Positions 1-64,000 of a stretch of 64,000 nt of DNA are shown here, in pieces. The stretch spans positions 31,545-95,544 of the forward strand of contig JAHRFE010000008.1 of assembly GCA_019084245.1 (NCBI GenBank). The letters are read 5' to 3'. The first letter of the stretch is position 1, and every line of letters begins with the position of its first letter. Position numbers and translations under genes: made by a program. Origin of the DNA: Hoeflea sp. Lineage in GTDB: Bacteria; Pseudomonadota; Alphaproteobacteria; Rhizobiales; Rhizobiaceae. The notes under the pieces were generated by a model. That model made no database searches and had not been told where the DNA came from. It was given only the letters and a program-made list of their open reading frames with translations.

Positions 1-669
1 CTCAACCTGTCGGGCGACGCCAATGACTATGTCGGCAAGGGCCTGTCAGGCGGGTGCATCATCATCCGTCCGCCAGAGAATTCTCCGATTGTTGCCGAGC
101 AATCGATCATCGTCGGCAATACGGTGCTTTATGGCGCCATCGAGGGCGAATGCTATTTCCGCGGCGTTGCGGGAGAGCGCTTCGCCGTGCGTAATTCCGG
201 CGCAATCGCGGTGGTCGAGGGCGTGGGCGACCATGGCTGCGAATACATGACCGGCGGCCTTGTCGTGGTGATCGGCGAGACCGGACGCAATTTCGCGGCC
301 GGCATGTCGGGCGGCGTGGCCTATGTGCTTGACGAGGCGGGTGATTTTGCCAGCCGCTGCAACATGGCGATGGTGGAGCTGGAGCCGGTTCCAGAGGAAG
401 ACGATATCCTCGAGAAGCTGCATCACCATGGCGGCGACCTGGCCCACAAGGGCCGTGTCGATGTGTCTGGCGACATGACCCGGCATGACGAGGAACGGCT
501 GTTCCAGCTGATCTCCAACCACATGCACTACACGGGCTCGACGCGGGCCAAGGAGATCCTCGACCATTGGGCGGATTTCCGTCCGAAGTTCCGCAAGGTG
601 ATGCCGGTCGAATATCGCCGCGCGCTCGAGGACATGGAACGGATGCGCATGGGCGTGGCGGCGGAGTGA
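1..669 (+). CDS. gltB: Glutamate synthase large subunit, C-terminal part (left-truncated)
   Basis: This is the last 222 codons of the NADPH-dependent glutamate synthase alpha subunit, which with GltD converts glutamine and 2-oxoglutarate into two glutamates in the cytoplasm. The visible part is the C-terminal GXGXG beta-helix domain: it opens on [14 protein letters not shown], a signature of that domain, and continues through repeated Gly-rich turns. The reading frame is open from base 1, so the glutaminase and FMN/Fe-S domains lie outside the window. The stop codon overlaps the GTG start of a 55-codon gene, and gltD follows, which fits one gltB-x-gltD operon. Identification is strong from motif and neighbourhood. 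Confidence 0.95.
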
Positions 670-833
670 AGCAGGGGGCAGCCATTCACCGGCTGCTCTC
701 GATGGCCATCGCAATCGCCGTCCCGGCGGTTGCCTATGCTGTCAATGACAGGTTCGACATGGAATTCATCGTGCTGGGGGCGGTCATTGGCCTGGCCTAT
801 TGGTACTGGGGGCCTTCGTGGCCGCCACTCTGA
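666..833 (+). CDS. Small two-helix membrane protein between gltB and gltD
   Basis: A 55-codon frame starts with GTG inside the gltB stop (GTGA overlap), so it is probably translated by coupling. The product has two hydrophobic stretches, about residues 9-25 and 33-47, separated by a short charged loop (NDRFD), and ends in a Trp/Pro-rich tail ([10 protein letters not shown]). It resembles a small inner-membrane hairpin. I do not recognise a named family. Its stop lies 15 bases before gltD and it does not disturb the operon. The overlap, the hydrophobic pattern and the lack of room for anything else support a real gene, but no function can be assigned. Confidence 0.6.
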
Positions 834-848
834 TGTGAGGAAGAAAGA

Positions 849-2303
849 ATGGGCAAGGTAACGGGTTTTCTCGAAATCGACCGGCAGACGGCGAAGTATC
901 AGCCGGCGTCCGACCGCATTCGCCATTTCCGGGAGTTCACCATTCGGATGAGCGACCAGGAGGTCCAGAAACAGGCGGCCCGCTGCATGGATTGCGGCAT
1001 TCCCTATTGCCATGGTCCGACCGGCTGCCCGGTGCACAACCAGATCCCGGACTGGAACGATCTGGTCTACAACGACAATTGGGAAGAGGCGATCCGCAAC
1101 CTGCATTCGACCAACAACTTCCCCGAATTCACCGGCCGGATCTGTCCGGCGCCGTGCGAGGAAGCCTGCACCCTCAATCTCGAGGATGCACCGGTTGCCA
1201 TCAAGACGGTCGAGCAGGCTATTGCCGACAAGGCCTATGAGCTGGGCTTCATCGTCCCGCAGGCAGTGACCTCCAAGACCGGCAAGAAGGTCGCCATCAT
1301 CGGCTCCGGCCCCGCCGGCATGGCCGCGGCGCAGCAGCTTGGCCGCGCCGGCCATGACGTCCATGTCTATGAGCGCGAAAGCCGGCCTGGCGGGTTGCTG
1401 CGTTACGGCATTCCCGATTTCAAGATGGAAAAGCACTTCATCGACCGCCGCATCGAACAGATGGAAGGCGAGGGCGTGACGTTTTTCTGCAACGTCAATG
1501 TCGGCGTCGACAAGAGTGTCGAAGAGATGCTCGGCACTTACGACGCCGTGCTTTACACCGGCGGGTCCGAGAAGCCACGCGATGTGGGCATTCCCGGCGC
1601 CGATCTGATCGGCGTGCATGACGCCATGCCGTATCTGGTCCAGCAGAACAAGCGTGTGGCGCGCGAAAGCATCGACAATGTCGGATGGCCTTCCGACCCG
1701 GTGATGGCCGGCGGCAAGCATGTGGTGGTGATCGGCGGCGGCGACACCGCTTCCGACTGCGTCGGCACCGCATTCCGCCAGGGCGCGGTCAGGGTGACCC
1801 AGCTCGACATCAGGCCGCAGCCGCCGGAAAAGGAAGACAAGCTTGCGGTCTGGCCCTACTGGGCGACGAAGATGCGGACCTCGTCCTCGCAGGCCGAAGG
1901 CGCTGTGCGCGAATTCCAGGTGGGCACGCTCGAACTGATCGGCGAAAACGGCATCCTGACCGGCGTCAAATGCTGTGAGGTGGACGAGAAGCGCAAGCCG
2001 ATTGCCGGAACCGAGTTCGTGATCAAGGCCGATCTTGTCTTTGTCGCCATCGGCTTTCGGGGCGCACTTGATACCGGCCTGATCAGCGAGCTTGGAGACA
2101 AATTGTCTCTGGACGTTGACCGGCGCGGCTCGACCAATATCGCTGCCAATGAAGACGACTACCGCACCTCGGTCGACAAGCTCTGGGCGGCGGGCGATGT
2201 GCGGCGTGGCCAGAGCCTTGTGGTCTGGGCGATCCGGGAGGGCCGCCAGGCTGCAAGGGACATCGATTTGAGCCTGATGGGCGTCACCGACCTGCCGCGT
2301 TGA
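849..2303 (+). CDS. gltD: Glutamate synthase small subunit
   Basis: A 484-residue beta subunit that oxidises NADPH and passes electrons through FAD and Fe-S clusters to GltB. The N-terminal Fe-S domain has Cys at about 46, 49, 54 and 60 and a second set at 99, 103 and 107. An FAD Rossmann motif ([11 protein letters not shown]) lies near residue 152, and an NADPH motif (GGGDTASDC) near 295. The C-terminal motif [17 protein letters not shown] is typical of the family. The start is preceded by a GAGGAAGAAAG ribosome-binding site. Length is normal. It sits directly behind gltB and the small membrane gene, presumably in the same transcript. Confidence 0.97.
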
Positions 2304-2393
2304 TCAATCAAGGGTCGGCTCGAATTCGCTGAGGGTCCACGATAAGTTGTGACAGAGGGATGTCTGATCCTGCGAAACGCGACGGGCAGGAAA

Positions 2394-3554
2394 TCAGCGG
2401 TTGCCGCGCGGCCAGACGTAATTGTCGACACGGCCCTGTGGTGGTTCCGGCAGCACGCCGTCAATCACCATGATGTCGCGCGGAGACCGTACCAGGCTTG
2501 CTGAGGCGGGCATGTCACCAAGCAGCGCGGAGCCTCCGTCCAGATCCGGATCGGTCATGGCCACGGGCATGGTTCTGGTGATGGCCGCGGCATTTTCTCC
2601 AGGTGCAGGCGGCATGAAGATTTCCGGAAAATCCTCCGAAGAAAACGCGGCTATGCCGGTGGCTGCCGCATCTCCGAGCAGCCGGCGTGCGGATTTCTCG
2701 ACATAGAATGCAATCTTTCGCCGTCCGGCCTGGGTGAGATTGATCCCGTCCGATCCGCGAAGCCGCACCTGCTGTCCATTGATATCGGACCCGGTGAAGA
2801 TGAATTTGCCTTCTTCGTCGACAAATCCGTCCCATATGTCGATGAATTCGCCGCCCGCCAGTTCGACGAGTTTCCGGTGAACGCCGTTCAGGGCAACGAT
2901 GTCGGTTGTCATGGCAGGGGATTTGAAGGCCGGCAACCCGACCCACAACAACGGTGTGTTGCGGGCACGCAGGATGCCGATAAGCTGCTTTGTGCGACGC
3001 TCGTATTCAGCAAGCCAGTTGACGGAGCGAACTGCTTCGCGCTCGCCATTCACCACCAGCTGCTGGCGGTCATTCGAGCCGATCTGTATCACGATGATTG
3101 ACGGCTTCACTTCCTCGACAATCGTCGGCGCCTGTTCGATCCAATTGTAATAATCATCGCGAACCAGCCCTGAAGATCCATTGGTCCGATCGACAATCAC
3201 CACGCCGGGCGATTTGGCAAAAGCCTCACTCAGGCCGTCCGCTGCGCCATTCGCCAGAAAGTCGCCAAGCACCAGGATAATCCGTGCATCTTCAAGCTTC
3301 TCGATTGCCGGCTCCGGTGGCGGTGCGGCCACCGCGCTGCGGGTGGGCTTCTTGACCCGGCTGGTGCGGGGCGTTTCCGCCGGCGGTTTTGGCTTGGCGG
3401 TGGTGCCGCCACCGAACAGAAGCTGGAGGATGGATTTGCGCTCAACGCGTTCCTGGGCCGCAGCAGGCTGAACAATATGCGAGATCGCCAGCCCGCCGAT
3501 CGCGGCGATCAGCAGGATGGCAAGAAGACGAAATGCTGCAAAACGAACTGGCAA
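2394..3554 (-). CDS. DUF459 family SGNH-like periplasmic protein
   Basis: A 386-residue protein with an N-terminal signal or anchor segment (about 7-33), a Pro/Lys-rich linker, and an SGNH-hydrolase-like domain from about residue 90. The oxyanion block is recognisable ([12 protein letters not shown]). The block that normally carries the catalytic serine (GDS) reads GDF, confirmed from the nucleotides around 3268. A C-terminal low-complexity region follows. The start is a TTG with GGAGA about 11 bases upstream. It lies tail-to-tail with gltD and upstream of nothing obvious, next to the lytic transglycosylase on the same strand, suggesting a cell-envelope role. DUF459 assignment is from overall pattern; enzymatic activity is uncertain. 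Confidence 0.75.
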
Positions 3555-3612
3555 AGGGGAGAGATCTCCGTTTCGGCCTTGCGCCGGTTGGGATCCGCCA
3601 TCTTTCTAGTGA

Positions 3613-4830
3613 TCAATAACGGCGGATCGCGTCCAGTATCTTTTGCGACGGAATTGCCTCGCCGGTCAAGCCGGACCGTGACTGGAAAGCGGCAATGGCC
3701 GCCTTTGAGCCCGATCCGAAATTGCCGTCAATGTCTCCATCATAGTACCCGAGCTGCTTGAGCCGGGTCTGCAACTCGAACTTCTCCTTGACGTCGAGGG
3801 TACCTACCGGCCGCGGCCAGCGCTGGTCTACGCCGCCATATCCGGCGATCTCATCCGCCAGAACTCCGACGCCGAGGGCGTAGGAATCAGAGTTGTTGTA
3901 ACGCTTGATGACGAAGAAATTCTTCGTCATCAAGTGTGCCGGCCCGTTTGGACCACCGAGCATCTTGAGTTCCGCGCGCCGGCTTCCATCGGGAAAGCCC
4001 TTGCCATTGGGCCTGGTGAATCCGAGCGCCGCCCACTGCGACAAGGTCTTGGTCTGTCCGGAATATTGGGAGCCTCCGCGCGGCGCGACGGCCTCGTACC
4101 CCCATGTTTCGCCGGTTCTCCAGCCATTCTTCTTGAGAAGATTTGCCGCAGTTGCCAATGCATCCGGAATTGAATTCCAGATGTCGCGATTTCCGTTTCC
4201 ATCCGCATCAATGGCATAGGCCAGATAGCTTGTGGGGATGAATTGGGTGTGGCCCATGGCGCCTGCCCAGGATCCTGTCATCTCCCGGGTCGAGATGTCG
4301 CCCGCCTGGAGGATCTTCAAGGCGGCCACTAGCTGCTGACGCGCGAATTTTGCACGCCTCTGGTCCGCATAGGCGAGGGTGGCCAGGGCCTGCGGCACAT
4401 AGTGGAGGCGATCGGTCTTGGTGAGAATTTCGCCGTAGTTGGATTCCATTGACCAGATTGCCAGCAAGACGGATGCTTCCACGCCAAAGTGACGCTCAAT
4501 TGCGGCCAGGGTTTTGGCATGACGGGAGGCCATCTCGCGTCCTTTGCCAATGGTATAAGGGTTGACACGGGAATCGAGATAGTCCCAAACCTTGGTGGTG
4601 AATTCCGGTTGATAGCGCGCTTTCTCAAGCACACTTGGATCGGGCGCGGTCACGCCACTGAAAGCCTTTTCATAGGTTGAACGCGTGATTCCGGATTTGG
4701 CAGCAGTGCTGTAAAAGCCGGAGACCCACTTCTGAAAGCCGGCATCGGCCTGCGCGGGGATGGGGGCCAGCATTCCGGCAACGAGGCAAAGGCCGGCAGC
4801 GCGAATGAATTTACGGGGTGTTCGGATCAT
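3613..4830 (-). CDS. Lytic murein transglycosylase, MltB-like, with peptidoglycan-binding domain
   Basis: A 405-residue envelope enzyme that cleaves the MurNAc-GlcNAc bond with 1,6-anhydro formation. A Sec signal peptide ends near ALA/QADA at residue 29. The SLT_2 (MltB-like) catalytic domain covers about 32-325, with the probable catalytic Glu at 129 in SMESNYG and the family motif GAMGHTQFIPTSYL. A C-terminal PG_binding_1 domain (about 340-402; LGYYDGDIDGNFG) anchors it to murein. This domain order is standard for rhizobial MltB paralogues. It is divergent from galU across a 190-base gap and downstream-adjacent to the DUF459 gene. Confidence 0.92.
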   Translation of the reverse strand: MIRTPRKFIRAAGLCLVAGMLAPIPAQADAGFQKWVSGFYSTAAKSGITRSTYEKAFSGVTAPDPSVLEKARYQPEFTTKVWDYLDSRVNPYTIGKGREMASRHAKTLAAIERHFGVEASVLLAIWSMESNYGEILTKTDRLHYVPQALATLAYADQRRAKFARQQLVAALKILQAGDISTREMTGSWAGAMGHTQFIPTSYLAYAIDADGNGNRDIWNSIPDALATAANLLKKNGWRTGETWGYEAVAPRGGSQYSGQTKTLSQWAALGFTRPNGKGFPDGSRRAELKMLGGPNGPAHLMTKNFFVIKRYNNSDSYALGVGVLADEIAGYGGVDQRWPRPVGTLDVKEKFELQTRLKQLGYYDGDIDGNFGSGSKAAIAAFQSRSGLTGEAIPSQKILDAIRRY

Positions 4831-5020
4831 GTTCCAAGCATCCTCTCGTTTGGGGCTCTAGGGGTGACTGACCCGCAATCCTAGCTCCCAGCCGTCAACA
4901 AATCGTTTACCATACTCCTGCCCGGCGCCAAACTTGCCGTTTTCCGGGAGATGCACATATCGAAGCTAGATGTCCCGCCATGCACCGAAGCATATCTTTT
5001 ATGAGAAATGAGGAAAATAC

Positions 5021-5905
5021 ATGACAATGACGCGAAAAATCAGAAAAGCCGTTCTTCCGGTCGCAGGCCTGGGCACACGGTTCCTGCCCGCCACCAAGGC
5101 GGTGCCCAAAGAAATGCTGACCGTGGTCGACAAGCCGGTTGTTCAGTATGTGGTCGAGGAAGCCATGGCTGCCGGCATCGAGCATTTTGTTTTCGTCACC
5201 GGACGCAACAAGACGGTTATTGAAGATCATTTCGACATTCAGGTCGAACTTGAGGCGACGTTGCGCGAACGCGGCAAGACGGTCGAATTGAAATCGCTCG
5301 AAGACATGTTGCCAAAGGCAGGCGCCACCAGTTTCACACGTCAGCAGGCGCCGCTTGGCCTGGGCCACGCGGTCTGGTGCGCCCGCGATATTGTCGGCGA
5401 CGAGCCCTTTGCGCTTCTGCTCCCCGATATGGTGATGCGCGACAAGGTTGGGTGCCTCTCCGGAATGGTCGAGCTTTACAACAAGGTTGGCGGCAACATC
5501 GTCGCGGTGTCTGAATGCGATCCCGAACTGGCCCACAAATACGGCATTGTTGGCAAGGGCGAGGAACTCGACGGCGGCTTCCGGATCACCGGAATGGTCG
5601 AAAAGCCGGCGAAGGGAACCGCACCTTCGAATTTCTATATCAATGGCCGCTATATCCTGCAGCCAAAGATCTTCGAGATCCTGTCAAAACAGGAGCGCGG
5701 AGCCGGCAACGAGATCCAGGTTACGGATGCAATGCTCAAGCTCGCCGATGAACAACCGTTTTCCGCCTATGCTTTCGGCGGTCAGACCTATGATTGCGGG
5801 TCCAAGGAAGGGTTCATTCTGGCCAATGTGGCCTTCGCGCTCGATCGGGAAGACATCAAGCCGCTGGTGGCGGACGGTCTTCGACACCTGATAGCCGGCG
5901 CCTGA
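5021..5905 (+). CDS. galU: UTP--glucose-1-phosphate uridylyltransferase
   Basis: A 294-residue nucleotidyltransferase making UDP-glucose for exopolysaccharide, LPS core and cyclic glucans. The N-terminal nucleotide-binding signature is complete ([20 protein letters not shown]), followed by [13 protein letters not shown], the sugar-binding VEKP motif ([14 protein letters not shown]) and GRYIL. Length is typical. The start is the ATG preceded by GAGGAAAATAC; a second in-frame ATG lies two codons later. The downstream genes are on the opposite strand, so it appears monocistronic. Confidence 0.96.
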
Positions 5906-5973
5906 GAAGAACTCGGCAGCTGTCGGAAGCGCCTAAGGCTGATTGCCGGGAAAGGCCGCGAATGTTTGATCCG

Positions 5974-7560
5974 TCACCGCCTCAGCCTGAGGCCCAGTCC
6001 AACGCGGGTTGTTTCTTCATCGGTGACGCCAGGCTCTTTGGTTCGCGTGTAACTCGCATCAGCTTCAAGGTCTAGATAGCGGTTTATGTTCCACGTCAGG
6101 CCGGTGGACACGCCATAGCTCTGCTGGTTTCTGCGGCCGCTGCGGGCATCGTAATCCCTAAGGCCAGCAGATGCGCCAAGGCGCGCCACCACGGCGCTGT
6201 GGATTTGCTGTGTCAGGGAAGTGTCAAATTCATAGACGACCGAGCCCGATTCGCCTGCCGTCGTTGCTGATTCCAGGGTGGTGGACAAGCCAGCCATGAC
6301 ATCGGTTCCGCGCCTTGGCGACCAGTTGATTTCGCCATCGAGCGTCAAGCCGGACAGATTGCTCAATTTGCTGTCATCAATGGATCGCAGCACGTAACCG
6401 GCTCCAAGCTCGCCCGAGAGCTTTTCGCCGAAATTGAATTCCGCGCCGCCGCGCGCGCCATAGGTCGTCGATGAGCGTTCCGCGCCTGTGTTATCGATGC
6501 GTTGATCATATTTCTCGCGGCCGACCGAGGCCTCCAGAAATGGAATCAATGCAGGCGATACAACATAGCCGATGCGCGCCGTGAGTTCAGCACCCAGAGT
6601 GTCACGGTCATCGACCAGAATGCTGCCGCCGGTCGCCGACGTTGCATTGCCATAGATTCTGCGGGTCACTTCAAGTGACGTTGTTCCGCGCAAAACACCG
6701 AGGTCCTTCTGCAGGCCGATGCTTGCGCGCAATTCGTGAATACCAGATTGCGTGGTGGCGCCGGCGATGGCGTTGGGGTCTGTGCGGCTTTCCTGGGAAT
6801 AGCTATATCCGGCGCCAACGATGCCGGTCATGTCATTGAGGAGATCGAGGTTCAGCCGGACGTCGAGATTGGCGCTTGGAGACTCGGTGCCGGTGCCCGA
6901 GAGGTTTTTCTGATATGTCGCGGACCCTTCGACCGAGAGCTGATGACGTGACCAATCGGATTGCAGCGTTCCTGACAATGTCGTTTCGCTGTAGATCCGG
7001 CTGGTTTTCGATGCGCCGTAATTGATCGATTCGTGAACGACCCGCTGAGCCAGGGTTGGCCGCAAAGTCAGCGATCCCAACATGAATCCCGGCACGGCGG
7101 TATCATCAGCTCCGCTATTGATTGACAAATCATCCACGGTTCCGACGCGATCATTCTGGCGCGCCAGACTTGCGGCAAAGTCTCGGTCGGCTTGGGTGAG
7201 ATCCGAATTGGCGCCAATGGTCCCGGTTTGAATTTGCGTATCAGTCTCGACTGGATCTGCGGAAAACTGCGACTGGCCTGCACTATTGGCGGCACCGGTT
7301 CGGGATGATGTTGCAGAGTTTTCGCGGCTTGCTGGTAGCGCTCCATAAAGGGTCGAGGCTGCAGTGGATCGTGTGGACGCGGAACCAGTGGTCGTGCCGC
7401 GCAAGCCGTAGGTCTCTGTGGCGGCCGCATCAGGGCCGCTTGCTGATTGCGCTTGCGCCCCGGACATCAGCGCGAGCAGGCATGCCATAGAGGTGCAGGC
7501 TCGCAGGCCCGCGCGGTGCGCGGCCCTATCAGTCAGTGCCGTGGTGTCTCGTTTGCGCAT
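5974..7560 (-). CDS. Outer-membrane beta-barrel protein, BBP2-like porin
   Basis: A 528-residue protein with a cleavable signal (hydrophobic SMACLLALMSGAQA ending near residue 37), a Ser/Thr/Ala-rich periplasmic or disordered segment to about 170, and a long region of alternating aromatic/polar strands with Gly turns to the C-terminus. Strand-like repeats such as VVHESINYGASKTSRIY and LSVEGSATYQKN are typical of the putative beta-barrel porin 2 family. The last strand ends RVGLGLRLRR, lacking a terminal aromatic. It lies convergent with galU and divergent from the sugar isomerase, so a polysaccharide-related role is possible but unproven. Confidence 0.7.
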   Translation of the reverse strand: MRKRDTTALTDRAAHRAGLRACTSMACLLALMSGAQAQSASGPDAAATETYGLRGTTTGSASTRSTAASTLYGALPASRENSATSSRTGAANSAGQSQFSADPVETDTQIQTGTIGANSDLTQADRDFAASLARQNDRVGTVDDLSINSGADDTAVPGFMLGSLTLRPTLAQRVVHESINYGASKTSRIYSETTLSGTLQSDWSRHQLSVEGSATYQKNLSGTGTESPSANLDVRLNLDLLNDMTGIVGAGYSYSQESRTDPNAIAGATTQSGIHELRASIGLQKDLGVLRGTTSLEVTRRIYGNATSATGGSILVDDRDTLGAELTARIGYVVSPALIPFLEASVGREKYDQRIDNTGAERSSTTYGARGGAEFNFGEKLSGELGAGYVLRSIDDSKLSNLSGLTLDGEINWSPRRGTDVMAGLSTTLESATTAGESGSVVYEFDTSLTQQIHSAVVARLGASAGLRDYDARSGRRNQQSYGVSTGLTWNINRYLDLEADASYTRTKEPGVTDEETTRVGLGLRLRR

Positions 7561-7653
7561 GCGCTTTCGGCTCCGGAGCCATCCAAATCTTTTTAAACCG
7601 TAAACACTTGTGGTTAACGCAAGGTTTCGATCCGTCTCGTTGACTTATTGGTT

Positions 7654-8694
7654 ATGTCCTTAATGGACACGGAAGCTGCAACGCGATATTCCGGCGCCAT
7701 GAAGAAGATCCTGCCAGGCTACCCAGCTGATGAAATCCTGCTTTCCGCGAAGCGGACGATCCTCACCGAAAGGAGCGGGCTCGACGCCGTCGCTGCCGCC
7801 CTTGAGAACGGGCTCGCGGAGCCTTTCGTGCGCGCTGTCGAAGCGCTCGGCAGCATATCGGGTCGGGTGATCGTCACCGGAGTTGGCAAGAGCGGTCATA
7901 TAGGCGCGAAAATCGCAGCGACCCTGGCTTCAACTGGCACTCCGTCGCATTTCGTGCATCCCGCCGAGGCAAACCATGGCGATCTCGGAATGATCGCGCA
8001 CGATGATGCAATCATTGTGTTGTCCTGGTCAGGCGAAAGCGCAGAGCTGAAAGGCATCCTGGCCTATTCGCGTCGGTTCCAGATTCCGTTGGTTGCCTTT
8101 ACCGCTGGCGCCCAATCGACGCTGGCGCGCGAAGCCGACATCGTCATGCTGTTGCCGCGAGAGCAGGAGGCGTGTCCGCATGGCCTGGCGCCGACCACAT
8201 CCACGCTGATGCAACTGGCGCTCGGCGATGCGCTGGCCGTGGCGCTGCTTGAAGCCAAGGGGTTCACCGCGGGAGACTTTCACGCTTTCCACCCAGGGGG
8301 GCAGTTGGGTGCCAACCTGGCGCATGTGGCGGATGTCATGCACACGGGCGAGTCGGTGCCGCTGGTGCCATCAGGCACGCCTGCACCGGAAGCCATCATG
8401 ACGCTCTCACAGCGAAAATTCGGCTGTGTCGGAGTTACAGGCCCCGGTGGACGGCTGATCGGCATTGTCACCGATGGCGACGTGGCGCGGAACCTGGGCA
8501 GGAATTTGATTGATCAGCCGATCGACGCCATCATGACCAGCCAACCCAAGACCATCGCGCCAACGGCGCTTGCCAGCACGGCGATGGCCATATTGAACAA
8601 GAACGCGATTGGTGCGCTGATCGTCACCGATCAGGATCTTCTTCCGGTCGGCATCGTGCATTTCCATGATCTGCTCAGGATTGGCGTCGCCTGA
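7654..8694 (+). CDS. kdsD: Arabinose-5-phosphate isomerase, KdsD/KpsF family
   Basis: Interconverts ribulose-5-phosphate and arabinose-5-phosphate, the first step to Kdo for LPS. The protein has an SIS domain (about residues 40-175; GVGKSGHIGAKIAATLASTG and HPAEANHGDLG) and two C-terminal CBS repeats (about 215-345, with GIVTDGDVARNL and GALIVTDQDLLPVGIVH). Start choice is open: TTG at 7648, ATG at 7654, 7663 and 7699, none with a clear Shine-Dalgarno; the SIS domain is complete from all of them. It is divergent from the porin-like gene. Confidence 0.9.
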   Translation: MSLMDTEAATRYSGAMKKILPGYPADEILLSAKRTILTERSGLDAVAAALENGLAEPFVRAVEALGSISGRVIVTGVGKSGHIGAKIAATLASTGTPSHFVHPAEANHGDLGMIAHDDAIIVLSWSGESAELKGILAYSRRFQIPLVAFTAGAQSTLAREADIVMLLPREQEACPHGLAPTTSTLMQLALGDALAVALLEAKGFTAGDFHAFHPGGQLGANLAHVADVMHTGESVPLVPSGTPAPEAIMTLSQRKFGCVGVTGPGGRLIGIVTDGDVARNLGRNLIDQPIDAIMTSQPKTIAPTALASTAMAILNKNAIGALIVTDQDLLPVGIVHFHDLLRIGVA

Positions 8695-8715
8695 GACACT
8701 TTCCCGGTCGGCAGG

Positions 8716-9174
8716 TCAGGCGGCGGGCTCCACCGTCAGGCACCCAGCTTGGGCCGTGGTGATCCGTACGCGGGCGCCAACGGGCATGTCCGGGCCTTGC
8801 ACGATCCAGGTGGTATCGTCGAGCCTGATCCATCCCTTGCCCTCGCGGATCGGTTCCTCCAGCGTTGCGGTCCGGCCCACAAGGCCTTCGATGCGGCGGT
8901 TGAGCATGGGTTGATCGGTGTCCGCGTTGGATCTCGAGATCCGACGTCCGACAAGGGCAAGCGCCACGGCGAGTACCGCGAACACCAGCATCTGCGTTTG
9001 CCAACTCCAGAGGTCAGCTCCCCACAGAAGGAATGAGATGGCGCCGACGACCATCGCTGCCAGACCGATCCAAAGCAGAAAAACCCCTGGGACAACGATC
9101 TCAAGCCCCAGGAAAATCAGGCCGACGATCCACCAGCTCCAAGGTCCGAGTTCGGTTGCCAGCGCGGCAATCAT
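8716..9174 (-). CDS. NfeD family membrane protein
   Basis: A 152-residue NfeD-type protein. The N-terminal half has two or three hydrophobic helices (about 15-75: [20 protein letters not shown] and following). The C-terminal half is the OB-fold NfeD domain with the conserved [10 protein letters not shown] and WIVQG segments. It overlaps the SPFH gene by four bases (ATGA), the usual arrangement in which NfeD works with a stomatin/SPFH partner in membrane microdomains. Length corresponds to the short NfeD1b class, without the ClpP-like protease domain. Confidence 0.92.
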
Positions 9175-10196
9175 GCGTCCGGTTCCGTAGTCGTGGGGGC
9201 GGAATAGCCCGGCGTTGTGGCGCGCGTTGAGCGCACCGGCTGGCTGGCTGCACGAACCGGGTCTGATGCCGGCGGATTGCCGTCCTTGCCGAAGACCTCG
9301 CGGGCAATTGCACCAATGCCGCCCAGCGTCCCGATCAAGGCAGAAGCCTCAAGCGGCATCAGGATGACTTTCTGGTTCTTTGCCGATGCAATCTGACCCA
9401 GAGCCTCGGTGTATTTCTGTGCGACAAAGTAATTGATCGCGGCAGGATCGCCTTCCGAGATGGCAATCGACATCATTTGCGTGGCCTTGGCTTCAGCCTC
9501 GGCGAGCCGTTCGCGCGCCTCGGCGTCGCGGAAGGCGGCATCCCTGCGGCCCTCCGCCTCCAGGATCGCTGATTGCTTGGCGCCTTCAGCGCGCAGGATC
9601 TGGGCATTGCGGAAGCCTTCGGCCTCGAGCACCTCGGCGCGCTTCTCGCGCTCGGCCTTCATCTGCCGGCCCATCGACTGGACCAGATCCACCGGGGGAG
9701 CAATATCCTTGATCTCGACGCGCGTGATCTTGATGCCCCAAGGAGCGGCAGCCTGGTCGACGACGCGCAGCAGGCGGTCATTGATGGCATCGCGATTGGA
9801 CAGGAGCTCATCCAGATCCATCGACCCCATGACCGAGCGGATGTTGGTCATAGTCAGATTGAGCAGCGCCTGTTCAAGATCAGAAACCTGGTAGGCAGCC
9901 TCGGCGGCGTTGAGGACCTGGTAGAATGAAACGGCGTCGGCGGAAACGGAGGCATTGTCGCGGGTGATGACCTCCTGGGTGGGGATGTCGAGCACCTGTT
10001 CCATGATGTTTATCTTGCGGCCAACACGGTCGACAAAGGGGACGATGATGTTCAACCCCGGCGAGAGCGTCCGTGTGTAGCGTCCAAATCGCTCAACTGT
10101 GTAGGCATAGCCCTGCGGCACGGTCTTGATCCCGGAAAACAGAAGCAGGATCGCGATGACGACGACGACTATGACCGTGATATCCAGTCCAACCAT
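9171..10196 (-). CDS. SPFH/Band 7 stomatin-like protein, QmcA type
   Basis: A 341-residue SPFH protein. An N-terminal membrane segment (about 4-22) precedes the Band 7 domain (about 25-185; [19 protein letters not shown] and [20 protein letters not shown]). An Ala/Glu-rich coiled-coil region follows (about 185-240; [14 protein letters not shown] and [14 protein letters not shown]), then a stomatin C-terminal segment ([14 protein letters not shown]) and a Pro/Thr-rich tail. It is the first gene of a two-gene operon with NfeD. Such pairs organise membrane microdomains and interact with membrane proteases; the local role is inferred from the family. Confidence 0.93.
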
Positions 10197-10464
10197 GCCC
10201 TAGACCTCCCTGGCTCGCCCGTCGGTCAACCCTGACACGAGAGCGGCTCTACCTTCCGATGCCCACACATCCTGACTTCAGAATATCCCAACGGGGTTCC
10301 CAGTCGATGCTGCGGCAGGTTTCTGGTTCACGGCGTAGTGCCGCTTCCCTCAAACAGGTAGTTGGTCTCGCGAGAGCTTGCAATCTTTGCCGCACATAAT
10401 CTTTGGACCTGCGCAGCGATGGGTCGGATCAGTGAGGCGCAGCATTGGCACCAAAGCACATGAA

Positions 10465-11541
10465 TCAGACCCAGCCCTGCAGTTCGCGCCGGACAATGGC
10501 CTCAAGCACCTTCATGCCGGCCTCGCTGTCATTGAGGCACGGGATGTGGGTGAAATGTTCGCCGCCGTTCTCATGGAACAGTTCACCGGCTTCGCCGGCG
10601 ATTTCCTCAAGCGTCTCGAGGCAGTCGGACACGAAGCCGGGATTGATCACGGCGATCCGCTTGACGCCATCCTGGGCCAGTTTCTCGACGGTCTTGTCGG
10701 TGTAGGGCTGAAGCCATTCCTCCGGGCCGAAACGCGACTGGAACGTCGGCATCAGCTTTTCCTTCGGCCAGCCCAGCCGCTCCCGCACGAGCCGGGCGGT
10801 CTTGAGGCACTGGCAATGATAGGGGTCGCCCTTGAGGAAATATGATTGGGGAATGCCATGGAACGAGGTCAGCACGATTTCCGGTTCCCAGTCGAGTGTG
10901 GCGAGATGCTCCTCGATCGATTGGGCGATGGCGTCGATATAGACCGGATCGTCATGATAGGGCGGAACGGTGCGCAGTGCGGGCTGCCAGCGCATGGTCA
11001 TCATGGCCTGGAAGGCCTTGTCGTTGACGGTCGCTGTCGTTGCCGCGGCATACTGGGGATAGAGCGGAAACAGCACGATGCGGTCACACCCGGCATCCTT
11101 GAGCGCCTGCATCTTGTCGGGAATGGACGGCTGGCCATAGCGCATGGCCCAATCGACCTTCACCGAGGGAAACGACGACAGGGCCGCGCCGAGCTGGTCT
11201 GACTGGTTTCGGGTGTAGGTTCTCAGATAGCTTTCATCCAGATCCTTGTTCCAGATCTCCTCATAGGCCTTGCCGACACGCTTTGGCCTGGTGTTGAGAA
11301 CAATGCCGAACAGGATCGGATACCACAGCACCCGGGGCCATTCGATCACACGCTTGTCGGTGAGGAACTCCTTGAGATACCTCCGCATCGAGCGGTAATC
11401 AGTGCCGTCGGGCGTGCCAAGATTGACGAGCAGAACGCCAACTTTCTGGATATTCACCGACGGGTGCCCGGGCGGCAGTTCGCCCACGGCTCGGCTGGCC
11501 TCGACAGGCAAGATCACACGGGTGTTCAAAATCGCGTCCAT
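10465..11541 (-). CDS. hemH: Ferrochelatase
   Basis: A 358-residue ferrochelatase inserting Fe2+ into protoporphyrin IX, the last step of haem synthesis. Visible family features are VGVLLVNLGTPDG at the N-terminus, the signature SFHGIPQSYFLKGDPYHCQC containing the catalytic His, and PGFVSDCLETLEEI near the C-terminus. I place the start at MDAILN (11541); an upstream in-frame extension lacks family similarity. The gene is followed by 268 bases without a coding feature. Confidence 0.95.
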   Translation of the reverse strand: MDAILNTRVILPVEASRAVGELPPGHPSVNIQKVGVLLVNLGTPDGTDYRSMRRYLKEFLTDKRVIEWPRVLWYPILFGIVLNTRPKRVGKAYEEIWNKDLDESYLRTYTRNQSDQLGAALSSFPSVKVDWAMRYGQPSIPDKMQALKDAGCDRIVLFPLYPQYAAATTATVNDKAFQAMMTMRWQPALRTVPPYHDDPVYIDAIAQSIEEHLATLDWEPEIVLTSFHGIPQSYFLKGDPYHCQCLKTARLVRERLGWPKEKLMPTFQSRFGPEEWLQPYTDKTVEKLAQDGVKRIAVINPGFVSDCLETLEEIAGEAGELFHENGGEHFTHIPCLNDSEAGMKVLEAIVRRELQGWV

Positions 11542-11644
11542 TTCATGTGCTTTGCGGGATCGGTTCGATGTTGCTGGGGAACATAGTGACATAACGGGAC
11601 AAATCAATCATCCGCGATGCAGGCATTGGTGAATTCGCAGATGC

Positions 11645-11675
11645 AAAAAAAAAGGGCCCGGCAGAACCGGACCCT
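11645..11675 (-). terminator. Rho-independent terminator of the 5'-nucleotidase gene
   Basis: Read on the minus strand: AGGGTCCGG, a five-base loop TTCTG, CCGGGCCCT (one G-T pair), then nine T. It starts 24 bases after the stop of the 5'-nucleotidase-LysM gene. Confidence 0.9.
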
Positions 11676-11698
11676 CTGACACATGCGACCTGCCGGGC

Positions 11699-13753
11699 TC
11701 AATTGGCCGGTATGGTCAGCGTTTCACCTATGGTCAGTCCTCTTGCGGATGCCGACGGATTGGCCTCGGCGATCTTGTTCCACATCGTGGCGTCGCCATA
11801 ATAGGTCTTGGCGAGGTCCCACAGCGTGTCGCCGGAAGCGATCACATGCTCCTTGGCAGCCATCGCCGCACCCTCCGCAGGGGCGGCTGCCTGGGCCGGA
11901 GCGGTTTCACCCGAAATCACCGGAGCCGACGTGGTCAGATCCTGGGAGCCGGGGAGCGGTTCGGGAACCTCAACAACCGGATCTTCCGCCGGTGCGGCCT
12001 CAGCCACGGGCGGCGTTTCCGCTGCAGGCGATGTTTCTGCCATGGGGGCGGTTTCGGCTGCGGGTGCAGTCTCTGTTGCCGGAGCAGTCTCAGCCACCGG
12101 AGCGGCCTCGGCAGCAGGCGCGGATTCAGCGGCGGATGTCGTGGCGGCAGCAACCCTGCCGTCGGTATAGGGCGTGTAGGGTGTGTTCTTTGCAAGGTAG
12201 TCGGCAACAACCTGCTCAAGGCCCGGACCGAAGTCATAGGCGTTCATGCCGGCCGTCTTGAAAACCGCATAGCCGTCGCCGCCACCGCGCATGTAGTTGT
12301 TGGTGGCCACCGAATAGACTGCGTCAGGGTCGATCGGCTTGAAGCCGTCTCCGTCCTTCACTTCCACGGACATGATGCGTGATCCCGCGGCAGCGTCCTT
12401 GTCGAAAGTGTAGCGCAGCCCTGAAACCTGGGCGAAACGGCCCGCGCCTTCCTCGATCTGGCTGGCGCCGTTCTCGAGCGCCGCGACGATATCGGATCCC
12501 TTGAGCTGGAAGGTCGCCAGCGTGTTCTGGAACGGCAGGACGCTGAGCACTTCGCCCATGGTGATCTCGCCCGCGTCAATGGAGGAGCGCAGGCCGCCGC
12601 CGTTCTGGATGGCGATGGTCACGCCCTGGTCCTTGACGCGATCGACCATGGCGTCAGCGACGAGGTTGCCCATGGTGCATTCTGTGGCGCGGCAGGTTTC
12701 GCGGGAGCCATCGATGGTTTCGGTCGATTCGGAAACGACCTGGGTCATGAGGTCCTGGATCGGCTCGCCAAGCTCGGTGACGCGCGCCGCGAAGGCCTCG
12801 TCAGGGACCACGGAGGCATCCAGAAGGTGCGGTTCGCCCTCGGCGCTGACGACCTTGCCGTCATCGTCAAAGGTCACCTTCACTTCGCCCACATACTTGG
12901 AGTAGGCATAGGCCTGCACGATCGGGACGGCAACGCCCGAGGGGTTGTTGACCATGGTCGGGTAAGGGCCCGCGGCGCCTTCCGCGGTGTTGGACAACAG
13001 GGTGTGGCTGTGGCCGCCGACGATCACGTCGATCCCATCCACTTCGGCCGCGATTTGCTCGTCCTTGGACATGCCGACATGGGAGACCAGAACGATCTTG
13101 TTGATCCCTTCTGCCTCGATCTGGCTGACGGCGTCCTTGAGATAGTCGATCTCATCAAGAATCAGAACCGAAGGTCCGGGCGAGGAGGTTTCCACGGTGT
13201 CCGCGGCCAGAACCGACAGGAGCGCGATCTTCTCGCCGCCGACTTCCTTGATGACATAGGGCTTGATCCGGTCGCCCAGGACGGAATTGGCGCCGCTGAT
13301 GGTGTTGCCGGAAATAACCGGAAACTCGACCATGTCGATAAAGTCGCGCAGGCCTTCCGGTCCGTCATCGAATTCGTGATTGCCGACAGCCATGGCGTCA
13401 AAGCCGATACCGTTCATGAATTCGGCGGCGGCCTTGCCCTTGTAGGTCGTGTAGAACAGTGAGCCCTGGAACTGGTCGCCGGCGTCGAGCACCAGGACAT
13501 TGGCGCCTTCGCCGGTCAAGGCGTCGCGGCGCTCGTCAATCTTCGTCTTGACCCGGGCGATGCCGCCGAAACACTTGCCCTCGCCTGCGTCTTCAGCGGA
13601 GCAAGTCGAGTCAAACCGGTTGATGGCTTCAATCCGCGAATGCAGATCGTTGATATGCAGGATGTTCAAGGTGTAGTCGGCAAAGGCAACGCCCGAACTC
13701 AGGCCCAGGATGGACGCTGACAAAAGCGCGCGCTTGATGAGTGTGGTGGTCAT
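11699..13753 (-). CDS. Periplasmic 5'-nucleotidase/UshA-like phosphoesterase with C-terminal LysM domain
   Basis: A 684-residue exported enzyme. The signal peptide ends at GVAFA (about residue 25). The calcineurin-like metallophosphatase domain has NDLHSR, DAGDQFQGS, GNHEFD, SHVG and GGHSH metal-binding blocks. The 5_nucleotid_C domain has NGGGLRSSIDAGEI and the substrate aromatic segment TNNYMRGGGDGYAVF. A low-complexity Ala/Glu/Pro linker of seven-residue units (AAETAPA-like) follows, and the C-terminus is a single LysM repeat (SGDTLWDLAKTYYGD to LTIPAN) that should bind peptidoglycan. The start at 13753 has an AGGGAGCC ribosome-binding site. Likely role: salvage of extracellular nucleotides while tethered to the wall. 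Confidence 0.92.
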   Translation of the reverse strand: MTTTLIKRALLSASILGLSSGVAFADYTLNILHINDLHSRIEAINRFDSTCSAEDAGEGKCFGGIARVKTKIDERRDALTGEGANVLVLDAGDQFQGSLFYTTYKGKAAAEFMNGIGFDAMAVGNHEFDDGPEGLRDFIDMVEFPVISGNTISGANSVLGDRIKPYVIKEVGGEKIALLSVLAADTVETSSPGPSVLILDEIDYLKDAVSQIEAEGINKIVLVSHVGMSKDEQIAAEVDGIDVIVGGHSHTLLSNTAEGAAGPYPTMVNNPSGVAVPIVQAYAYSKYVGEVKVTFDDDGKVVSAEGEPHLLDASVVPDEAFAARVTELGEPIQDLMTQVVSESTETIDGSRETCRATECTMGNLVADAMVDRVKDQGVTIAIQNGGGLRSSIDAGEITMGEVLSVLPFQNTLATFQLKGSDIVAALENGASQIEEGAGRFAQVSGLRYTFDKDAAAGSRIMSVEVKDGDGFKPIDPDAVYSVATNNYMRGGGDGYAVFKTAGMNAYDFGPGLEQVVADYLAKNTPYTPYTDGRVAAATTSAAESAPAAEAAPVAETAPATETAPAAETAPMAETSPAAETPPVAEAAPAEDPVVEVPEPLPGSQDLTTSAPVISGETAPAQAAAPAEGAAMAAKEHVIASGDTLWDLAKTYYGDATMWNKIAEANPSASARGLTIGETLTIPAN

Positions 13754-13894
13754 GGATATGGCTCCCTGTTCTGGTGCTCGCTGCCCGCCGGGATTCCGTA
13801 TACTCGGAGCTTTCGGCATGCTTATGACGATGCTTTCACTATCGGCGGAGAACTTCAAGAGCCAAGCGAAGCGCCGTTCGCAATTTGGATGGGC

Positions 13895-15148
13895 TCACGC
13901 TGAATAATCACGCTCGTCGGCAATGACCTTGCCGTCATTGGGGAGGCTGCCATGCGGGGCTATTTCGACGGCTCCGCGCAGCTTCAGGATCGCAGCCAGA
14001 GTTGCCTCGATTGCGCCCTTGTCCGGCTGGGCGCCAGGCGCGGGCTCCACCATCAGCGTCATCACGTCGGCGTCGCCCGAGCGGCCGACAACCAGGCGTG
14101 CGCGGGCAACTTCGGGATGCGCCTTGATCACCTCGGACACCTGCTTGGGATCCACGAACATGCCCTTGACCTTGGTCCGCTGGTCAGCTCGGCCCATCCA
14201 CCCCTGAATGCGAGGACCAGTGCGGCCGCAGGGCGAAAGGCCCGGCATGATGGCCGACAGATCGCCGGTCCCGAAGCGGACCAGCGGATAGCCTGGATTG
14301 AGAGTGGTGACGACGAGTTCGCCGACCTCACCGTCGGGGACCGGGTCACCGGTGCCGGGGCGGACGATTTCCACGATCATGTCTTCATTGACGATCATGC
14401 CGGGATAGGGCGCGCCGCTGGCGTCAGCGCTTTCATAGGCGATGATGCCGAGATCGGCGGTGGCATAGCATTGAAGCACCGAGACGCCACGGTCAGCGTA
14501 ATATTGCCGCAGGGACGGAAACAGCGCGCCGCCTGAGACCAGCGCCCGCTTGATCGAGGCAAGATCCCGGCCCAGTTCATCGGCCTTCTCGAGAATGATC
14601 TTCAGGAAATCCGGCGTGCCGGTGTAACCGGACGGCTTCAACCGCGCGGCGGCGTCAACCTGGGCTTCGGTGTTGCCGGCGCCGGCAGGAAACACTAGGC
14701 ATCCGAGCGCGCGCGCGCCTTCATCCAGAATGAAGCCGCCGGGCGTCATGTGATAGGCGAGAGAGTTGTGAATGATGTCGCCAGCGCGAAAGCCTGCAGC
14801 AAACAGCGCGCGCGCCGCGGCCCAGGGATCGGCGCCCAGGCCTTGCGGCTCCCAGACCGGGCCGGGCGACATGAAGACCCGGTTGCCCCTGAGCGCGTCC
14901 GGGTCGGCCAGGCCGCCGAAAGGCGGATTGGCTTCCTGCATGTCCATAAGATCGGGCTTGCGCAACACCGGAATTGTGGCCAGTGCGCTGCGATCCGTCA
15001 GGGCTGCGGGATCAGGGGTGCCGAGCCATGTATCGAGCGCGGGAAGCCGGTTGAGGCTTCGCTCCAGCAAGGCCCTGAGGCTTTCGAATGTGTCGCGTTC
15101 GCGGACGTCAGGCACCCGGGTTTCGCGATCATCGAAATGGCTGGTCAT
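13895..15148 (-). CDS. Phenylacetate-CoA ligase-like AMP-forming enzyme
   Basis: A 417-residue member of the PaaK branch of the ANL superfamily. Recognisable segments are the adenine-binding CYATADLGIIAYE, the RFGTGDLSAI block (equivalent of RTGD), the hinge GRADQRTKVKGMFVDPKQ and the C-terminal PaaK ligand domain. The Ser/Thr/Gly P-loop that binds ATP phosphates in true ligases is replaced here by MSPGPVWEPQG, and the last segment (LPNDGKVIADERD) is atypical. I therefore call family, not substrate. The start at 15148 (MTSHFDD) is chosen over an upstream extension lacking similarity. Confidence 0.75.
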   Translation of the reverse strand: MTSHFDDRETRVPDVRERDTFESLRALLERSLNRLPALDTWLGTPDPAALTDRSALATIPVLRKPDLMDMQEANPPFGGLADPDALRGNRVFMSPGPVWEPQGLGADPWAAARALFAAGFRAGDIIHNSLAYHMTPGGFILDEGARALGCLVFPAGAGNTEAQVDAAARLKPSGYTGTPDFLKIILEKADELGRDLASIKRALVSGGALFPSLRQYYADRGVSVLQCYATADLGIIAYESADASGAPYPGMIVNEDMIVEIVRPGTGDPVPDGEVGELVVTTLNPGYPLVRFGTGDLSAIMPGLSPCGRTGPRIQGWMGRADQRTKVKGMFVDPKQVSEVIKAHPEVARARLVVGRSGDADVMTLMVEPAPGAQPDKGAIEATLAAILKLRGAVEIAPHGSLPNDGKVIADERDYSA

Positions 15149-15171
15149 TGCTCGGGCCCCGTGCCTGCTGC

Positions 15172-15537
15172 CTAGCTGCGACGCACCAAGGTGAACTGCG
15201 CGCCCGTTGAGGAGGTGCAGTTGAGCTGAGACGGGGTGGCAAGTGCGCAATTGACCCGGGAAGTCGTCTGACGCAGCAGTGACGTCAGTTCAATCTCGAC
15301 CATCTGAGGCGATACCTGCTGATAGGAGCCTTCCGCCAGCAGCGAATTCGTATCGGTTGTACGCGTCTCGAAGCGTCCGCCGGAGAAGCTTGAAATGATG
15401 CCGTTGGGGTCGGTCCACTGACCTTCGATGCCTTGCGGCTGTTGGGGTGGGAGAGGACGCGGGCTGTAGGATGCTGACTGGCAGGCGGTCAGAAGGCCGG
15501 CAAGCGCGCCGGTGGCGATAAGTCGATGCAGGTTCAT
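15172..15537 (-). CDS. omp10: Outer membrane lipoprotein Omp10 family
   Basis: A 121-residue lipoprotein with a short signal and lipobox LTAC (Cys19), a Pro/Gln-rich linker, and a globular domain. The segment IEGQWTDPNGIISSFSGG, then FETRTTDTN and VNCALATPSQLNC, matches the pattern I know from Brucella Omp10. The start is set at MNLHRL, the only position that gives a proper lipoprotein signal. Two cysteines in VNCALATPSQLNC probably form a disulfide. Function is structural or unknown; the protein belongs in the outer membrane. Confidence 0.85.
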   Translation of the reverse strand: MNLHRLIATGALAGLLTACQSASYSPRPLPPQQPQGIEGQWTDPNGIISSFSGGRFETRTTDTNSLLAEGSYQQVSPQMVEIELTSLLRQTTSRVNCALATPSQLNCTSSTGAQFTLVRRS

Positions 15538-15621
15538 GGCGCGGTGCTTCCCTCGATCCGTCACAAATATGATTCCGTATATGAAAGAATGCAGCGGCTA
15601 TGCGCCGAAAGCAAGGCACAC

Positions 15622-15656
15622 GCATGCCGGCCGGCCAATAAGGCCGGGCCGGATGC
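15622..15656 (-). terminator. GC-rich hairpin between homospermidine synthase and omp10
   Basis: GCATGCCGGCCGGCC, loop AATAA, GGCCGGGCCGGATGC: a near-perfect 15-base stem 18 bases after the stop of the homospermidine synthase gene. There is no T-run on either side, so it may be a factor-assisted terminator or an mRNA 3' stabiliser. Confidence 0.4.
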
Positions 15657-15673
15657 TGGCTTTCGTGTGGCGC

Positions 15674-17125
15674 TTAGCGGACCAGGACGTTGCGGAACTG
15701 CCATGGATCGCTTTCGTCAATATCTTCCGGGAACAGGCCCGGACGGCCTTCGAGCGGGGTCCAGTCGGTGTAGTGGCCTTCGACGGGTCCCAGGTAGGGC
15801 ATCTGGACTTCGAGGCAGCGCTTGTAGTCGACCTCATCGGCCTCGACGATGCCTGCCTTCGGGTTTTCCAGCGCCCAGACCATGCCGGCCAGAACCGCCG
15901 ATGTCACCTGCAGGCCGGTCGCGTTCTGATAGGGCGCGATGCGGCGGGTTTCCTCGAGCGACAGACGCGAGCCAAACCAATAGGCATTCTTGTCGTGGCC
16001 GTAGAGCAGAACGCCGAGTTCATCGAGACCGTCGACCAGTTCGTTCTCGTCGAGCACATGCTGCACCGGCTGGGCCGTGCCGCCATTGCCGAACATTTCG
16101 TGCAGCGACAGCACCGCGTCATTGGCCGGGTGATAGGCATAGTGGCAGGTCGGGCGGTAGCTGACGTCGCCGTTCTTGTCCTTGACCGTGTAATAATCGG
16201 CAATCGAGATCGACTCGTTGTGGGTCACGAGGAAACCATATTGCGGGCCGGGCGTCGGGCACCAGGTGCGCACGCGGGTGTTGGCGCCGGGCTGCTCAAG
16301 ATAGATTGCCGCCTTGCAGCCCTTCTTGTGCTTCTTGGCGTTCTTCGGCATCCAGTTTTCATGGGTGCCCCAGCCAAGTTCGGCCGGCTGCAGGCCTTCC
16401 GAAATGAAGCCTTCCACCGACCAGGTGTTCCAGAACACATTGAGCGGCTTGGGGGTCTTGGTCAGTTGTGTGTCGCGCTCGGCGATGTGAACGCCCTTCA
16501 CGCCAACCTTCTTCATCAGCTTGGCCCAGCCTTCGCGGTCATGCTGATCGGGCTCGTCGAACTTGATGTCGAGGTCATGCGCGAGGTTGACCAGCGCCTG
16601 CTTGACGAACCATGAGACCATGCCCGGATTGGCGCCGCATGTGGACACCGCGGTCGTGCCGCCGGGGCTCTTTTTCTTCTCGTGGCGCAGCGTTTCGCGC
16701 AGCGCGTAATTGGTGCGCTCCGAATTCTTCATGGTCTTGTCAAAATAGAACCCGAGCCACGGCTCGACGACGGTGTCGATGTAGAGCACATCGAGCTTGC
16801 GGCACATCTTGATCAGATCCACCGATCCGGTGTCGACGGAGAGATTGACACAGAAGCCCTGGCCTTCGCCTTCGGTCAGCAGCGGCTTGAGCAAGTCCTT
16901 GTAGTTTTCCTTTGTGACATGCGCCTTGATGTGGCGGACGCCATACTTGGCCAGGATGTCCATGTCGTCTGCGTCGTCGCGCGGATCGATGACGACCATG
17001 CGGCTCTTGTCGAACTTGAAGTGACGCTCGATGAGCGGCAAGGTGCCGCGCCCAATGGAACCGAACCCGATCATCACGATCGGACCGGTGATTTCGCCAT
17101 AGACCGGAAATTCCTGCTGGGCCAT
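15674..17125 (-). CDS. hss: Homospermidine synthase
   Basis: A 483-residue NAD-dependent enzyme that makes sym-homospermidine from putrescine, the characteristic polyamine of many rhizobia. The N-terminal Rossmann motif is IVMIGFGSIGRGTLPLIERH, followed by the saccharopine-dehydrogenase-like domain. Typical segments include STCGANPGMVSWFVKQAL and TQLTKTPKPLNVFWNTW. I start at MAQQEF (17125); upstream residues are not family-like. It appears monocistronic, in line with omp10 downstream. Confidence 0.95.
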   Translation of the reverse strand: MAQQEFPVYGEITGPIVMIGFGSIGRGTLPLIERHFKFDKSRMVVIDPRDDADDMDILAKYGVRHIKAHVTKENYKDLLKPLLTEGEGQGFCVNLSVDTGSVDLIKMCRKLDVLYIDTVVEPWLGFYFDKTMKNSERTNYALRETLRHEKKKSPGGTTAVSTCGANPGMVSWFVKQALVNLAHDLDIKFDEPDQHDREGWAKLMKKVGVKGVHIAERDTQLTKTPKPLNVFWNTWSVEGFISEGLQPAELGWGTHENWMPKNAKKHKKGCKAAIYLEQPGANTRVRTWCPTPGPQYGFLVTHNESISIADYYTVKDKNGDVSYRPTCHYAYHPANDAVLSLHEMFGNGGTAQPVQHVLDENELVDGLDELGVLLYGHDKNAYWFGSRLSLEETRRIAPYQNATGLQVTSAVLAGMVWALENPKAGIVEADEVDYKRCLEVQMPYLGPVEGHYTDWTPLEGRPGLFPEDIDESDPWQFRNVLVR

Positions 17126-17221
17126 GTTATTCGCTCCGTAAACTCTTGTCGCAGCCATCTGCGGCGTTAGCGGCGGCGTAAACCACACTTCGCTGTTACA
17201 ATAAAGCGAAAACGGGTGTGG

Positions 17222-19069
17222 TCACATGTCCATGGCTTCGAGTTCGTCGATCAATCCCTCGATCATGGACAGCCCCTGGTTCCAGAACCCGGGGTCCGAT
17301 GCATCAAGTCCGAACGGCGCGAGAAGTTCCGTGTGATGCTTGGTTCCCCCGGCCTTGAGCATGTCGAAATACCGGTCCCTGAAGCCTTCGGGACTGTTTT
17401 CGTAGACAGAGTAGAGGGAATTGACCAGGCAATCGCCAAAGGCATAGGCGTAGACGTAGAACGGCGAGTGGATGAAATGCGGGATATAGGCCCAGAAGGT
17501 CTCGTATCCTTCCGACAGTGCCACCGCCGGGCCGAGGCTTTCCGATTGGACGTCGAGCCAGAGCGCGCCCAGGTCGTCGGATGTCAGCTCGCCTTCGCGG
17601 CGGGCGGTGTGGACCCGTCGTTCAAATTCATAGAACGCAATCTGGCGCACGACGGTGTTGATCATGTCCTCCACCTTTTGCGCCAGCATCGCCTTGCGCT
17701 CGCGGCGGTCAGTGGTGCGTTCAAGCAACGCACGGAAGGTCAGCATTTCGCCAAATACCGAGGCGGTCTCGGCCAGCGTCAGCGGGGTCGACGACATCAG
17801 CGCGCCTTGCGCGCCGGCGAGCACCTGATGCACGCCGTGACCGAGTTCATGCGCCAGCGTCATCACGTCGCGGGGCTTGCCCAGGTAATTGACCAGCACA
17901 TAGGGATGGACAGAGGGCACGGTGGGATGAGCGAACGCGCCCGACATCTTGCCCGGGCGGCTGGGCGCATCAATCCAGCGCTGGTCGAAAAACCGGCCGG
18001 CTATCTCGGCCATCTCCGGCGCGAAGCCGTGATAGGCGGAAAGCACGGTGTTCTTCGCCTCGTTCCAGGAGATGGTTTCGCTGGGCGCTTCAGGTAAAGG
18101 CGCGTTGCGATCCCAGAATTCGAGTTTTTCAAGGCCTAGCCAGCGCGCCTTCATCGCGTAGTAGCGATGCGACAGCCGCGGGCAGGCTTCGCGCACGGCC
18201 TGCGCCAGGGCATCGACCACCGGCCGTTCGACCCTGTTGGCCAGATGGCGGCTGTCGGCGATGTCTTCGAATCCGCGCCAGCGGTCGGAGATTTCCTTGT
18301 CCTTGGCGAGCGTGTTGGTGATCAGGGTGAAGGTGCGAAGATTTTCCTTGAATGTCGCAGCGAGCGCCTGGCCGGCCTTCTTGCGCTGCGCCCCATCGGA
18401 ATGCTGCAACATGGACAGCGTGTGCTCGAGCGGCAGCTCTTCATCATCGATAGTGAATTCGAGGCCGCCCATGGTCTCGTCGAACAACCGGTTCCACGCC
18501 GCGTGACCGGTCATCGATTTCTCATGGAACAATTGCTCGATCCGGTCGTCGAGCTGATAGGGCCGGTCGAGCCGCAGATCGTGGATCCAGGGCGTGTAGC
18601 GGGCGGCCCGGGGATCCCGGCTCAGGCTGTCTTCGATGACGGCGTCATCAATACGGTTAAGCTCCAGCGCAAAGAACAGAAGATGCGCGCTGGTATCGGT
18701 CATCGCACTCTGCACATCGCCGTAAAACTTGGCGATCCTGGTGTCGGATGTATCGGTGAAATAGGCCAGTCCCGCATAGGAGATGATCCGGCCCATCAGT
18801 TCTTCAAGCTCTTCATAGGCTTCAATGACCGCGCCCAGGCCCTCGTCGCCCGAGCTTCTTGCCGCTTCCTCGATCCGGCCTTTCCAGCGCGCTTCAAACT
18901 GTTCGGCGCGGCTTCTGGCTTCAGCGAGATCGGATTTGAATTCCGGTGCGTCGGGGGCGGCATAAAGATCGCCCAGGTTCCATGCCGGCAGATCACCCAG
19001 ACCGGCATCTGCTCCCTGGGCTGACGCGGCAGCATGGACCGGCGCATGGTCCAGAATTGACTTCAGCAT
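17222..19069 (-). CDS. pepF: M3 family oligoendopeptidase F
   Basis: A 615-residue cytoplasmic zinc metallopeptidase of family M3B. The metal site LAHELGHGVHQ (HEXXH near residue 405) is intact, with the downstream Glu-bearing LAETASVFGEML segment supplying the third ligand. The N-terminal oligopeptidase F domain (about 60-200) is present. The start at 19069 has GAGAG about 8-12 bases upstream; a TTG six codons earlier is possible. It is divergent from the sigma-54 response regulator. Role: turnover of short peptides. Confidence 0.93.
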   Translation of the reverse strand: MLKSILDHAPVHAAASAQGADAGLGDLPAWNLGDLYAAPDAPEFKSDLAEARSRAEQFEARWKGRIEEAARSSGDEGLGAVIEAYEELEELMGRIISYAGLAYFTDTSDTRIAKFYGDVQSAMTDTSAHLLFFALELNRIDDAVIEDSLSRDPRAARYTPWIHDLRLDRPYQLDDRIEQLFHEKSMTGHAAWNRLFDETMGGLEFTIDDEELPLEHTLSMLQHSDGAQRKKAGQALAATFKENLRTFTLITNTLAKDKEISDRWRGFEDIADSRHLANRVERPVVDALAQAVREACPRLSHRYYAMKARWLGLEKLEFWDRNAPLPEAPSETISWNEAKNTVLSAYHGFAPEMAEIAGRFFDQRWIDAPSRPGKMSGAFAHPTVPSVHPYVLVNYLGKPRDVMTLAHELGHGVHQVLAGAQGALMSSTPLTLAETASVFGEMLTFRALLERTTDRRERKAMLAQKVEDMINTVVRQIAFYEFERRVHTARREGELTSDDLGALWLDVQSESLGPAVALSEGYETFWAYIPHFIHSPFYVYAYAFGDCLVNSLYSVYENSPEGFRDRYFDMLKAGGTKHHTELLAPFGLDASDPGFWNQGLSMIEGLIDELEAMDM

Positions 19070-19241
19070 GGAGGCACTCTCTTTCAAACAGAACAGGATC
19101 GGCGAAGCAGGCTCCCGGTTTTACTGGCACAGACGATTAAAATGCAAACATTTCTCGAAATCCGATTTTCAGGCTTTGCTGGCACTGTCGGGTGATGGCG
19201 GAAGCCCCAGCCGTATTCCCTGGAGTGAGGAAACAAAGCCC

Positions 19242-20780
19242 GTGTCGAACCGAATTCTGATTGTCGATGATGATCCTGTGCAGCGCCGCCTGCTCAAGGC
19301 TGCGGCTGAACGCGCCGGCTATGAGGCCGAGCTTTTTGAGCACGGCCGATCGGCGCTCGCCCGGCTCAACGAGACCGGTCCCAAGGTCGATGCGGTCGTG
19401 CTTGACCTGATGATGCCGGAAATGGACGGGCTGCAATTGCTTGAGCATATGCGGACTGCCGGCATGTCGGTTCCGGTCATCGTCCAGACAGGTCAGGGCG
19501 GTATCGAGACCGTGGTCAAGGCAATGCGCGCCGGGGCCTTCGACTTTGTAGTCAAACCGGTCTCCCCCGAACGCCTCCTCTCGTCTCTGGCCAATGCGCT
19601 GAAGGCGTCGCGAACCGGGCTCGGGCCGAAATTCTCCCGCAAGGGCCCCGGCTTCAAGGATATCATTGCCGCAAGTCCCGAAATGGAACGGGTCATCTCG
19701 CTCGGGCATCGCGCGGCCGGCTCGACCATCCCGGTGGTGCTGGAGGGTGAATCCGGAGTAGGCAAGGAAATGATCGCGCATGCCATCCAGGCCGAGGGCA
19801 CCCGGCGCAACAAGCCATTCGTCACGGTCAATTGCGGCGCGATTCCCGAAAACCTGGTTGAGAGCATCCTGTTCGGCCATGAGAAAGGCGCCTTTACCGG
19901 CGCGTCAGAGCGTCATGCCGGCAAGTTTTCAGAAGCTGACGGCGGCACCCTGTTTCTCGATGAGGTCGGCGAACTGCCGCACGACATCCAGGTGAAGCTG
20001 CTGCGTGCGGTACAGTCCGGCGAGATCGAGACAATTGGTGCACGGGTGGCGAAAAAGGTGGATGTCCGCCTGATCTCGGCCACCAACAAGGATCTGATCG
20101 CGGAGGTCAAGGCCGGTCGATTCCGCGAGGATCTGTATTACCGGCTCAATGTGTTTCCAATCCATGTCCCGGCGCTGCGCAAGCGCAAGGAAGACATTCC
20201 TCAACTGGTGCGCCATTTCACCCAGCATTATTCCGAGACAATCGGCAGGAGCCGCATTCGCGGTATTGCCCCGGACACCATGGCGCTGCTGACCGCCCAT
20301 GATTGGCCGGGCAATATCCGCGAACTGGAAAACGCCATCTACAGAGCTATCGTGTTGTGCGACGGCGATACATTGACCAGTGGGCTTTTCCCGCAGATTG
20401 CCGCTCAGATGCCGGGATACGATCTCGAAGTGCGGGAAGAGGCGGACATCGCGGAAAGCAGTGCCAAAGTGCAGTCAGCGGTGCTGGGTTTGATGGCGTC
20501 AGATCTGGCTTCCGGGCGAAGCGTCTTCGATACGCCGGAGATCGCAGAACCAGCGGTGCCGGCAAGTTTCGGCCTGCCTTCGGTCAACGCGGTGACGCTT
20601 GAGGGCGAGGTGCGTCCGATTTCCGAGGTTGAAGAAGAGCTTATCCGCTTTGCCCTGTCATTCTACCGCGGTCAGATGAGTGAAGTCGCGCGAAGGCTCG
20701 GCATCGGCCGATCAACCCTTTACCGCAAGCTCAAGGATTACGCGATCGATCCGGACAATCCCGGACGGGAAGCTGCCTGA
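19242..20780 (+). CDS. Sigma-54-dependent response regulator, NtrC family
   Basis: A 512-residue transcription activator with three domains: receiver (about 3-120; acidic pocket VDDDP and probable phosphoacceptor D55 in [10 protein letters not shown]), AAA+ sigma-54 interaction domain (about 140-375; Walker A GESGVGKE near 169-176, intact GAFTGA loop near 216), and a C-terminal Fis-type helix-turn-helix (about 460-505; [19 protein letters not shown]). The start is GTG at 19242 with GTGAGGA upstream. No histidine kinase is adjacent, so the signal is unknown. The GAFTGA loop means it should remodel RpoN holoenzyme. Confidence 0.94.
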
Positions 20781-20870
20781 GGTTCAAAAGACGCCAATCC
20801 TAAAAAATCCCTGCCGGTTTGATCTGTTTCATTTCTTGTTAAGCGATCATTCACTATAAGGTATCCCGAA

Positions 20871-20921
20871 GTGACACAGGGCGGCCGTTGCCATTGTGTC
20901 ACCGCATTTGGTCACCAAATG
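20871..20921. promoter_or_regulatory. Two inverted repeats upstream of the DUF882 gene
   Basis: GTGACACA at 20871-20878 pairs with TGTGTCAC at 20895-20902. Directly after it, CATTTGG (20905-20911) pairs with CCAAATG (20915-20921) across a three-base loop. They end 48 bases before the probable start codon at 20969, so they may be operators or 5'-leader hairpins. No function is known. Confidence 0.4.
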
Positions 20922-20968
20922 GTGATGGACAGCGGTTTTTCCGGCGTTCGGGGACGACTTTGGCGATA

Positions 20969-22813
20969 ATGACAACAGGTTCTGGAATGGCACCGTCGAC
21001 ATGGCGCGCGGTCGTGTGCGCCTGGCAGGGGCGCCGGGTGGCCGTGTTGGCATCGCTGATTCGGATCTGTTTGCTGGTGTTGGTCGCAACCACGGCCGGA
21101 TTGATCACCGCCCCCAGCGCATCGGCGGAAACGCGCTCGCTGAAACTCTATTTTATTCATACCAAAGAAAAGGCCGAGATCGTTTTCAAGCGGAACGGCA
21201 AGTATGATCAGGCCGGCCTGACCAAGCTCAACCGGTTCTTGCGGGATTGGCGGCGCAATGAGCCGACCAAGATGGACCCGAGATTGTTTGATCTGGTCTG
21301 GGAAGTTTACAGGAAGACCGGCGCGCGGGATTATATCCATGTCGTCTCGGCTTACCGTTCTCCCGCCACCAACGATATGCTGCGCCGGACGCGTGGAGGC
21401 CAGGCGACGAAAAGCCAGCATATGCTCGGTACAGCGATTGATTTCTTCATTCCCGGTGTGAAGCTCGCCACGTTGCGCGCCACGGCGATGAAGATACAAG
21501 GGGGCGGCGTTGGTTATTATCCGAAATCCGGTTCACCCTTTATCCATCTCGACACGGCAAGCGTGCGTGCCTGGCCGCGGATGAGCAGGCAGGAACTGAG
21601 CCAGATTTTCCCGGACGGCAAGACAATTCACCTGCCGCCGGATGGAAAGCCGCTTCCCGGGTACAATGTCGCGATGGCTGAATACAAGAAGCGCGGTGGA
21701 GCGATCGTGTCGACCAGCGGCGGCGATTCAGACAGTAGCAACAAGCGCTCGGGTGGCTTGTTGGCAGCCCTGTTCGGTGGTGGTGATGAGGACGAGGTTC
21801 CAGACGCAATCACCGCCGCGCCAACCCCCGCGCCAGCGCCGCCTCGGACAGAAGTGGCCGCATTGCCGGGCGTTACAGATTTTCCCGCGGAACCCGCGCC
21901 CGCAGTTGAGACGGGATTTGTGCTGCCTGCCCGCGGGCCAGTTCCGGACGCACGGCCTGCGCTTGAGCCGCCGGTCGTAGTGGCTGCGCTTGCTCCGCCG
22001 GAGCCGGTCCTGCCCGCCCAGGCCGAGATCAATGCGTTTGCCGCAGCCGCCGCCGTTGACGTCGTCACATCGCCACCAGATGCCACTACGCCTCCGGAAA
22101 ACGCAATTATTGACCTCGCAAGCGTTCGTGCCCCGATTCCCGAATTGCTCGCAGAGCGGGCGGTCGCTACAAGTTCGACACCTGGATCGCAGACGGTGGA
22201 GATGGCCGCATTGCCGGTTCCCAACCTGATAAGGTCTCGCATGCTGGCCGAGGGGCCTAAGGCTGAGGAAGCGATCCAGACAGCATCAGCCGCACCGGCG
22301 CCTGTCACTCCTTCGGCAACCGTGTCTTCCTCGGCTGCACCTAGCACGGCGTCGTCGTCCGGAGAGGCTTTTGTGCCGTTGCCGATTCGCAGGCCAGTTG
22401 AGCGCGCCGGGGATGGTCTTGTTGCCCTCGCGCCGGAACAGATCGAAGTCGCAGCTCTGGCCCCGTCGCAGCGTGGCGTCCGTCCGGCTGCGTCGTCAAT
22501 GAGCGTTTCCGCACCTCGCAAGGGGGACCGGCCAACTGCGGCCGAGGTGGCGAGCCAGGCCCCGCGCGCGGCGGTGCGCACAGAGCCGAAACTGACCGAC
22601 ACCATGATTTCAAAATGGGCCTTGGCGCAGGAGCGCGTGCAGACGATGTCGCCGCCGCCTGGCAAGGCAGGCCAGTTCGTCGTTACGCAGCTGCGCGCCG
22701 CTCCGAAAGTCGTTTATGCGAATGCCTTTGCGCCAGGCAGCGGCGACCTGCCGCACAACCAGTTCACCGGATCAGCGGTCAACTTCGTCACCGTTGCACG
22801 GTTTGACAAATAG
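20969..22813 (+). CDS. DUF882 / peptidase M15-like periplasmic protein with long Pro-Ala tail
   Basis: A 614-residue exported protein. An N-terminal hydrophobic segment (about 30-50) ends in ITAPSASAE, a likely signal. The M15-type DUF882 domain (about 52-225) keeps the zinc-site pattern SQHMLGTAIDFF near residue 150 and FIHLDT near 191, with the VSAYRSPATN block before it. This matches YcbK-like murein endopeptidase or amidase relatives. The remaining ~390 residues are Pro/Ala/Val-rich and apparently disordered, with no recognised domain. Start ATG at 20969 or 20987. The gene follows the response regulator on the same strand after about 190 bases that contain two inverted repeats. Confidence 0.85.
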   Translation: MTTGSGMAPSTWRAVVCAWQGRRVAVLASLIRICLLVLVATTAGLITAPSASAETRSLKLYFIHTKEKAEIVFKRNGKYDQAGLTKLNRFLRDWRRNEPTKMDPRLFDLVWEVYRKTGARDYIHVVSAYRSPATNDMLRRTRGGQATKSQHMLGTAIDFFIPGVKLATLRATAMKIQGGGVGYYPKSGSPFIHLDTASVRAWPRMSRQELSQIFPDGKTIHLPPDGKPLPGYNVAMAEYKKRGGAIVSTSGGDSDSSNKRSGGLLAALFGGGDEDEVPDAITAAPTPAPAPPRTEVAALPGVTDFPAEPAPAVETGFVLPARGPVPDARPALEPPVVVAALAPPEPVLPAQAEINAFAAAAAVDVVTSPPDATTPPENAIIDLASVRAPIPELLAERAVATSSTPGSQTVEMAALPVPNLIRSRMLAEGPKAEEAIQTASAAPAPVTPSATVSSSAAPSTASSSGEAFVPLPIRRPVERAGDGLVALAPEQIEVAALAPSQRGVRPAASSMSVSAPRKGDRPTAAEVASQAPRAAVRTEPKLTDTMISKWALAQERVQTMSPPPGKAGQFVVTQLRAAPKVVYANAFAPGSGDLPHNQFTGSAVNFVTVARFDK

Positions 22814-22887
22814 AATTCGTGGCTGAACTGCGCGGTTGATCTATCGCAGCTGATTCCCTGACCATCCAGTATGAAGATACAGACAAG

Positions 22888-22919
22888 GCCGCCCGAGTTG
22901 TTCACTTGAGCGGCCTGTT
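22888..22919. terminator. Possible bidirectional terminator hairpin
   Basis: AGGCCGC at 22888 pairs with GCGGCCT ending at 22919, with a long loop. It lies between the convergent DUF882 and gapR genes. T-tracts are weak on both sides (GTTGGATTTT on the plus strand). Confidence 0.35.
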
Positions 22920-22980
22920 GGATTTTCAGCAGATGGATCAGATTAGGTCGATGGGAGCCGGAGAGGTTTGACCTTAGGTC

Positions 22981-23247
22981 TTAGCTGGCGTCTTCGGGCT
23001 CGGGGGCCATGCCAAGGGCATGCAGATAGGTGTCGAGGATCGCTTCCTGCTCAAGCCGGTCGTTCTGGTCCTGCTTGCGGATGGCAACGACCTTGCGGAG
23101 CACCTTGGTATCGTATCCGTTGGATTTTGCCTCGCCATAGACATCCTTGATATCGTCGGCGATGGTTTTCTTTTCTTCTTCCAGCCGTTCAATGCGTTCC
23201 ACAATGGAACGGAGCTGGTCGCGGGCGACGGCGCCGGCATCAGACAT
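22981..23247 (-). CDS. gapR: GapR nucleoid-associated protein (DUF2312)
   Basis: An 88-residue DUF2312 protein. GapR binds overtwisted DNA ahead of replication and transcription machinery and is conserved in Alphaproteobacteria. The sequence shows the family's N-terminal coiled coil ([20 protein letters not shown]), the central block [20 protein letters not shown] and [16 protein letters not shown]. Length is typical. I start at [11 protein letters not shown] (23247), which has GAGTGACCCC just upstream. The longer in-frame extension lacks similarity. Confidence 0.94.
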
Positions 23248-23387
23248 GGGGTCACTCCTGAATGGACAAGATGAGGGGTTGATGGTGTGAGGCTTCAAGT
23301 GCCCAAAGGCAGCCTTCGGGTCAAGGGCGTTTGCGATATCCGGCCCGATTATTCGGCCGCCTGTGGACATGCGTGTGAACGGTTGCG

Positions 23388-24170
23388 TCAGATCACGCGG
23401 GAACCGTGAAGTTCGACCTGGTGAAGATCCTGACGGTCGGCCATCGACGCGAGTATCGGCGAGAGGCGGTCGACCCATGAGTCGACGCCGGACTTTTCCG
23501 ATATCAGGTCCTGGCGGATTTCAAGCAAGGCGTGCGGCAGGCCCGTCATCGAACAATGCCGGTGCATGGTGTCGCCCCTGAGCGCCCCGTCATAGGGTTC
23601 GTTGTCGCCCACGACCAGTTCCGGATCGGCACTCAGCAGATCAATCAACAACTGCGCGGCACGGGGATCGGTGTCCCACAACACGCCTGCGTGCCAGGGC
23701 CTGCCTACGCCCTTCCAGGCATGGGTGAAGGAATGCAGGGAAATCACCAGAGGCGGCTTGCCGGACATGCGCCAGGTTTCGGCAATGACAGTGGCTACGG
23801 CGTCATGATAGGGCCGGTGGTAGAGGTTCAGACGGCGGTCGCGTTCCTCGACGGAGAGCGGGTGATTGGCCGGGATCACCATTCCGTCGGACAGCTTCAT
23901 GATCAGCGTCGGGTCATCCTCGCCGCGGTTGGGATCGATCAGCAGGCGCGAGAAACACCCCAGGACCGAGGGAACCCCAAGACTGGCGCAGAGACCGCGC
24001 GTCACGTCTTCCACGCCAATGTCATAGGCGATGTGCCTTTTGAAGGCTTCTGCGGGCAGGCCCAGATCGCCATACTCAGTGGGCAGCCGGTTCATGGCGT
24101 GATCGCCGAGAATCACCAGGGAGCGGCTTGGGTCTCCGGGAATGATCTCAAAGGGATTGAAGCCGGACAT
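23388..24170 (-). CDS. N-formylglutamate amidohydrolase family protein
   Basis: A 260-residue FGase-family hydrolase (HutG-like). Characteristic segments are [21 protein letters not shown], the [15 protein letters not shown] block and the metal-binding [10 protein letters not shown]. It may hydrolyse N-formylglutamate in histidine breakdown or a related N-acyl amino acid; no other hut genes are near. The start is uncertain: [10 protein letters not shown] (24170) matches the family N-terminus, while an ATG at 24230 has GGAAG only three bases upstream. Confidence 0.85.
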
Positions 24171-24386
24171 GGCAGGTTCGAATACCGGGTTTTGGGATGG
24201 GTGACAGGGCGGGATCAATGGCACAGCCATGACTTCCGGGCAACTGTCAGGATCAGGTTCTTTGCATTCTCGCCGTTTGTGGTAGCGTGCAATGCCTGAC
24301 TTAAGTCTGGTGTCTTTCGTTGACTTTCATGCCTCCCCGGCGCAAAACGCAAACCATAAGCCCCAAGCGGAGACTGACCGAAATTG

Positions 24387-24857
24387 ATGTTTCGCAAGTT
24401 GCCACAAGCCTATGCCTCCATCACCAGATTTGCCGTCTTCTTTCCCTTGACTCTCGGGGCGCTGATGCTCGTCTCCGCCGGTGAAGCGAAGGCGGATTTC
24501 CGCGTCTGCAACGGAACGCAGTCCCTGGTGGGCGGCGCCATCGGCTACCGCACGGCCGAGGGTTGGGTGACGGAGGGTTGGTGGCAGATACCGGCCAACT
24601 CCTGCGCCACCCTGATCGAAGGCCAATTGGGATCGCGGTATTATTATCTCTATGCCGAGGATGCAGGCGGCGGCGGACGATGGGCTGGTGACATCAACAT
24701 GTGCGTCGCCGACAATGAGTTCCGCATTGTCGGGGTAGAAGACTGTTTCGCTCGTGGTTTTCAGCGTGTGGGATTCAAGGAATACGACACCGGACGGCAA
24801 GGCAGCTGGATGGTCCAGCTTTCTGATGCCCCGGAAGCGCCGGAAAGCCAAAACTGA
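24387..24857 (+). CDS. DUF1036 family exported protein
   Basis: A 156-residue protein with a cleavable signal (FAVFFPLTLGALMLVSAGEAKA) and a DUF1036 domain from residue 37. Family marks are FRVCNGT near the mature N-terminus, AIGYRTAEGWVTEGWWQIPANSCATL, and YYYLYAEDAG. Several paired cysteines suggest a periplasmic fold with disulfides. Its stop overlaps the pyk start (TGATG), so the two are coupled. Function is unknown. TTG at 24384 and ATG at 24387 are both possible. Confidence 0.88.
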   Translation: MFRKLPQAYASITRFAVFFPLTLGALMLVSAGEAKADFRVCNGTQSLVGGAIGYRTAEGWVTEGWWQIPANSCATLIEGQLGSRYYYLYAEDAGGGGRWAGDINMCVADNEFRIVGVEDCFARGFQRVGFKEYDTGRQGSWMVQLSDAPEAPESQN

Positions 24858-26296
24858 TGATGCGTCTACGCAATGTGAAAATTCTCGCGACCCTCGGCCC
24901 CGCGTCGTCCGATGAAGCGATGATCCAGAAACTGCATGAGGCAGGCGCCGATCTGTTCCGGATCAATATGAGCCATTCAAGCCATGAACTGATGCGTACG
25001 CTGGTTGGTCGCATCCGTGCGGTGGAGAAGAAATGCGGCCGCCCGATCGGCATTCTAGCCGACCTTCAAGGGCCGAAACTGCGGGTTGGCAAATTCGCAG
25101 ACGGGTCGGCGACACTGACCGCCGGCCAGACATTCGTCCTCGACAATCGCGACGAGCCGGGTGATTCGACGCGGGTGTTCCTGCCGCATCCGGAAATCCT
25201 TGAAGCGGTCCAACCCGGTCACCGTCTGCTGATCGATGACGGGCGGCTGCAATTGCTGGCTGTCCAGTCTGACAAGACCTCCATCACCTGCACCGTCGTC
25301 GCCGGCACCAAGATCTCCGACAAGAAGGGCGTCAGCCTGCCTGACACCACGCTCGGAGTTGGCGCGCTGACCGAGAAGGACAGAAGCGATCTGGACGCAG
25401 TCCTCGCCGTCAATGATATCGACTGGGTGGCTTTGTCCTTTATTCAGCGGCCCGAGGATCTGGCCGAAGTGCGCAAGATTGCCCGTGGCCGCGTCGGCCT
25501 GATGTCGAAGATCGAAAAACCGCAGGCGCTGGAACGCATCGATGAAATCATCGAATTGTCGGATGCGCTGATGGTGGCGCGCGGCGATCTCGGTGTCGAG
25601 ATGCCGATCGAATCCGTGCCGGGGATCCAGAAACAGCTGACCCGCGCCTGTCGCAAGGCCGGCAAGCCGGTGGTGGTTGCAACGCAGATGCTGGAATCGA
25701 TGATCTCGGCGGCGGTTCCCACCCGCGCCGAAGTCTCCGATGTCGCAACCGCCGTGTTCGAAGGCGCCGATGCGGTGATGCTGTCGGCTGAATCGGCTGC
25801 CGGCGACTACCCGGTCGAAGCGGTCACGATGATGGCCTCGATCGCCCGCAAGGTGGAACGCGATCCGAATTATCCCGGCATCATCTATTCCCAGCGCCCG
25901 CAGCCCGACGCCACCGGCGCCGATGCGATTTCGCTGGCCGCGCGCCAGATCGCCGAAACGCTCAATCTGTCGGCGATCGTCTGCTATACCTCGTCGGGCA
26001 ATACCGGCCTGCGCGCCGCGCGGGAGCGGCCGAATGTGCCGATCATTGCCCTGTCGCCGGTGATCCAGACCGCGCGCCGGCTGTCAGTCGTCTGGGGTCT
26101 GCATTGCGTGGTGACCCAGGACGCGACGGATCTTGACGACATGGTCGACCGCGCCTGCCGCATCGCCTTTCGCGAAGGGTTCGGCAAGCCCGGTGATCGC
26201 ATCATCATTTCCGCGGGCGTACCGCTCGGCACGCCGGGCTCGACCAACATGCTGCGCATTGCCTATATCGGCTCAGACGGCATGACCGGGATCTGA
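24857..26296 (+). CDS. pyk: Pyruvate kinase
   Basis: A 479-residue glycolytic enzyme converting phosphoenolpyruvate and ADP to pyruvate and ATP. Motifs: KILATLGPASSDE and FRINMSHSS at the N-terminus, the active-site block MSKIEKPQALERIDEII with catalytic Lys, ARGDLGVEMP for Mg2+ binding and VATQMLESMI. The C-terminal allosteric domain (about 360-475) is complete. It is translationally coupled to the DUF1036 gene by a four-base overlap. Confidence 0.97.
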   Translation: MMRLRNVKILATLGPASSDEAMIQKLHEAGADLFRINMSHSSHELMRTLVGRIRAVEKKCGRPIGILADLQGPKLRVGKFADGSATLTAGQTFVLDNRDEPGDSTRVFLPHPEILEAVQPGHRLLIDDGRLQLLAVQSDKTSITCTVVAGTKISDKKGVSLPDTTLGVGALTEKDRSDLDAVLAVNDIDWVALSFIQRPEDLAEVRKIARGRVGLMSKIEKPQALERIDEIIELSDALMVARGDLGVEMPIESVPGIQKQLTRACRKAGKPVVVATQMLESMISAAVPTRAEVSDVATAVFEGADAVMLSAESAAGDYPVEAVTMMASIARKVERDPNYPGIIYSQRPQPDATGADAISLAARQIAETLNLSAIVCYTSSGNTGLRAARERPNVPIIALSPVIQTARRLSVVWGLHCVVTQDATDLDDMVDRACRIAFREGFGKPGDRIIISAGVPLGTPGSTNMLRIAYIGSDGMTGI

Positions 26297-26328
26297 CAGC
26301 CCGCACCAGGGATCGCTGACGCGGCCTG

Positions 26329-27390
26329 TTATCCGGCGGAGGGAGCTTCGCCGGGACAGGTTGCGTCATCGCCGGCGAGCGCCGCCTCGGCCGCTGCGGC
26401 CGCGGCCTTGAGATCGACCGGGAAGCCCGCCATCTTCTCGATCGCCCGTATCGCGAGATCGGTTGTGACATGATCGGGCTTGTGGCCGAGATTGCGAATC
26501 CAGATCAGTTCCGCGCCCGGGATGTCGCGTGCCAGCCCCTCGGAGTGAATATGGGCCAGCACCACCGAATCGCTGTCGCCGGTGATGATGACCGTCGGCG
26601 CGGTGATTTCACTGTACCGCGGCGCAACGCGGGTGGCGTAGGGCTGGAGGTTATGGACATCGATGGCGTTGTTGCGAAACGCCTCCGGCCGGAGCACCAG
26701 GGCCGGCGCGGTTTGAGTGACATAGTCATCTGGTTTCGGATTTGGCGCGAAGACGCAGGCGGAGCCGCTTTCGAGCCGGCTGAGCCCGGCGGGGACCGCA
26801 AACGTATGGGCGAACAACGGGCCGATGAGCGGGGTGCTCGTCAGGCCGTAATACCAGGCAATTCCCCCTGGCCAGGGATGGGTGGCGGGCGCCAAGAACA
26901 CCAGCCCGGCCGTCATTTCGGGGTGGCCGAGCGCCAGACTTGCCGCAATCGCCCCGCCGAAGGAATGACCGATGATGATGGCGCTGGATATTCCCTTGGC
27001 TTGCATCGCGCGGATGATCGCGTTCGCCTGGCCATCGGGGGTGTTGTTTTCACTGCCGCCGCGGTCTGACCAGCCATGCCCGGGACGGTCAATGAACAGC
27101 ATTTCGGCGCGGCCCTCGAACTTGCTTCTGAACGGGATGAGTTGATCACGCAAATTGCCGCTGGCGCCGTGAATGAAAACAAGCGCCGGCAGGTCGGCGG
27201 TGTCTGGACGCGGGATGTGCACGGCGTGAAGCCTGTAGTCGCCGACATCGATCATCTCGCCGATTGGCGGATAAAGCGCCTCGATTTCACGGGCTTTCAC
27301 CTGGGTCCATGCGACGAGAGCGGCGAGGAGCAAGACCAGGGCGAGGATAAGATAGATCATGAAGGTTCGGATCGGTCTTGGGAGGGGCAT
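26329..27390 (-). CDS. Membrane-anchored alpha/beta-fold hydrolase
   Basis: A 353-residue serine hydrolase with an N-terminal membrane segment (MIYLILALVLLLAALVAW, about residues 11-28). Its catalytic blocks are intact: oxyanion HGASGNL, nucleophile elbow IGHSFGGAI with Ser, acid ITGDSDSVV and a His near NLGHKPDH. The C-terminal tail is Ala-rich. Substrate unknown. The start is ambiguous among ATGs at 27438, 27390 and 27360, none with a strong Shine-Dalgarno. It is convergent with pyk, separated by about 30 bases. Confidence 0.85.
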   Translation of the reverse strand: MPLPRPIRTFMIYLILALVLLLAALVAWTQVKAREIEALYPPIGEMIDVGDYRLHAVHIPRPDTADLPALVFIHGASGNLRDQLIPFRSKFEGRAEMLFIDRPGHGWSDRGGSENNTPDGQANAIIRAMQAKGISSAIIIGHSFGGAIAASLALGHPEMTAGLVFLAPATHPWPGGIAWYYGLTSTPLIGPLFAHTFAVPAGLSRLESGSACVFAPNPKPDDYVTQTAPALVLRPEAFRNNAIDVHNLQPYATRVAPRYSEITAPTVIITGDSDSVVLAHIHSEGLARDIPGAELIWIRNLGHKPDHVTTDLAIRAIEKMAGFPVDLKAAAAAAEAALAGDDATCPGEAPSAG

Positions 27391-27478
27391 GATGGAACAA
27401 TGCTTGAGCGCGGGGAGGGAAGGGGACGTTTGCCCCATCTCCCATGACGATGAAGTGTGGATAAAGTTTCAGGAGCGA

Positions 27479-28090
27479 TCAGGTCCTGCTGCCAGAAAGC
27501 TTGTCGGCCAGTTCCCCAACCTTTTCCTGGGCCTGGCGATTGGCGGGGTAGATCTCCAGCATCTGTTCCCAGGCTCTGAGTTCAAGTTCGTCGTTACCCG
27601 AGGCTGACAGGATCGCTGCCATGCCGGCGATGGCGCCGAAATGACGCGGCTCTAGCGTCAGGACCCGATTGATGTCCACCATGGACTTCCCGTGATTGCC
27701 CATCATGAAATGCAGGGTCGCCCTGCGGTTCCAGCCTTCGACGTAGTCCGGCTTGAGAACGATCACCTGGTCGAGCAGATCGAGCGCCAGGCCATTCTTG
27801 CTGTCGGTGACGGCCTTGTCGGCCCATTGCATCAGGAGATTGACGGTGGCGCTGCCCGAGTCGCGCCATTCCGCCCAGATCCGTTCACTGATTCGCTTGG
27901 CCTGTTGGTCGTTGCGCTCGCGCTTGAGGTCCGAGAACAGGGTGTCGAGTGTGGCGGCAGGTTTCGCCGATGCGCTGGACGCAGGTGGCGCAAGCCCGGA
28001 TTGAGCCGATGCTGGCGTGACTGGCGCGCCTGCGATGAGGGCGGCGGCAACGGGCGGGGCAAGGAACTTTAAAAACAGAAAATGGCGCAT
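27479..28090 (-). CDS. TPR-repeat periplasmic protein
   Basis: A 203-residue protein with an Ala-rich signal peptide (about 1-29, ending PASA) and two or three tetratricopeptide repeats between about 75 and 190 (NGLALDLLDQVIVLKPDYVE, then the adjacent FMMGNHGKSMVDINRVLTLEP). Probably an exported scaffold. It lies between the alpha/beta hydrolase and rpmJ on the same strand. No specific partner can be named. Confidence 0.85.
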   Translation of the reverse strand: MRHFLFLKFLAPPVAAALIAGAPVTPASAQSGLAPPASSASAKPAATLDTLFSDLKRERNDQQAKRISERIWAEWRDSGSATVNLLMQWADKAVTDSKNGLALDLLDQVIVLKPDYVEGWNRRATLHFMMGNHGKSMVDINRVLTLEPRHFGAIAGMAAILSASGNDELELRAWEQMLEIYPANRQAQEKVGELADKLSGSRT

Positions 28091-28160
28091 GACGGAAAAC
28101 TAGTCCGTCTGCGCCAAATTTCAAATGCAAATTTCAGTGAAGGCCAAGCAGCCGGCAGCT

Positions 28161-28286
28161 TCAGCCCTGACGAGCCTTGAAGCGCGGGTTCTGCTTGTTG
28201 ATGATGTAAACCCGGCCCTTGCGGCGAACCAGACGGTTGTCGCGGTGACGGGCCTTGAGCGCCTTAAGCGAATTCTTGATCTTCAT
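28161..28286 (-). CDS. rpmJ: 50S ribosomal protein L36, zinc-independent form
   Basis: A 41-residue basic protein starting [20 protein letters not shown] and ending NPRFKARQG. It is the Cys-free (C-minus) L36 type: the Cys/His zinc ribbon is absent. It lies on the minus strand between a TPR gene and purK. Confidence 0.96.
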
Positions 28287-28434
28287 TGTTCTGATCCGCG
28301 CGTTATCTGGGCGGCCAGGCCGCCTATTCATTCAAAAGCGCGCCAGCCAGGGACGCGCTCATCGGTTGGCAGGCATGTAGCCGCTTGGGCATTTGCTGTC
28401 AACTCCGGCAAGGCTGTTTCCGACCGGAAACCGC

Positions 28435-29532
28435 TCAGGAATTGAGCTTTGGCGGGGAAATCCGCGTCACATGGCCCATCTTGCGGCCGGGCCGCGCTTC
28501 CGATTTGCCATAGAGATGGATCACCGCGCCGGGTTCGGCGGCCAGATCGACCAGCTTGCCGATATCGTCGCCGATGAGGTTTTCCATCACGCAGTCGGAA
28601 TGCCGTTTCGGGTCGCCGAGCGGCAGGCCGGTGATGGCGCGAATGTGCTGCTCGAATTGCGAAATCGCGCAGGCAGCTTCGGTCCAGTGACCGGAATTGT
28701 GAACCCTGGGCGCGATTTCGTTGACCAGCAGCCGGTGGCCTGCCCCATCGCGGACAGCGAAGAACTCCACCGCAAAGACGCCGACATAGTCCAGGTGATT
28801 CGCAATGGCCGCTGCAATCCTGAGCGCTTCGGTGCAGGCCTCGGGTCCGAGGGCTGAGGGAACCGTCGAAGTATGCAGGATATGATCGCGATGGACATTC
28901 TGCACCACATCATACGCGCGGACCTCGCCCGACAGGCCGCGCGCGGCAACCACCGAGACTTCGTGTTCGAAATGGACAAAGGATTCAAGGATCGCCATCT
29001 GGCCACTCATGGCGGCAAAAGCGGCCTCTGCGTCGTCCGGCCGGACGAGTTTCGCCTGGCCCTTGCCGTCATACCCCAGCCGGGTTGTCTTCAAGACAGC
29101 GGGCAGCCCGGTGGTGACGATGGCCTGTTCAAGATCCTCCCGGTTGGAGACAGCGGCGAACAAGGCTGTTTCAGCACCCAGTTCCCGCGCCATGGTCTTT
29201 TCGAGCAGCCGGTCCTGCGCGACTTCCAGCGCTTTCGAGCCCGGACGGACGGGGACGCGCGATTCGAGCGAACGGACCGCCTCAACGGGCACATTCTCGA
29301 ATTCATAAGTCACGACATCGCAGAGCGCCACCAATTGATCGAGCGCTTCGGCGTCGTCATAGCGAGCGACGATCTGGCTGTTGGCGACCTGGGCTGCGGG
29401 CGCATGCAAATCCGGTTCGAGAATGACGGTCTTGTAGCCCAGCCGCGCCGCCGCCATTGCCAGCATCCGGCCGAGCTGTCCGCCGCCAATGATGCCGATG
29501 ACTGATCCAGGCGGGAGCGGCTTGGCGTTCAT
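28435..29532 (-). CDS. purK: N5-carboxyaminoimidazole ribonucleotide synthase
   Basis: A 365-residue ATP-grasp enzyme that carboxylates AIR with bicarbonate in purine synthesis. Motifs: [21 protein letters not shown] at the N-terminus, the ATP-grasp segment [28 protein letters not shown], and the metal-binding [14 protein letters not shown]. Its start overlaps the purE stop by four bases (ATGA), giving a purE-purK operon on the minus strand. Confidence 0.97.
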
Positions 29533-30029
29533 GGCTGATCGACCGGGTGATCGGCCACGGCGTCCGTGCGGGCCTGGCGCCAGGCGTCGAGGCGCTCAGC
29601 CAGTGCCGCGTCGGACAGGGCGAGGACGGAAGCCGCCAGCAAGGCCGCGTTGATCGCGCCCGGCTTGCCGATCGCCAATGTGCCGACGGGAATGCCGGCC
29701 GGCATCTGGACGATGGACAAGAGGCTGTCCTGCCCGGACAGCGCCCTGGATTCCACCGGGACGCCAAAAACCGGCAGAGGCGTGAAGGCCGCGGTCATGC
29801 CGGGAAGATGGGCTGCGCCGCCCGCGCCGGCGATGATCACCTTGAAACCGTCAGCCCGGGCGCCTTTGGCAAAGGCCACAAGGCGATCGGGCGTCCGGTG
29901 CGCGGAGACAATCAGCGGCTGGTGGGAAATGCCAAGGTCGGCAAGTGTTTCGCAGGCGTGTTTCATTGTGGGCCAGTCAGACTGACTGCCCATTATCACG
30001 GCCACCTTCGGCTCTTCTGCAAGGGTCAT
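29529..30029 (-). CDS. purE: N5-carboxyaminoimidazole ribonucleotide mutase
   Basis: A 166-residue class I PurE that converts N5-CAIR to CAIR. Signature segments are [15 protein letters not shown], the catalytic-His block [21 protein letters not shown] and [29 protein letters not shown]. The start is MTLAEEPK (30029). It is the first gene of the purE-purK pair. Confidence 0.97.
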
Positions 30030-30043
30030 GCGCAACTCCCCGG

Positions 30044-30247
30044 TCAGGCGATGATATCGGGGATGAGTTGGTCCTCGAGCTCGGTAATCTTGTCCTTGAT
30101 CGCCAGCTTCTTCTTTTTCATGCGCTGAATGCGCAACTGGTCGCATCCAGTCTGGATCATGGCGTTAATCGCAACGTCGAAGTCTTCGTGTTCATGGCGC
30201 AGCCGCGCCACGAGCATACGGCGCTCCGCCTGTTCCTGATCGGACAT
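30044..30247 (-). CDS. YdcH/DUF465 family small protein
   Basis: A 67-residue charged helical protein: [16 protein letters not shown], then [13 protein letters not shown] and the Lys-rich block [13 protein letters not shown], ending in [11 protein letters not shown]. This is the DUF465 (YdcH-like) pattern. It lies 14 bases upstream of purE on the same strand and may be co-transcribed. Function is unknown. A second DUF465 gene is divergent from it. Confidence 0.88.
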
Positions 30248-30458
30248 ACAGTTTCCCCGTCTCACGCATGCTGTCGGAGCTGGTCCGACCCTTTTGTCGT
30301 TCGGGCGCTCGTAGCACAGAATCGGGTGTAACAGGAAGTTACCCGTACCAAAGAAATCACCTTCGACAAAAGCGAAAAGCCATGTCACACTCAACGGTGT
30401 CAACAAACGATTTGCTCCGGTGCTCCGGTGCCGGCGCATTCCATAAAAGGAGTCGCTT

Positions 30459-30635
30459 ATGTCGATTGATGCACATCTTGCCACACTTGAGAGAAAGCAC
30501 GGCGAACTGGACGAAGAGCTTCGGTCCGTGCAAGCCCAGCCCTCTGTCCACGACGAGCAAATCGTGGATATCAAGCGACGCAAGCTGCGACTCAAGGATC
30601 AAATCAATCGGTTGCGTTCAGACACGCAACATTGA
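30459..30635 (+). CDS. YdcH/DUF465 family small protein
   Basis: A 58-residue protein (MSIDAHLATLERKHGELDEE, then IVDIKRRKLRLKDQINRL) with the DUF465 coiled-coil pattern. The start has an AAAAGGAG ribosome-binding site 7 bases upstream. It is followed 29 bases later by a strong terminator, so it is monocistronic. It is a paralogue of the divergent 30044-30247 gene, 211 bases away. Function is unknown. Confidence 0.9.
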   Translation: MSIDAHLATLERKHGELDEELRSVQAQPSVHDEQIVDIKRRKLRLKDQINRLRSDTQH

Positions 30636-30663
30636 TCATGAGCCCATGACACGAAGATGACAG

Positions 30664-30693
30664 GCGCGGGGATTTCTCCCCCGCGTCTTTTTT
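30664..30693 (+). terminator. Rho-independent terminator after the 58-codon YdcH gene
   Basis: CGCGGGG, loop ATTTCTC, CCCCGCG, followed by TCTTTTTT on the plus strand. Confidence 0.9.
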
Positions 30694-30721
30694 CTGAAAT
30701 CATAGGAAAAACGTTCCTGCA

Positions 30722-30979
30722 TCACGACCAGAACTGATCGATCCAGAGGTTCAAATGCATGAAGCCGCCGGTATTGACGGCGTAGATCCGGCGCGTGCCT
30801 TGATTGGTGACGGTTACCAGATTGCAGTCGAGAAGCGCCTTGAGATGCTGGGACACCGCCGGACGACTGATCGGCAGGCCATCGGCCAGTTCATTGACCG
30901 TCCGCGGCTTGCGGCGCAATTCCTCAAGCAGGTAGCGCCTGTTCGGATCAGCGATGGCTTGAAAAGCATCCGTGGTCAT
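30722..30979 (-). CDS. ArsR-family transcriptional regulator
   Basis: An 85-residue winged-helix regulator. The sequence FQAIADPNRRYLLEELRRKP, then VNELADGLPISRPAVSQHLK and a beta-wing TNQGTRRIYAV, gives a typical ArsR/SmtB fold. There are no CxC metal-binding cysteines in helix 3; the single Cys (LLDCNL) lies in the region before the wing. It probably does not sense metals. It lies 104 bases downstream of the acyl-CoA ligase on the same strand; target unknown. Confidence 0.9.
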   Translation of the reverse strand: MTTDAFQAIADPNRRYLLEELRRKPRTVNELADGLPISRPAVSQHLKALLDCNLVTVTNQGTRRIYAVNTGGFMHLNLWIDQFWS

Positions 30980-31082
30980 CCGGTCAAGCTAAGATAAAGC
31001 ATTCGGGCCGGCAAGGTTTTTTATGTGCGCTGCAACCAAGTGGTTGTGCGGCAGAATACTGGCCTGGTGCCACCCCGCAGTT

Positions 31083-32735
31083 TCAGGTCTGGCCCAAGGT
31101 CTTGGCTTCGTCACGCAGAAGATATTTCTGGATCTTGCCGGTCGAAGTCTTGGGGACTTCGTGAAAGACCACGGTGCGCGGACATTTGAACCGGGCCAGC
31201 AAGCCCCGGCAATGCTCGATGACCTCTGCTTCGGTGAGGCTGTGACCGGGACGCACTTCAACGAAAGCGCACGGGGTTTCGCCCCATTTGTCATCGGGCC
31301 GCGCCACCACGGCGGCGGCCAGGATGGCCGGATGCTTGTAGAGCGCGTCTTCCACCTCGATCGAAGAGATATTCTCGCCGCCGGAGATGATGATGTCCTT
31401 GGACCGGTCCTTGAGCTGCAGGTAGCCGTCGGGATGCATGACGCCCAGATCGCCGGAGTGGAACCAGCCGCCACGGAAGGCCTCTGCGCTGGCGGAGGGA
31501 TTTTTCAGATACCCCTTCATCACGATGTTGCCGCGGAACATGACCTCGCCGATGGTCTCGCCATCCGCAGGCGTTTTCTCCATGGTTTCGGGGTCCATCA
31601 CAGCCAGGTCTTCCAGCGCCGGATATCGTACGCCCTGACGCGCCTTCTTGGTGGTGCGGGCGCTTCGCTCAAGCGCCGACCACTCGGCCTTCCATTCGTT
31701 GACAACCGCCGGGCCGTAAGTCTCGGTCAGCCCGTAGAGATGAACCACCTCGAAACCGGCGTCGGCCATGCCGGCGAGAACCGCTTCAGGGGGAGGTGCT
31801 GCGGCGGTGTTGAAGCTGACGGTGTGGGAGAAGTCGCGCTTGTCGGCGTCGGCGGCGTTCAGCAGGGTCGACATCACGATCGGCGCACCGCACAGATGGG
31901 TGACACCGTGATCGGCAATGGCGTCGTACATGGCCTTGGCCCGGACCCAGCGGAGACAGACATGGGTGCCGCCGACAACACTCAGCGTCCAGGGAAAGCA
32001 CCAGCCATTGCAGTGAAACATCGGCAGGGTCCAGAGATAGACCGGGTGGCGTCCCATGCCGGATGCGATCACGTTGGAATAGCCCATCAGGGCCGCGCCG
32101 CGGTGATGATAGACCACGCCCTTGGGGTTTCCGGTGGTGCCGGAGGTGTAATTGAGCGAAATGGACTCCCATTCATCGGCAGGCAGGGTTCGGGTGAAAT
32201 CCGCGGGGGCCGCGAGAACGAATTCGTTGTAATCGTGGGTTCCAATGCGCCCGCCCTTTGGGAAGGGGGCGTCAGCCGGGTATTCCGTGTCGTCGTAGTC
32301 GACAATCACGGGCCGGACTTCGGCGAGATCGAGCGCCAGGGCCATGACGGCGGAAAACTCGCGATCGACAATGAGAACCTTGCACTCGGCGTGATCGAGC
32401 TGGAAAGCGATCGCCTGGGCGTCGAGCCGCGTGTTGATGGAATGAAGCACCGCGCCCAGCATCGGCACGCCATGGTGAGCCTCGAGCATCGCAGGCGTGT
32501 TGGACAGCATGACCGAGACCGTGTCGCCCTTGGAAATCCCGATTGCCGACAGCGCATTGGCGAGCCGTTTCGAACGTTCCATGAAGGTCTTGTAGCTCAC
32601 CCGCAATGCACCATGAATGATTGCCGTGTGATCCGGATGGATCAGCGCTGCGCGTTCGAGATGGGCCAGCGGCGTCAGAGCCTGGTAGTTGGCGGGATTG
32701 CGGTCGAGGTCGGTTTCATAGGGATTGGCGGTCAA
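31083..32735 (-). CDS. Acyl-CoA synthetase, AMP-forming (medium/long-chain or methylthiopropionate-type)
   Basis: A 550-residue ANL-superfamily ligase. Motifs are complete: P-loop YTSGTTGNPKGVVYHH, the adenine-binding YGLTETYGPAVV, the GWFHSGDLG hinge block, DIIISGGENISSIEVE, and the C-terminal catalytic Lys in KTSTGKIQKYLL. It activates a carboxylic acid to its CoA thioester; the overall pattern is close to the FadD/DmdB group, but substrate cannot be read by eye. Length is normal. Confidence 0.92.
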   Translation of the reverse strand: MTANPYETDLDRNPANYQALTPLAHLERAALIHPDHTAIIHGALRVSYKTFMERSKRLANALSAIGISKGDTVSVMLSNTPAMLEAHHGVPMLGAVLHSINTRLDAQAIAFQLDHAECKVLIVDREFSAVMALALDLAEVRPVIVDYDDTEYPADAPFPKGGRIGTHDYNEFVLAAPADFTRTLPADEWESISLNYTSGTTGNPKGVVYHHRGAALMGYSNVIASGMGRHPVYLWTLPMFHCNGWCFPWTLSVVGGTHVCLRWVRAKAMYDAIADHGVTHLCGAPIVMSTLLNAADADKRDFSHTVSFNTAAAPPPEAVLAGMADAGFEVVHLYGLTETYGPAVVNEWKAEWSALERSARTTKKARQGVRYPALEDLAVMDPETMEKTPADGETIGEVMFRGNIVMKGYLKNPSASAEAFRGGWFHSGDLGVMHPDGYLQLKDRSKDIIISGGENISSIEVEDALYKHPAILAAAVVARPDDKWGETPCAFVEVRPGHSLTEAEVIEHCRGLLARFKCPRTVVFHEVPKTSTGKIQKYLLRDEAKTLGQT

Positions 32736-32800
32736 GCTCTGGTTCCTGTGCAGGTGTCGTCAAACGTCCGACATCAAATCACCTGCAGCGAGCGTTGTCA

Positions 32801-33577
32801 TCAGGCCAATAGGTGAACAGTCCCGTCCCAGATCAGTTTCAGCGATGCAAGGAACACCATCACGTACATGAATGGGTAGAAAACGTCCGGCTTCATGCGC
32901 CTGACGATGAATGCGCCGCCGAGCGTTGCCACCAGGGCGAGCGGCGCCAGGACCAGCGATGTCGACAGATTGGTGGTGTCGAACTGGCCGAGCGCGAAAT
33001 AGGGAACCAGCTTGAGCGCATTGATGATGGCAAAGAAGCGGACGCTGGTTCCGGTATAGGTCCTGGGGTCCTGCCGCAGTGGCAGTGTGTAGATCTGATA
33101 GGGCGGGCCGCCAGCGTGCGACACGAAGCTGGTGAACCCGGCAAGTGCACCCCAAAACACGCCCTGGGCCGGCCGGTGTCCGCGCGCGGCCTTCCGGTCT
33201 CCACCGCGGGCTTCTGCCAGTTTCTGCACCATGTAGCGCCAGACAAACCAGAGCGCCACGGCGCCGACGATCAGCCTGATCATTGCGACTGTGACCCAGG
33301 CGGCGGTGGCCCAGCCGATGCCGATGCCAATCAGGGCTCCGGGCACCATGATCGAGAGGGTGCGGGTGTCCTTGTGGCTGCGCCAGCTCCAGAGGCTGGC
33401 AATGTCCATGACAATGAGGATCGGCAGAAGGATCGCCGCGGCCTGCACAGGCGAAATGGCAAGAGCCATCAGCGGAACGCCGAGCAGCGCCATGGCGCCG
33501 CCAAAGCCACCCTTGGAAAGCCCGACCATGATGACGGCCGGAACTGCGGCGGCATAGAAGTACGGGTCCGTCATCAT
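32801..33577 (-). CDS. TSUP family transporter (TauE/SafE)
   Basis: A 258-residue integral membrane protein with about eight hydrophobic helices and the family's repeated GxGGAxxxLGVPLM-type segment (GFGGAMALLGVPLMAL) near the N-terminus, with the second half mark SHAGGPPYQIYTLP. Family members export or import sulfite, sulfoacetate or other organic anions. It lies just upstream of the acyl-CoA ligase on the same strand, 65 bases apart, so co-transcription is possible. Confidence 0.9.
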   Translation of the reverse strand: MMTDPYFYAAAVPAVIMVGLSKGGFGGAMALLGVPLMALAISPVQAAAILLPILIVMDIASLWSWRSHKDTRTLSIMVPGALIGIGIGWATAAWVTVAMIRLIVGAVALWFVWRYMVQKLAEARGGDRKAARGHRPAQGVFWGALAGFTSFVSHAGGPPYQIYTLPLRQDPRTYTGTSVRFFAIINALKLVPYFALGQFDTTNLSTSLVLAPLALVATLGGAFIVRRMKPDVFYPFMYVMVFLASLKLIWDGTVHLLA

Positions 33578-33668
33578 CGGGGTAGTTGATCCTTGTGCCG
33601 CGCCGGTCTATCCCGTTTGCATTCAATTGGCCATATCGGCTTTTGGCACTGGCCCGACAGGAAATCTC

Positions 33669-34322
33669 ATGACCGACCCGATCAATCGTTGCCGCCTTGT
33701 CCTCGTGACGCCAGATATTGCCGATGCCGCTGAACTGGCGGCAGTGACTGCCGATGCGCTCCGCGGTGGCGATGTCGCCTCGGTCATCATTCCGCAACAC
33801 GATCTCGATGAAAAGAGCTTCCAGAAGCGGTGCGAGGCGCTGGTCCCGGTCATTCAGGCCGCCGGCGCGGCGGCCCTGGTCGCGGGCGATTCCCGCGTCG
33901 CCGGCCGGGTCCGGCCCGACGGTCTGCATATAGAGGTAGGACCCACGGCCATGGCGGAAGCGGTCGAACGCCATGCTCCCGGATTGATCGTGGGCGGCGG
34001 CAATGCGCGCGAGCGCCATGCCGCGCTCTCGATCGGCGAGGCGCAGCCGGACTACATCATGTTCGGCTCGATTGCCGGGGACATCAAGCCGGAGCCGCAT
34101 TCCAAGAACCTGGCGCTTGCGGAATGGTGGGCGGACATGATCGAGATTCCGTGCGTGGTGATGGGCGGCACGAGCACGGCCTTCGTGGAAGCGATGGCCG
34201 AGACCCGCGCCGAGTTCATCGCCTTCGGAAAGGCGGTCTTCGCAGATCCGGCCGAGGCCCCGCGCATTGTTGCCGAAATCAACGCCGCGCTGGACGAAAA
34301 AGCGCCACGGTTTGGCCGATAA
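33669..34322 (+). CDS. Thiamine phosphate synthase-like protein
   Basis: A 217-residue TIM barrel of the ThiE/TenI family. Recognised segments: RCRLVLVTPDIADAAELAAV, the phosphate-loop precursor DGLHIEVG, the QPDYIMFGSIAGDIKPE block (equivalent of DYIGFGPIFPT) and VVMGGTSTAFVEAMAE. The canonical pyrimidine-binding residues are partly altered, so it may be a divergent ThiE or a TenI-like relative. The start ATG lies at 33669. The stop overlaps the start of the Sel1 gene by one base (TAATG). Confidence 0.8.
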   Translation: MTDPINRCRLVLVTPDIADAAELAAVTADALRGGDVASVIIPQHDLDEKSFQKRCEALVPVIQAAGAAALVAGDSRVAGRVRPDGLHIEVGPTAMAEAVERHAPGLIVGGGNARERHAALSIGEAQPDYIMFGSIAGDIKPEPHSKNLALAEWWADMIEIPCVVMGGTSTAFVEAMAETRAEFIAFGKAVFADPAEAPRIVAEINAALDEKAPRFGR

Positions 34323-35374
34323 TGCGTCGAATGTCAGATCCAGATCTCACGATTGCCCGCAAGTCCAACGCCAAGCTCTGCCGATCTTCCCGATTGCTGC
34401 CGCTGGCTGCGGTGCTGACGCTGCTGAGCGGCGCGGCGCTTGCGCAGGACAGCACCACCGGTGAAGCGGCCCCGGCCACCGCTGGGGCCGCTGACGCCAA
34501 GAGTGCTGAAGCCGTGACGAGCGACACTGGAGTCTCAGACGACGCGACCGCGCGAGCCTTCGGGGCTTTTCAACGCGGTTACTACCTCACGGCGATGGAA
34601 CTGGCGCTGCCGCGCGCGCAACTGGGCGATCCGGCGGCGCAGACCCTTGTTGCCGAGCTTTTTGCGGCCGGTCTGGGTGTGGCGCGCAACATGGATGATG
34701 CGGCTTTCTGGTATGCTCAGGCGGCAGAAAGCGGCGATGCATCTGCCCAGTTCAAATATGGTGTCATGCTGCTTGAGGGCAGGCATGTGAAAGCCGACGC
34801 CGCAAGGGCCGAAGAATTGATGAAAAAGGCCGCGGATGCGGGCAATGCCTTCGCCCAGTTCAACCACGCCCAGGCGCTGGTTTCCAAAAAGCCGGGTGAC
34901 GCAGGCATTCTTGAAGCCCTGCCCTATTTTGAGAAAGCGGCTGAACAGGGCGTCCCGGACGCCCAGTATGCGCTGGCCCAGATATACAGCAATACAGTCG
35001 GCGTTCCGGACGAGAAACGGGCATTGGCACGGGAATTCATGGAGAAGGCGGCACGCGCAGGCTTCGACACCGCGCAGCTCGATTATGCCATGTGGCTGAT
35101 CGACGGGATCGGCGGTCCCAAGGACTATGAGAATGGATTTCGCTGGATGAAGGTTGCCGCGACCCGAGGCAATGTGATTGCACAGAACCGGATGGCGGTT
35201 CTGCACATCAATGCGATAGGCACCTTGGGTGATCCGGTGGAGGCGGCGAAATGGTACATCCTGTCGCGCCGTGCCGGGTATGACGACCGGTCGCTTGCCG
35301 ATTTCTATCAGGGCCTGACGGAAGAAGAACAGAAACAGGCGATTGACGCCGCAAACAAGTTCGGCAGGCGCTGA
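34322..35374 (+). CDS. Exported Sel1-repeat protein
   Basis: A 350-residue protein with a signal segment (about 22-41; LLPLAAVLTLLSGAALAQ), an Ala/Thr/Asp linker to about 75, and six or so Sel1-like repeats to the C-terminus (for example AAESGDASAQFKYGVMLLEG, KKAADAGNAFAQFNHAQALV and AAEQGVPDAQYALAQIYSN). Sel1 proteins act as interaction scaffolds in the periplasm. It is translationally coupled to the ThiE-like gene by a TAATG overlap; efp follows after about 120 bases. Confidence 0.88.
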   Translation: MRRMSDPDLTIARKSNAKLCRSSRLLPLAAVLTLLSGAALAQDSTTGEAAPATAGAADAKSAEAVTSDTGVSDDATARAFGAFQRGYYLTAMELALPRAQLGDPAAQTLVAELFAAGLGVARNMDDAAFWYAQAAESGDASAQFKYGVMLLEGRHVKADAARAEELMKKAADAGNAFAQFNHAQALVSKKPGDAGILEALPYFEKAAEQGVPDAQYALAQIYSNTVGVPDEKRALAREFMEKAARAGFDTAQLDYAMWLIDGIGGPKDYENGFRWMKVAATRGNVIAQNRMAVLHINAIGTLGDPVEAAKWYILSRRAGYDDRSLADFYQGLTEEEQKQAIDAANKFGRR

Positions 35375-35493
35375 GCCGGGATATCGAAGCGGCTGATCAA
35401 GCGCGAGACTTGAAAAGCTGAGCCATTTGTGGTCTTGAGGCCGCCAAGCGGCGCCGAAAACCGGGCCGGATCAAGCTGACGCGGAATATTCCC

Positions 35494-36057
35494 ATGAAAA
35501 TAAACGGAAATGAAATTCGCCCCGGCAATGTGCTTGAGCACAATGGCGGCCTGTGGGCCGTGGTGAAAACCAATGCGGTCAAGCCTGGCAAGGGCGGCGC
35601 CTTCAACCAGGTCGAGATGAAAAATCTGATCGACGGCACCAAGCTCAACGAGCGTTTCCGGGCCTCTGAAACGGTCGAACGCATCCGGCTCGAACAGAAG
35701 GACTTCCAGTTCCTCTATGAGCAGGGCGAGGCGCTGGTGTTCATGGATCTGGAGAGCTACGAGCAGCTTGAGCTGCAGAAGGATTTTGTTGGCGATCGCC
35801 GCGCCTTCCTTCAGGACGGCATGATGGTGACGGTGGAGCTTTATGATGAGCGGCCGATTGGCATTGCCCTGCCGGATCACGTGACGCTCGCAATCACCGA
35901 AGCGGATCCGGTGGTCAAGGGCCAGACCGCTGCATCGTCCTACAAGCCTGCAATCCTGGAAAATGGCGTACGCATTCTCGTGCCGCCATTTATCTCGGCC
36001 GGCGAGCGGGTGATCGTCGACACCAACGAGTTGACCTATCTGCGCCGCGCTGACTGA
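35494..36057 (+). CDS. efp: Elongation factor P
   Basis: A 187-residue three-domain translation factor that relieves ribosome stalling at polyproline. The KOW-like N-domain contains KPGKGGAF, where Lys33 corresponds to the modified Lys34 of E. coli EF-P. The OB domains are complete and end [11 protein letters not shown]. No Shine-Dalgarno precedes the ATG; instead a 10-base palindrome GGAATATTCC (35483-35492) lies immediately upstream. It is followed by suhB. Confidence 0.96.
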
Positions 36058-36110
36058 AACTGATCCCGGCCGCGACCGACACGCGCCGCCGACACCAAGG
36101 AATGACATAG

Positions 36111-36911
36111 ATGGCGCGTTCAGCCCTTCTCAACGTGATGGTTCAGTCGGCGCTCAAGGCCGGGCGCTCGCTTGCGCGCGATTTCGGCGAGGTCCAGAAC
36201 CTGCAGGTCTCGCTCAAGGGGCCGGCGGACTATGTCAGCCAGGCCGACCGCAAGGCCGAGACCATCATCAAGACCGAGCTTCTGCGGGCGCGGCCGACCT
36301 ATGGCTTCATGGGCGAGGAGAGCGACGAGCAGACCGGCACGGACGGCGCCCATCGCTGGATCGTCGATCCGCTCGACGGCACAACGAATTTTCTGCACGG
36401 CATGCCGCATTTCGCGGTTTCGATCGCGCTCGAACGCAATGGCGAAATCGTGGCCGGGGTCATCTACAATCCGGCCACCGATGAGCTCTACACGGCCGAA
36501 CGGGGCGGCGGCGCGTTCCTGAATGACCGGCGTCTGCGCGTGGCGGGACGCAAGGCGATGTCGGATGCGGTCATTGGGACCGGCGTGCCGCATCTGGGGC
36601 GCGGTCATCATGGCAAGTTCCTGGTCGAGCTGCGCCATGTCATGGGCGAATGCGCGGGCATCCGACGGATGGGCGCGGCAGCGCTTGATCTGGCCTATGT
36701 GGCGGCAGGCCGGCTGGATGGATTCTGGGAAAAGCCGCTGGAGCCGTGGGACATGGCGGCAGGCCTTATCCTGATCCGGGAAGCCGGAGGCTTTGTCTCC
36801 GACATGACCGGCGGAACCGACATGTTCGGCACGAAATCCGTGGCCGCCGGCAATGAATATGTTCTCAAGGGCCTTCTCGACCTCATCCAACGGCCCGTTC
36901 CGACCGCCTGA
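36111..36911 (+). CDS. suhB: Inositol-1-monophosphatase family protein
   Basis: A 266-residue Mg2+-dependent phosphatase. Metal-site motifs are intact: GEESDEQ, WIVDPLDGTTNFLHG and the C-terminal WDMAAGLILIREAGG. Length and order are standard. The start ATG at 36111 follows CAAGGAATGACATAG. The gene comes 53 bases after efp on the same strand, the usual rhizobial order. It may act on inositol phosphates or, as in E. coli, in antitermination of rRNA. Confidence 0.95.
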   Translation: MARSALLNVMVQSALKAGRSLARDFGEVQNLQVSLKGPADYVSQADRKAETIIKTELLRARPTYGFMGEESDEQTGTDGAHRWIVDPLDGTTNFLHGMPHFAVSIALERNGEIVAGVIYNPATDELYTAERGGGAFLNDRRLRVAGRKAMSDAVIGTGVPHLGRGHHGKFLVELRHVMGECAGIRRMGAAALDLAYVAAGRLDGFWEKPLEPWDMAAGLILIREAGGFVSDMTGGTDMFGTKSVAAGNEYVLKGLLDLIQRPVPTA

Positions 36912-36933
36912 GCGAAGCCGTCACAGCTTTGTT

Positions 36934-36951
36934 TTGAAAGCATGCTTTCAA
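36934..36951. promoter_or_regulatory. 18-bp perfect palindrome upstream of the MotA-like gene
   Basis: TTGAAAGCATGCTTTCAA is its own reverse complement. It lies 70 bases before the MotA-like start codon in the 109-base gap after suhB. AT-rich arms, no loop and no T-run make an operator more likely than a terminator. Confidence 0.5.
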
Positions 36952-37020
36952 TTCCGCCACAATATCGGCTAGTCTTCGCACAATCTTGTGATTTGAGACA
37001 AAGGCCAGGACGGACAACGC

Positions 37021-38043
37021 ATGGCAAAACTGACATTGTCAGGATGGGGCATCTCGGAAGACGGCAGCGGGGCCGATCCCTACAAGCTCTCCAGTCCGCT
37101 GGTGTTCTTCTGGAGCATGATGATCTTTCTCATCCTCTCCGGTTTCGTTGCGGCCATTCTCTACCGGCAGATCCAGACGGCGTTTCTCGCCAATCCCGGC
37201 CTGAACGGGCTGATCCTCGGCGTGCTCGCCGTCGGCGTGCTCTTGGTCTTCACCCATGTGCTAAGGCTTCGTCCGGAAGTGCGCTGGGTCAATTCGCTGC
37301 GGGCCACGGGTGACGCCGAAAAGGTCGGCCGCGATCCGGTGCTGCTGGCGCCGATGCGGGCCCTGATCGGCCGCCGCCAGTCGATGGCGCTGTCGACCAC
37401 CTCGCTCAGGTCCATTCTCGATTCCATCGCGACACGGCTTGACGAGTCGCGCGACACCTCGCGCTACCTGATCGGGCTCCTGGTGTTTCTGGGGCTGCTT
37501 GGCACGTTCTGGGGCCTGCTTGGCACCATCGGGTCGATCAACCAGGTGATCCAGTCGCTGGACCCGGGGACCGGCGGCACGGATGATGTGCTGTCTACGC
37601 TGAAAACCGGCCTCTCGGCGCCGCTCGACGGAATGGGCACGGCGTTCTCCTCCTCGCTCTTCGGCCTTGCCGGATCGCTGATCCTCGGATTCCTGGATCT
37701 TCAGGCCGGACGCGCCCAGAACCGGTTCTACACCGAGCTCGAAAACTGGCTCTCGACCATGACGGATCTCGATTCCGGCATGACCATGCCGGCCGATGGA
37801 GCAGGCGCCACCGAAGAAATCCGGATGCTGTCCGAACGGATGCAGAAATTGTCGCAGGATTCGGGCATGACGCCCCGGACCACGGCAGCCATGGCCAGTC
37901 TTGCCGAAGGCATCCAGGGCCTGGTCAAGAACATGCGCAACGAACAGCAGATGCTGCGTGACTGGATTGAAGCGCAACAGGCGGAATCGCGGCGGATGCG
38001 CGAAACGCTCGACAAGCTCGCCGACAAGATCGGAGACAAATAG
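37021..38043 (+). CDS. MotA/TolQ/ExbB-type proton channel family protein
   Basis: A 340-residue inner-membrane protein. Hydrophobic helices occur near 26-48 and 56-80 and at about 145-175 (YLIGLLVFLGLLGTFWGLLG) and 205-230. The signature block LGTFWGLLGTIGSINQ resembles the TolQ/ExbB/MotA family, and a long cytoplasmic coiled coil follows (about 260-340). No flagellar genes are near. It is separated by two bases from a gene for an OmpA-domain partner, the standard non-flagellar MotA/MotB-like pair of Rhizobiales, likely a proton-driven envelope machine. Confidence 0.88.
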   Translation: MAKLTLSGWGISEDGSGADPYKLSSPLVFFWSMMIFLILSGFVAAILYRQIQTAFLANPGLNGLILGVLAVGVLLVFTHVLRLRPEVRWVNSLRATGDAEKVGRDPVLLAPMRALIGRRQSMALSTTSLRSILDSIATRLDESRDTSRYLIGLLVFLGLLGTFWGLLGTIGSINQVIQSLDPGTGGTDDVLSTLKTGLSAPLDGMGTAFSSSLFGLAGSLILGFLDLQAGRAQNRFYTELENWLSTMTDLDSGMTMPADGAGATEEIRMLSERMQKLSQDSGMTPRTTAAMASLAEGIQGLVKNMRNEQQMLRDWIEAQQAESRRMRETLDKLADKIGDK

Positions 38044-38045
38044 GC

Positions 38046-39077
38046 ATGGCGCTGGCGCGGAACCGGCGGCGGGAACACGGGGTCGACTATTGGCCGGGAT
38101 TTGTCGACGCCTTGTCGACCTTGCTGCTGTCCATCATGTTCCTGCTCACGGTGTTCGTGCTGGCGCAGTTTTTCCTGTCGCGCGAGATCTCCGGCCGCGA
38201 CCAAGTGCTCAACCGGCTCAACAGCCAGATCAACGAGTTGACCCAGCTTCTGGCGCTCGAGCGCTCGGGCAAGCAGGATCTGGAGGATACACTCGCCAAT
38301 CTGCAGGCGTCGCTGTCGCAATCGGAGTCCGACCGGTCGCGGTTGCAGGAGCTTCTCGCCAGCGGCTCGGGCGCAAGCGAAGCGGCGGAAGCCCGGATTG
38401 GAAGCCTGTCCGAAACCCTCGATGCCGAGAAACAGGTCTCGCAGCGGGCGCTCAACCAGGTCGACCTGCTCAACCAGCAGATTGCGGCGCTCAGAACCCA
38501 GCTTGGCGCTCTTGAGGATGCGCTCGAAGTATCAGAGGCAAAGGACCGGGAGACACAGACCAAGATCGCCGATCTCGGCCGGCGTCTCAATGTCGCGCTG
38601 GCGCAGCGCGTCCAGGAACTCAACCGCTACCGGTCCGACTTCTTCGGACGCTTGCGGGAGATCCTGTCGAGCCGCGAGGATGTGCGCGTGGTGGGTGACC
38701 GCTTCGTGTTCCAGTCGGAGGTTCTGTTTCCCTCGGGCGGCAATGAGCTCAATCCCGCCGGTCAGGAGCAGATGGCCAAGCTCGCAAGCGCCATCAACGA
38801 GCTTGCGCGCGAGATCCCCGAGGAAATCAACTGGGTGCTGCGCGTCGACGGTCACACCGACAATGTGCCGCTGTCGGGCACTGGCCGCTATGCCGACAAC
38901 TGGGAGCTTTCCAGCGCCCGCGCCACATCGGTGGTCAAATATCTGATTGCAAACGGAGTGCCTGCCAACCGGCTGGTGGCTGCGGGCTTCGGCGAGTTCC
39001 AGCCGATTGCCGAAGGCGATACCGATACAGACCGCGCCACCAATCGCCGGATCGAGTTGAAGCTGACCGAACGCTGA
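38046..39077 (+). CDS. MotB-like/OmpA family peptidoglycan-binding protein
   Basis: A 343-residue partner of the channel protein. A single N-terminal membrane helix (about 18-45; WPGFVDALSTLLLSIMFLLT) contains the Asp that usually carries protons in MotB/TolR-type subunits. A long heptad-rich coiled coil covers about 55-200. The OmpA C-terminal domain (about 215-340) has the peptidoglycan-binding pattern VDGHTDNVPLSG and the block DTDRATNRRIELKL. The gene begins two bases after the channel gene's stop. Confidence 0.92.
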   Translation: MALARNRRREHGVDYWPGFVDALSTLLLSIMFLLTVFVLAQFFLSREISGRDQVLNRLNSQINELTQLLALERSGKQDLEDTLANLQASLSQSESDRSRLQELLASGSGASEAAEARIGSLSETLDAEKQVSQRALNQVDLLNQQIAALRTQLGALEDALEVSEAKDRETQTKIADLGRRLNVALAQRVQELNRYRSDFFGRLREILSSREDVRVVGDRFVFQSEVLFPSGGNELNPAGQEQMAKLASAINELAREIPEEINWVLRVDGHTDNVPLSGTGRYADNWELSSARATSVVKYLIANGVPANRLVAAGFGEFQPIAEGDTDTDRATNRRIELKLTER

Positions 39078-39087
39078 CAGCCGTTTT

Positions 39088-39876
39088 TCAGCTAGCCAAT
39101 CCCGGGAAAACCTGGCCGACAGGCAGCGCAGCCGCCAGCGGAGCGTAATCCTCCGGCTTGAACCGCACCAGTCCGGTCAGAAGGGCCGCCTCGCGAATAT
39201 CTGGCTCCAGTTCATCGATCGCCGCCTCGACAGCACCCGAGATTGCATCGCCGTTGTTGGTCTGGCGAAGGCTTGTGATTAGCGGCAAGGCCGGTGTTTC
39301 CGGCGTTCTGGCGAAAACCACGAGATCTCGCGCCAGCGGCTCATGCCGCTTGGCCAGTTCCCATGTCACGGCGTCAATGGCTGCCCAGTCCGCCTCACCC
39401 TCGGCCACGGCCCGGATCGACGCCCGGTGCGCGCCTGTTTGAAGCGGCGGGGGCAGGGATGCATGTCCGCCCGCGGCGAGCAGACGGACCGGGGCGGCGA
39501 AGCCTGATTGCGAGTGAACCATGTTGAAGGCAAAGCGCAGTCCGGCGAGATCGTCCAGCCTGACAGGCGCATCTCGCTTCCGCGCGATCAGCACGCTGAA
39601 ATAGTGCCCGGGGCTGGCGCCGGTCGCCGCATGGGCAGGCGTTCCCACCAGCGCCACCTTGCCCGTGAGCCGGGTGGCATAGGGGTAGCCGCAGGTCTGC
39701 GACAGGATGAGACCGGGTTCGGTCCAGAGCGGCTCCGGATCGGCGCTCCGGTCGAGCGCAGCCGGCGCCGCAATTCCCCGCTTGCACAGGTTCCCGCGGA
39801 TGCCGGCCCAAAGGGCATCGGTGGCGTGCCGGATCTCCGGCCAGTCATACATCGGCAGGGAGGCGGCGCCGGTCAT
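39088..39876 (-). CDS. PhnD-like phosphate/phosphonate substrate-binding protein, orphan
   Basis: A 262-residue type II periplasmic-binding-fold protein of the PhnD/SsuA group. Family-like segments: LILSQTCGYPYATRLTGKV, FSVLIARKRDAP, LRFAFNMVHSQSGFAAPVRLL and WAAIDAVTWELAKRH. I see no signal peptide (start MTGAASLPMYDWPEI) and no ABC permease or ATPase nearby, so it may be a cytoplasmic sensor or enzyme relative rather than a transporter component. It overlaps the end of the OmpA gene's neighbourhood tail-to-tail, 10 bases apart. Confidence 0.7.
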   Translation of the reverse strand: MTGAASLPMYDWPEIRHATDALWAGIRGNLCKRGIAAPAALDRSADPEPLWTEPGLILSQTCGYPYATRLTGKVALVGTPAHAATGASPGHYFSVLIARKRDAPVRLDDLAGLRFAFNMVHSQSGFAAPVRLLAAGGHASLPPPLQTGAHRASIRAVAEGEADWAAIDAVTWELAKRHEPLARDLVVFARTPETPALPLITSLRQTNNGDAISGAVEAAIDELEPDIREAALLTGLVRFKPEDYAPLAAALPVGQVFPGLAS

Positions 39877-39904
39877 GGCGCTCCCTCCCGGTGGCGTGAC
39901 CACT

Positions 39905-40816
39905 TCACTTCGCCTCGCCGCGCCGTTTGCGTTGGCGCTCGATCGGCCAGGCCACCGGCTCCTTGGGCCGGAAAGCAAAACGGCGGAACACTTCCCAGTA
40001 GCTTTCATAGCGGTAGCCGCCATTCATGCGCAGGAACCGCTCCCTGTTTTCCCGGAAGAAAGCGGGAATGCGGTACCAGGCCAGCGACGGATAGGCATGG
40101 TGAACCGAATGGAAGTTGTTGTTGAGAAACAGCAGGCTCAACGGACCCCTGGTTTCGATGATCACCGAGCGCTGGTTGGTCTTCTCCACCGCCTGGTGTT
40201 CAAGAAACGAACGCACCATCAAGAGCCCCATGCCGAAATAGGCAGCGATGAAGTAGGCCATGGGCGGCAGGCTGCCATAGGAACTGATCAACCAGAACAG
40301 CAAGACTACTGCCAGAATATGACGCAGCCATATCATAGGAATAGCCCTGTCGCCGGCCTTGGCGCGGACGTATTCGCTGCGAAGGAACCCGACCGTGGCG
40401 AGCGCCGGTCCGAGGGTTATCCGCCCGACAAGGGTGTTGTTGGCGACAAGCAGACTCCGGAACCAGGCCGGTAGTGTCGCCCAGACAGTCCGGTCGAGAT
40501 AATAGCTCTCCGGATCGTCATAGGGGTCGGTGATGTTTTCGTTGATGTGGTGGGTAAGATGGCAGGATTTGAAGCGCAGGTAAGGCACCAGCACTCCAAT
40601 TGGCGGGGCGATCAAGAGATCGTTGAGTTTCTGGTTCCTGAATGGATGACCATGCAGGAATTCATGTTGGAGCGAGGAATGCAGCGTAATCGTGGGAATC
40701 AGCACAAGGACACGCAAAATGTCCGGCAAGTCAGCCCACCCAAACGTCAGCAACAACCACACAGCATAGCAAACGCCTGCCAAGAGCAGGGTTCGCCACT
40801 CCGCGTCATTCCGCAT
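39905..40816 (-). CDS. Membrane fatty-acid desaturase
   Basis: A 303-residue di-iron membrane enzyme. The three histidine boxes are present: HEFLHGH, HLTHH and HSVHHAYP, with hydrophobic helices between them. It could act on fatty acids or carotenoid-like or sphingolipid substrates. The start is MRNDAEWRT (40816). It lies upstream of the PhnD-like gene on the same strand, 28 bases apart. Confidence 0.9.
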   Translation of the reverse strand: MRNDAEWRTLLLAGVCYAVWLLLTFGWADLPDILRVLVLIPTITLHSSLQHEFLHGHPFRNQKLNDLLIAPPIGVLVPYLRFKSCHLTHHINENITDPYDDPESYYLDRTVWATLPAWFRSLLVANNTLVGRITLGPALATVGFLRSEYVRAKAGDRAIPMIWLRHILAVVLLFWLISSYGSLPPMAYFIAAYFGMGLLMVRSFLEHQAVEKTNQRSVIIETRGPLSLLFLNNNFHSVHHAYPSLAWYRIPAFFRENRERFLRMNGGYRYESYWEVFRRFAFRPKEPVAWPIERQRKRRGEAK

Positions 40817-40954
40817 CGTGGATACACCTTCTGAATGTTCCTGTTATAGCCCGCGGACAGGCGTCCCGTCCCCCGCGTGGCTTCCAGACGAACACCGGAT
40901 GATTACCCTGATTTGAGGGCTTTCACAAGAATGTTGCCGGCTGTATCATAGAGT

Positions 40955-42865
40955 TTATTCGCCGGCTTTCATTTCCAGCCCGGACGCGGCGTCAAGTGTC
41001 AGGGCTTCGGCGCCATGCTCGAACTGCAGGCGGGCGAGACGGGCATAGAGACCGCCGCGGGCGACCAGTTCGGCATGACTGCCCTGCTCGACGATCCGAC
41101 CCTTGTCCATGACCAGAATGCGATCGGCGCGCAGCACGGTCGCCAGCCGGTGGGCGATGACGATCGTGGTGCGGTTTTCCATCAGCACCTCCAGCGCCTT
41201 CTGCACCAGTTTCTCGTTTTCCGCATCGAGCGCCGATGTCGCTTCATCGAGAAGCAGGATGGGTGCGTCGCGCAGGATTGCCCGGGCGATCGCCACGCGC
41301 TGGCGCTGCCCGCCCGAGAGCGTGATGCCGCGCTCGCCGACGGGAGTGTCGTAGCCCTGGTCCAGCGCCAGGATGAAGTCATGCGCCTGTGCGGCGATGG
41401 CCGCGGCCTCAATGTCAGCCTGGCTCGCGCCGGGCCGTCCGAAGGCGATGTTGCTGCCGACGCTGCCGGCGAAGATGGTCACATCCTGCGGCACAAGCGC
41501 GATGCGGGCGCGCACCTCGGCGGGATCGGCGTCGCGGACATCGACATGATCGATCAGCACGGCCCCCGAGGTTGCGTCATAGAATCTCAGGATCAGCGAG
41601 AACAGGGTCGATTTGCCGGCGCCCGATGCGCCGACCACGGCAACGGTCTCGCCGGGCCGGACATGAAAGCTGGTGCCGGTCAGCGCGGAGGTGTCGGGCC
41701 GGGCAGGGTAGGCGAAATGCACGTCGTCAAAGCGAATGTCGCCTTCCGCCGGCAGGGGCAGCGGCTTTGGCGAACTCGGAGCGCGGATGCTTGGCACTTC
41801 GTCAAGCAGTTCGCTCAACCGCTCGGAGGCGCCTGCAGCCTGGGACAGTTCGCCCCAGACTTCCGACAGCGCGCCGAGGCTGCCTGCGGCAAAGACCGAA
41901 TAGAGCAGGAACTGACCGAGGGTGCCGGGTGTCATCTCGCCCGACAGGACCGATTGCGCGCCATACCAGAGCACCGCGACGATCGATCCGAACGCCATGG
42001 CAATGGCAAAGCCGGTCAGGACGGAGCGCGCGAGAATTGATCTGCGGACGGCGGTGAAGGCCACTTCAACAGCCTGGCTGAAGCGGGCCTGGGAGGCTTT
42101 CTCGGTGTTGAATGCCTGGACGGTCCGGGTTGCGCCGATGGCTTCACCGGCAAATGTCATGGCTTCGGCGAGGCTGTCCTGCGCCTCCCGCGAGCGTTTG
42201 CGCACCTTGCGGCCGAAGCCCACCAGCGGGAAGACGATGAGCGGAATGACGGCAAGAACCAGTCCGGAGAGCTTGGGCGAAGTAATGAACATCATCGCGC
42301 CTGCGCCCACGCACAGGATGGTGTTGCGCAGCGCCAGCGACGCCGTGGCGCCGACGGTCGACTTGATCTGGGTCGTGTCGGCGGTGAGACGCGAGACGAT
42401 CTCGCCTGACCGGTTGGCATCATAGAAGGCGGCCGACAATTGCATGACGTGGTCAAAGACATCGCGACGGATATCGGACACCACGCGCTCGCCGAGCGTG
42501 ATGACAAAATAGTAGCGACACGCGGATGCAAAGGCGAGCAGGATGGCGATCCCTGCCAGCATCGAGAAGTAGCTGTTGATGAATCCGGCATCCTGGGCGG
42601 AGAAGCCATGGTCGATCATCCGCCGGATCGCCATCGGCAGCGACAGAGTGGTGACAGCCGCCACCAGCAGGAACAGCAGGGCTCCGATGACCAGATGTGG
42701 ATAACGCATCACATAGGGGGCCAGACGGGTGAGCGGGCGCACGGACCGGCGCGCCTTTTGGGTCGTTTCGGATAGTTCAGCCACGTCGTCTCCTGGTATG
42801 CGTATTCGGTCATCCCGTGGGTCTGCAAAAAAAGAGGCGACCCTTGTTATCGATTGAGCCTTCAT
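40955..42865 (-). CDS. ABC transporter, fused permease and ATPase (exporter type)
   Basis: A 636-residue half-transporter with six membrane helices in the N-terminal half (about 50-330) and an ABC ATPase domain (about 380-620). Walker [11 protein letters not shown]-loop, signature [14 protein letters not shown] and Walker [13 protein letters not shown] are complete. It resembles MsbA-type lipid or multidrug exporters. The start could be ATG at 42880, 42865 or further up; 42865 gives the shortest acceptable N-terminus. It is divergent from rpmE, with which rhizobia often keep it. Confidence 0.93.
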
Positions 42866-42986
42866 GTATAGGCTCGCCATCCAATTGGGAAGCCGTTGTC
42901 CTACAGACACCGGCTTCGTTTATGTATTTGGCCAAATTGCCGCATTAAATGCTGCGCAGGGGCCTCCCAACGGCAGGACAAAGAAG

Positions 42987-43208
42987 ATGAAGGCGAACAT
43001 CCATCCCGAGTACCACATGATCAAGGTGGTCATGACCGACGGCACCGAATACATGACCCGGTCTACCTGGGGCGCCGAAGGCGACACCATGAACCTCGAA
43101 ATCGATCCGAAGTCGCACCCGGCCTGGACCGGCGGCAACCAGCAGATGCTGGACCGTGGCGGCCGTCTTTCGAAGTTCAAGAAGCGTTTCGAAGGCCTCA
43201 GCCTGTAA
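42987..43208 (+). CDS. rpmE: 50S ribosomal protein L31, zinc-independent form
   Basis: A 73-residue L31. It has the N-terminal [20 protein letters not shown] and [15 protein letters not shown] blocks and the [22 protein letters not shown]-terminal signature, but no cysteine, so it is the zinc-free form. A perfect terminator follows 25 bases downstream. Confidence 0.97.
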
Positions 43209-43233
43209 TCAGTCCGGCTACCGCCGGATATCC

Positions 43234-43266
43234 GAAGCCCGCCCGTTCGATCAGGCGGGCTTCTTT
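43234..43266 (+). terminator. Rho-independent terminator of rpmE
   Basis: GAAGCCCGCC, a ten-base loop, GGCGGGCTTC, then TTT. The 10-base stem is perfect. Confidence 0.85.
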
Positions 43267-43378
43267 GCGTTCTGAAACGGCTTGGCTTGACGTCGAGGAG
43301 TGGCGCACTCGCCTGGACCGGGCCGGCTCAAGGGAAACAGGCGGCAAACGGGGCGCGCGACGGCCCCGGCCCTGAAAG

Positions 43379-43407
43379 CAAAAAGGTCCGCGAGTGCCGC
43401 GGACCTT
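43379..43407 (-). terminator. Rho-independent terminator of rcdA
   Basis: Read on the minus strand: AAGGTCCGCG, loop GCACT, CGCGGACCTTTTT. It starts 28 bases after the rcdA stop. Confidence 0.9.
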
Positions 43408-43435
43408 GCAATGATTTTGACAGGATCAGGCGCTC

Positions 43436-43954
43436 TTAGCGCTTGCTGAAAACCGTCTGCAGGAGCTGCTGCTGGGCCTGGACCGAATTTTCATTGTCCG
43501 GCTTCAGCGCAGCGGCCTCGGCGGGACGATAGATTTCGCGGTCAAGAATCGCCACACGGTTCTGGATGCGCAGCGAACGCTCGACCAGATCGCGGAAGCC
43601 TTCCGGAAGGTCGGTCCAGCCCTGGGCCGACTTGTCGCAATTGAAGCTGTCGAGGCGCACCTTGCTCTTCTCGGCCATCACCTGGTCGCGATTCATCTCG
43701 CCATTGTTGACGGCCCGCTGCAGGAGCAGCCAGGATGCCATCTGCATCAGTCGTGTGGTCAGGCGCATGGATTCCGCGGCATAGAGCACGCCGGCCATCC
43801 GGGGCAGTGCTTTTGATGCGACACGCCCGGGGCCATCCAGATAGTTCGCGGTTTCCTCGACCAGTCCCATACCCTCGGCATAGAGCGCCTTGAACTGGGC
43901 TGAGTTTGCCATGCGGTCTGCGAGGTTGACGGTGTTGAGACTGGTTTCAGACAT
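43436..43954 (-). CDS. rcdA: Regulator of CtrA degradation, RcdA (DUF1465)
   Basis: A 172-residue DUF1465 protein. RcdA is the adaptor that helps deliver CtrA to ClpXP in Caulobacter, and is essential in some rhizobia. The family pattern is clear: FKALYAEGMGLVEETANYLDG, SMRLTTRLMQMASWLLLQRA and RSLRIQNRVAILDREI. The C-terminal tail is probably disordered. I start at MSETSLNTV (43954). A full CtrA box lies 116-130 bases upstream of the start codon, consistent with direct CtrA control and feedback. It is convergent with rpmE. Confidence 0.92.
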   Translation of the reverse strand: MSETSLNTVNLADRMANSAQFKALYAEGMGLVEETANYLDGPGRVASKALPRMAGVLYAAESMRLTTRLMQMASWLLLQRAVNNGEMNRDQVMAEKSKVRLDSFNCDKSAQGWTDLPEGFRDLVERSLRIQNRVAILDREIYRPAEAAALKPDNENSVQAQQQLLQTVFSKR

Positions 43955-44069
43955 TGGCCGGAACTTCCTGATTACAAAATACTGGGTTAGGCGGCTGTTG
44001 CTTGGCGCCACATATCTTTGCCGAGCCCGTGTATCCTGAACCTTCGTACCGTTTCCGGCAAGCCTATTC

Positions 44070-44084
44070 TTAAGAAAGGGTTAA
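44070..44084 (-). promoter_or_regulatory. CtrA binding box upstream of rcdA
   Basis: TTAA-GAAAGGG-TTAAC matches the full CtrA consensus TTAA-N7-TTAAC. It lies 116 bases upstream of the rcdA start codon. Confidence 0.75.
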
Positions 44085-44206
44085 CATGCCCGGCGGCCCG
44101 AAACACCGGGTTTCAGGGCTGTTCACGGGAGAAACACCGGCGCGATTGCCGGTCGCGCTGTGCCGTTTTCAGGCAGGGCTGCATGGCTTGCGGCGAAGGC
44201 CGGGCA

Positions 44207-44301
44207 CAAAAAAAGAGCCGCATCAGCGGCTCTCAAGAGTTTAACAGGGAGGCGTCAGACAATTCGACCGCAGGCCAAACTGTCAAATCCAGGAAACCCG
44301 G
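44207..44301 (-). ncRNA. Candidate CtrA-dependent trans-acting small RNA
   Basis: The 427-base gap between rcdA and the DUF1192 gene has no convincing reading frame. On the minus strand a CtrA box (44328-44342) overlaps the -35 position of a promoter with -10 TACTAT (44308-44313). From a start near 44301 the transcript would run about 95 bases to a strong terminator. It begins with a hairpin (ATCCGGG, TTT, CCTGGAT with one G-U pair). A region around GCCTCCCTG, complementary to Shine-Dalgarno sequences, stays outside the predicted stems. Size, motif and cell-cycle control recall rhizobial sRNAs such as EcpR1, but homology is not established here. Confidence 0.5.
44208..44233 (-). terminator. 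Rho-independent terminator of the candidate sRNA
   Basis: Read on the minus strand: AGAGCCGC, loop TGAT, GCGGCTCT, then seven T in total. It lies 149 bases downstream of the DUF1192 stop and 254 bases upstream of rcdA, so it ends a transcript starting in the gap or running out of DUF1192. Confidence 0.85.
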
Positions 44302-44327
44302 ATGCGCATAGTAAAGACTTGTAAAGC

Positions 44328-44342
44328 TTAACTGGAGCTTAA
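44328..44342 (-). promoter_or_regulatory. CtrA binding box of the candidate sRNA promoter
   Basis: TTAA-CTGGAGC-TTAAC, a second full CtrA consensus. It covers the -35 position relative to the minus-strand -10 TACTAT at 44308-44313, the usual placement for CtrA-activated promoters. Confidence 0.7.
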
Positions 44343-44381
44343 CAAAACCTCATTTTCTCATAAGAATCAGGAATATATGAA

Positions 44382-44573
44382 CTATTTTGACTTGAACAGG
44401 TTCTCGGCCACGCTGCGGCTGGAGGTTTTCGCGCGCTTGTCTGCTTCGAGCCTGGCGATTTCCTGGTTCAGCAGGTCGATTCGCTCCTCAAGTTCCCCTG
44501 CGGAAAGGAATGTCAGGTCGCACCCGATTTCGTGAAGCTTCTTGGGTTTCGGCCGGTCATCATCTGCGAACAT
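44382..44573 (-). CDS. DUF1192 family small protein
   Basis: A 63-residue protein with the DUF1192 pattern: acidic N-terminus (FADDDRPKPKK), then LTFLSAGELEERIDLLNQEI, a short coiled coil, and ARLEADKRAK. The start has AAGGAGACCC upstream. Function is unknown. It is divergent from the quinone oxidoreductase gene. Confidence 0.9.
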   Translation of the reverse strand: MFADDDRPKPKKLHEIGCDLTFLSAGELEERIDLLNQEIARLEADKRAKTSSRSVAENLFKSK

Positions 44574-44680
44574 GGCTTGGGTCTCCTTTCGGGTCAGGAC
44601 TGGGCAAGATTCCCGCCAGCATTGCCGTCACCTTAGCCTGAGCCTAAGTTGTGGAAAAGTAGTGGCAGGAGAATGAAGCG

Positions 44681-45661
44681 ATGCGTGCAATTGAGATCCG
44701 CGAACCTGGCGGCCCCGAAGTCCTGACACTGACGACGCGGGAAAAGCCGGTTCCGTCGGAGACCCAACTGCTGGTCAAGGTTCTTGCGGCGGGCATCAAT
44801 CGTCCCGATTGCCTTCAGCGGCAGGGCGCCTATCCGCCGCCACCCGGCGCTTCGGACATTCCCGGGCTTGAGATCGCTGGCGAAGTCACGGCGGTGGGCA
44901 GCGGGGTCAGTCGCTTCAAGCCGGGGGCCCGTGTCTGCGCGCTGGTGCCCGGTGGCGGCTATGCCGAGTTCTGCTGCGTGGATGAAACCAACGCGCTGCC
45001 CGCACCCGGCAGCCTGACCATGACCGAGGCGGCAGCCATCCCCGAGACCTTCTTTACCGTCTGGCACAATGTGTTCCAGCGCGGGGCGCTCAAGTCGGGG
45101 GAGACGTTCCTGGTTCATGGCGGCACATCGGGCATCGGGACCACGGCAATTCAGCTCGCCAAGGCGTTCGGCGCGAGAGTGCTGGCAACGGCCGGCTCCG
45201 AGGTGAAATGCGCGGCGATGCGGGAACTGGGCGCGGATGTGGCGATCAATTATCACGAAAGCGATTTTGTCGAAGCGGTCGCAACGGCGACCGATGGCAA
45301 GGGCGCGGATCTGATCCTCGACATGGTGGGGGGCGACTATATCAACCGCAACTACAAGGCGGCCGCGATCGAAGGCAGGATTGTCCAGATCGCCTTTCTG
45401 AAGGGCCGGAAGGCGGAAGTCGATTTTTCGCTGCTGATGATGAAGCGGCTGACCCACACCGGATCAACGCTCAGAGCGCGGGACATTGCATTCAAGGCCA
45501 CGATCGCCGAGGAACTGCGCCAGCATGTCTGGCCGCTGCTGAGCGAGCGCAAGGTGCTGCCGGTGATGGATTCGATCTTTCCGATGGACCAGGCGTCGGC
45601 CGCGCATCAGCGCATGGAGGACGGCGATCACATCGGCAAGATCGTGCTCGACATGGGCTGA
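44681..45661 (+). CDS. NAD(P)H:quinone oxidoreductase, PIG3-like
   Basis: A 326-residue zinc-free medium-chain dehydrogenase. The GroES-like N-domain has NRPDCLQRQGAYPPPPGASD and GLEIAGEV. The Rossmann domain has the cofactor motif VHGGTSGIGTTAIQLAKAFGA, and AINYHESDF follows. The C-terminal block FPMDQASAAHQRMEDGDHIGKIVL is typical. The ATG follows GCAGGAGAATGAAGCG. It reduces quinones or enoyl-type carbonyls; physiological substrate unknown. Confidence 0.93.
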   Translation: MRAIEIREPGGPEVLTLTTREKPVPSETQLLVKVLAAGINRPDCLQRQGAYPPPPGASDIPGLEIAGEVTAVGSGVSRFKPGARVCALVPGGGYAEFCCVDETNALPAPGSLTMTEAAAIPETFFTVWHNVFQRGALKSGETFLVHGGTSGIGTTAIQLAKAFGARVLATAGSEVKCAAMRELGADVAINYHESDFVEAVATATDGKGADLILDMVGGDYINRNYKAAAIEGRIVQIAFLKGRKAEVDFSLLMMKRLTHTGSTLRARDIAFKATIAEELRQHVWPLLSERKVLPVMDSIFPMDQASAAHQRMEDGDHIGKIVLDMG

Positions 45662-45686
45662 CCCATTCAGGGTCGAATGCCGGGGC

Positions 45687-46928
45687 TCAATCCTCTTGCG
45701 CAGCGGCGCGGGGGTCGAGGTTGATCGATTCCGGCGTTGCGGAACGCGCAAGGGGCGTTGAGGTGAAGTTTTCGCGCTCATCGGCGGGAATTGCCGCGCG
45801 TATGCGGGTGCGGATCATGGCGTAGACGGCAATGCCGACATGGGCTGCCGCAGTCACCGCGAACAGCAGATAGGTGTTGCTCGCCATGGCGAGGCCGCCA
45901 ATGAGCGGGCCGATGATGGTGCCGATGCCGTAGAGCAGCAGCAGTCCGCCGGACACGGTGACGAACTTGTCGCTTGGGGCAAAGTCGTTGGCGTGGGCCA
46001 CCGTGATGGAATAGAGCGTGTAGGACATTGCGCCATAAAGCGAGATCAGCCCGAACAGGACACTGATTCCGGAAGGCTGGATTACGGCGATGGCAAGTCC
46101 CGATAGCCCCGCAATCACGGCAAGGCCTGCCAGGACATAGCGCCGGTCCATGCGGTCCGACATGCGGCCAGCGGGCAACTGCATGACAGCGCCCGAGAAA
46201 ATGGTAATCGACATCATCGTTGCGATCGCGAAGGTGCTCAATCCGACATCGGCGCCAAAGACCGGAGCCAGGGTGCCAAAGGCGCCATTGGCGATTCCGA
46301 TCAGCAGGATCGAGATGAAGGAGACCGGTGAGTTCCGGTAGATCATCCTGAGGTCGAGCTTGACCTCCTTGAGCGGCGCCGGGCTGGAGGCGGTGGACAC
46401 GGCCGTGGGCAGCAACGCCAGGCAGTAAAGAATTCCGGCGATGATGAAAAAGGTCGACTGGTTGATGTCACCGAGCGCGATGCTCATCTGCCCGGCCACA
46501 ATGGCGACATAGGTGACAGTCATGTAGAGCGAGAAGATCAACCCGCGGGTTTCGTTGGTGGCCCGTTCATTGAGCCAGCTTTCGATGATCATGAAAGCGG
46601 CGGCGATCGAAAAGCCGGTGACCACCCGAAGAATGATCCAGGATACAGGGTCCACCAGCAGGCCGGTCAAGAGCGCGATAATGGCAATCATGGCAGCGAA
46701 TGCGGAAAACGCCCGGACATGCCCGATACGCCTGACCAGGCGCTGCGAATAGATGCATCCAAGCACGAAGCCTGTCGCCCAACTCGTACCCAGAAGCCCC
46801 AGAGAGGTCGGTGAGAAGCCTTCGGCAGATCCGCGCATCGGCAGCAACAGGCCGTGCAGGCCATTGCCAGCGAGCAGAAATGCCGTGCCCAGCAGCAATG
46901 ACAAAACGGGAAGAAGATTGCGACGCAT
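45687..46928 (-). CDS. MFS transporter, YcaD-like
   Basis: A 413-residue major-facilitator protein with about 12 hydrophobic helices. The loop 2-3 motif region is SQRLVRRIGHVRAF and the central loop is charged (SSPAPLKEVKLDLR). The second-half counterpart is PAGRMSDRMDRRYVLAG. Substrate unknown. It is convergent with the quinone oxidoreductase gene. A C-terminal extension of about 25 residues is Arg/Pro-rich. Confidence 0.9.
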   Translation of the reverse strand: MRRNLLPVLSLLLGTAFLLAGNGLHGLLLPMRGSAEGFSPTSLGLLGTSWATGFVLGCIYSQRLVRRIGHVRAFSAFAAMIAIIALLTGLLVDPVSWIILRVVTGFSIAAAFMIIESWLNERATNETRGLIFSLYMTVTYVAIVAGQMSIALGDINQSTFFIIAGILYCLALLPTAVSTASSPAPLKEVKLDLRMIYRNSPVSFISILLIGIANGAFGTLAPVFGADVGLSTFAIATMMSITIFSGAVMQLPAGRMSDRMDRRYVLAGLAVIAGLSGLAIAVIQPSGISVLFGLISLYGAMSYTLYSITVAHANDFAPSDKFVTVSGGLLLLYGIGTIIGPLIGGLAMASNTYLLFAVTAAAHVGIAVYAMIRTRIRAAIPADERENFTSTPLARSATPESINLDPRAAAQED

Positions 46929-47027
46929 GATGTTCCGGTGTGTAAAAGCGTTTCAGATATGGAGCGGACCGGGAATCAAATGACCGCATAACGAGCCTAG
47001 CTGATCGACCCTGATCATGACAGGTTT

Positions 47028-47216
47028 ATGGCTGGAATGAAAAAGGCGCAGCGCATGTCGACAAAAATACTGCTGGTTCTGGTTCTGGTCGCAATGGGGC
47101 TGCATCTGATCAAGCCATTCGGGCTTCCCGGTCTTCGCAAGCGGGCAGATGTCTGGAAGATTGCCATCATTCTCATCTTTGCGATGATGATGGCGCTCGT
47201 TCTGCGTCCTGAATAA
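47028..47216 (+). CDS. Small membrane protein
   Basis: A frame of up to 62 codons with two hydrophobic stretches (about 14-29, ILLVLVLVAMGLHLI, and 44-58, IAIILIFAMMMALVL) joined by a Pro/Arg-rich loop (KPFGLPGLRKRAD). Possible starts are ATGs at 47028 (AGG just upstream), 47037 and 47055. The last 44 bases overlap the 3' end of the convergent GDSL gene. I do not recognise a family name; similar hairpin peptides occur in rhizobial genomes. Confidence 0.6.
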   Translation: MAGMKKAQRMSTKILLVLVLVAMGLHLIKPFGLPGLRKRADVWKIAIILIFAMMMALVLRPE

Positions 47217-47916
47217 ACCGGGCCACATGCTCGGCCCAGTGCTTGTAGCCAAGCGCATTGGCATGAAACCCGTCAATGGCAAAGCCTTCCGGTCCATCGA
47301 TGGGCAGCGGATCGATGGCGGCGCCGCAGCGTTCGTGGCAGAGTTGCGCGCCGGTGGTATTGATGATGGCGGACCGGAGGCCAAGAATGAACGCCAGCGC
47401 CGGCGGCAACGCCGGGACATCCGCCATGGCGATCACCGGAGACCAGTAGATCCTGGCATCGGGCCAGCGGGCGTGGGCCGCATAGAGCAGGCCGCCGAAG
47501 CCTTTCTTGAAGCGGGATTTTGTCACGTAGTTCTTGGCGTCATTGGTGCCGACGGCGAGCACCACATGAGTGAAGTCGCGCTCCTCGATATTGGGAACCA
47601 GGTGATCGCGAATCTCCGCCGCTGTGGCTGAATTGGCGCCGGCGTTGCGCCAGGAGACCGGCTTTCCCGTCATCCGGTTCAGGCACTGGGCAAGCTGCGG
47701 GCCGAGCGTGTCCTCGATGCGGTCGGCGCCAACGCCGGCGGCGGAGGAATCGCCGATGACCAGCAGACGGAACTCGGGCGGCCCCTCGCCGATCAGGCCT
47801 TTGGGCCGGCCGTGCGGTGGCGGAAGCCGGGGCGCGGATTTGCGCACGCCAGCGCCCTGGATGATGGCCACGGGAACAAGCACCCAACTTGTGAGGCTGG
47901 CGAGGAATTTATTCAT
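47173..47916 (-). CDS. SGNH/GDSL-family esterase, membrane-anchored
   Basis: A 247-residue hydrolase with an N-terminal hydrophobic anchor (about 4-22) and a complete SGNH core: LLVIGDSSAAGVGADR (catalytic Ser), a Gly block, VVLAVGTNDAKNYV, and DGFHANALGYKHW with catalytic Asp and His. Substrate unknown. The 3' end overlaps the small membrane gene on the other strand by 44 bases. Confidence 0.88.
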   Translation of the reverse strand: MNKFLASLTSWVLVPVAIIQGAGVRKSAPRLPPPHGRPKGLIGEGPPEFRLLVIGDSSAAGVGADRIEDTLGPQLAQCLNRMTGKPVSWRNAGANSATAAEIRDHLVPNIEERDFTHVVLAVGTNDAKNYVTKSRFKKGFGGLLYAAHARWPDARIYWSPVIAMADVPALPPALAFILGLRSAIINTTGAQLCHERCGAAIDPLPIDGPEGFAIDGFHANALGYKHWAEHVARFIQDAERAPSSSQR

Positions 47917-47970
47917 GAGCCGTTTCAGCCCCCGTCAATCACCATGCATCGATAGCGCCGTCACCTTAAA

Positions 47971-48000
47971 AGGAAACCCGCCGTGTTGCCACGGCGGGTT
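47971..48000 (-). terminator. Rho-independent terminator of fba
   Basis: Read on the minus strand: AACCCGCCGTG, loop GCAA, CACGGCGGGTT, then TCCTTTT. The 11-base stem is perfect. It begins 28 bases after the fba stop. Confidence 0.85.
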
Positions 48001-48028
48001 GCAACAAATCGAATTCGATGATGGCCGG

Positions 48029-48922
48029 TCAGCCGGCGCGGGACGCCTCGTAGATGCTGTCGATCGTGGCGGCCAGCGTCGCATCGAACTCGGCGTCCGA
48101 CTGGCCATGGGAGAGGCCTTCGGTGAGCGCCCGCGAAAACGAGGCGATCACGCCGTCATTGGCGCTGAGCAGGCGATTGGCCTCATCACGGGAATAACCG
48201 CCGGACAGTGCGACGACGCGCATGACGCGTGCATCATCCACCAAGGGCTTGTAGAGATTGGTCTTTGTCGGTAGCGACAGCTTGAGCATGACCTGTTGAC
48301 CCGATGGCAGGGTGTCGAGGTGGCGCACGAGTGCTGACAGCAGCAGCTCTTCGGCCTCGGCTTTGTCGGCGATCTTGATGTTCACTTCCGGTTCGATGAT
48401 CGGCATCAGGCCGTGAGCGAGGATCTGCTTTCCGACTTCAAATTGCTGGGCGACGACGGCCTCGATGCCCTCCTTGTCGGCGGCATTGATGACCGATCGC
48501 ATCTTGGTGCCGAAGACATTCTTGGCGACCGCGCGGTCCAGAAGCGCGTCGAGTCCGCCCATTGGCTTCATCAACTGCACGCCGTTCTCTTCCGCGCCCA
48601 GACCCTGGTCGACCTTCAGAAACGGCACGATTCCGCGCTTGTCCCAGAGATAATCGGCGGTGGGAATGCCGTCGATGTCGCTGTCCATGGTGCGTTCGAA
48701 CAGGATTGCCCCGATCACCTTGTCGCCGGTGAAGGCGGGCGACTTGATGATGCGCGCGCGCATGGCGTGGATCTGCGCGAACATTTCCTCGTCATTGGAA
48801 TAGGCGTCTTCCTCGACACCGTAAAGTTTCAACGCCTTGGGCGTGGACCCGCCCGACTGGTCGAGCGCGGCGATGAAGCCGTCCTTCTGTGTCATCTGCT
48901 GCGCCATGGTTGCATTCATCAT
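48029..48922 (-). CDS. fba: Class I fructose-bisphosphate aldolase
   Basis: A 297-residue Schiff-base aldolase of the short class I type (as in staphylococcal FdaB). Characteristic sequence: [21 protein letters not shown], then FLKVDQGL with the substrate Lys, and the C-terminal [14 protein letters not shown]. The start is uncertain: ATGs at 48940, 48922, 48919 and 48907. I favour 48922 because GGGGAT lies about 8 bases upstream. It is preceded by a 157-base gap with two LacI-type operators, so it has its own regulated promoter despite lying behind pgk. Confidence 0.93.
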
Positions 48923-49001
48923 GCCTGGATCCCCGTTCATCTCAATCTTGAAGGCTGGTTTATCAGATGCAGCTGCGAGAAGAAAATAGGCCCGGGTTCG
49001 T

Positions 49002-49035
49002 TTGAATCGATTGAAGAGCTTTCAATCGATTGAAA
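49002..49035 (-). promoter_or_regulatory. Tandem LacI-family-type operators upstream of fba
   Basis: TTGAATCGATTGAA (49002-49015) and the perfect palindrome TTTCAATCGATTGAAA (49020-49035) share the core AATCGATT, with centres 19 bases apart. They lie about 80-115 bases upstream of the chosen fba start. The CG-centred core with AT arms is typical of LacI/GalR-family sites; a PckR-like regulator is one candidate. Confidence 0.65.
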
Positions 49036-49097
49036 ATAAAAGTGATTTTGACGCGGGGCATGTCGTTCGTCGCTCGAGGTGAAGCGCGGCGCCTGTT

Positions 49098-50294
49098 TCA
49101 CACCTTGAGAACATCGACGCCCGGCAAGGGCTTGCCTTCCATCCATTCCAGAAAGGCGCCGCCGGCGGTGGAGACATAGGTGAAATCCTCAGCCACGCCG
49201 GCGTGATTAAGGGCCGAGACGGTATCGCCGCCGCCGGCCACGGAGACCAGAAGTCCTTCCCCGGTGCGGCGGGCGGCATGCTGGGCCGCCGAGACGGTGG
49301 CCGTGTCGAAGGGCGGAATTTCGAAGGCGCCGAGCGGACCGTTCCAGACCAGCGTGTCGGCCTTGGAAATCCAGGCATTGACGGACGCGATCGATTTCGG
49401 CCCGATATCGAGCATCATCGCGTCAGCCGGGATCGCCGTGACGTCGACAGTCTCGCTGTCTGCATTCGCCTTGAACTCACGCGCCACCACGCCATCGACC
49501 GGCAGCACCAATGCGCAGCCCGCCGCCGTGGCCTCCGCCTCGATCTCGTTGACGGTTGCGGCAAGGTCATGTTCGCACAGCGACTTGCCGACATCGATGC
49601 CGCGGGCGGCCAGGAACGTGTTGGCCATGCCGCCGCCGATCACCAGCGCATCGACCTTCTTGACCAGGTTCTTGAGCAGATCGATCTTGGAGGAGACCTT
49701 TGCCCCGCCGACAATCGCCACCACCGGCCGCGCCGGCTTTCCGAGGCCCTTTTCGAGGGCTATCAATTCGGCCTGCATGGTGCGGCCGGCAAAGGCGGGC
49801 AGCAGATGCGCCAGGCCCTCGGTCGAGGCATGGGCGCGGTGTGCCGCGGAAAAGGCATCGTTGACATAGATGTCGCCGTTTTTTGCCAGTGCTTCAGTGA
49901 ACCCGGGGTCGTTCTTTTCCTCACCGGCATGAAAGCGGGTGTTTTCCAGCAGCAACACATCGCCGTCGACCATGGCGTCCACCGCCTTTTGGGCGGCCTC
50001 GCCAATGCAATCGCTTGCAAAATTGACCCGGTGATCGAGGACGTCTTCAACGACGCCGGCGATCGGATCGAGCGACATCGAGGGGTCGGCCTTGCCCTTG
50101 GGGCGGCCAAAATGCGCAAGCAGGATCACCTTGGCGCCCTTGCCCGACAGTTCCCGGATGGTGGGCGCGACGCGCTCGATGCGGGTCGTGTCGGTGACCT
50201 TGCCATCCTTGACGGGAACGTTGAGATCGACACGCAACAGCACGCGCTTGCCGGTAAGGTCGGTCAGATCATCGAGGGTCTTGAAAGCGGTCAT
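49098..50294 (-). CDS. pgk: Phosphoglycerate kinase
   Basis: A 398-residue glycolytic enzyme. Motifs: [20 protein letters not shown] with substrate Arg/Asp, [20 protein letters not shown] and the nucleotide-binding [15 protein letters not shown]. Length is typical. It precedes fba on the minus strand and follows the antiporter gene; about 100 bases separate it from the antiporter. Confidence 0.97.
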
Positions 50295-50398
50295 GGCATG
50301 GTCCGTTCGTCGCGTTGGCGGGATTTTGGCGCGAGATTACACCGCTCGGATGACTGCGCAAGGCTGCGGATCAAGATTCCCGCCCGAACCGGCGCTCC

Positions 50399-52198
50399 TT
50401 ACCCGCGGCGTTTGCGCGCGTAGTCCCGTATCCGCTGGATTATCTCGCGCAGGTTCAGAAACAGGGGCAGACGGGTCACTGGCGCCACCGGTTCGAGTGA
50501 AATCCCGACCGATTTTATGATGCCGTGTTCATCGGTCTGGCGAACGATCAGCACAATCCGTCCGACTTTGACACGATCGGCGTATTCAGGGGCATCGCCG
50601 AGGCGATGTTTCATCAGTTCCGCGACCGTCATTGTTTTTTCCGAAGCGCTGAGCAGGCCCGGACCATAGGCAAGATCGAGGTCTTCGACCGTCCCGGACG
50701 GATCGATGGTGAAGGTGCCGAAGAATTCTGTATCGTCGTCCAGCACCTCGACCTTGGAGGCAAACAACCTGTCGAGGAGACGCGAAAACCCGGGCGCGAT
50801 GAACAGGTAGACATGGTCGTTCTCCTGCAGCCGGCCGGCATATTGGTAGCGCATCGATTTACCGTCGCGAATGACCAGCGAGGGGCGCGCCCATCGGGGA
50901 ATCCGTTCGCCACGCAGCACCGGGCTGTCGGCGACCACCCGGTAGGCGAGAAGCTCGTGATTGGCGGTGCCGGGGAGATCGAGCTCAAGCTTGTCGATGG
51001 CGCCGATCTGTGGAGGGACGATCAGCCCGAGGCGGCGGGCTATCGGCTTGACGGTCCACCCCTGAATCGCAAGCGAGACCATCACCACGATGAAGGCTGT
51101 GTTGAAATAGAGTTGCCCGTTCTCGAGATTGCCCAGAATGGGCAGGATGGCCAGGAGGATGGAAACTGCGCCGCGCAAGCCCACCCAGGCCACGAAACCT
51201 GTTTCCCGCTGGGTGTAGTCAAACGGCAGCAGGCACAACCAGACTGCCAGCGGACGGGCAATGAAAACGAGGAATATGGCCAGGGCAATGGCGGGAAGAG
51301 CGATTTGCGGGAATTGCGAAGGCGTGGCGAGAAGGCCGAGCACGAGAAACATGATGATCTGCGCCAGCCAGGTCATGCCTTCCTGGAAGCGGATGATTGA
51401 TGTCTTTGGCCGGATCTTCTTGTTGCCGGCATAGATGCCTGCCACGTAGACTGCGAGGAAGCCGCTGCCGCCAATCGCAGAGGTATAGGCAAAGACCAGA
51501 AGCGCCAGAGCCAGCACGAAGATAGGCGCGAGACCGCGTTCTACCGGAATGCGCCGGATGATCTGAACAATCAGAAACCCGCCGGCAAGTCCAAGCACCA
51601 AGCCCAGGCCGATCTGCTGGGCGAACAACCGAAGCAGGTCGGGTACTGCGCCATCCAGCACCTCACCACTGGCCATGAAGCTGACAAGGGCAGCGGTCAG
51701 GAAAATCGCCATCGGGTCGTTGGTGCCGGACTCGACTTCCAGCGTCGAGCGGACCTTGTCGCGGATGTTGATGCCGCCGGTGCGCAGCAGAAAGAACACC
51801 GCGGCGGCGTCGGTGGAGGCGACGATTGAGCCCAGCAGCAGCCCTTCCAGCCAGCTAAAGCCCAGCAGGAAGCGCGCGGCGACGCCAAACAGGATGGCAG
51901 TGAACAACACGCCGACGGTGGCCAGTGTCAGGGCCGGTATTGCCGCTTGCCGGAAGGAGTGCAGCGAGGTCCCGTAGCCCGAATCAAACAGGATGATCGC
52001 AAGCGCGATCGACCCCAGCATGAAGGCTGCGGAATTGTTGGAGAAATCGATGCCCAGCCCGTCGACGCCAGCCACCAGGCCGATGAGCAGGAAGAGCAGC
52101 AGGAGCGGAGCGCCAAACCGCTCCGCGAGAAGACTGGAAAAAGCAGCAATGAGAATGAGTGACATCGAGGCCAATGTCACGATGTAGAAAGTTTCCAA
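50399..52198 (-). CDS. Potassium/proton antiporter, NhaP2/CvrA type
   Basis: A 599-residue CPA1 antiporter. About 12 membrane helices occupy residues 1-395, including FGAPLLLLFLLIGLVAGVDG near the N-terminus and the ion-binding region STDAAAVFFLLR and ESGTNDPMAIFL. A RCK-C (TrkA_C) domain (about 410-490) and a C-terminal CorC/HlyC-like domain (about 500-590) follow. The start is TTG at 52198, chosen because AGGGA stands 4-8 bases before it and it matches the usual family N-terminus; the upstream frame is unrelated. It sits between gap and pgk, interrupting the glycolytic gene run. Confidence 0.9.
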   Translation of the reverse strand: METFYIVTLASMSLILIAAFSSLLAERFGAPLLLLFLLIGLVAGVDGLGIDFSNNSAAFMLGSIALAIILFDSGYGTSLHSFRQAAIPALTLATVGVLFTAILFGVAARFLLGFSWLEGLLLGSIVASTDAAAVFFLLRTGGINIRDKVRSTLEVESGTNDPMAIFLTAALVSFMASGEVLDGAVPDLLRLFAQQIGLGLVLGLAGGFLIVQIIRRIPVERGLAPIFVLALALLVFAYTSAIGGSGFLAVYVAGIYAGNKKIRPKTSIIRFQEGMTWLAQIIMFLVLGLLATPSQFPQIALPAIALAIFLVFIARPLAVWLCLLPFDYTQRETGFVAWVGLRGAVSILLAILPILGNLENGQLYFNTAFIVVMVSLAIQGWTVKPIARRLGLIVPPQIGAIDKLELDLPGTANHELLAYRVVADSPVLRGERIPRWARPSLVIRDGKSMRYQYAGRLQENDHVYLFIAPGFSRLLDRLFASKVEVLDDDTEFFGTFTIDPSGTVEDLDLAYGPGLLSASEKTMTVAELMKHRLGDAPEYADRVKVGRIVLIVRQTDEHGIIKSVGISLEPVAPVTRLPLFLNLREIIQRIRDYARKRRG

Positions 52199-52396
52199 TC
52201 GCCGTCCCTTGTTCTGACGCCGCGGTAAACTCGAAAATCGGCGTCCAGCGTGTCGAGTATGAAAGAAGGCGGCATTCGGAGCAATGTCCGGATGCACGCG
52301 AAGCGACACTTGCCTTCAAAACAAGGTGACAATTTGTGCGACTTTGGAAAGGCCGATAAGCCGGCAAATATTCAGCTCGAGCATGGGTGGGAATCA

Positions 52397-52428
52397 GCAC
52401 CGCCACCGGTTTGAAACGGTGGCGGTGC
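52397..52428 (-). terminator. Strong hairpin downstream of gap
   Basis: GCACCGCCACCG, an eight-base loop, CGGTGGCGGTGC: a perfect 12-base stem, 49 bases after the gap stop and upstream of the antiporter. There is no T-run, so it may end transcription with Rho or stabilise the gap mRNA. Confidence 0.55.
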
Positions 52429-52477
52429 AATTGTGATCGGTCCAATCAGGGCAGCAATCTAGGTCTGAATTTCAAAC

Positions 52478-53488
52478 CTAGATGAGCTTTGCCATGGCGA
52501 CAGCCGTGTCGCTCATCCGGTTGGAGAAGCCCCACTCATTGTCATACCAGGTCAGGATCGAGCAGAAGGTTCCGTCCATCACCTTGGTCTGGTCCATGTG
52601 GAAGACCGAGGAATGCGGGTTGTGGTTGAAGTCGATGGAGACATTGGGCTCATCGGTAAAGCCCAGAACACCCTTCAGCTCGCCTTCCGCCGCGTCGCGG
52701 ATCGCCTTGTTGATTTCCTCGACGGAGGTGGCGCGCTTGGCGATGAACTTGAGATCGACAACCGAGACATTCGGGGTCGGTACGCGAATGGACATGCCGT
52801 CGAGCTTGCCGTTGAGTTCCGGCAGAACCAGACCCACTGCCTTGGCTGCGCCCGTCGACGTCGGGATCATCGACATGGCGGCTGCGCGGGCGCGGTAGAG
52901 ATCCTTGTGCATGGTGTCGAGCGTCGGCTGATCCCCGGTGTAGGAGTGGATCGTCGTCATCATGCCCTTCTCGATGCCGATGGCATTGTTGAGCACATAG
53001 GCGACCGGCGCCAGGCAGTTGGTGGTGCAGGATGCATTGGAGACGACCAGATCGTCCTTGGTCAGCACATCATGGTTGACGCCGTAGACGATGGTCTTGT
53101 CGGCGCCCGCCGACGGGGCTGACACCAGAACGCGCTTGGCGCCGGCTTCCAGGTGATAGACGGCCTTGTCTTTGGCGGTGAAGATGCCGGTGCATTCCAT
53201 CACGATATCGACGCCGAGGTCGGCCCAGGGCAGGTTCTTGGGATCGCGTTCAGCGAAGACCTTGAATGAATCGCCGCCTTCAATCCGGATCGTGTCGCCA
53301 TCGACCTCGACTGTCTTGGGGAACTTGCCGTGGACCGAATCCCAGCGCAGCAAATGGGCATTGGTTTCAACCGGGCCGAGGTCGTTGATCGCAACGATGT
53401 CGATATCCTGGCGGCCCGATTCATAAATCGCGCGCACCACATTGCGGCCGATCCGGCCAAATCCGTTGATTGCAATCCTGGTCTTCAT
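52478..53488 (-). CDS. gap: Glyceraldehyde-3-phosphate dehydrogenase
   Basis: A 336-residue type I GAPDH. Motifs: [19 protein letters not shown] for NAD, the catalytic [12 protein letters not shown] with active Cys, and TAVAMAKLI at the end. Length is normal. It is transcribed in line with tkt; the gap between tkt and gap is 45 bases. Confidence 0.97.
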
Positions 53489-53533
53489 GCTCGTTCTCCG
53501 TCGCGGGTCTGAGGGCGCCTGTTTCCTTGCGGA

Positions 53534-55525
53534 TCAGGCTTTGTCATGCAGGCGGGCTTCAACCGCGGCAACAGTGGCCTCGGCGGTGATGCCGAAATGC
53601 TCGTAGAGTTCCTTGTAGGGTCCGGACGCGCCGAACCCGGTCATGCCGATGAACAGGCCATCGGAACCGATAAACCGGTCCCATCCCTGACGGATGCCCG
53701 CCTCGATGGCGATCTTGACCTTGGAATCCCCGATAACAGCCCGTTTATACTCCATGCTCTGCTCTTCGAACAACTCGAAGCAGGGCACGGATACCACGCG
53801 GGTGGTGTGACCATTCGCCTCAAGCATCTGGCGCGCTTCGAGCGCGATCTCGATTTCCGAGCCGGTGGCGAAAATGGTCACCTCGGCATCGCTCGAGGAG
53901 ACAAGATCATAGGCGCCGTAGGCGCACAGGTTTTCCTCGGTGAAATCGGTGCGGATGGTGGGCAGGTTCTGCCGGGTCAGCGCGATGCCGCTGGGGCGTT
54001 TGTCCTGTTGCAGGGCAATGTGCCAGCATTCGGCCGCTTCCACTGCGTCCGCGGGACGGAACATCAGCAGATTGGGGATCGCCCGCAAGGCTGCCATCTG
54101 TTCGACCGGCTGGTGGGTCGGGCCATCTTCGCCAAGGCCTATGGAATCATGGGTCAGCACATGGATAACACGGATGCCCATCAGCGCGGCGAGGCGGATC
54201 GAAGGCCGGCAATAGTCGGAAAAGATCAGGAAGCCGCCGGAATAGGGGATCAGGCCGCCATGCAGCGCAATCCCGTTCATCATTGCCGCCATGCCGTGTT
54301 CACGAATGCCGTAGTGAATGTAACGGCCGGAGAAATCATCAGGCGTGATCGCCTTGGTCTGGCTGGTACGGGTGTTGTTCGAGCCGGTCAGGTCGGCGGA
54401 TCCGCCAATGGTTTCGGGCACCACGCCGTTGATGATCTCAAGCGCCATTTCCGAGGATTTGCGGGTGGCGACCGTCGGCAGATCTTCGGTCAGCTTCTGT
54501 TTGTAGGCGATGAGCGCCGGTTCCAGGCTGCCGGGAAGTTCGCCCCGCATGCGGCGTTCGAAGGTCATGCGGACATCGTTTTCAGCCTCCGCGAGGCGGG
54601 CTTCCCAGGCCTTGCGGTCCTTGACCGAGCGGAGGCCGGCCAGCCGCCAGGCGTCGAGGATATCGGACGGCACAATGAAGGGCTCCTCAACCCAGCCGAG
54701 CGCCTTGCGCACGCCAGCAATTTCCTTGTCACCGAGAGGTGAGCCGTGGGCGCCGCTCGTTCCGGCCTTGGTGGGGGCGCCGAAACCGATCACGGTCTTG
54801 GCGGCAATCAGCGTCGGCCGGTCGGAGTCTCGCGCGGCCTCGATGGCCTGCGCGATGGCGTCGGGATCATGTCCGTCAATATCAAGCGTATTCCAGCCCG
54901 AAGCCGCGAACCGCGCCAGCTGGTCGGTTGAATCGGTGAGTGACACCGGACCGTCGATGGAAATCGAGTTGTTGTCCCAGATGACGATCAGCTTGTTGAG
55001 CTTGAGATGGCCTGCGAGCGAAATCGCTTCCTGGCTGATCCCTTCCATCAGGCAGCCGTCGCCAGCGAGCACATAGGTATGATGCTCGACCAGACCGGAT
55101 CCGAATTCGTTGGCGAGCTTGCGCTCCGCGATGGCCATGCCGACAGCGTTGCCGATGCCCTGTCCCAGCGGACCTGTGGTGGTTTCAATGCCCGCCGCAT
55201 GGCCATATTCCGGGTGGCCGGCGGTCGGTGATCCCAACTGGCGGAAATTCTTGATGTCATCCAGCGAGATGTCGTCATAGCCGAGCAGATACAGCAGCGA
55301 ATAGATCAGCATCGAACCGTGGCCGGCGGACAGGACAAAACGGTCGCGGTCGGGCCAGTCGGGCTTCTTCGGATCAAATTTCAGATAGCGCGAGAACAGC
55401 ACTGTGGCGACATCGGCTGCGCCCATCGGCAATCCGGGGTGTCCGGACTTTGCCTTTTCGACGGCGTCCATGGATAGAAACCGGATTGCATTGGCCATCC
55501 GGTCGTGTTTTTCGCGTGAAATCAT
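53534..55525 (-). CDS. tkt: Transketolase
   Basis: A 663-residue thiamine-diphosphate enzyme of the pentose phosphate pathway. Motifs: [14 protein letters not shown], the TPP-binding [13 protein letters not shown] to [31 protein letters not shown], and [17 protein letters not shown]. It heads the minus-strand glycolytic/pentose run tkt-gap-(antiporter)-pgk-fba and is divergent from DUF4164-zapA. Confidence 0.97.
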
Positions 55526-55760
55526 GATGGTTCCGCTCAGTCGCGTTCAGGTCAGGACCGGACCACAACGGGACCGGATCGAAGGCCGCGCACACATAGC
55601 ACTTGCCTGACGGGAGTCAATAAAGGCGTCGGACTCACAGGCCTGGGGATGCAAGGCGTGGTTTTGTTGACGCCATGTTCGGCTAATGCGTAAAGTCGCG
55701 GCCACAAGTATCCGGAATTCAAGCGATTCGGCTTGTGATCCAGATCCAGGGAAGCCCGCG

Positions 55761-56033
55761 ATGCCCGCTGAAATGACAGTGAAAGCAGCTCTTGAGGCAT
55801 TGAACAAGGCCTTGAATCAGCTGGACAATGAGGTTGACCGGCAAGTCGAGGCGAGCCGCAGTTCGACCGAGGCGGCGGCCGAGCTGGGCCGGATGGTCGA
55901 AGACCGGTCCCGCATTGCCCAGGAACTGGACCAGGCGCAAGACAGGGCGAATCGTCTCGAAGAAGCCAATCGCGAGGTTTCGCGGCGCCTGGTGACGGCC
56001 ATGGAAACGATCAGGGCGGTCTTGGACCGCTAG
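55761..56033 (+). CDS. DUF4164 family coiled-coil protein
   Basis: A 90-residue, almost entirely helical, charged protein (MPAEMTVKAALEALNKALNQ to TAMETIRAVLDR) with heptad periodicity. It is in the position of DUF4164, usually found just upstream of zapA in Rhizobiales. The start at 55761 has CAGGGAAGCCCGCG upstream. It is 65 bases before zapA on the same strand, suggesting co-transcription and a possible link to cell division. Confidence 0.85.
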   Translation: MPAEMTVKAALEALNKALNQLDNEVDRQVEASRSSTEAAAELGRMVEDRSRIAQELDQAQDRANRLEEANREVSRRLVTAMETIRAVLDR

Positions 56034-56098
56034 GGTGTGGTTTTGCGCTGCCGGAGCTCCCGCAGGCGCGATTTCGAACGCAGAACAGGACATGTTGA

Positions 56099-56461
56099 AT
56101 GGCGCAAGTCACCGTCACCATCGACAGCAAGACCTACCGGATGGCTTGCGAAGAGGGTCAGGAAGAGCATTTGAGCGAGCTTGCCAGCCGCTTTGACCGC
56201 TATGTCGGCCATCTCAAGGATCAGTTTGGCGAAATTGGCGATTTGCGCATCACGGTGATGGCCGGGATCATGGTGATGGACGAACTGCACGAATTGCAAA
56301 GGCGGATGCGCGGCCTTGAGGCGGAAGTGGAAACCTTGAAGAAAACTCGCGATACGGTGCTGAGCAAAGCCGACAAGACTGACCAGGAGGTATCCGCGGC
56401 GCTGATCCAGGTGACCGGCAAGATCGAACAGATTGCGGACAAGCTGGCTGGGCGGGCCTAG
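56099..56461 (+). CDS. zapA: Cell division protein ZapA
   Basis: A 120-residue ZapA. It shows VTIDSKTYRMACEEGQEEHL and LASRFDRYVGHLKDQFGEIG, then DLRITVMAGIMVMDELHELQ and a C-terminal coiled coil. ZapA crosslinks FtsZ filaments. The usual neighbours behind zapA in alphaproteobacteria, 6S RNA and formyl-THF cyclo-ligase, are not adjacent here; the regulator gene of the Slam cassette ends 31 bases downstream. Confidence 0.94.
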   Translation: MAQVTVTIDSKTYRMACEEGQEEHLSELASRFDRYVGHLKDQFGEIGDLRITVMAGIMVMDELHELQRRMRGLEAEVETLKKTRDTVLSKADKTDQEVSAALIQVTGKIEQIADKLAGRA

Positions 56462-56492
56462 GGTTATTGCTTGATACGGCGATCGCGGACTG

Positions 56493-58283
56493 TCAGGACG
56501 CGGTCGCCGCAGCCATCTCCGACAGGGCGGCGATAATCTTGTCAGGTGCTGCGTGCAGGAGATGCTGACCAATGCCCTGGACCTCCTGATGCCGGGAATT
56601 GGCGATCCGGGTTGCGGCAAGCCTTGCCAGGCGCGGGTTTACCGCCGGATCTGACTCGCCATGCAGAACAGTCACCGGCAAATCAAGCCTGGAAAGCAGG
56701 CCACTCCAATCCGAATTGCTGGATGAGGTGTCGGAGAGAAATGCGGAGGCTCCCCCGCCGGTCACGTGCCTGATGCCGGCTCGCAATATCCCGTAGATTT
56801 CCTTGTCGCGGATTGCCTCGCTGTCGGCGGCGCTGTGTTCAGCCAGGGCGGAAAGGTAACGATGCGATCCGCCATAGCGCAGATAGGCCACCGCAGTCAG
56901 GGCGATGAATTGATGCGCCGCTGCCGACGCGATGCCGCTCGACATAGCGAGCTTCTGCAGCACCCCGACCGGGACGAGGTGATCAGCCAGCTGGAGCGGG
57001 AAATAGGCCGAGCACAGCACCAGTCCGCTCACCCGCTCCGGATAGGTCAGGCAGAATTCCATTGCGGCATGGGCGCCGAACAGATGACCCAGCACGATCA
57101 CGCGGTCAGCGCCCGAGAGGTCACACACGGCCCGTGCATCCTCGATGCTTGTCTGCATGACGGACGTGTCGGGGGGCTGCTTGTCCGTGCCGCCGTAACC
57201 GGGCTTTGAGGCGCCGATCAGCTCAAAGCCCGAGCGTGCAAGGTCCTGGCGCAAGCCAAGAGTGAGTTCAGGGCTTTGCAGCAGCCCGTGGAACATCAGG
57301 ACCGTTCGGCGGCTGGCGGTGATGGAGGCTGCAGCAGGGTAATGGACATAGCTGATGCGCCGCCCGCCTCTTTCGGTCCTCCTCCAGACCGACGGGTCAT
57401 GGGCGAAGGGAAAACCGTGTGCTTCCGGAACGTTCGCGGCGATCAATTCTCCCGGGCCGCCGGACAGGGCAGCCAGGCTGACAAGATCGTTGACGACCTG
57501 GACGGCTTCCAGGCGGGAGGTGACGCCGAGCTTGCGGAAGATCGCCTGGGTCTGGCTTTTCACCGTATCGACGGAGCGAAAGCGTTCTCTTGATATTTCG
57601 ACATTCGATCTGCCTTTGGCCATGAGCTCGAGGACTTCGACTTCCGATGGGGACAGACCGAGGCTTTCGCTCAGGATTGCCGGGATTGCCCGGTTCTGGC
57701 TTGCGACCGGAAAGGTGACAACAACGACATCAAGCAGATCGTCGCGGAGCAAGGAAACAAACCCGTTTTCATGCTCGGTCCGCACGAAGCTGCGATTGAT
57801 GAGCTCTCCTTGCCCTTCCTGACTGAACAGGGCTGCCACGTTTGCAAGCACCGCGCTGGTCAGGCTTGATTGCAATCGTTCGATCTGGGCGGGCGAATAG
57901 GTCGTGGTGCCGGTGGAGATCACGGTTTTGTTGTGCCGGTCCAGAGTGACGGCAAAACCGTCAATATAGCCGAAAATCTTGCGCGCCTCTTGTGATTGCG
58001 CCACGATCCGGAATGCCCTGTCGATCACGACCTTCAGGGCCGGACCTTCTACCAGCGCGCGGTATTTGGCTTCCGGTGCAGGGGACATCACCTGAGCCAG
58101 TTCCGCGGCAATATGGAAATGCCTGCCGATCTCTCCGGTGAAGACCGGCTGCCCGGTTTCGCCCACGGCCAGAAAGTCTTCGAGATCCTTCATGAACTCG
58201 GTGAATTCCTGGTCGCCCTTGAAATAGGAGTAGATCGCTTCGATCGCCTGGGTCAGCGGTGCCGGATCTCTGACAGTATTCAT
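56493..58283 (-). CDS. LuxR-type regulator fused to an alpha/beta-hydrolase domain without the nucleophile Ser
   Basis: A 596-residue protein. Residues 1-200 form an N-terminal, possibly sensory, domain with no motif I can name. A LuxR helix-turn-helix covers about 207-266 (LGLSPSEVEVLELMAKGRSN, then the adjacent RSVDTVKSQTQAIFRKLGVTS). An alpha/beta-hydrolase fold fills 305-596: oxyanion HGLLQS near 332, elbow VLGHLFGAHAAM near 398-408, acid HGESDP with D545, and His in GQHLLHA near 574-577. The elbow's nucleophile is Leu401, not Ser, so the hydrolase is probably a ligand-binding pseudoenzyme. It lies 135 bases downstream of the Slam gene on the same strand and is likely its regulator. The start at 58283 follows GAAATGTATTCTCTCC. 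Confidence 0.82.
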   Translation of the reverse strand: MNTVRDPAPLTQAIEAIYSYFKGDQEFTEFMKDLEDFLAVGETGQPVFTGEIGRHFHIAAELAQVMSPAPEAKYRALVEGPALKVVIDRAFRIVAQSQEARKIFGYIDGFAVTLDRHNKTVISTGTTTYSPAQIERLQSSLTSAVLANVAALFSQEGQGELINRSFVRTEHENGFVSLLRDDLLDVVVVTFPVASQNRAIPAILSESLGLSPSEVEVLELMAKGRSNVEISRERFRSVDTVKSQTQAIFRKLGVTSRLEAVQVVNDLVSLAALSGGPGELIAANVPEAHGFPFAHDPSVWRRTERGGRRISYVHYPAAASITASRRTVLMFHGLLQSPELTLGLRQDLARSGFELIGASKPGYGGTDKQPPDTSVMQTSIEDARAVCDLSGADRVIVLGHLFGAHAAMEFCLTYPERVSGLVLCSAYFPLQLADHLVPVGVLQKLAMSSGIASAAAHQFIALTAVAYLRYGGSHRYLSALAEHSAADSEAIRDKEIYGILRAGIRHVTGGGASAFLSDTSSSNSDWSGLLSRLDLPVTVLHGESDPAVNPRLARLAATRIANSRHQEVQGIGQHLLHAAPDKIIAALSEMAAATAS

Positions 58284-58342
58284 GGAGAGAATACATTTCC
58301 CTGCGCTTCGATAATGACCCGATCTTACATGAGGGGGGTGTG

Positions 58343-58361
58343 TCCACAAGAGTACAGTGGA
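58343..58361. promoter_or_regulatory. Imperfect dyad upstream of the LuxR-hydrolase gene
   Basis: TCCAC, nine bases, GTGGA, with partial extension on both sides (T-G/T-A). It lies in the 135-base gap between the Slam gene and the LuxR-hydrolase gene, 60-78 bases upstream of the latter's start. A LuxR-type site for autoregulation is possible. Confidence 0.3.
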
Positions 58362-58418
58362 TAATTCCGGCACTGAGCGCAAAATAATCGGTGCACCACA
58401 AGGATGGGCAGACCAAAC

Positions 58419-59792
58419 TCAGAAAGCCTTGGTGAAGGTCAGGTCCATTCCGCTGGATTCATAGTCATAAAACGCGATATTGCTGTGCTGCCTTTTGTGG
58501 AAAACGCCGATGATCGGGGAAAAACCTGCGATCTGGAAATTGTCCTTGGTGAAACTTCCCCTGACTTCCCAGAACTGGTCGCGCCGCGCGAGCCGCAAGC
58601 CGGGAAACAGGTCCTTGTAATCTCGTGTCCCGGCGGTGACGGCCACCTTGACCCGGATGCCATAGGCGATTGGCGTTTCGAGCCCGATTGTGCCCGACGA
58701 GCTTTCATAGGAATTCCAGGGCCTGGCCGACACGCTTTCCTTCTCGAAACTCCCGCCCGCGGACATTGCCAGGCGTTTTGAAAATGCATGCCGGACGGAT
58801 GCCGTCGCCCGGGTCGTGCTGGCGTCGGCGCCGGGGTTTCCATCGAAAGTCCGGTACATCTGGATGATCTCTCCTGAGAGCCACCAGCCCTGGGCGACAT
58901 TCCATTTTCCCGATACGCGGCCGCCGAACCCCCGGCTCTGGGCTTTCTGGTTGTGCCAGTGCCGGTCGGCGATGGCTTCGACCTGCAGGGAATAGCGCAG
59001 CTGGTCATGCCTCACTCCGGCCCGCAGCTCGCCCTGCTGCTTGTCGAACTGGTCATTGGAATAATCCGAAAAACCCGCCGACAGCGAGGCATAGACCGAC
59101 GTGTTCTCAGACAGCGAATACGAGTACCCGGCCACGACCCCGGCCCTGACGCCGATGCCCGAGTGTTCGCGCGCGCTGTTGGCGATCACGAAGGGCAGGC
59201 CGCCGATCATCACCGTGGATTGCGAGGTGCCGTCATTGATGTTCGTGGATGGCGCGAGCGAGAAATAGCCCGACAGCGAAAAGCCTTCGGTGGTTCCGAT
59301 GCGGCGGGAGAGTTGCGCCAGCTGGTCCTGGTCGCGGGCCAGATCGGCGGTGTCGGTCAGCCGGTTGAGATGGTAGCCCGCGCCCTGCCGCTTTCCCTGA
59401 AGCGCCAGGATCTTGATCAGTTCGATGCGGACTGCATCGATATCGGGTTCACGCGACAGGATTTCGCGCAAGAGTTTTTCGGCCTCATCGAAGCGATTGG
59501 TCCGGGCATAGACGACGGCCAGAAGATAGGCGGCCGGGATCGCCTCGGCGCCCTGAAACCGGGTGCTCTGCAGCACGACTTCGGCTTCGGCATAATTGCC
59601 GCTCGAGACAAATGCCTCGGCCGACTGGAAGGCGGTCTGCGGCTGGGCTGAGGTATCACCGGGAAACAGCAGCAGAAGAACCGCCACGCAAATGCCTGCC
59701 AGCGGTCCCCTGTCGCTTGATCGCGGTCGTTTTCCAACCGCAGGCTGCCGATTTCCCATTTCCGAAGAAAACGCGGGACAAGGATGCGGCAT
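58419..59792 (-). CDS. Slam-type surface lipoprotein assembly modulator (type XI secretion translocon)
   Basis: A 457-residue outer-membrane protein. After a long n-region and signal (about 1-49), TPR-like repeats cover about 53-160. A beta-barrel region runs from about 172 to the end. The barrel starts GYFSLAPSTNINDGTSQST, close to the aPDSNIN-type segment of Slam proteins, and ends SGMDLTFTKAF with the terminal aromatic. Slam proteins move specific lipoproteins to the cell surface. The start is three bases after the stop of the lipoprotein gene, so the two are co-translated; a start at 59759 is also possible. The partner is the TbpB-like lipoprotein upstream. Confidence 0.88.
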   Translation of the reverse strand: MPHPCPAFSSEMGNRQPAVGKRPRSSDRGPLAGICVAVLLLLFPGDTSAQPQTAFQSAEAFVSSGNYAEAEVVLQSTRFQGAEAIPAAYLLAVVYARTNRFDEAEKLLREILSREPDIDAVRIELIKILALQGKRQGAGYHLNRLTDTADLARDQDQLAQLSRRIGTTEGFSLSGYFSLAPSTNINDGTSQSTVMIGGLPFVIANSAREHSGIGVRAGVVAGYSYSLSENTSVYASLSAGFSDYSNDQFDKQQGELRAGVRHDQLRYSLQVEAIADRHWHNQKAQSRGFGGRVSGKWNVAQGWWLSGEIIQMYRTFDGNPGADASTTRATASVRHAFSKRLAMSAGGSFEKESVSARPWNSYESSSGTIGLETPIAYGIRVKVAVTAGTRDYKDLFPGLRLARRDQFWEVRGSFTKDNFQIAGFSPIIGVFHKRQHSNIAFYDYESSGMDLTFTKAF

Positions 59793-59795
59793 CGC

Positions 59796-60863
59796 TTATT
59801 TTTTCACTGCGCCGATGGTGCCGGACATGATGTAATCGCGGTTCTGGCCATCGAGCATTGCGTTGCCTTCGATCACATAGGCCGCGGCGGTTTCGGCCGC
59901 GCCGTCACCGAAGAAGGCGCCGATGGCTTCGTTGGTCTGGGTGGTTCCCACCGCATTGTTGTTGGCGTCCACCAGATGGGCGGTTCCGGTGTATTCCGAG
60001 CCGGTGATGTTGGCGTCGATATAGAGCCCGGTCACCGCGTTGTTGAGGACGACGGGCAGCATGTTCCGGTAGGTCGTGAGTTCTCCGTCCTTGATGCCGC
60101 CCTTCACCGTGCCGGCACCGAAATCGGCGGTCAGCTCAACCGTTCCACCGGTCAAGTACATCTCTTCCATCGTCCCGCTGTTGTCGAAGACCGAGGTTCC
60201 GCTTTCGTTGAACCCCTTGTAGGTGGCCTGTCCGGAGCCGGGCATGGTGGTGGTGTTGTTGCCGATATAGCCGACCGCGTAAGTGGCGGTCCCGGCGCCG
60301 TCGGCGCCTTCGCGATAGCGGATTGTCGTGCCATGCCTCATGACAATCTGTTCGACGAAATTGTTGTTGTCATAGACATTGTAGACAGAGACTGAGGACA
60401 GACTTGTGCTTTCATCGGAAGCGTTCACATCGCCAAAATTGCCGCCATCGAAGTAGACATCTCCCTTGACGTCCGTCATTCCCGCAATTTGTGTTCCGTT
60501 TTGAAGCGTGTCGGGAGAACTCGCGGTCACCAAGGCCGGATTCATAAAATTGTTAACCGCCGGATTGGGGTCCTTGTCGACGGATCCTTCAATGCGGATG
60601 CCGCCCGGAGCTGATTTTTCAAGGATGCTGGCCTGCGTGATCTCGTGTCGGGAGAAAGGCAGGTTTGTAAAGGAACTGACTTCCGAGCTATTGGTTGAAT
60701 TGGCGCGGAAGGCGAGGGCCCTGCCGGATGCCATGATGGGCAGGGTTCCTGCCGCGACCGCAGGGCCTCCAGCCGCAGCGCCGCCTGCCGTCGGGCTGCA
60801 ACCTGTGATGACTGGGAGAGCCACAAGGACGATTGCTCCGGAAACGAATGTCTTTCTGATCAT
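59796..60863 (-). CDS. TbpB-like surface lipoprotein, likely Slam substrate
   Basis: A 355-residue lipoprotein with a lipobox ITGC (Cys22). An Ala/Gly linker and an N-terminal domain follow. The C-terminal half is a transferrin-binding-protein-like eight-stranded barrel (about 200-350): ATYAVGYIGNN, GSGQATYKGFN, TGGTVELTADFGAGTVKGGI, EYTGTAHLVDANNN and GAFFGDGAAETAAAY. The start at 60863 has AAGGGGG about 6-12 bases upstream. It heads the three-gene cassette, with Slam next. Ligand is unknown; iron, haem or another nutrient is possible, but there is no TonB receptor nearby. Confidence 0.87.
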   Translation of the reverse strand: MIRKTFVSGAIVLVALPVITGCSPTAGGAAAGGPAVAAGTLPIMASGRALAFRANSTNSSEVSSFTNLPFSRHEITQASILEKSAPGGIRIEGSVDKDPNPAVNNFMNPALVTASSPDTLQNGTQIAGMTDVKGDVYFDGGNFGDVNASDESTSLSSVSVYNVYDNNNFVEQIVMRHGTTIRYREGADGAGTATYAVGYIGNNTTTMPGSGQATYKGFNESGTSVFDNSGTMEEMYLTGGTVELTADFGAGTVKGGIKDGELTTYRNMLPVVLNNAVTGLYIDANITGSEYTGTAHLVDANNNAVGTTQTNEAIGAFFGDGAAETAAAYVIEGNAMLDGQNRDYIMSGTIGAVKK

Positions 60864-61068
60864 GCTGCACCCCCTTGCCCGGAGAAACTCAACGCCAGAC
60901 CACTTCACACAGGTGATCAGGACCCCGGGCGGGATCGTGACGGCCTTACGCACCGCAAATCTTGAAGATATGCTCGGCTGGAAGCGATATTTACGGAACG
61001 GGTTCCCGATCCGCATATTATGAGTATCGGCGGGATAGGGGCGTCTCAATCACCTGAACGGGTGAAAA

Positions 61069-61094
61069 TGCCGATTGGCAATTTGCCGATTGGC
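61069..61094. repeat. Tandem GCCGATTGGC half-palindromic repeats
   Basis: TGCCGATTGGC occurs at 61069-61079 and again at 61084-61094, starts 15 bases apart; each contains the dyad GCC-GATT-GGC. The second overlaps the -35 hexamer (61090-61095) of the structured-RNA promoter. The pair also lies 206 bases upstream of the lipoprotein gene, on the other strand. Confidence 0.6.
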
Positions 61095-61118
61095 GGAAAT
61101 CAATTCATGACCTATATA
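61090..61118 (+). promoter_or_regulatory. Sigma-70-like promoter of the structured RNA
   Basis: TTGGCG, exactly 17 bases, TATATA; expected start near 61125, just before the structured RNA. Confidence 0.5.
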
Positions 61119-61123
61119 CGAAG

Positions 61124-61290
61124 GGCGATCTGCGCCTCTCGACAGGATACACAATCCCTGGGGCCTTAATTGATCCAAAGGGAGCTGTCCCTGACCGGAC
61201 CCGTGGGTCCGGACATATGGCGCCCACCTACGTTGTAGGTTCCCAGGATCAATAAATCCATCGGTTGCCGTGGATCGCACTTCCCTCAGA
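61124..61290 (+). ncRNA. ssrS: Structured RNA candidate, possibly 6S RNA
   Basis: From the promoter at 61090-61118 the plus strand contains a cluster of perfect hairpins: AGGGA-GCTG-TCCCT, CGGACCC-GT-GGGTCCG and ACCTAC-GTT-GTAGGT, enclosed by ATTGATCC/GGATCAAT, then ATCCA...TGGAT. There is no convincing reading frame. In alphaproteobacteria 6S RNA lies directly behind zapA, and here zapA is 4.7 kb away with the Slam cassette between. The CGCCCACCTAC...GTAGGTTC stretch resembles what I remember of rhizobial 6S RNAs, but I cannot confirm that. Ends are approximate. Confidence 0.4.
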
Positions 61291-61653
61291 GCTTTTATTT
61301 GCCGGGCTTGGCCCTTTGGGGGCATGGCCGGTCTCTGCTGCAGCAAATCAAGGGATTTGCAGTGCTCAGTCAGTGGTCGTCCGAACATCCAAAGAACGGA
61401 AGAGCCTTAATGGGCCGATCTCCTTCGGTTCTCTTTGCATGATTTCGAGCAAGTCTGTCTCCCTGCCATGGGCGCACCGCGTGCTGGTGGGCAGAGCAGT
61501 TCAGGAGTGCGCTCGAAAATCCACGCTTTGAAAGCACTTATCCCTCAGAAGTCGCTGTTCTTGATAATCAAATATAAATTGAATTTTAGTCGAATGCCCC
61601 TGTTGATTTATATCATTGAAGGCTTTTCAGCGCTTCAGATCTGGGGAAAATAC
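61291..61653 (+). other. Intergenic region upstream of the chemotaxis receptor gene
   Basis: No convincing gene. It holds a perfect 7-base hairpin (GCAAATC/GATTTGC, 61343-61360) without a T-run, and an AT-rich stretch at about 61550-61620 that probably carries the chemoreceptor promoter. A frame open upstream of the receptor start runs through it but lacks protein-like character. Confidence 0.6.
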
Positions 61654-63849
61654 ATGACTAAAATTGATATCAAGAGGCCGATGTGGGTCAAAATGACCGC
61701 ATACGGGTTTGCGGCTGTGCTTTTTGCCAGCGCCACGATCGGGGGTCTGGCCTGGTACAGCCAATCCGCAATGAATGAACGTGCGGTGCTTAAGGAATTC
61801 AGCTCCGACCTTGATGTGCTCGAGGCCGACATGGACGCGCAGCGGCGCGCTGCCTCGGCGCTGGCGCTGACGCTGGCCGGCGAACCTGACATGGCCGGCC
61901 TCATTGCCAATGATGCACGTGACGCGTTGCTGGCAAAATATTCGGGCAGCCTTGCGAATGTGAATGCAACGAGCGGCCTTGGGCTCATTACCTTTACCCA
62001 GAATGGCGTTGTCGTGGCACGCGCCCACGCACCCGACAAATTCGGCGATGACATCAAAAATCGGAGAAAGATGATCGTTGCAACCCTGAAAGAGGGCAAG
62101 TTGAACGCCGGCATCGAGCCGGGACGCACCTCTGTCAACATGTTCGCGTCCGCTCCGGTGATTGGCAACTCTGCGGGTATCGTGGACGTTGGCAGCGAAC
62201 TCTCCGAAGCCTACTTCTCGCGTATCGCGGAAAAGACCGATTCCCATATAGCCATCCACATTTTCAGTGACGGGAAATTCGAGACGCAAGCTTCGACCTT
62301 CAATGACGCCACGATGCTGACGCCGGAACAGATCCAGGCGGCTTTCGATGGCGATCTGCCCATCACGATGATGGCGACCAGTGATCATGATTATGCGGTT
62401 GCCGGCAAGGTGCTGGAGAGCTTTTCGGGTGAAAAGATAGGCGTCATCGAGATGGCATCGAATGTCACCCCGATCGTTGCCGCGGGCAGGAGTGCGACAA
62501 CGGCGTCCATCGTCGGCACCATCCTCGTCTCACTTTTGTCGCTCCTGGGCTTCTTCTTCTATGCTCGCGCATTCTCGGGCACAATTCGCAAGACGACAGA
62601 AACCATGACACGCCTGGCCAGCGGCGATCTGGCTGCCGTTGTTGGCGATCAGAACCGCCCCGACGAAGTCGGCGCCATGGCCCGTGCAGTGCAGGTCTTC
62701 AAAGAAGCAGGCCTCGAGAAAATCCGGTTGGAACAAGAGGCCGATGCTCAGCGAAATCTTTCGGAAGAAGAGCGCAATCGCAACAGTGATGAGGAGAGGG
62801 TCAGAGCCCGGCAAATGCAGCAGGCGACCTCGGGTCTGGGCGAGGGACTGAAGCATCTTGCCGCCGGCAATCTCTCCTTCCAACTCACAGAGCCTTTCGC
62901 GGCAGACTTCGAAGGACTGCGTACCGATTTCAACGACGCAGTTTCACAACTCGGCAGCACCTTGCGGTCGGTAGCAGAGGCTTCGATCCAGATCGCCACG
63001 GGGTCGACGGAAATCAGCCAGTCGGCGCAGGATCTGTCCAAGCGCACGGAGCAGCAGGCAGCATCGCTTGAAGAAACCGCCGCTGCGCTCGACCAGATCA
63101 CCGCCAATGTCGCCAATTCGACAAAACGCGTCGAGGAGGCAACAACAGCGGCTGAACAGGCCAATCAAAGCGCGGTGCAGTCCGGCACAATCGTGTCGAA
63201 CGCCGTTGATGCCATGGGCAGGATCGAACAGTCGGCAAGCCAGATCTCCAACATTATCGGCGTCATCGACGAAATCGCTTTCCAGACAAACCTGCTTGCG
63301 CTCAATGCCGGGGTGGAAGCGGCGCGTGCCGGCGAGGCTGGGAGAGGTTTTGCGGTCGTTGCCCAGGAAGTCCGTGAATTGGCACAACGGTCTGCGCAGG
63401 CTGCCAAGGAAATCAAGGATCTCATCCGCAATTCCACGGTCGAGGTGGAAGGTGGTGTGCGGCTTGTGAATGAAACCGGCGAGGCGCTCAAGACGATCGA
63501 AACCTACATCGTCACCGTCAATGAGCACATGAAAGCCATCGCGCACGCTGCCAAGGAACAGTCTGTGGGCCTCGGCGAAGTCAATATCGCGGTCAATCAG
63601 ATGGACCAGGTCACGCAGCAGAACGCAGCCATGGTCGAGGAAAACACGGCTGCCAGCACCGCACTGTCAACCGAGGCCGGCCAGTTGGGGGAACTGATCG
63701 GACAGTTCCGCCTTGATGGCTCTGCAGGTCATGGTGCGGCTGCCCTGCGCCGGACCGCGACTGCCATGTCCCAGAAGGCGTCGCCCGTAAAGCGCAGCGC
63801 AATGCAGGGCAATCTTGCTGTTAAATCCGACGAATGGACAGAGTTTTGA
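61654..63849 (+). CDS. Methyl-accepting chemotaxis protein
   Basis: A 731-residue chemoreceptor. Membrane helix 1 (about 13-33), a periplasmic cache-like ligand domain (about 35-285), membrane helix 2 (about 292-315; IVGTILVSLLSLLGFFFY), HAMP segments (about 320-440) and the cytoplasmic signalling domain. The MCP hairpin tip is intact: EIAFQTNLLALNAGVEAARA, then GEAGRGFAVVAQEVRELAQRS. Methylation helices flank it; the C-terminus is WTEF and shows no typical CheR pentapeptide. The start ATG at 61654 has GGGGAAAATAC upstream. No che genes lie nearby. Confidence 0.94.
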   Translation: MTKIDIKRPMWVKMTAYGFAAVLFASATIGGLAWYSQSAMNERAVLKEFSSDLDVLEADMDAQRRAASALALTLAGEPDMAGLIANDARDALLAKYSGSLANVNATSGLGLITFTQNGVVVARAHAPDKFGDDIKNRRKMIVATLKEGKLNAGIEPGRTSVNMFASAPVIGNSAGIVDVGSELSEAYFSRIAEKTDSHIAIHIFSDGKFETQASTFNDATMLTPEQIQAAFDGDLPITMMATSDHDYAVAGKVLESFSGEKIGVIEMASNVTPIVAAGRSATTASIVGTILVSLLSLLGFFFYARAFSGTIRKTTETMTRLASGDLAAVVGDQNRPDEVGAMARAVQVFKEAGLEKIRLEQEADAQRNLSEEERNRNSDEERVRARQMQQATSGLGEGLKHLAAGNLSFQLTEPFAADFEGLRTDFNDAVSQLGSTLRSVAEASIQIATGSTEISQSAQDLSKRTEQQAASLEETAAALDQITANVANSTKRVEEATTAAEQANQSAVQSGTIVSNAVDAMGRIEQSASQISNIIGVIDEIAFQTNLLALNAGVEAARAGEAGRGFAVVAQEVRELAQRSAQAAKEIKDLIRNSTVEVEGGVRLVNETGEALKTIETYIVTVNEHMKAIAHAAKEQSVGLGEVNIAVNQMDQVTQQNAAMVEENTAASTALSTEAGQLGELIGQFRLDGSAGHGAAALRRTATAMSQKASPVKRSAMQGNLAVKSDEWTEF

Positions 63850-63866
63850 CGCAGAATATATCACTA

Positions 63867-64000
63867 GGGTCTGTTGACGTTCAGGATTCCCATTTGATGT
63901 AGTTTCTGATTCAAGGTTGCAAACGAAGGAGAGCAACCTTGACCAGACGTGTCCTAACCGATGCCCATTGGGAAATCATCGAGCCCTTCTGCCTTGGCAA
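63867..64000 (+). mobile_element. Left end of an IS5-family insertion sequence (right-truncated by the window)
   Basis: A terminal-repeat-like sequence starting GGGTCTGTTGACGTT at 63867 follows CTA, consistent with insertion at a TA-type target as in the IS427 group of IS5. The transposase gene begins 72 bases further on. It starts 17 bases after the chemoreceptor stop. Confidence 0.75.
63939..64000 (+). CDS. IS5-family transposase, N-terminal fragment (window edge)
   Basis: The frame TTG ACC AGA CGT starts with TTG, preceded by AAGGAGAGCAACC, and reads LTRRVLTDAHWEIIEPFCLG up to the window edge. This is the conserved N-terminus of IS5-family transposases (LTDAxWExIxP). The rest lies outside the window, so completeness is unknown. 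Confidence 0.8.
   Translation, partial: MTRRVLTDAHWEIIEPFCLG

Follow-up and report, generated by a model that had tools for sequence, protein, structure and literature searches.

As far as the consulted parts of PMC8406197 and PMC12282271 describe them, the Slam/type XI secretion systems (T11SS) of Neisseria and Xenorhabdus with TbpB-like cargo consist of a barrel with an N-terminal TPR domain, their cargo gene lies immediately upstream, and the cargo itself combines a lipobox with a C-terminal barrel. These features recur in a locus of the marine alphaproteobacterium Hoeflea sp., found in a 64,000-nucleotide stretch of DNA that was analysed as a whole and is here called the window (assembly GCA_019084245.1, contig JAHRFE010000008.1, positions 31,545 to 95,544). 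Unlike the systems of Neisseria and Xenorhabdus, this locus has no TonB receptor among its nearest genes, and it continues with a gene for a LuxR/pseudo-hydrolase regulator; the words ‘LuxR’ and ‘regulator’ are absent from the main texts of the two papers. A second likeness is to the T11SS loci of Rhodobacterales grouped as ‘cluster 3’, which, in the same parts of PMC12282271, are likewise marine and alphaproteobacterial, have a lipoprotein gene beside the T11SS gene in some cases, and co-occur with genes for DUF1194, GloA and thymidylate synthase, none of which is among the genes annotated at the Hoeflea locus. A GerE-type gene was found near Slam in three of five Rhodobacterales plasmid loci, and three response regulators of such loci score above the Pfam cut-off for GerE within about 3.1 kb of Slam. 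The Rhodobacterales regulators near Slam are two-component types, whereas that of Hoeflea is a one-protein fusion, and a plasmid search with the latter as query gave no match at E 1e-30. In the literature search, no paper was found joining DUF560 with LuxR, T11SS and LuxR were found together for Serratia only, and nothing was found on Hoeflea and ‘surface lipoprotein’.

The minus strand of the window carries three ORFs, encoding a TbpB-like lipoprotein, a Slam/T11SS translocon whose ATG lies 3 bases past the lipoprotein stop, and a LuxR-type regulator with an alpha/beta-hydrolase domain. A sequence-only reading of the window had claimed these three genes, this spacing and the lack of an adjacent TonB receptor, and all were confirmed, the last among the nearest genes, to which annotation was limited. 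The trio occupies the interval between zapA (56099..56461, plus strand; PF05164, E 5.3e-21) and the 6S RNA gene ssrS (61124..61280, plus strand; Rfam RF00013, 83.2 bits, E 6.3e-15), which is transcribed away from the trio. A conserved ORF (cluster 9) upstream of the lipoprotein was rejected as a gene and is the 6S RNA.

The lipoprotein (59796..60863, minus strand, 355 aa) matches TbpB_B_D (PF01298, E 3e-10, 41.1 bits, cut-off 26) over residues 207-352, and its signal peptide has a lipobox ending at Cys22 (codon 60800-60798), a residue invariant in all 14 aligned sequences. A C-terminal barrel takes up about residues 212-354; the AlphaFold model has pLDDT 81 and pTM 0.81, and the Foldseek matches include TbpB, NHBA, HpuA, hemophilin and LbpB. 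With its lipobox and C-terminal TbpB_B_D barrel the protein is a putative Slam-dependent cargo; its score with the NCBIfam model slam_lipo (NF041636) is 30.1 bits, below the cut-off of 80, and it is therefore classed as a TbpB_B_D-type cargo and not as an NF041636 equivalog. The translocon (58419..59792, minus strand, 457 aa) has a SlipAM barrel (PF04575, DUF560; E 9e-21, 75.1 bits, cut-off 22) at residues 173-457, preceded by a TPR domain recognised by TPR_19 (E 1.6e-10, 41.6 bits, cut-off 25), with the dedicated TPR_Slam model at 22.3 bits, under its 35.2-bit cut-off, and it is the sole SlipAM match genome-wide. The profile searches that the sequence-only reading had proposed thus bear it out: both proteins match their models, and Pfam supports a substrate-Slam pair adjoining a LuxR/hydrolase fusion in an alphaproteobacterium. 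Judging from homology and fold, Slam, which combines a periplasmic TPR part with a barrel in the outer membrane, would probably carry the adjoining TbpB/HpuA/hemophilin-like lipoprotein to the cell surface.

The regulator (56493..58283, minus strand, 596 aa) was characterised by Pfam, AlphaFold, Foldseek and an orthologue alignment. N-terminal helices are followed by a PAS-like fold (about residues 83-191, read from the AlphaFold model), a GerE helix-turn-helix (about 204-263; PF00196, E 4.7e-12, 45.8 bits, cut-off 23.5) and a pseudo-alpha/beta-hydrolase domain (about 300-595; Abhydrolase_1, PF00561, E 8.2e-18); the model has pLDDT 75 and pTM 0.60, and the top Foldseek matches are alpha/beta hydrolases. 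It shares with LuxR-family regulators a GerE helix-turn-helix scoring above the Pfam cut-off, but here this lies mid-protein instead of at the C-terminus, with the PAS-like domain before it and a dead hydrolase after it. Leu401 (codon 57081..57083, minus strand) aligns with the nucleophile position in the GHDWG of 8ckp, a solved haloalkane dehalogenase chain, giving GHLFG in place of GxSxG, and Gln573 (56565..56567, minus strand) stands at the catalytic histidine in the GxGH of a solved chain. Only Asp545 is retained, so that two of the three catalytic residues of an active alpha/beta hydrolase are gone. Throughout the first comparison of 15 sequences and the 17 alignment rows (both counts including the window’s own), the nucleophile position is occupied by L, M or Q, and the histidine position holds Q in 8/8 orthologues and Q, N or G across the 17 rows (by eye). 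Both halves of the fusion announced by the sequence-only reading match Pfam, but catalytic activity of its ‘hydrolase’ is very improbable. Because the nucleophile is missing from all 15 sequences, a loss described here for the first time, the domain is probably a sensor, and together with the PAS-like domain it most likely forms the ligand-sensing part. The plant gibberellin receptor GID1 is a ligand receptor made from a dead alpha/beta hydrolase. The Hoeflea domain shares with it a hydrolase fold that lacks a functional catalytic triad, and differs in being fused to a DNA-binding domain.

Since the orthologues start at ATG 58283, this is the likely start of the regulator and not TTG 58382, which leaves a gap of 135 bases after the Slam stop (58284..58418, minus strand). 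Inspection by eye found in it a promoter-like CTTGTG (58350-58345), N17 and TAAGAT (58327-58322), a layout kept in four of the five Hoeflea trios (G000, G298, G046 and G299; absent from G258, also by eye). The regulator, which had been called ‘embedded’, is not so; it is probably transcribed from its own promoter and need not share the transcript of the pair.

Of 18 Hoeflea genomes, 5 have the whole trio in the zapA–6S gap, 2 have only the lipoprotein-Slam pair there and 11 lack all three genes at this place. H. olei is among the carriers of the trio. The trio order also occurs in one genome of a neighbouring genus, three Pseudohoeflea-like genomes carry the regulator alone in this gap, and a divergent LuxR/hydrolase-Slam-lipoprotein trio was found in another genus (G061). 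The order, present in six genomes by orthology besides the divergent trio, is therefore not an accident of one genome and is more than chance. These mixed contents nevertheless indicate a separable, dispensable module, and the three-gene locus of the sequence-only reading recurs as an order, not as a fixed unit. Moreover, 19 of 30 Rhizobiaceae loci, one of them doubtful, have a LuxR/GerE-type gene no more than 3.2 kb from Slam. The idea that only this genome has a LuxR gene next to Slam was therefore rejected, and the regulator as third member is unusual only in its fusion form. All 19 matches in the 505 kb of the 30 Slam loci fall within that distance, whereas empty zapA loci gave a single match over 136 kb, in raw counts uncorrected for relatedness. 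That Slam export loci are often accompanied by a LuxR/GerE-type gene is a new observation.

A 16-bp palindrome, TCACCTGAACGGGTGA (61050..61065), upstream of the lipoprotein gene, is proposed as operator and is the genome’s only exact copy of the pattern TCACCY-N4-RGGTGA. It is directly abutted by TTGAGA (61049-61044), and a -10-like GATACT (61023..61028, minus strand) follows 21 nt past it. Within 400 bases upstream of lipoprotein starts, the pattern occurs in 20 of 38 regions and in 1 of 11400 shuffled ones: ahead of 8/8 Hoeflea/Pseudohoeflea-like pairs (at -186 to -203), 3/3 pairs of genus g25 (about -150), 2/2 second Slam pairs, one more TbpB-type lipoprotein gene (in G024) and 6/12 Omp19-like genes; 12 further Slam-linked lipoprotein genes all lack it. 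The distance from the palindrome to a TACT (once TACC) -10 element is 23-24 nt, constant within 1 nt, in six of seven Hoeflea pair promoters and 25 nt in seven of eight Hoeflea Omp19-like promoters; clear -10 spacing was not seen for the pairs of G299, G116 and g25 or for any second Slam pair, nor, among Omp19-like genes, for those of G298, G116, G013 and G109. This arrangement, a palindrome ahead of the pair and of unlinked lipoprotein genes at an activator-like -10 distance in Hoeflea, is also new.

The reading that we favour, by a modest degree, is that of a dispensable Slam module in which the LuxR/pseudo-hydrolase regulator activates the pair and an unlinked Omp19-like gene through the palindrome. 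The PAS-like and pseudo-hydrolase domains would sense a ligand; the regulator would bind TCACCY-N4-RGGTGA, with the 61050-61065 copy as its predicted site and the centre some 42 nt ahead of the transcription start, would activate the lipoprotein-Slam promoter, and would co-regulate the second, Inh/Omp19-like lipoprotein gene through the same kind of site. The Omp19-like gene and the regulator family are present or absent together in 18/18 Hoeflea genomes (9 both, 9 neither), which amounts to only four independent contrasts (sign test, p 0.125). A paralogous regulator adjoins the Omp19-like gene in G000, G258, G306, G308 and G303, and five Hoeflea genomes with the paralogue have a drifted Omp19-like site with no exact pattern match; in G109, of another genus, the paralogue lies beside an Omp19-like gene (recognised by eye) with an exact palindrome. 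Genes that stand side by side may be lost jointly without functional linkage.

A less probable reading, although the strongest competitor, accepts the pair as genuine and takes the LuxR/hydrolase gene as an unrelated neighbour at the zapA-6S site, with the palindrome belonging to another regulator. It gains from the separate promoter-like gap ahead of the regulator and from the genomes in which the partners occur apart: the regulator without the pair in four (G013, G244, G186 and G021), and the pair without this regulator in Hoeflea G306 and G303 and three genomes of g25. Pairs preceded by the palindrome occur in G306 and G303, where a paralogue is present, and in g25, where an HK/NarL-type regulator follows Slam and two of three genomes have no regulator homologue at E 1e-25; in the regulator-only genomes G013 and G186 the locus lacks the palindrome. 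The pattern is also widespread, in 57 of 80 family genomes, some of which lack this regulator family (the reversed pattern, used as control, matched once in the 80), which weakens its specificity for this regulator. GerE-type genes lie within 2.1 kb of the palindrome at 7 of 20 sites chosen by eye (L258-L277) and at 1 of 29 program-listed sites (L229-L257, flanks about 1.5 kb), the latter a doubtful 108-residue ORF of G303, so that the palindrome and a LuxR gene are not neighbours as a rule. Against an unrelated neighbour stand the higher density of GerE-type genes near Slam (in raw counts), the divergent trio of G061 and the 18/18 agreement with the Omp19-like gene.

It is improbable that the regulator is a repressor whose palindrome, abutting or overlapping the -35, silences the surface lipoprotein until a ligand is present; TTGA directly after the palindrome and a -35-like hexamer 15-17 nt ahead of the -10 element would suit this, but the palindrome centre lies near -42, where activators that touch RNA polymerase usually have their site; the computed results fit activation and repression alike. 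A role of the palindrome at the divergent promoter of the 6S RNA, whose start is about 60 nt away, instead of at the lipoprotein gene is very improbable. Although the palindrome is kept in G308 and, with one base changed, in G304, both without the three genes, the 6S genes of the remaining nine empty Hoeflea genomes have it in degenerate form or not at all (by eye), and it precedes lipoprotein genes in 12 loci where a purpose-built profile finds no 6S gene.

Activation of the pair and the Omp19-like gene may, more speculatively, be one case of a wider scheme, possible though doubtful, in which one-protein sensors made of PAS, LuxR helix-turn-helix and dead alpha/beta-hydrolase domains hold a small molecule in their former active site and turn on sets of surface lipoproteins, both Slam cargo and Omp19-like, via one shared palindromic operator, with fused regulators having joined Slam loci at least twice. 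The regulation of T11SS loci and the signals for surface lipoproteins are not treated in the consulted parts of PMC8406197 and PMC12282271. The locus offers a candidate regulator family, a 16-bp palindrome with near-fixed spacing and a proposed regulon, all of which can be tested in a cultured marine species, and the dead hydrolase domain of the regulator would give a handle on the ligand.

The three minus-strand genes proposed by the sequence-only reading are all real by open reading frame and profile checks, and its naming of a Slam protein with a TbpB-like partner is borne out. The lipoprotein (59796-60863) has a lipobox in front of a TbpB_B_D barrel; the product of the second gene (58419-59792) matches models for SlipAM and TPR, and nothing else in its genome matches SlipAM by profile search; the third (56493-58283) joins a GerE helix-turn-helix (HTH) to an alpha/beta-hydrolase domain. 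AlphaFold modelled the lipoprotein from 14 sequences (pLDDT 81), and the best solved folds for this model include TbpB, NHBA, HpuA, hemophilin and LbpB, which are Slam/type XI secretion (T11SS) cargo in other bacteria, and TbpB and LbpB also come first when solved chains are searched by profile. The model of the regulator, built from 17 sequences (pLDDT 75, pTM 0.60), is laid out as helices, a PAS-like fold (read from strand order), the HTH and the hydrolase fold. Alignment with solved hydrolases places Leu401 at the nucleophile position and Gln573 at the catalytic histidine position, with Asp545 retained. At the nucleophile position, the 15 sequences of a first comparison and the 17 rows of a later alignment, the window's own included in both, show only Leu, Met or Gln; a divergent fusion from genome G061 has Asn there, by eye. 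Judging from these residues, the 'hydrolase' domain is probably not an enzyme.

In the window, the trio occupies the space from zapA to the 6S RNA gene ssrS (61124-61280, plus strand, Rfam), which is the lipoprotein gene's immediate upstream neighbour and is transcribed divergently from it; Rfam places a 6S RNA at the corresponding position in six of seven related loci searched. A chemotaxis receptor gene follows the 6S RNA and the contig ends soon beyond; genomes G306 and G308 have the order 6S, chemotaxis gene, fau, and, of the features searched for, fau comes next after 6S in most other Hoeflea. The zapA-ssrS interval holds the trio in 5 of 18 Hoeflea genomes (the window's own G000, G258, G046, G298 and G299) and the lipoprotein-Slam pair without the regulator in two (G306 and G303), while 11 have none of the three genes and an interval of 52-211 bases. 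Among four Pseudohoeflea-like genomes, one carries the trio and three the regulator alone, so the neighbourhood survey finds the lipoprotein-Slam-LuxR/hydrolase arrangement beyond one genome. The Zhengella regulator lies about 4 kb away from zapA. The named relatives from a short-pattern scan of six loci (Hoeflea olei, Pseudohoeflea, Zhengella and two MAGs) point to the genus; such a scan can miss relatives. In another genus, g25, the pair has different surroundings and no window-type regulator; next after it come a histidine kinase and a NarL-type response regulator. At one locus of G125 (L046, 8446-9896) the Slam gene is split over two frames and the pair looks broken.

Trio genomes lie scattered over a tree of 23 rows built from TKT, YmdB, ZapA and DUF4164, with differences between close relatives (G000/G308, G046/G309, G298/G307, G299/(G302+G139) and G258/G303). 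Descent with repeated loss is not contradicted by the Slam identities to the window's (90, 80, 73, 67, 66, 65 and 55%) and the gene trees, which are in part weakly supported; gains by transfer may also have played a part. Three to five of six independent contrasts show pair and regulator changing the same way and none shows them changing in opposite ways, but contiguous genes can go in one deletion. Between Slam stop and regulator start lie 104-136 bases in 6/6 trios, and this gap contains, by eye, a candidate separate promoter (CTTGTG/CTTGAG-N17-TAAGAT/TAAAAT) in four of the five Hoeflea trios. Also by eye, the pre-regulator stretch is alike in G116 (trio) and G013 (regulator only) as far as the Slam stop.

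The fused regulator as third member had been called unusual, which stands for the fusion form (the window-type fusion is present in six of the GerE-matched Slam loci) but not for GerE-type genes at large: 19 ORFs match a GerE profile (E below 1e-4), one in each of 19 out of 30 Slam loci and none more than 3.2 kb from Slam. A 108-residue ORF in G303 is doubtful among them. The 505 kb searched leave out loci at contig ends and weak Slam matches, and the profile was built from the window's regulator family and the g25 regulator, 7 of the matches being in its training set; the same profile gives one match in 136 kb of empty zapA loci. Pfam-sure regulators are fewer than 19, because several were matched by the custom profile only, among them the single-protein types of G035, G281, G090, G255 and G116, where Pfam returns GerE below cut-off, weak HTH/Sigma70_r4 only, or nothing. 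The single-protein regulator of G299 has Pfam GerE above cut-off, and NarL-type response regulators lie near Slam in G249, G024, G125, G248 and G286, with Pfam GerE confirmed in G024, G248 and G286. The G061 fusion lies 22 bases from Slam and convergent with it, a lipoprotein gene preceding Slam; its hydrolase is found by Pfam, its GerE by the custom profile only (E 3.2e-6), and it is about 21% identical to a paralogue, a second LuxR/pseudo-hydrolase regulator of the window's family.

Ten of 20 plasmid records matching Slam were examined, and five have a GerE-type gene within about 3.1 kb of Slam. Plasmid NarL-type response regulators (Pfam) occur in Shinella, Sagittula, Ponticoccus and Sulfitobacter S1704, and in Nitratireductor a single-protein type (custom profile only) follows Slam by 48 bases; an OmpR-type regulator takes the place of the GerE-type in Qingshengfaniella, and no GerE match came from stretches with 3.5 kb flanks of Sulfitobacter SK025, two Novosphingobium and Erwinia. 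At four Rhodobacterales plasmid loci (L288, L289, L290 and L281), a short Gly-rich lipoprotein-like or hypothetical protein gene precedes a Slam gene divergent from a histidine kinase/response regulator pair, GerE-type in three and OmpR-type in Qingshengfaniella.

Upstream of the lipoprotein gene, at 61050-61065, lies the palindrome TCACCTGAACGGGTGA, the sole copy of the pattern TCACCY-N4-RGGTGA in its genome. Of the 38 lipoprotein starts tested, 20 have the exact pattern within the 400 bases before them (six starts, of five Omp19-like genes and the G255 lipoprotein, being placed a few bases off the codon), a sample biased in that regions were partly selected via an earlier palindrome search; dinucleotide-preserving shuffles gave 1/11400. 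Chosen by Slam and not by palindrome were the Hoeflea/Pseudohoeflea-like pairs (8/8 with the palindrome), the g25 pairs (3/3) and the other Slam-linked lipoprotein genes (0/12 in their 400-base regions). The palindrome also precedes second Slam pairs in G116 and G244 (2/2), a further TbpB-type lipoprotein gene in G024, and 6/12 unlinked 'Omp19-like' lipoprotein genes, so labelled from sub-threshold Inh matches (E 0.0009 to 0.013); it is absent from all ten plasmid Slam stretches examined. The second Slams (L058 and L057) are 24-26% identical to the window's and have their own lipoprotein gene, whose product matches nothing in Pfam at E 0.01 but which has the palindrome upstream. The palindrome ends 23-24 nt before TACT (TACC in G303) in 6/7 Hoeflea pairs and 25 nt before it in 7/8 Hoeflea Omp19-like promoters, which puts the palindrome centre near -42; this spacing is not clear in the pairs of G299, G116 and g25, in the second Slam pairs, or in the Omp19-like genes of G298, G116, G013 and G109. 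LuxR-type genes also have the palindrome close by: it immediately precedes them in G023 and G058 and adjoins one in G300. At L262 (G255 C4, 5534), ATCACCTGAACAGGTGA, a 17-mer identical to that of the g25 pair, stands just upstream of a histidine kinase/GerE-type regulator operon, and the 804-residue gene on its other side has no Pfam match.

In favour of the window's regulator family as the protein that binds it, the Omp19-like gene and a member of that family are both present in nine and both absent in nine of the 18 Hoeflea genomes (two 'absent' genomes being only 75-77% complete, and both regulator-family member and lipoprotein being distant in G301), with a Fisher p of 4e-5, relatedness ignored, and four independent contrasts in agreement (sign test p 0.125). 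In the window's own genome (L080, C16:135000-152000), a paralogous LuxR/pseudo-hydrolase regulator (7547-9346, about 21% identical) adjoins and converges with the Omp19-like gene (~9449-10159), as in four other Hoeflea genomes and G109, and a drifted palindrome occupies the same place at this gene in the five Hoeflea genomes. Against the family as binder, g25 has the palindrome but other regulators, and WTCACCY-N4-RGGTGA occurs, usually in few copies, in 57 of 80 Rhizobiaceae genomes, many without this family (one match to a reversed control pattern across the same 80). For these reasons, the putative operator role is held with more confidence than any assignment of its binding protein.

The words LuxR and regulator are absent from the main text of two T11SS surveys, where DicA and a cold shock protein are named as transcription factors (PMC12282271, PMC8406197). 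Type XI secretion loci of this kind are known, and what is new here is the regulator, its probably dead hydrolase domain and the palindrome, the last probably an operator class serving more than one regulator.
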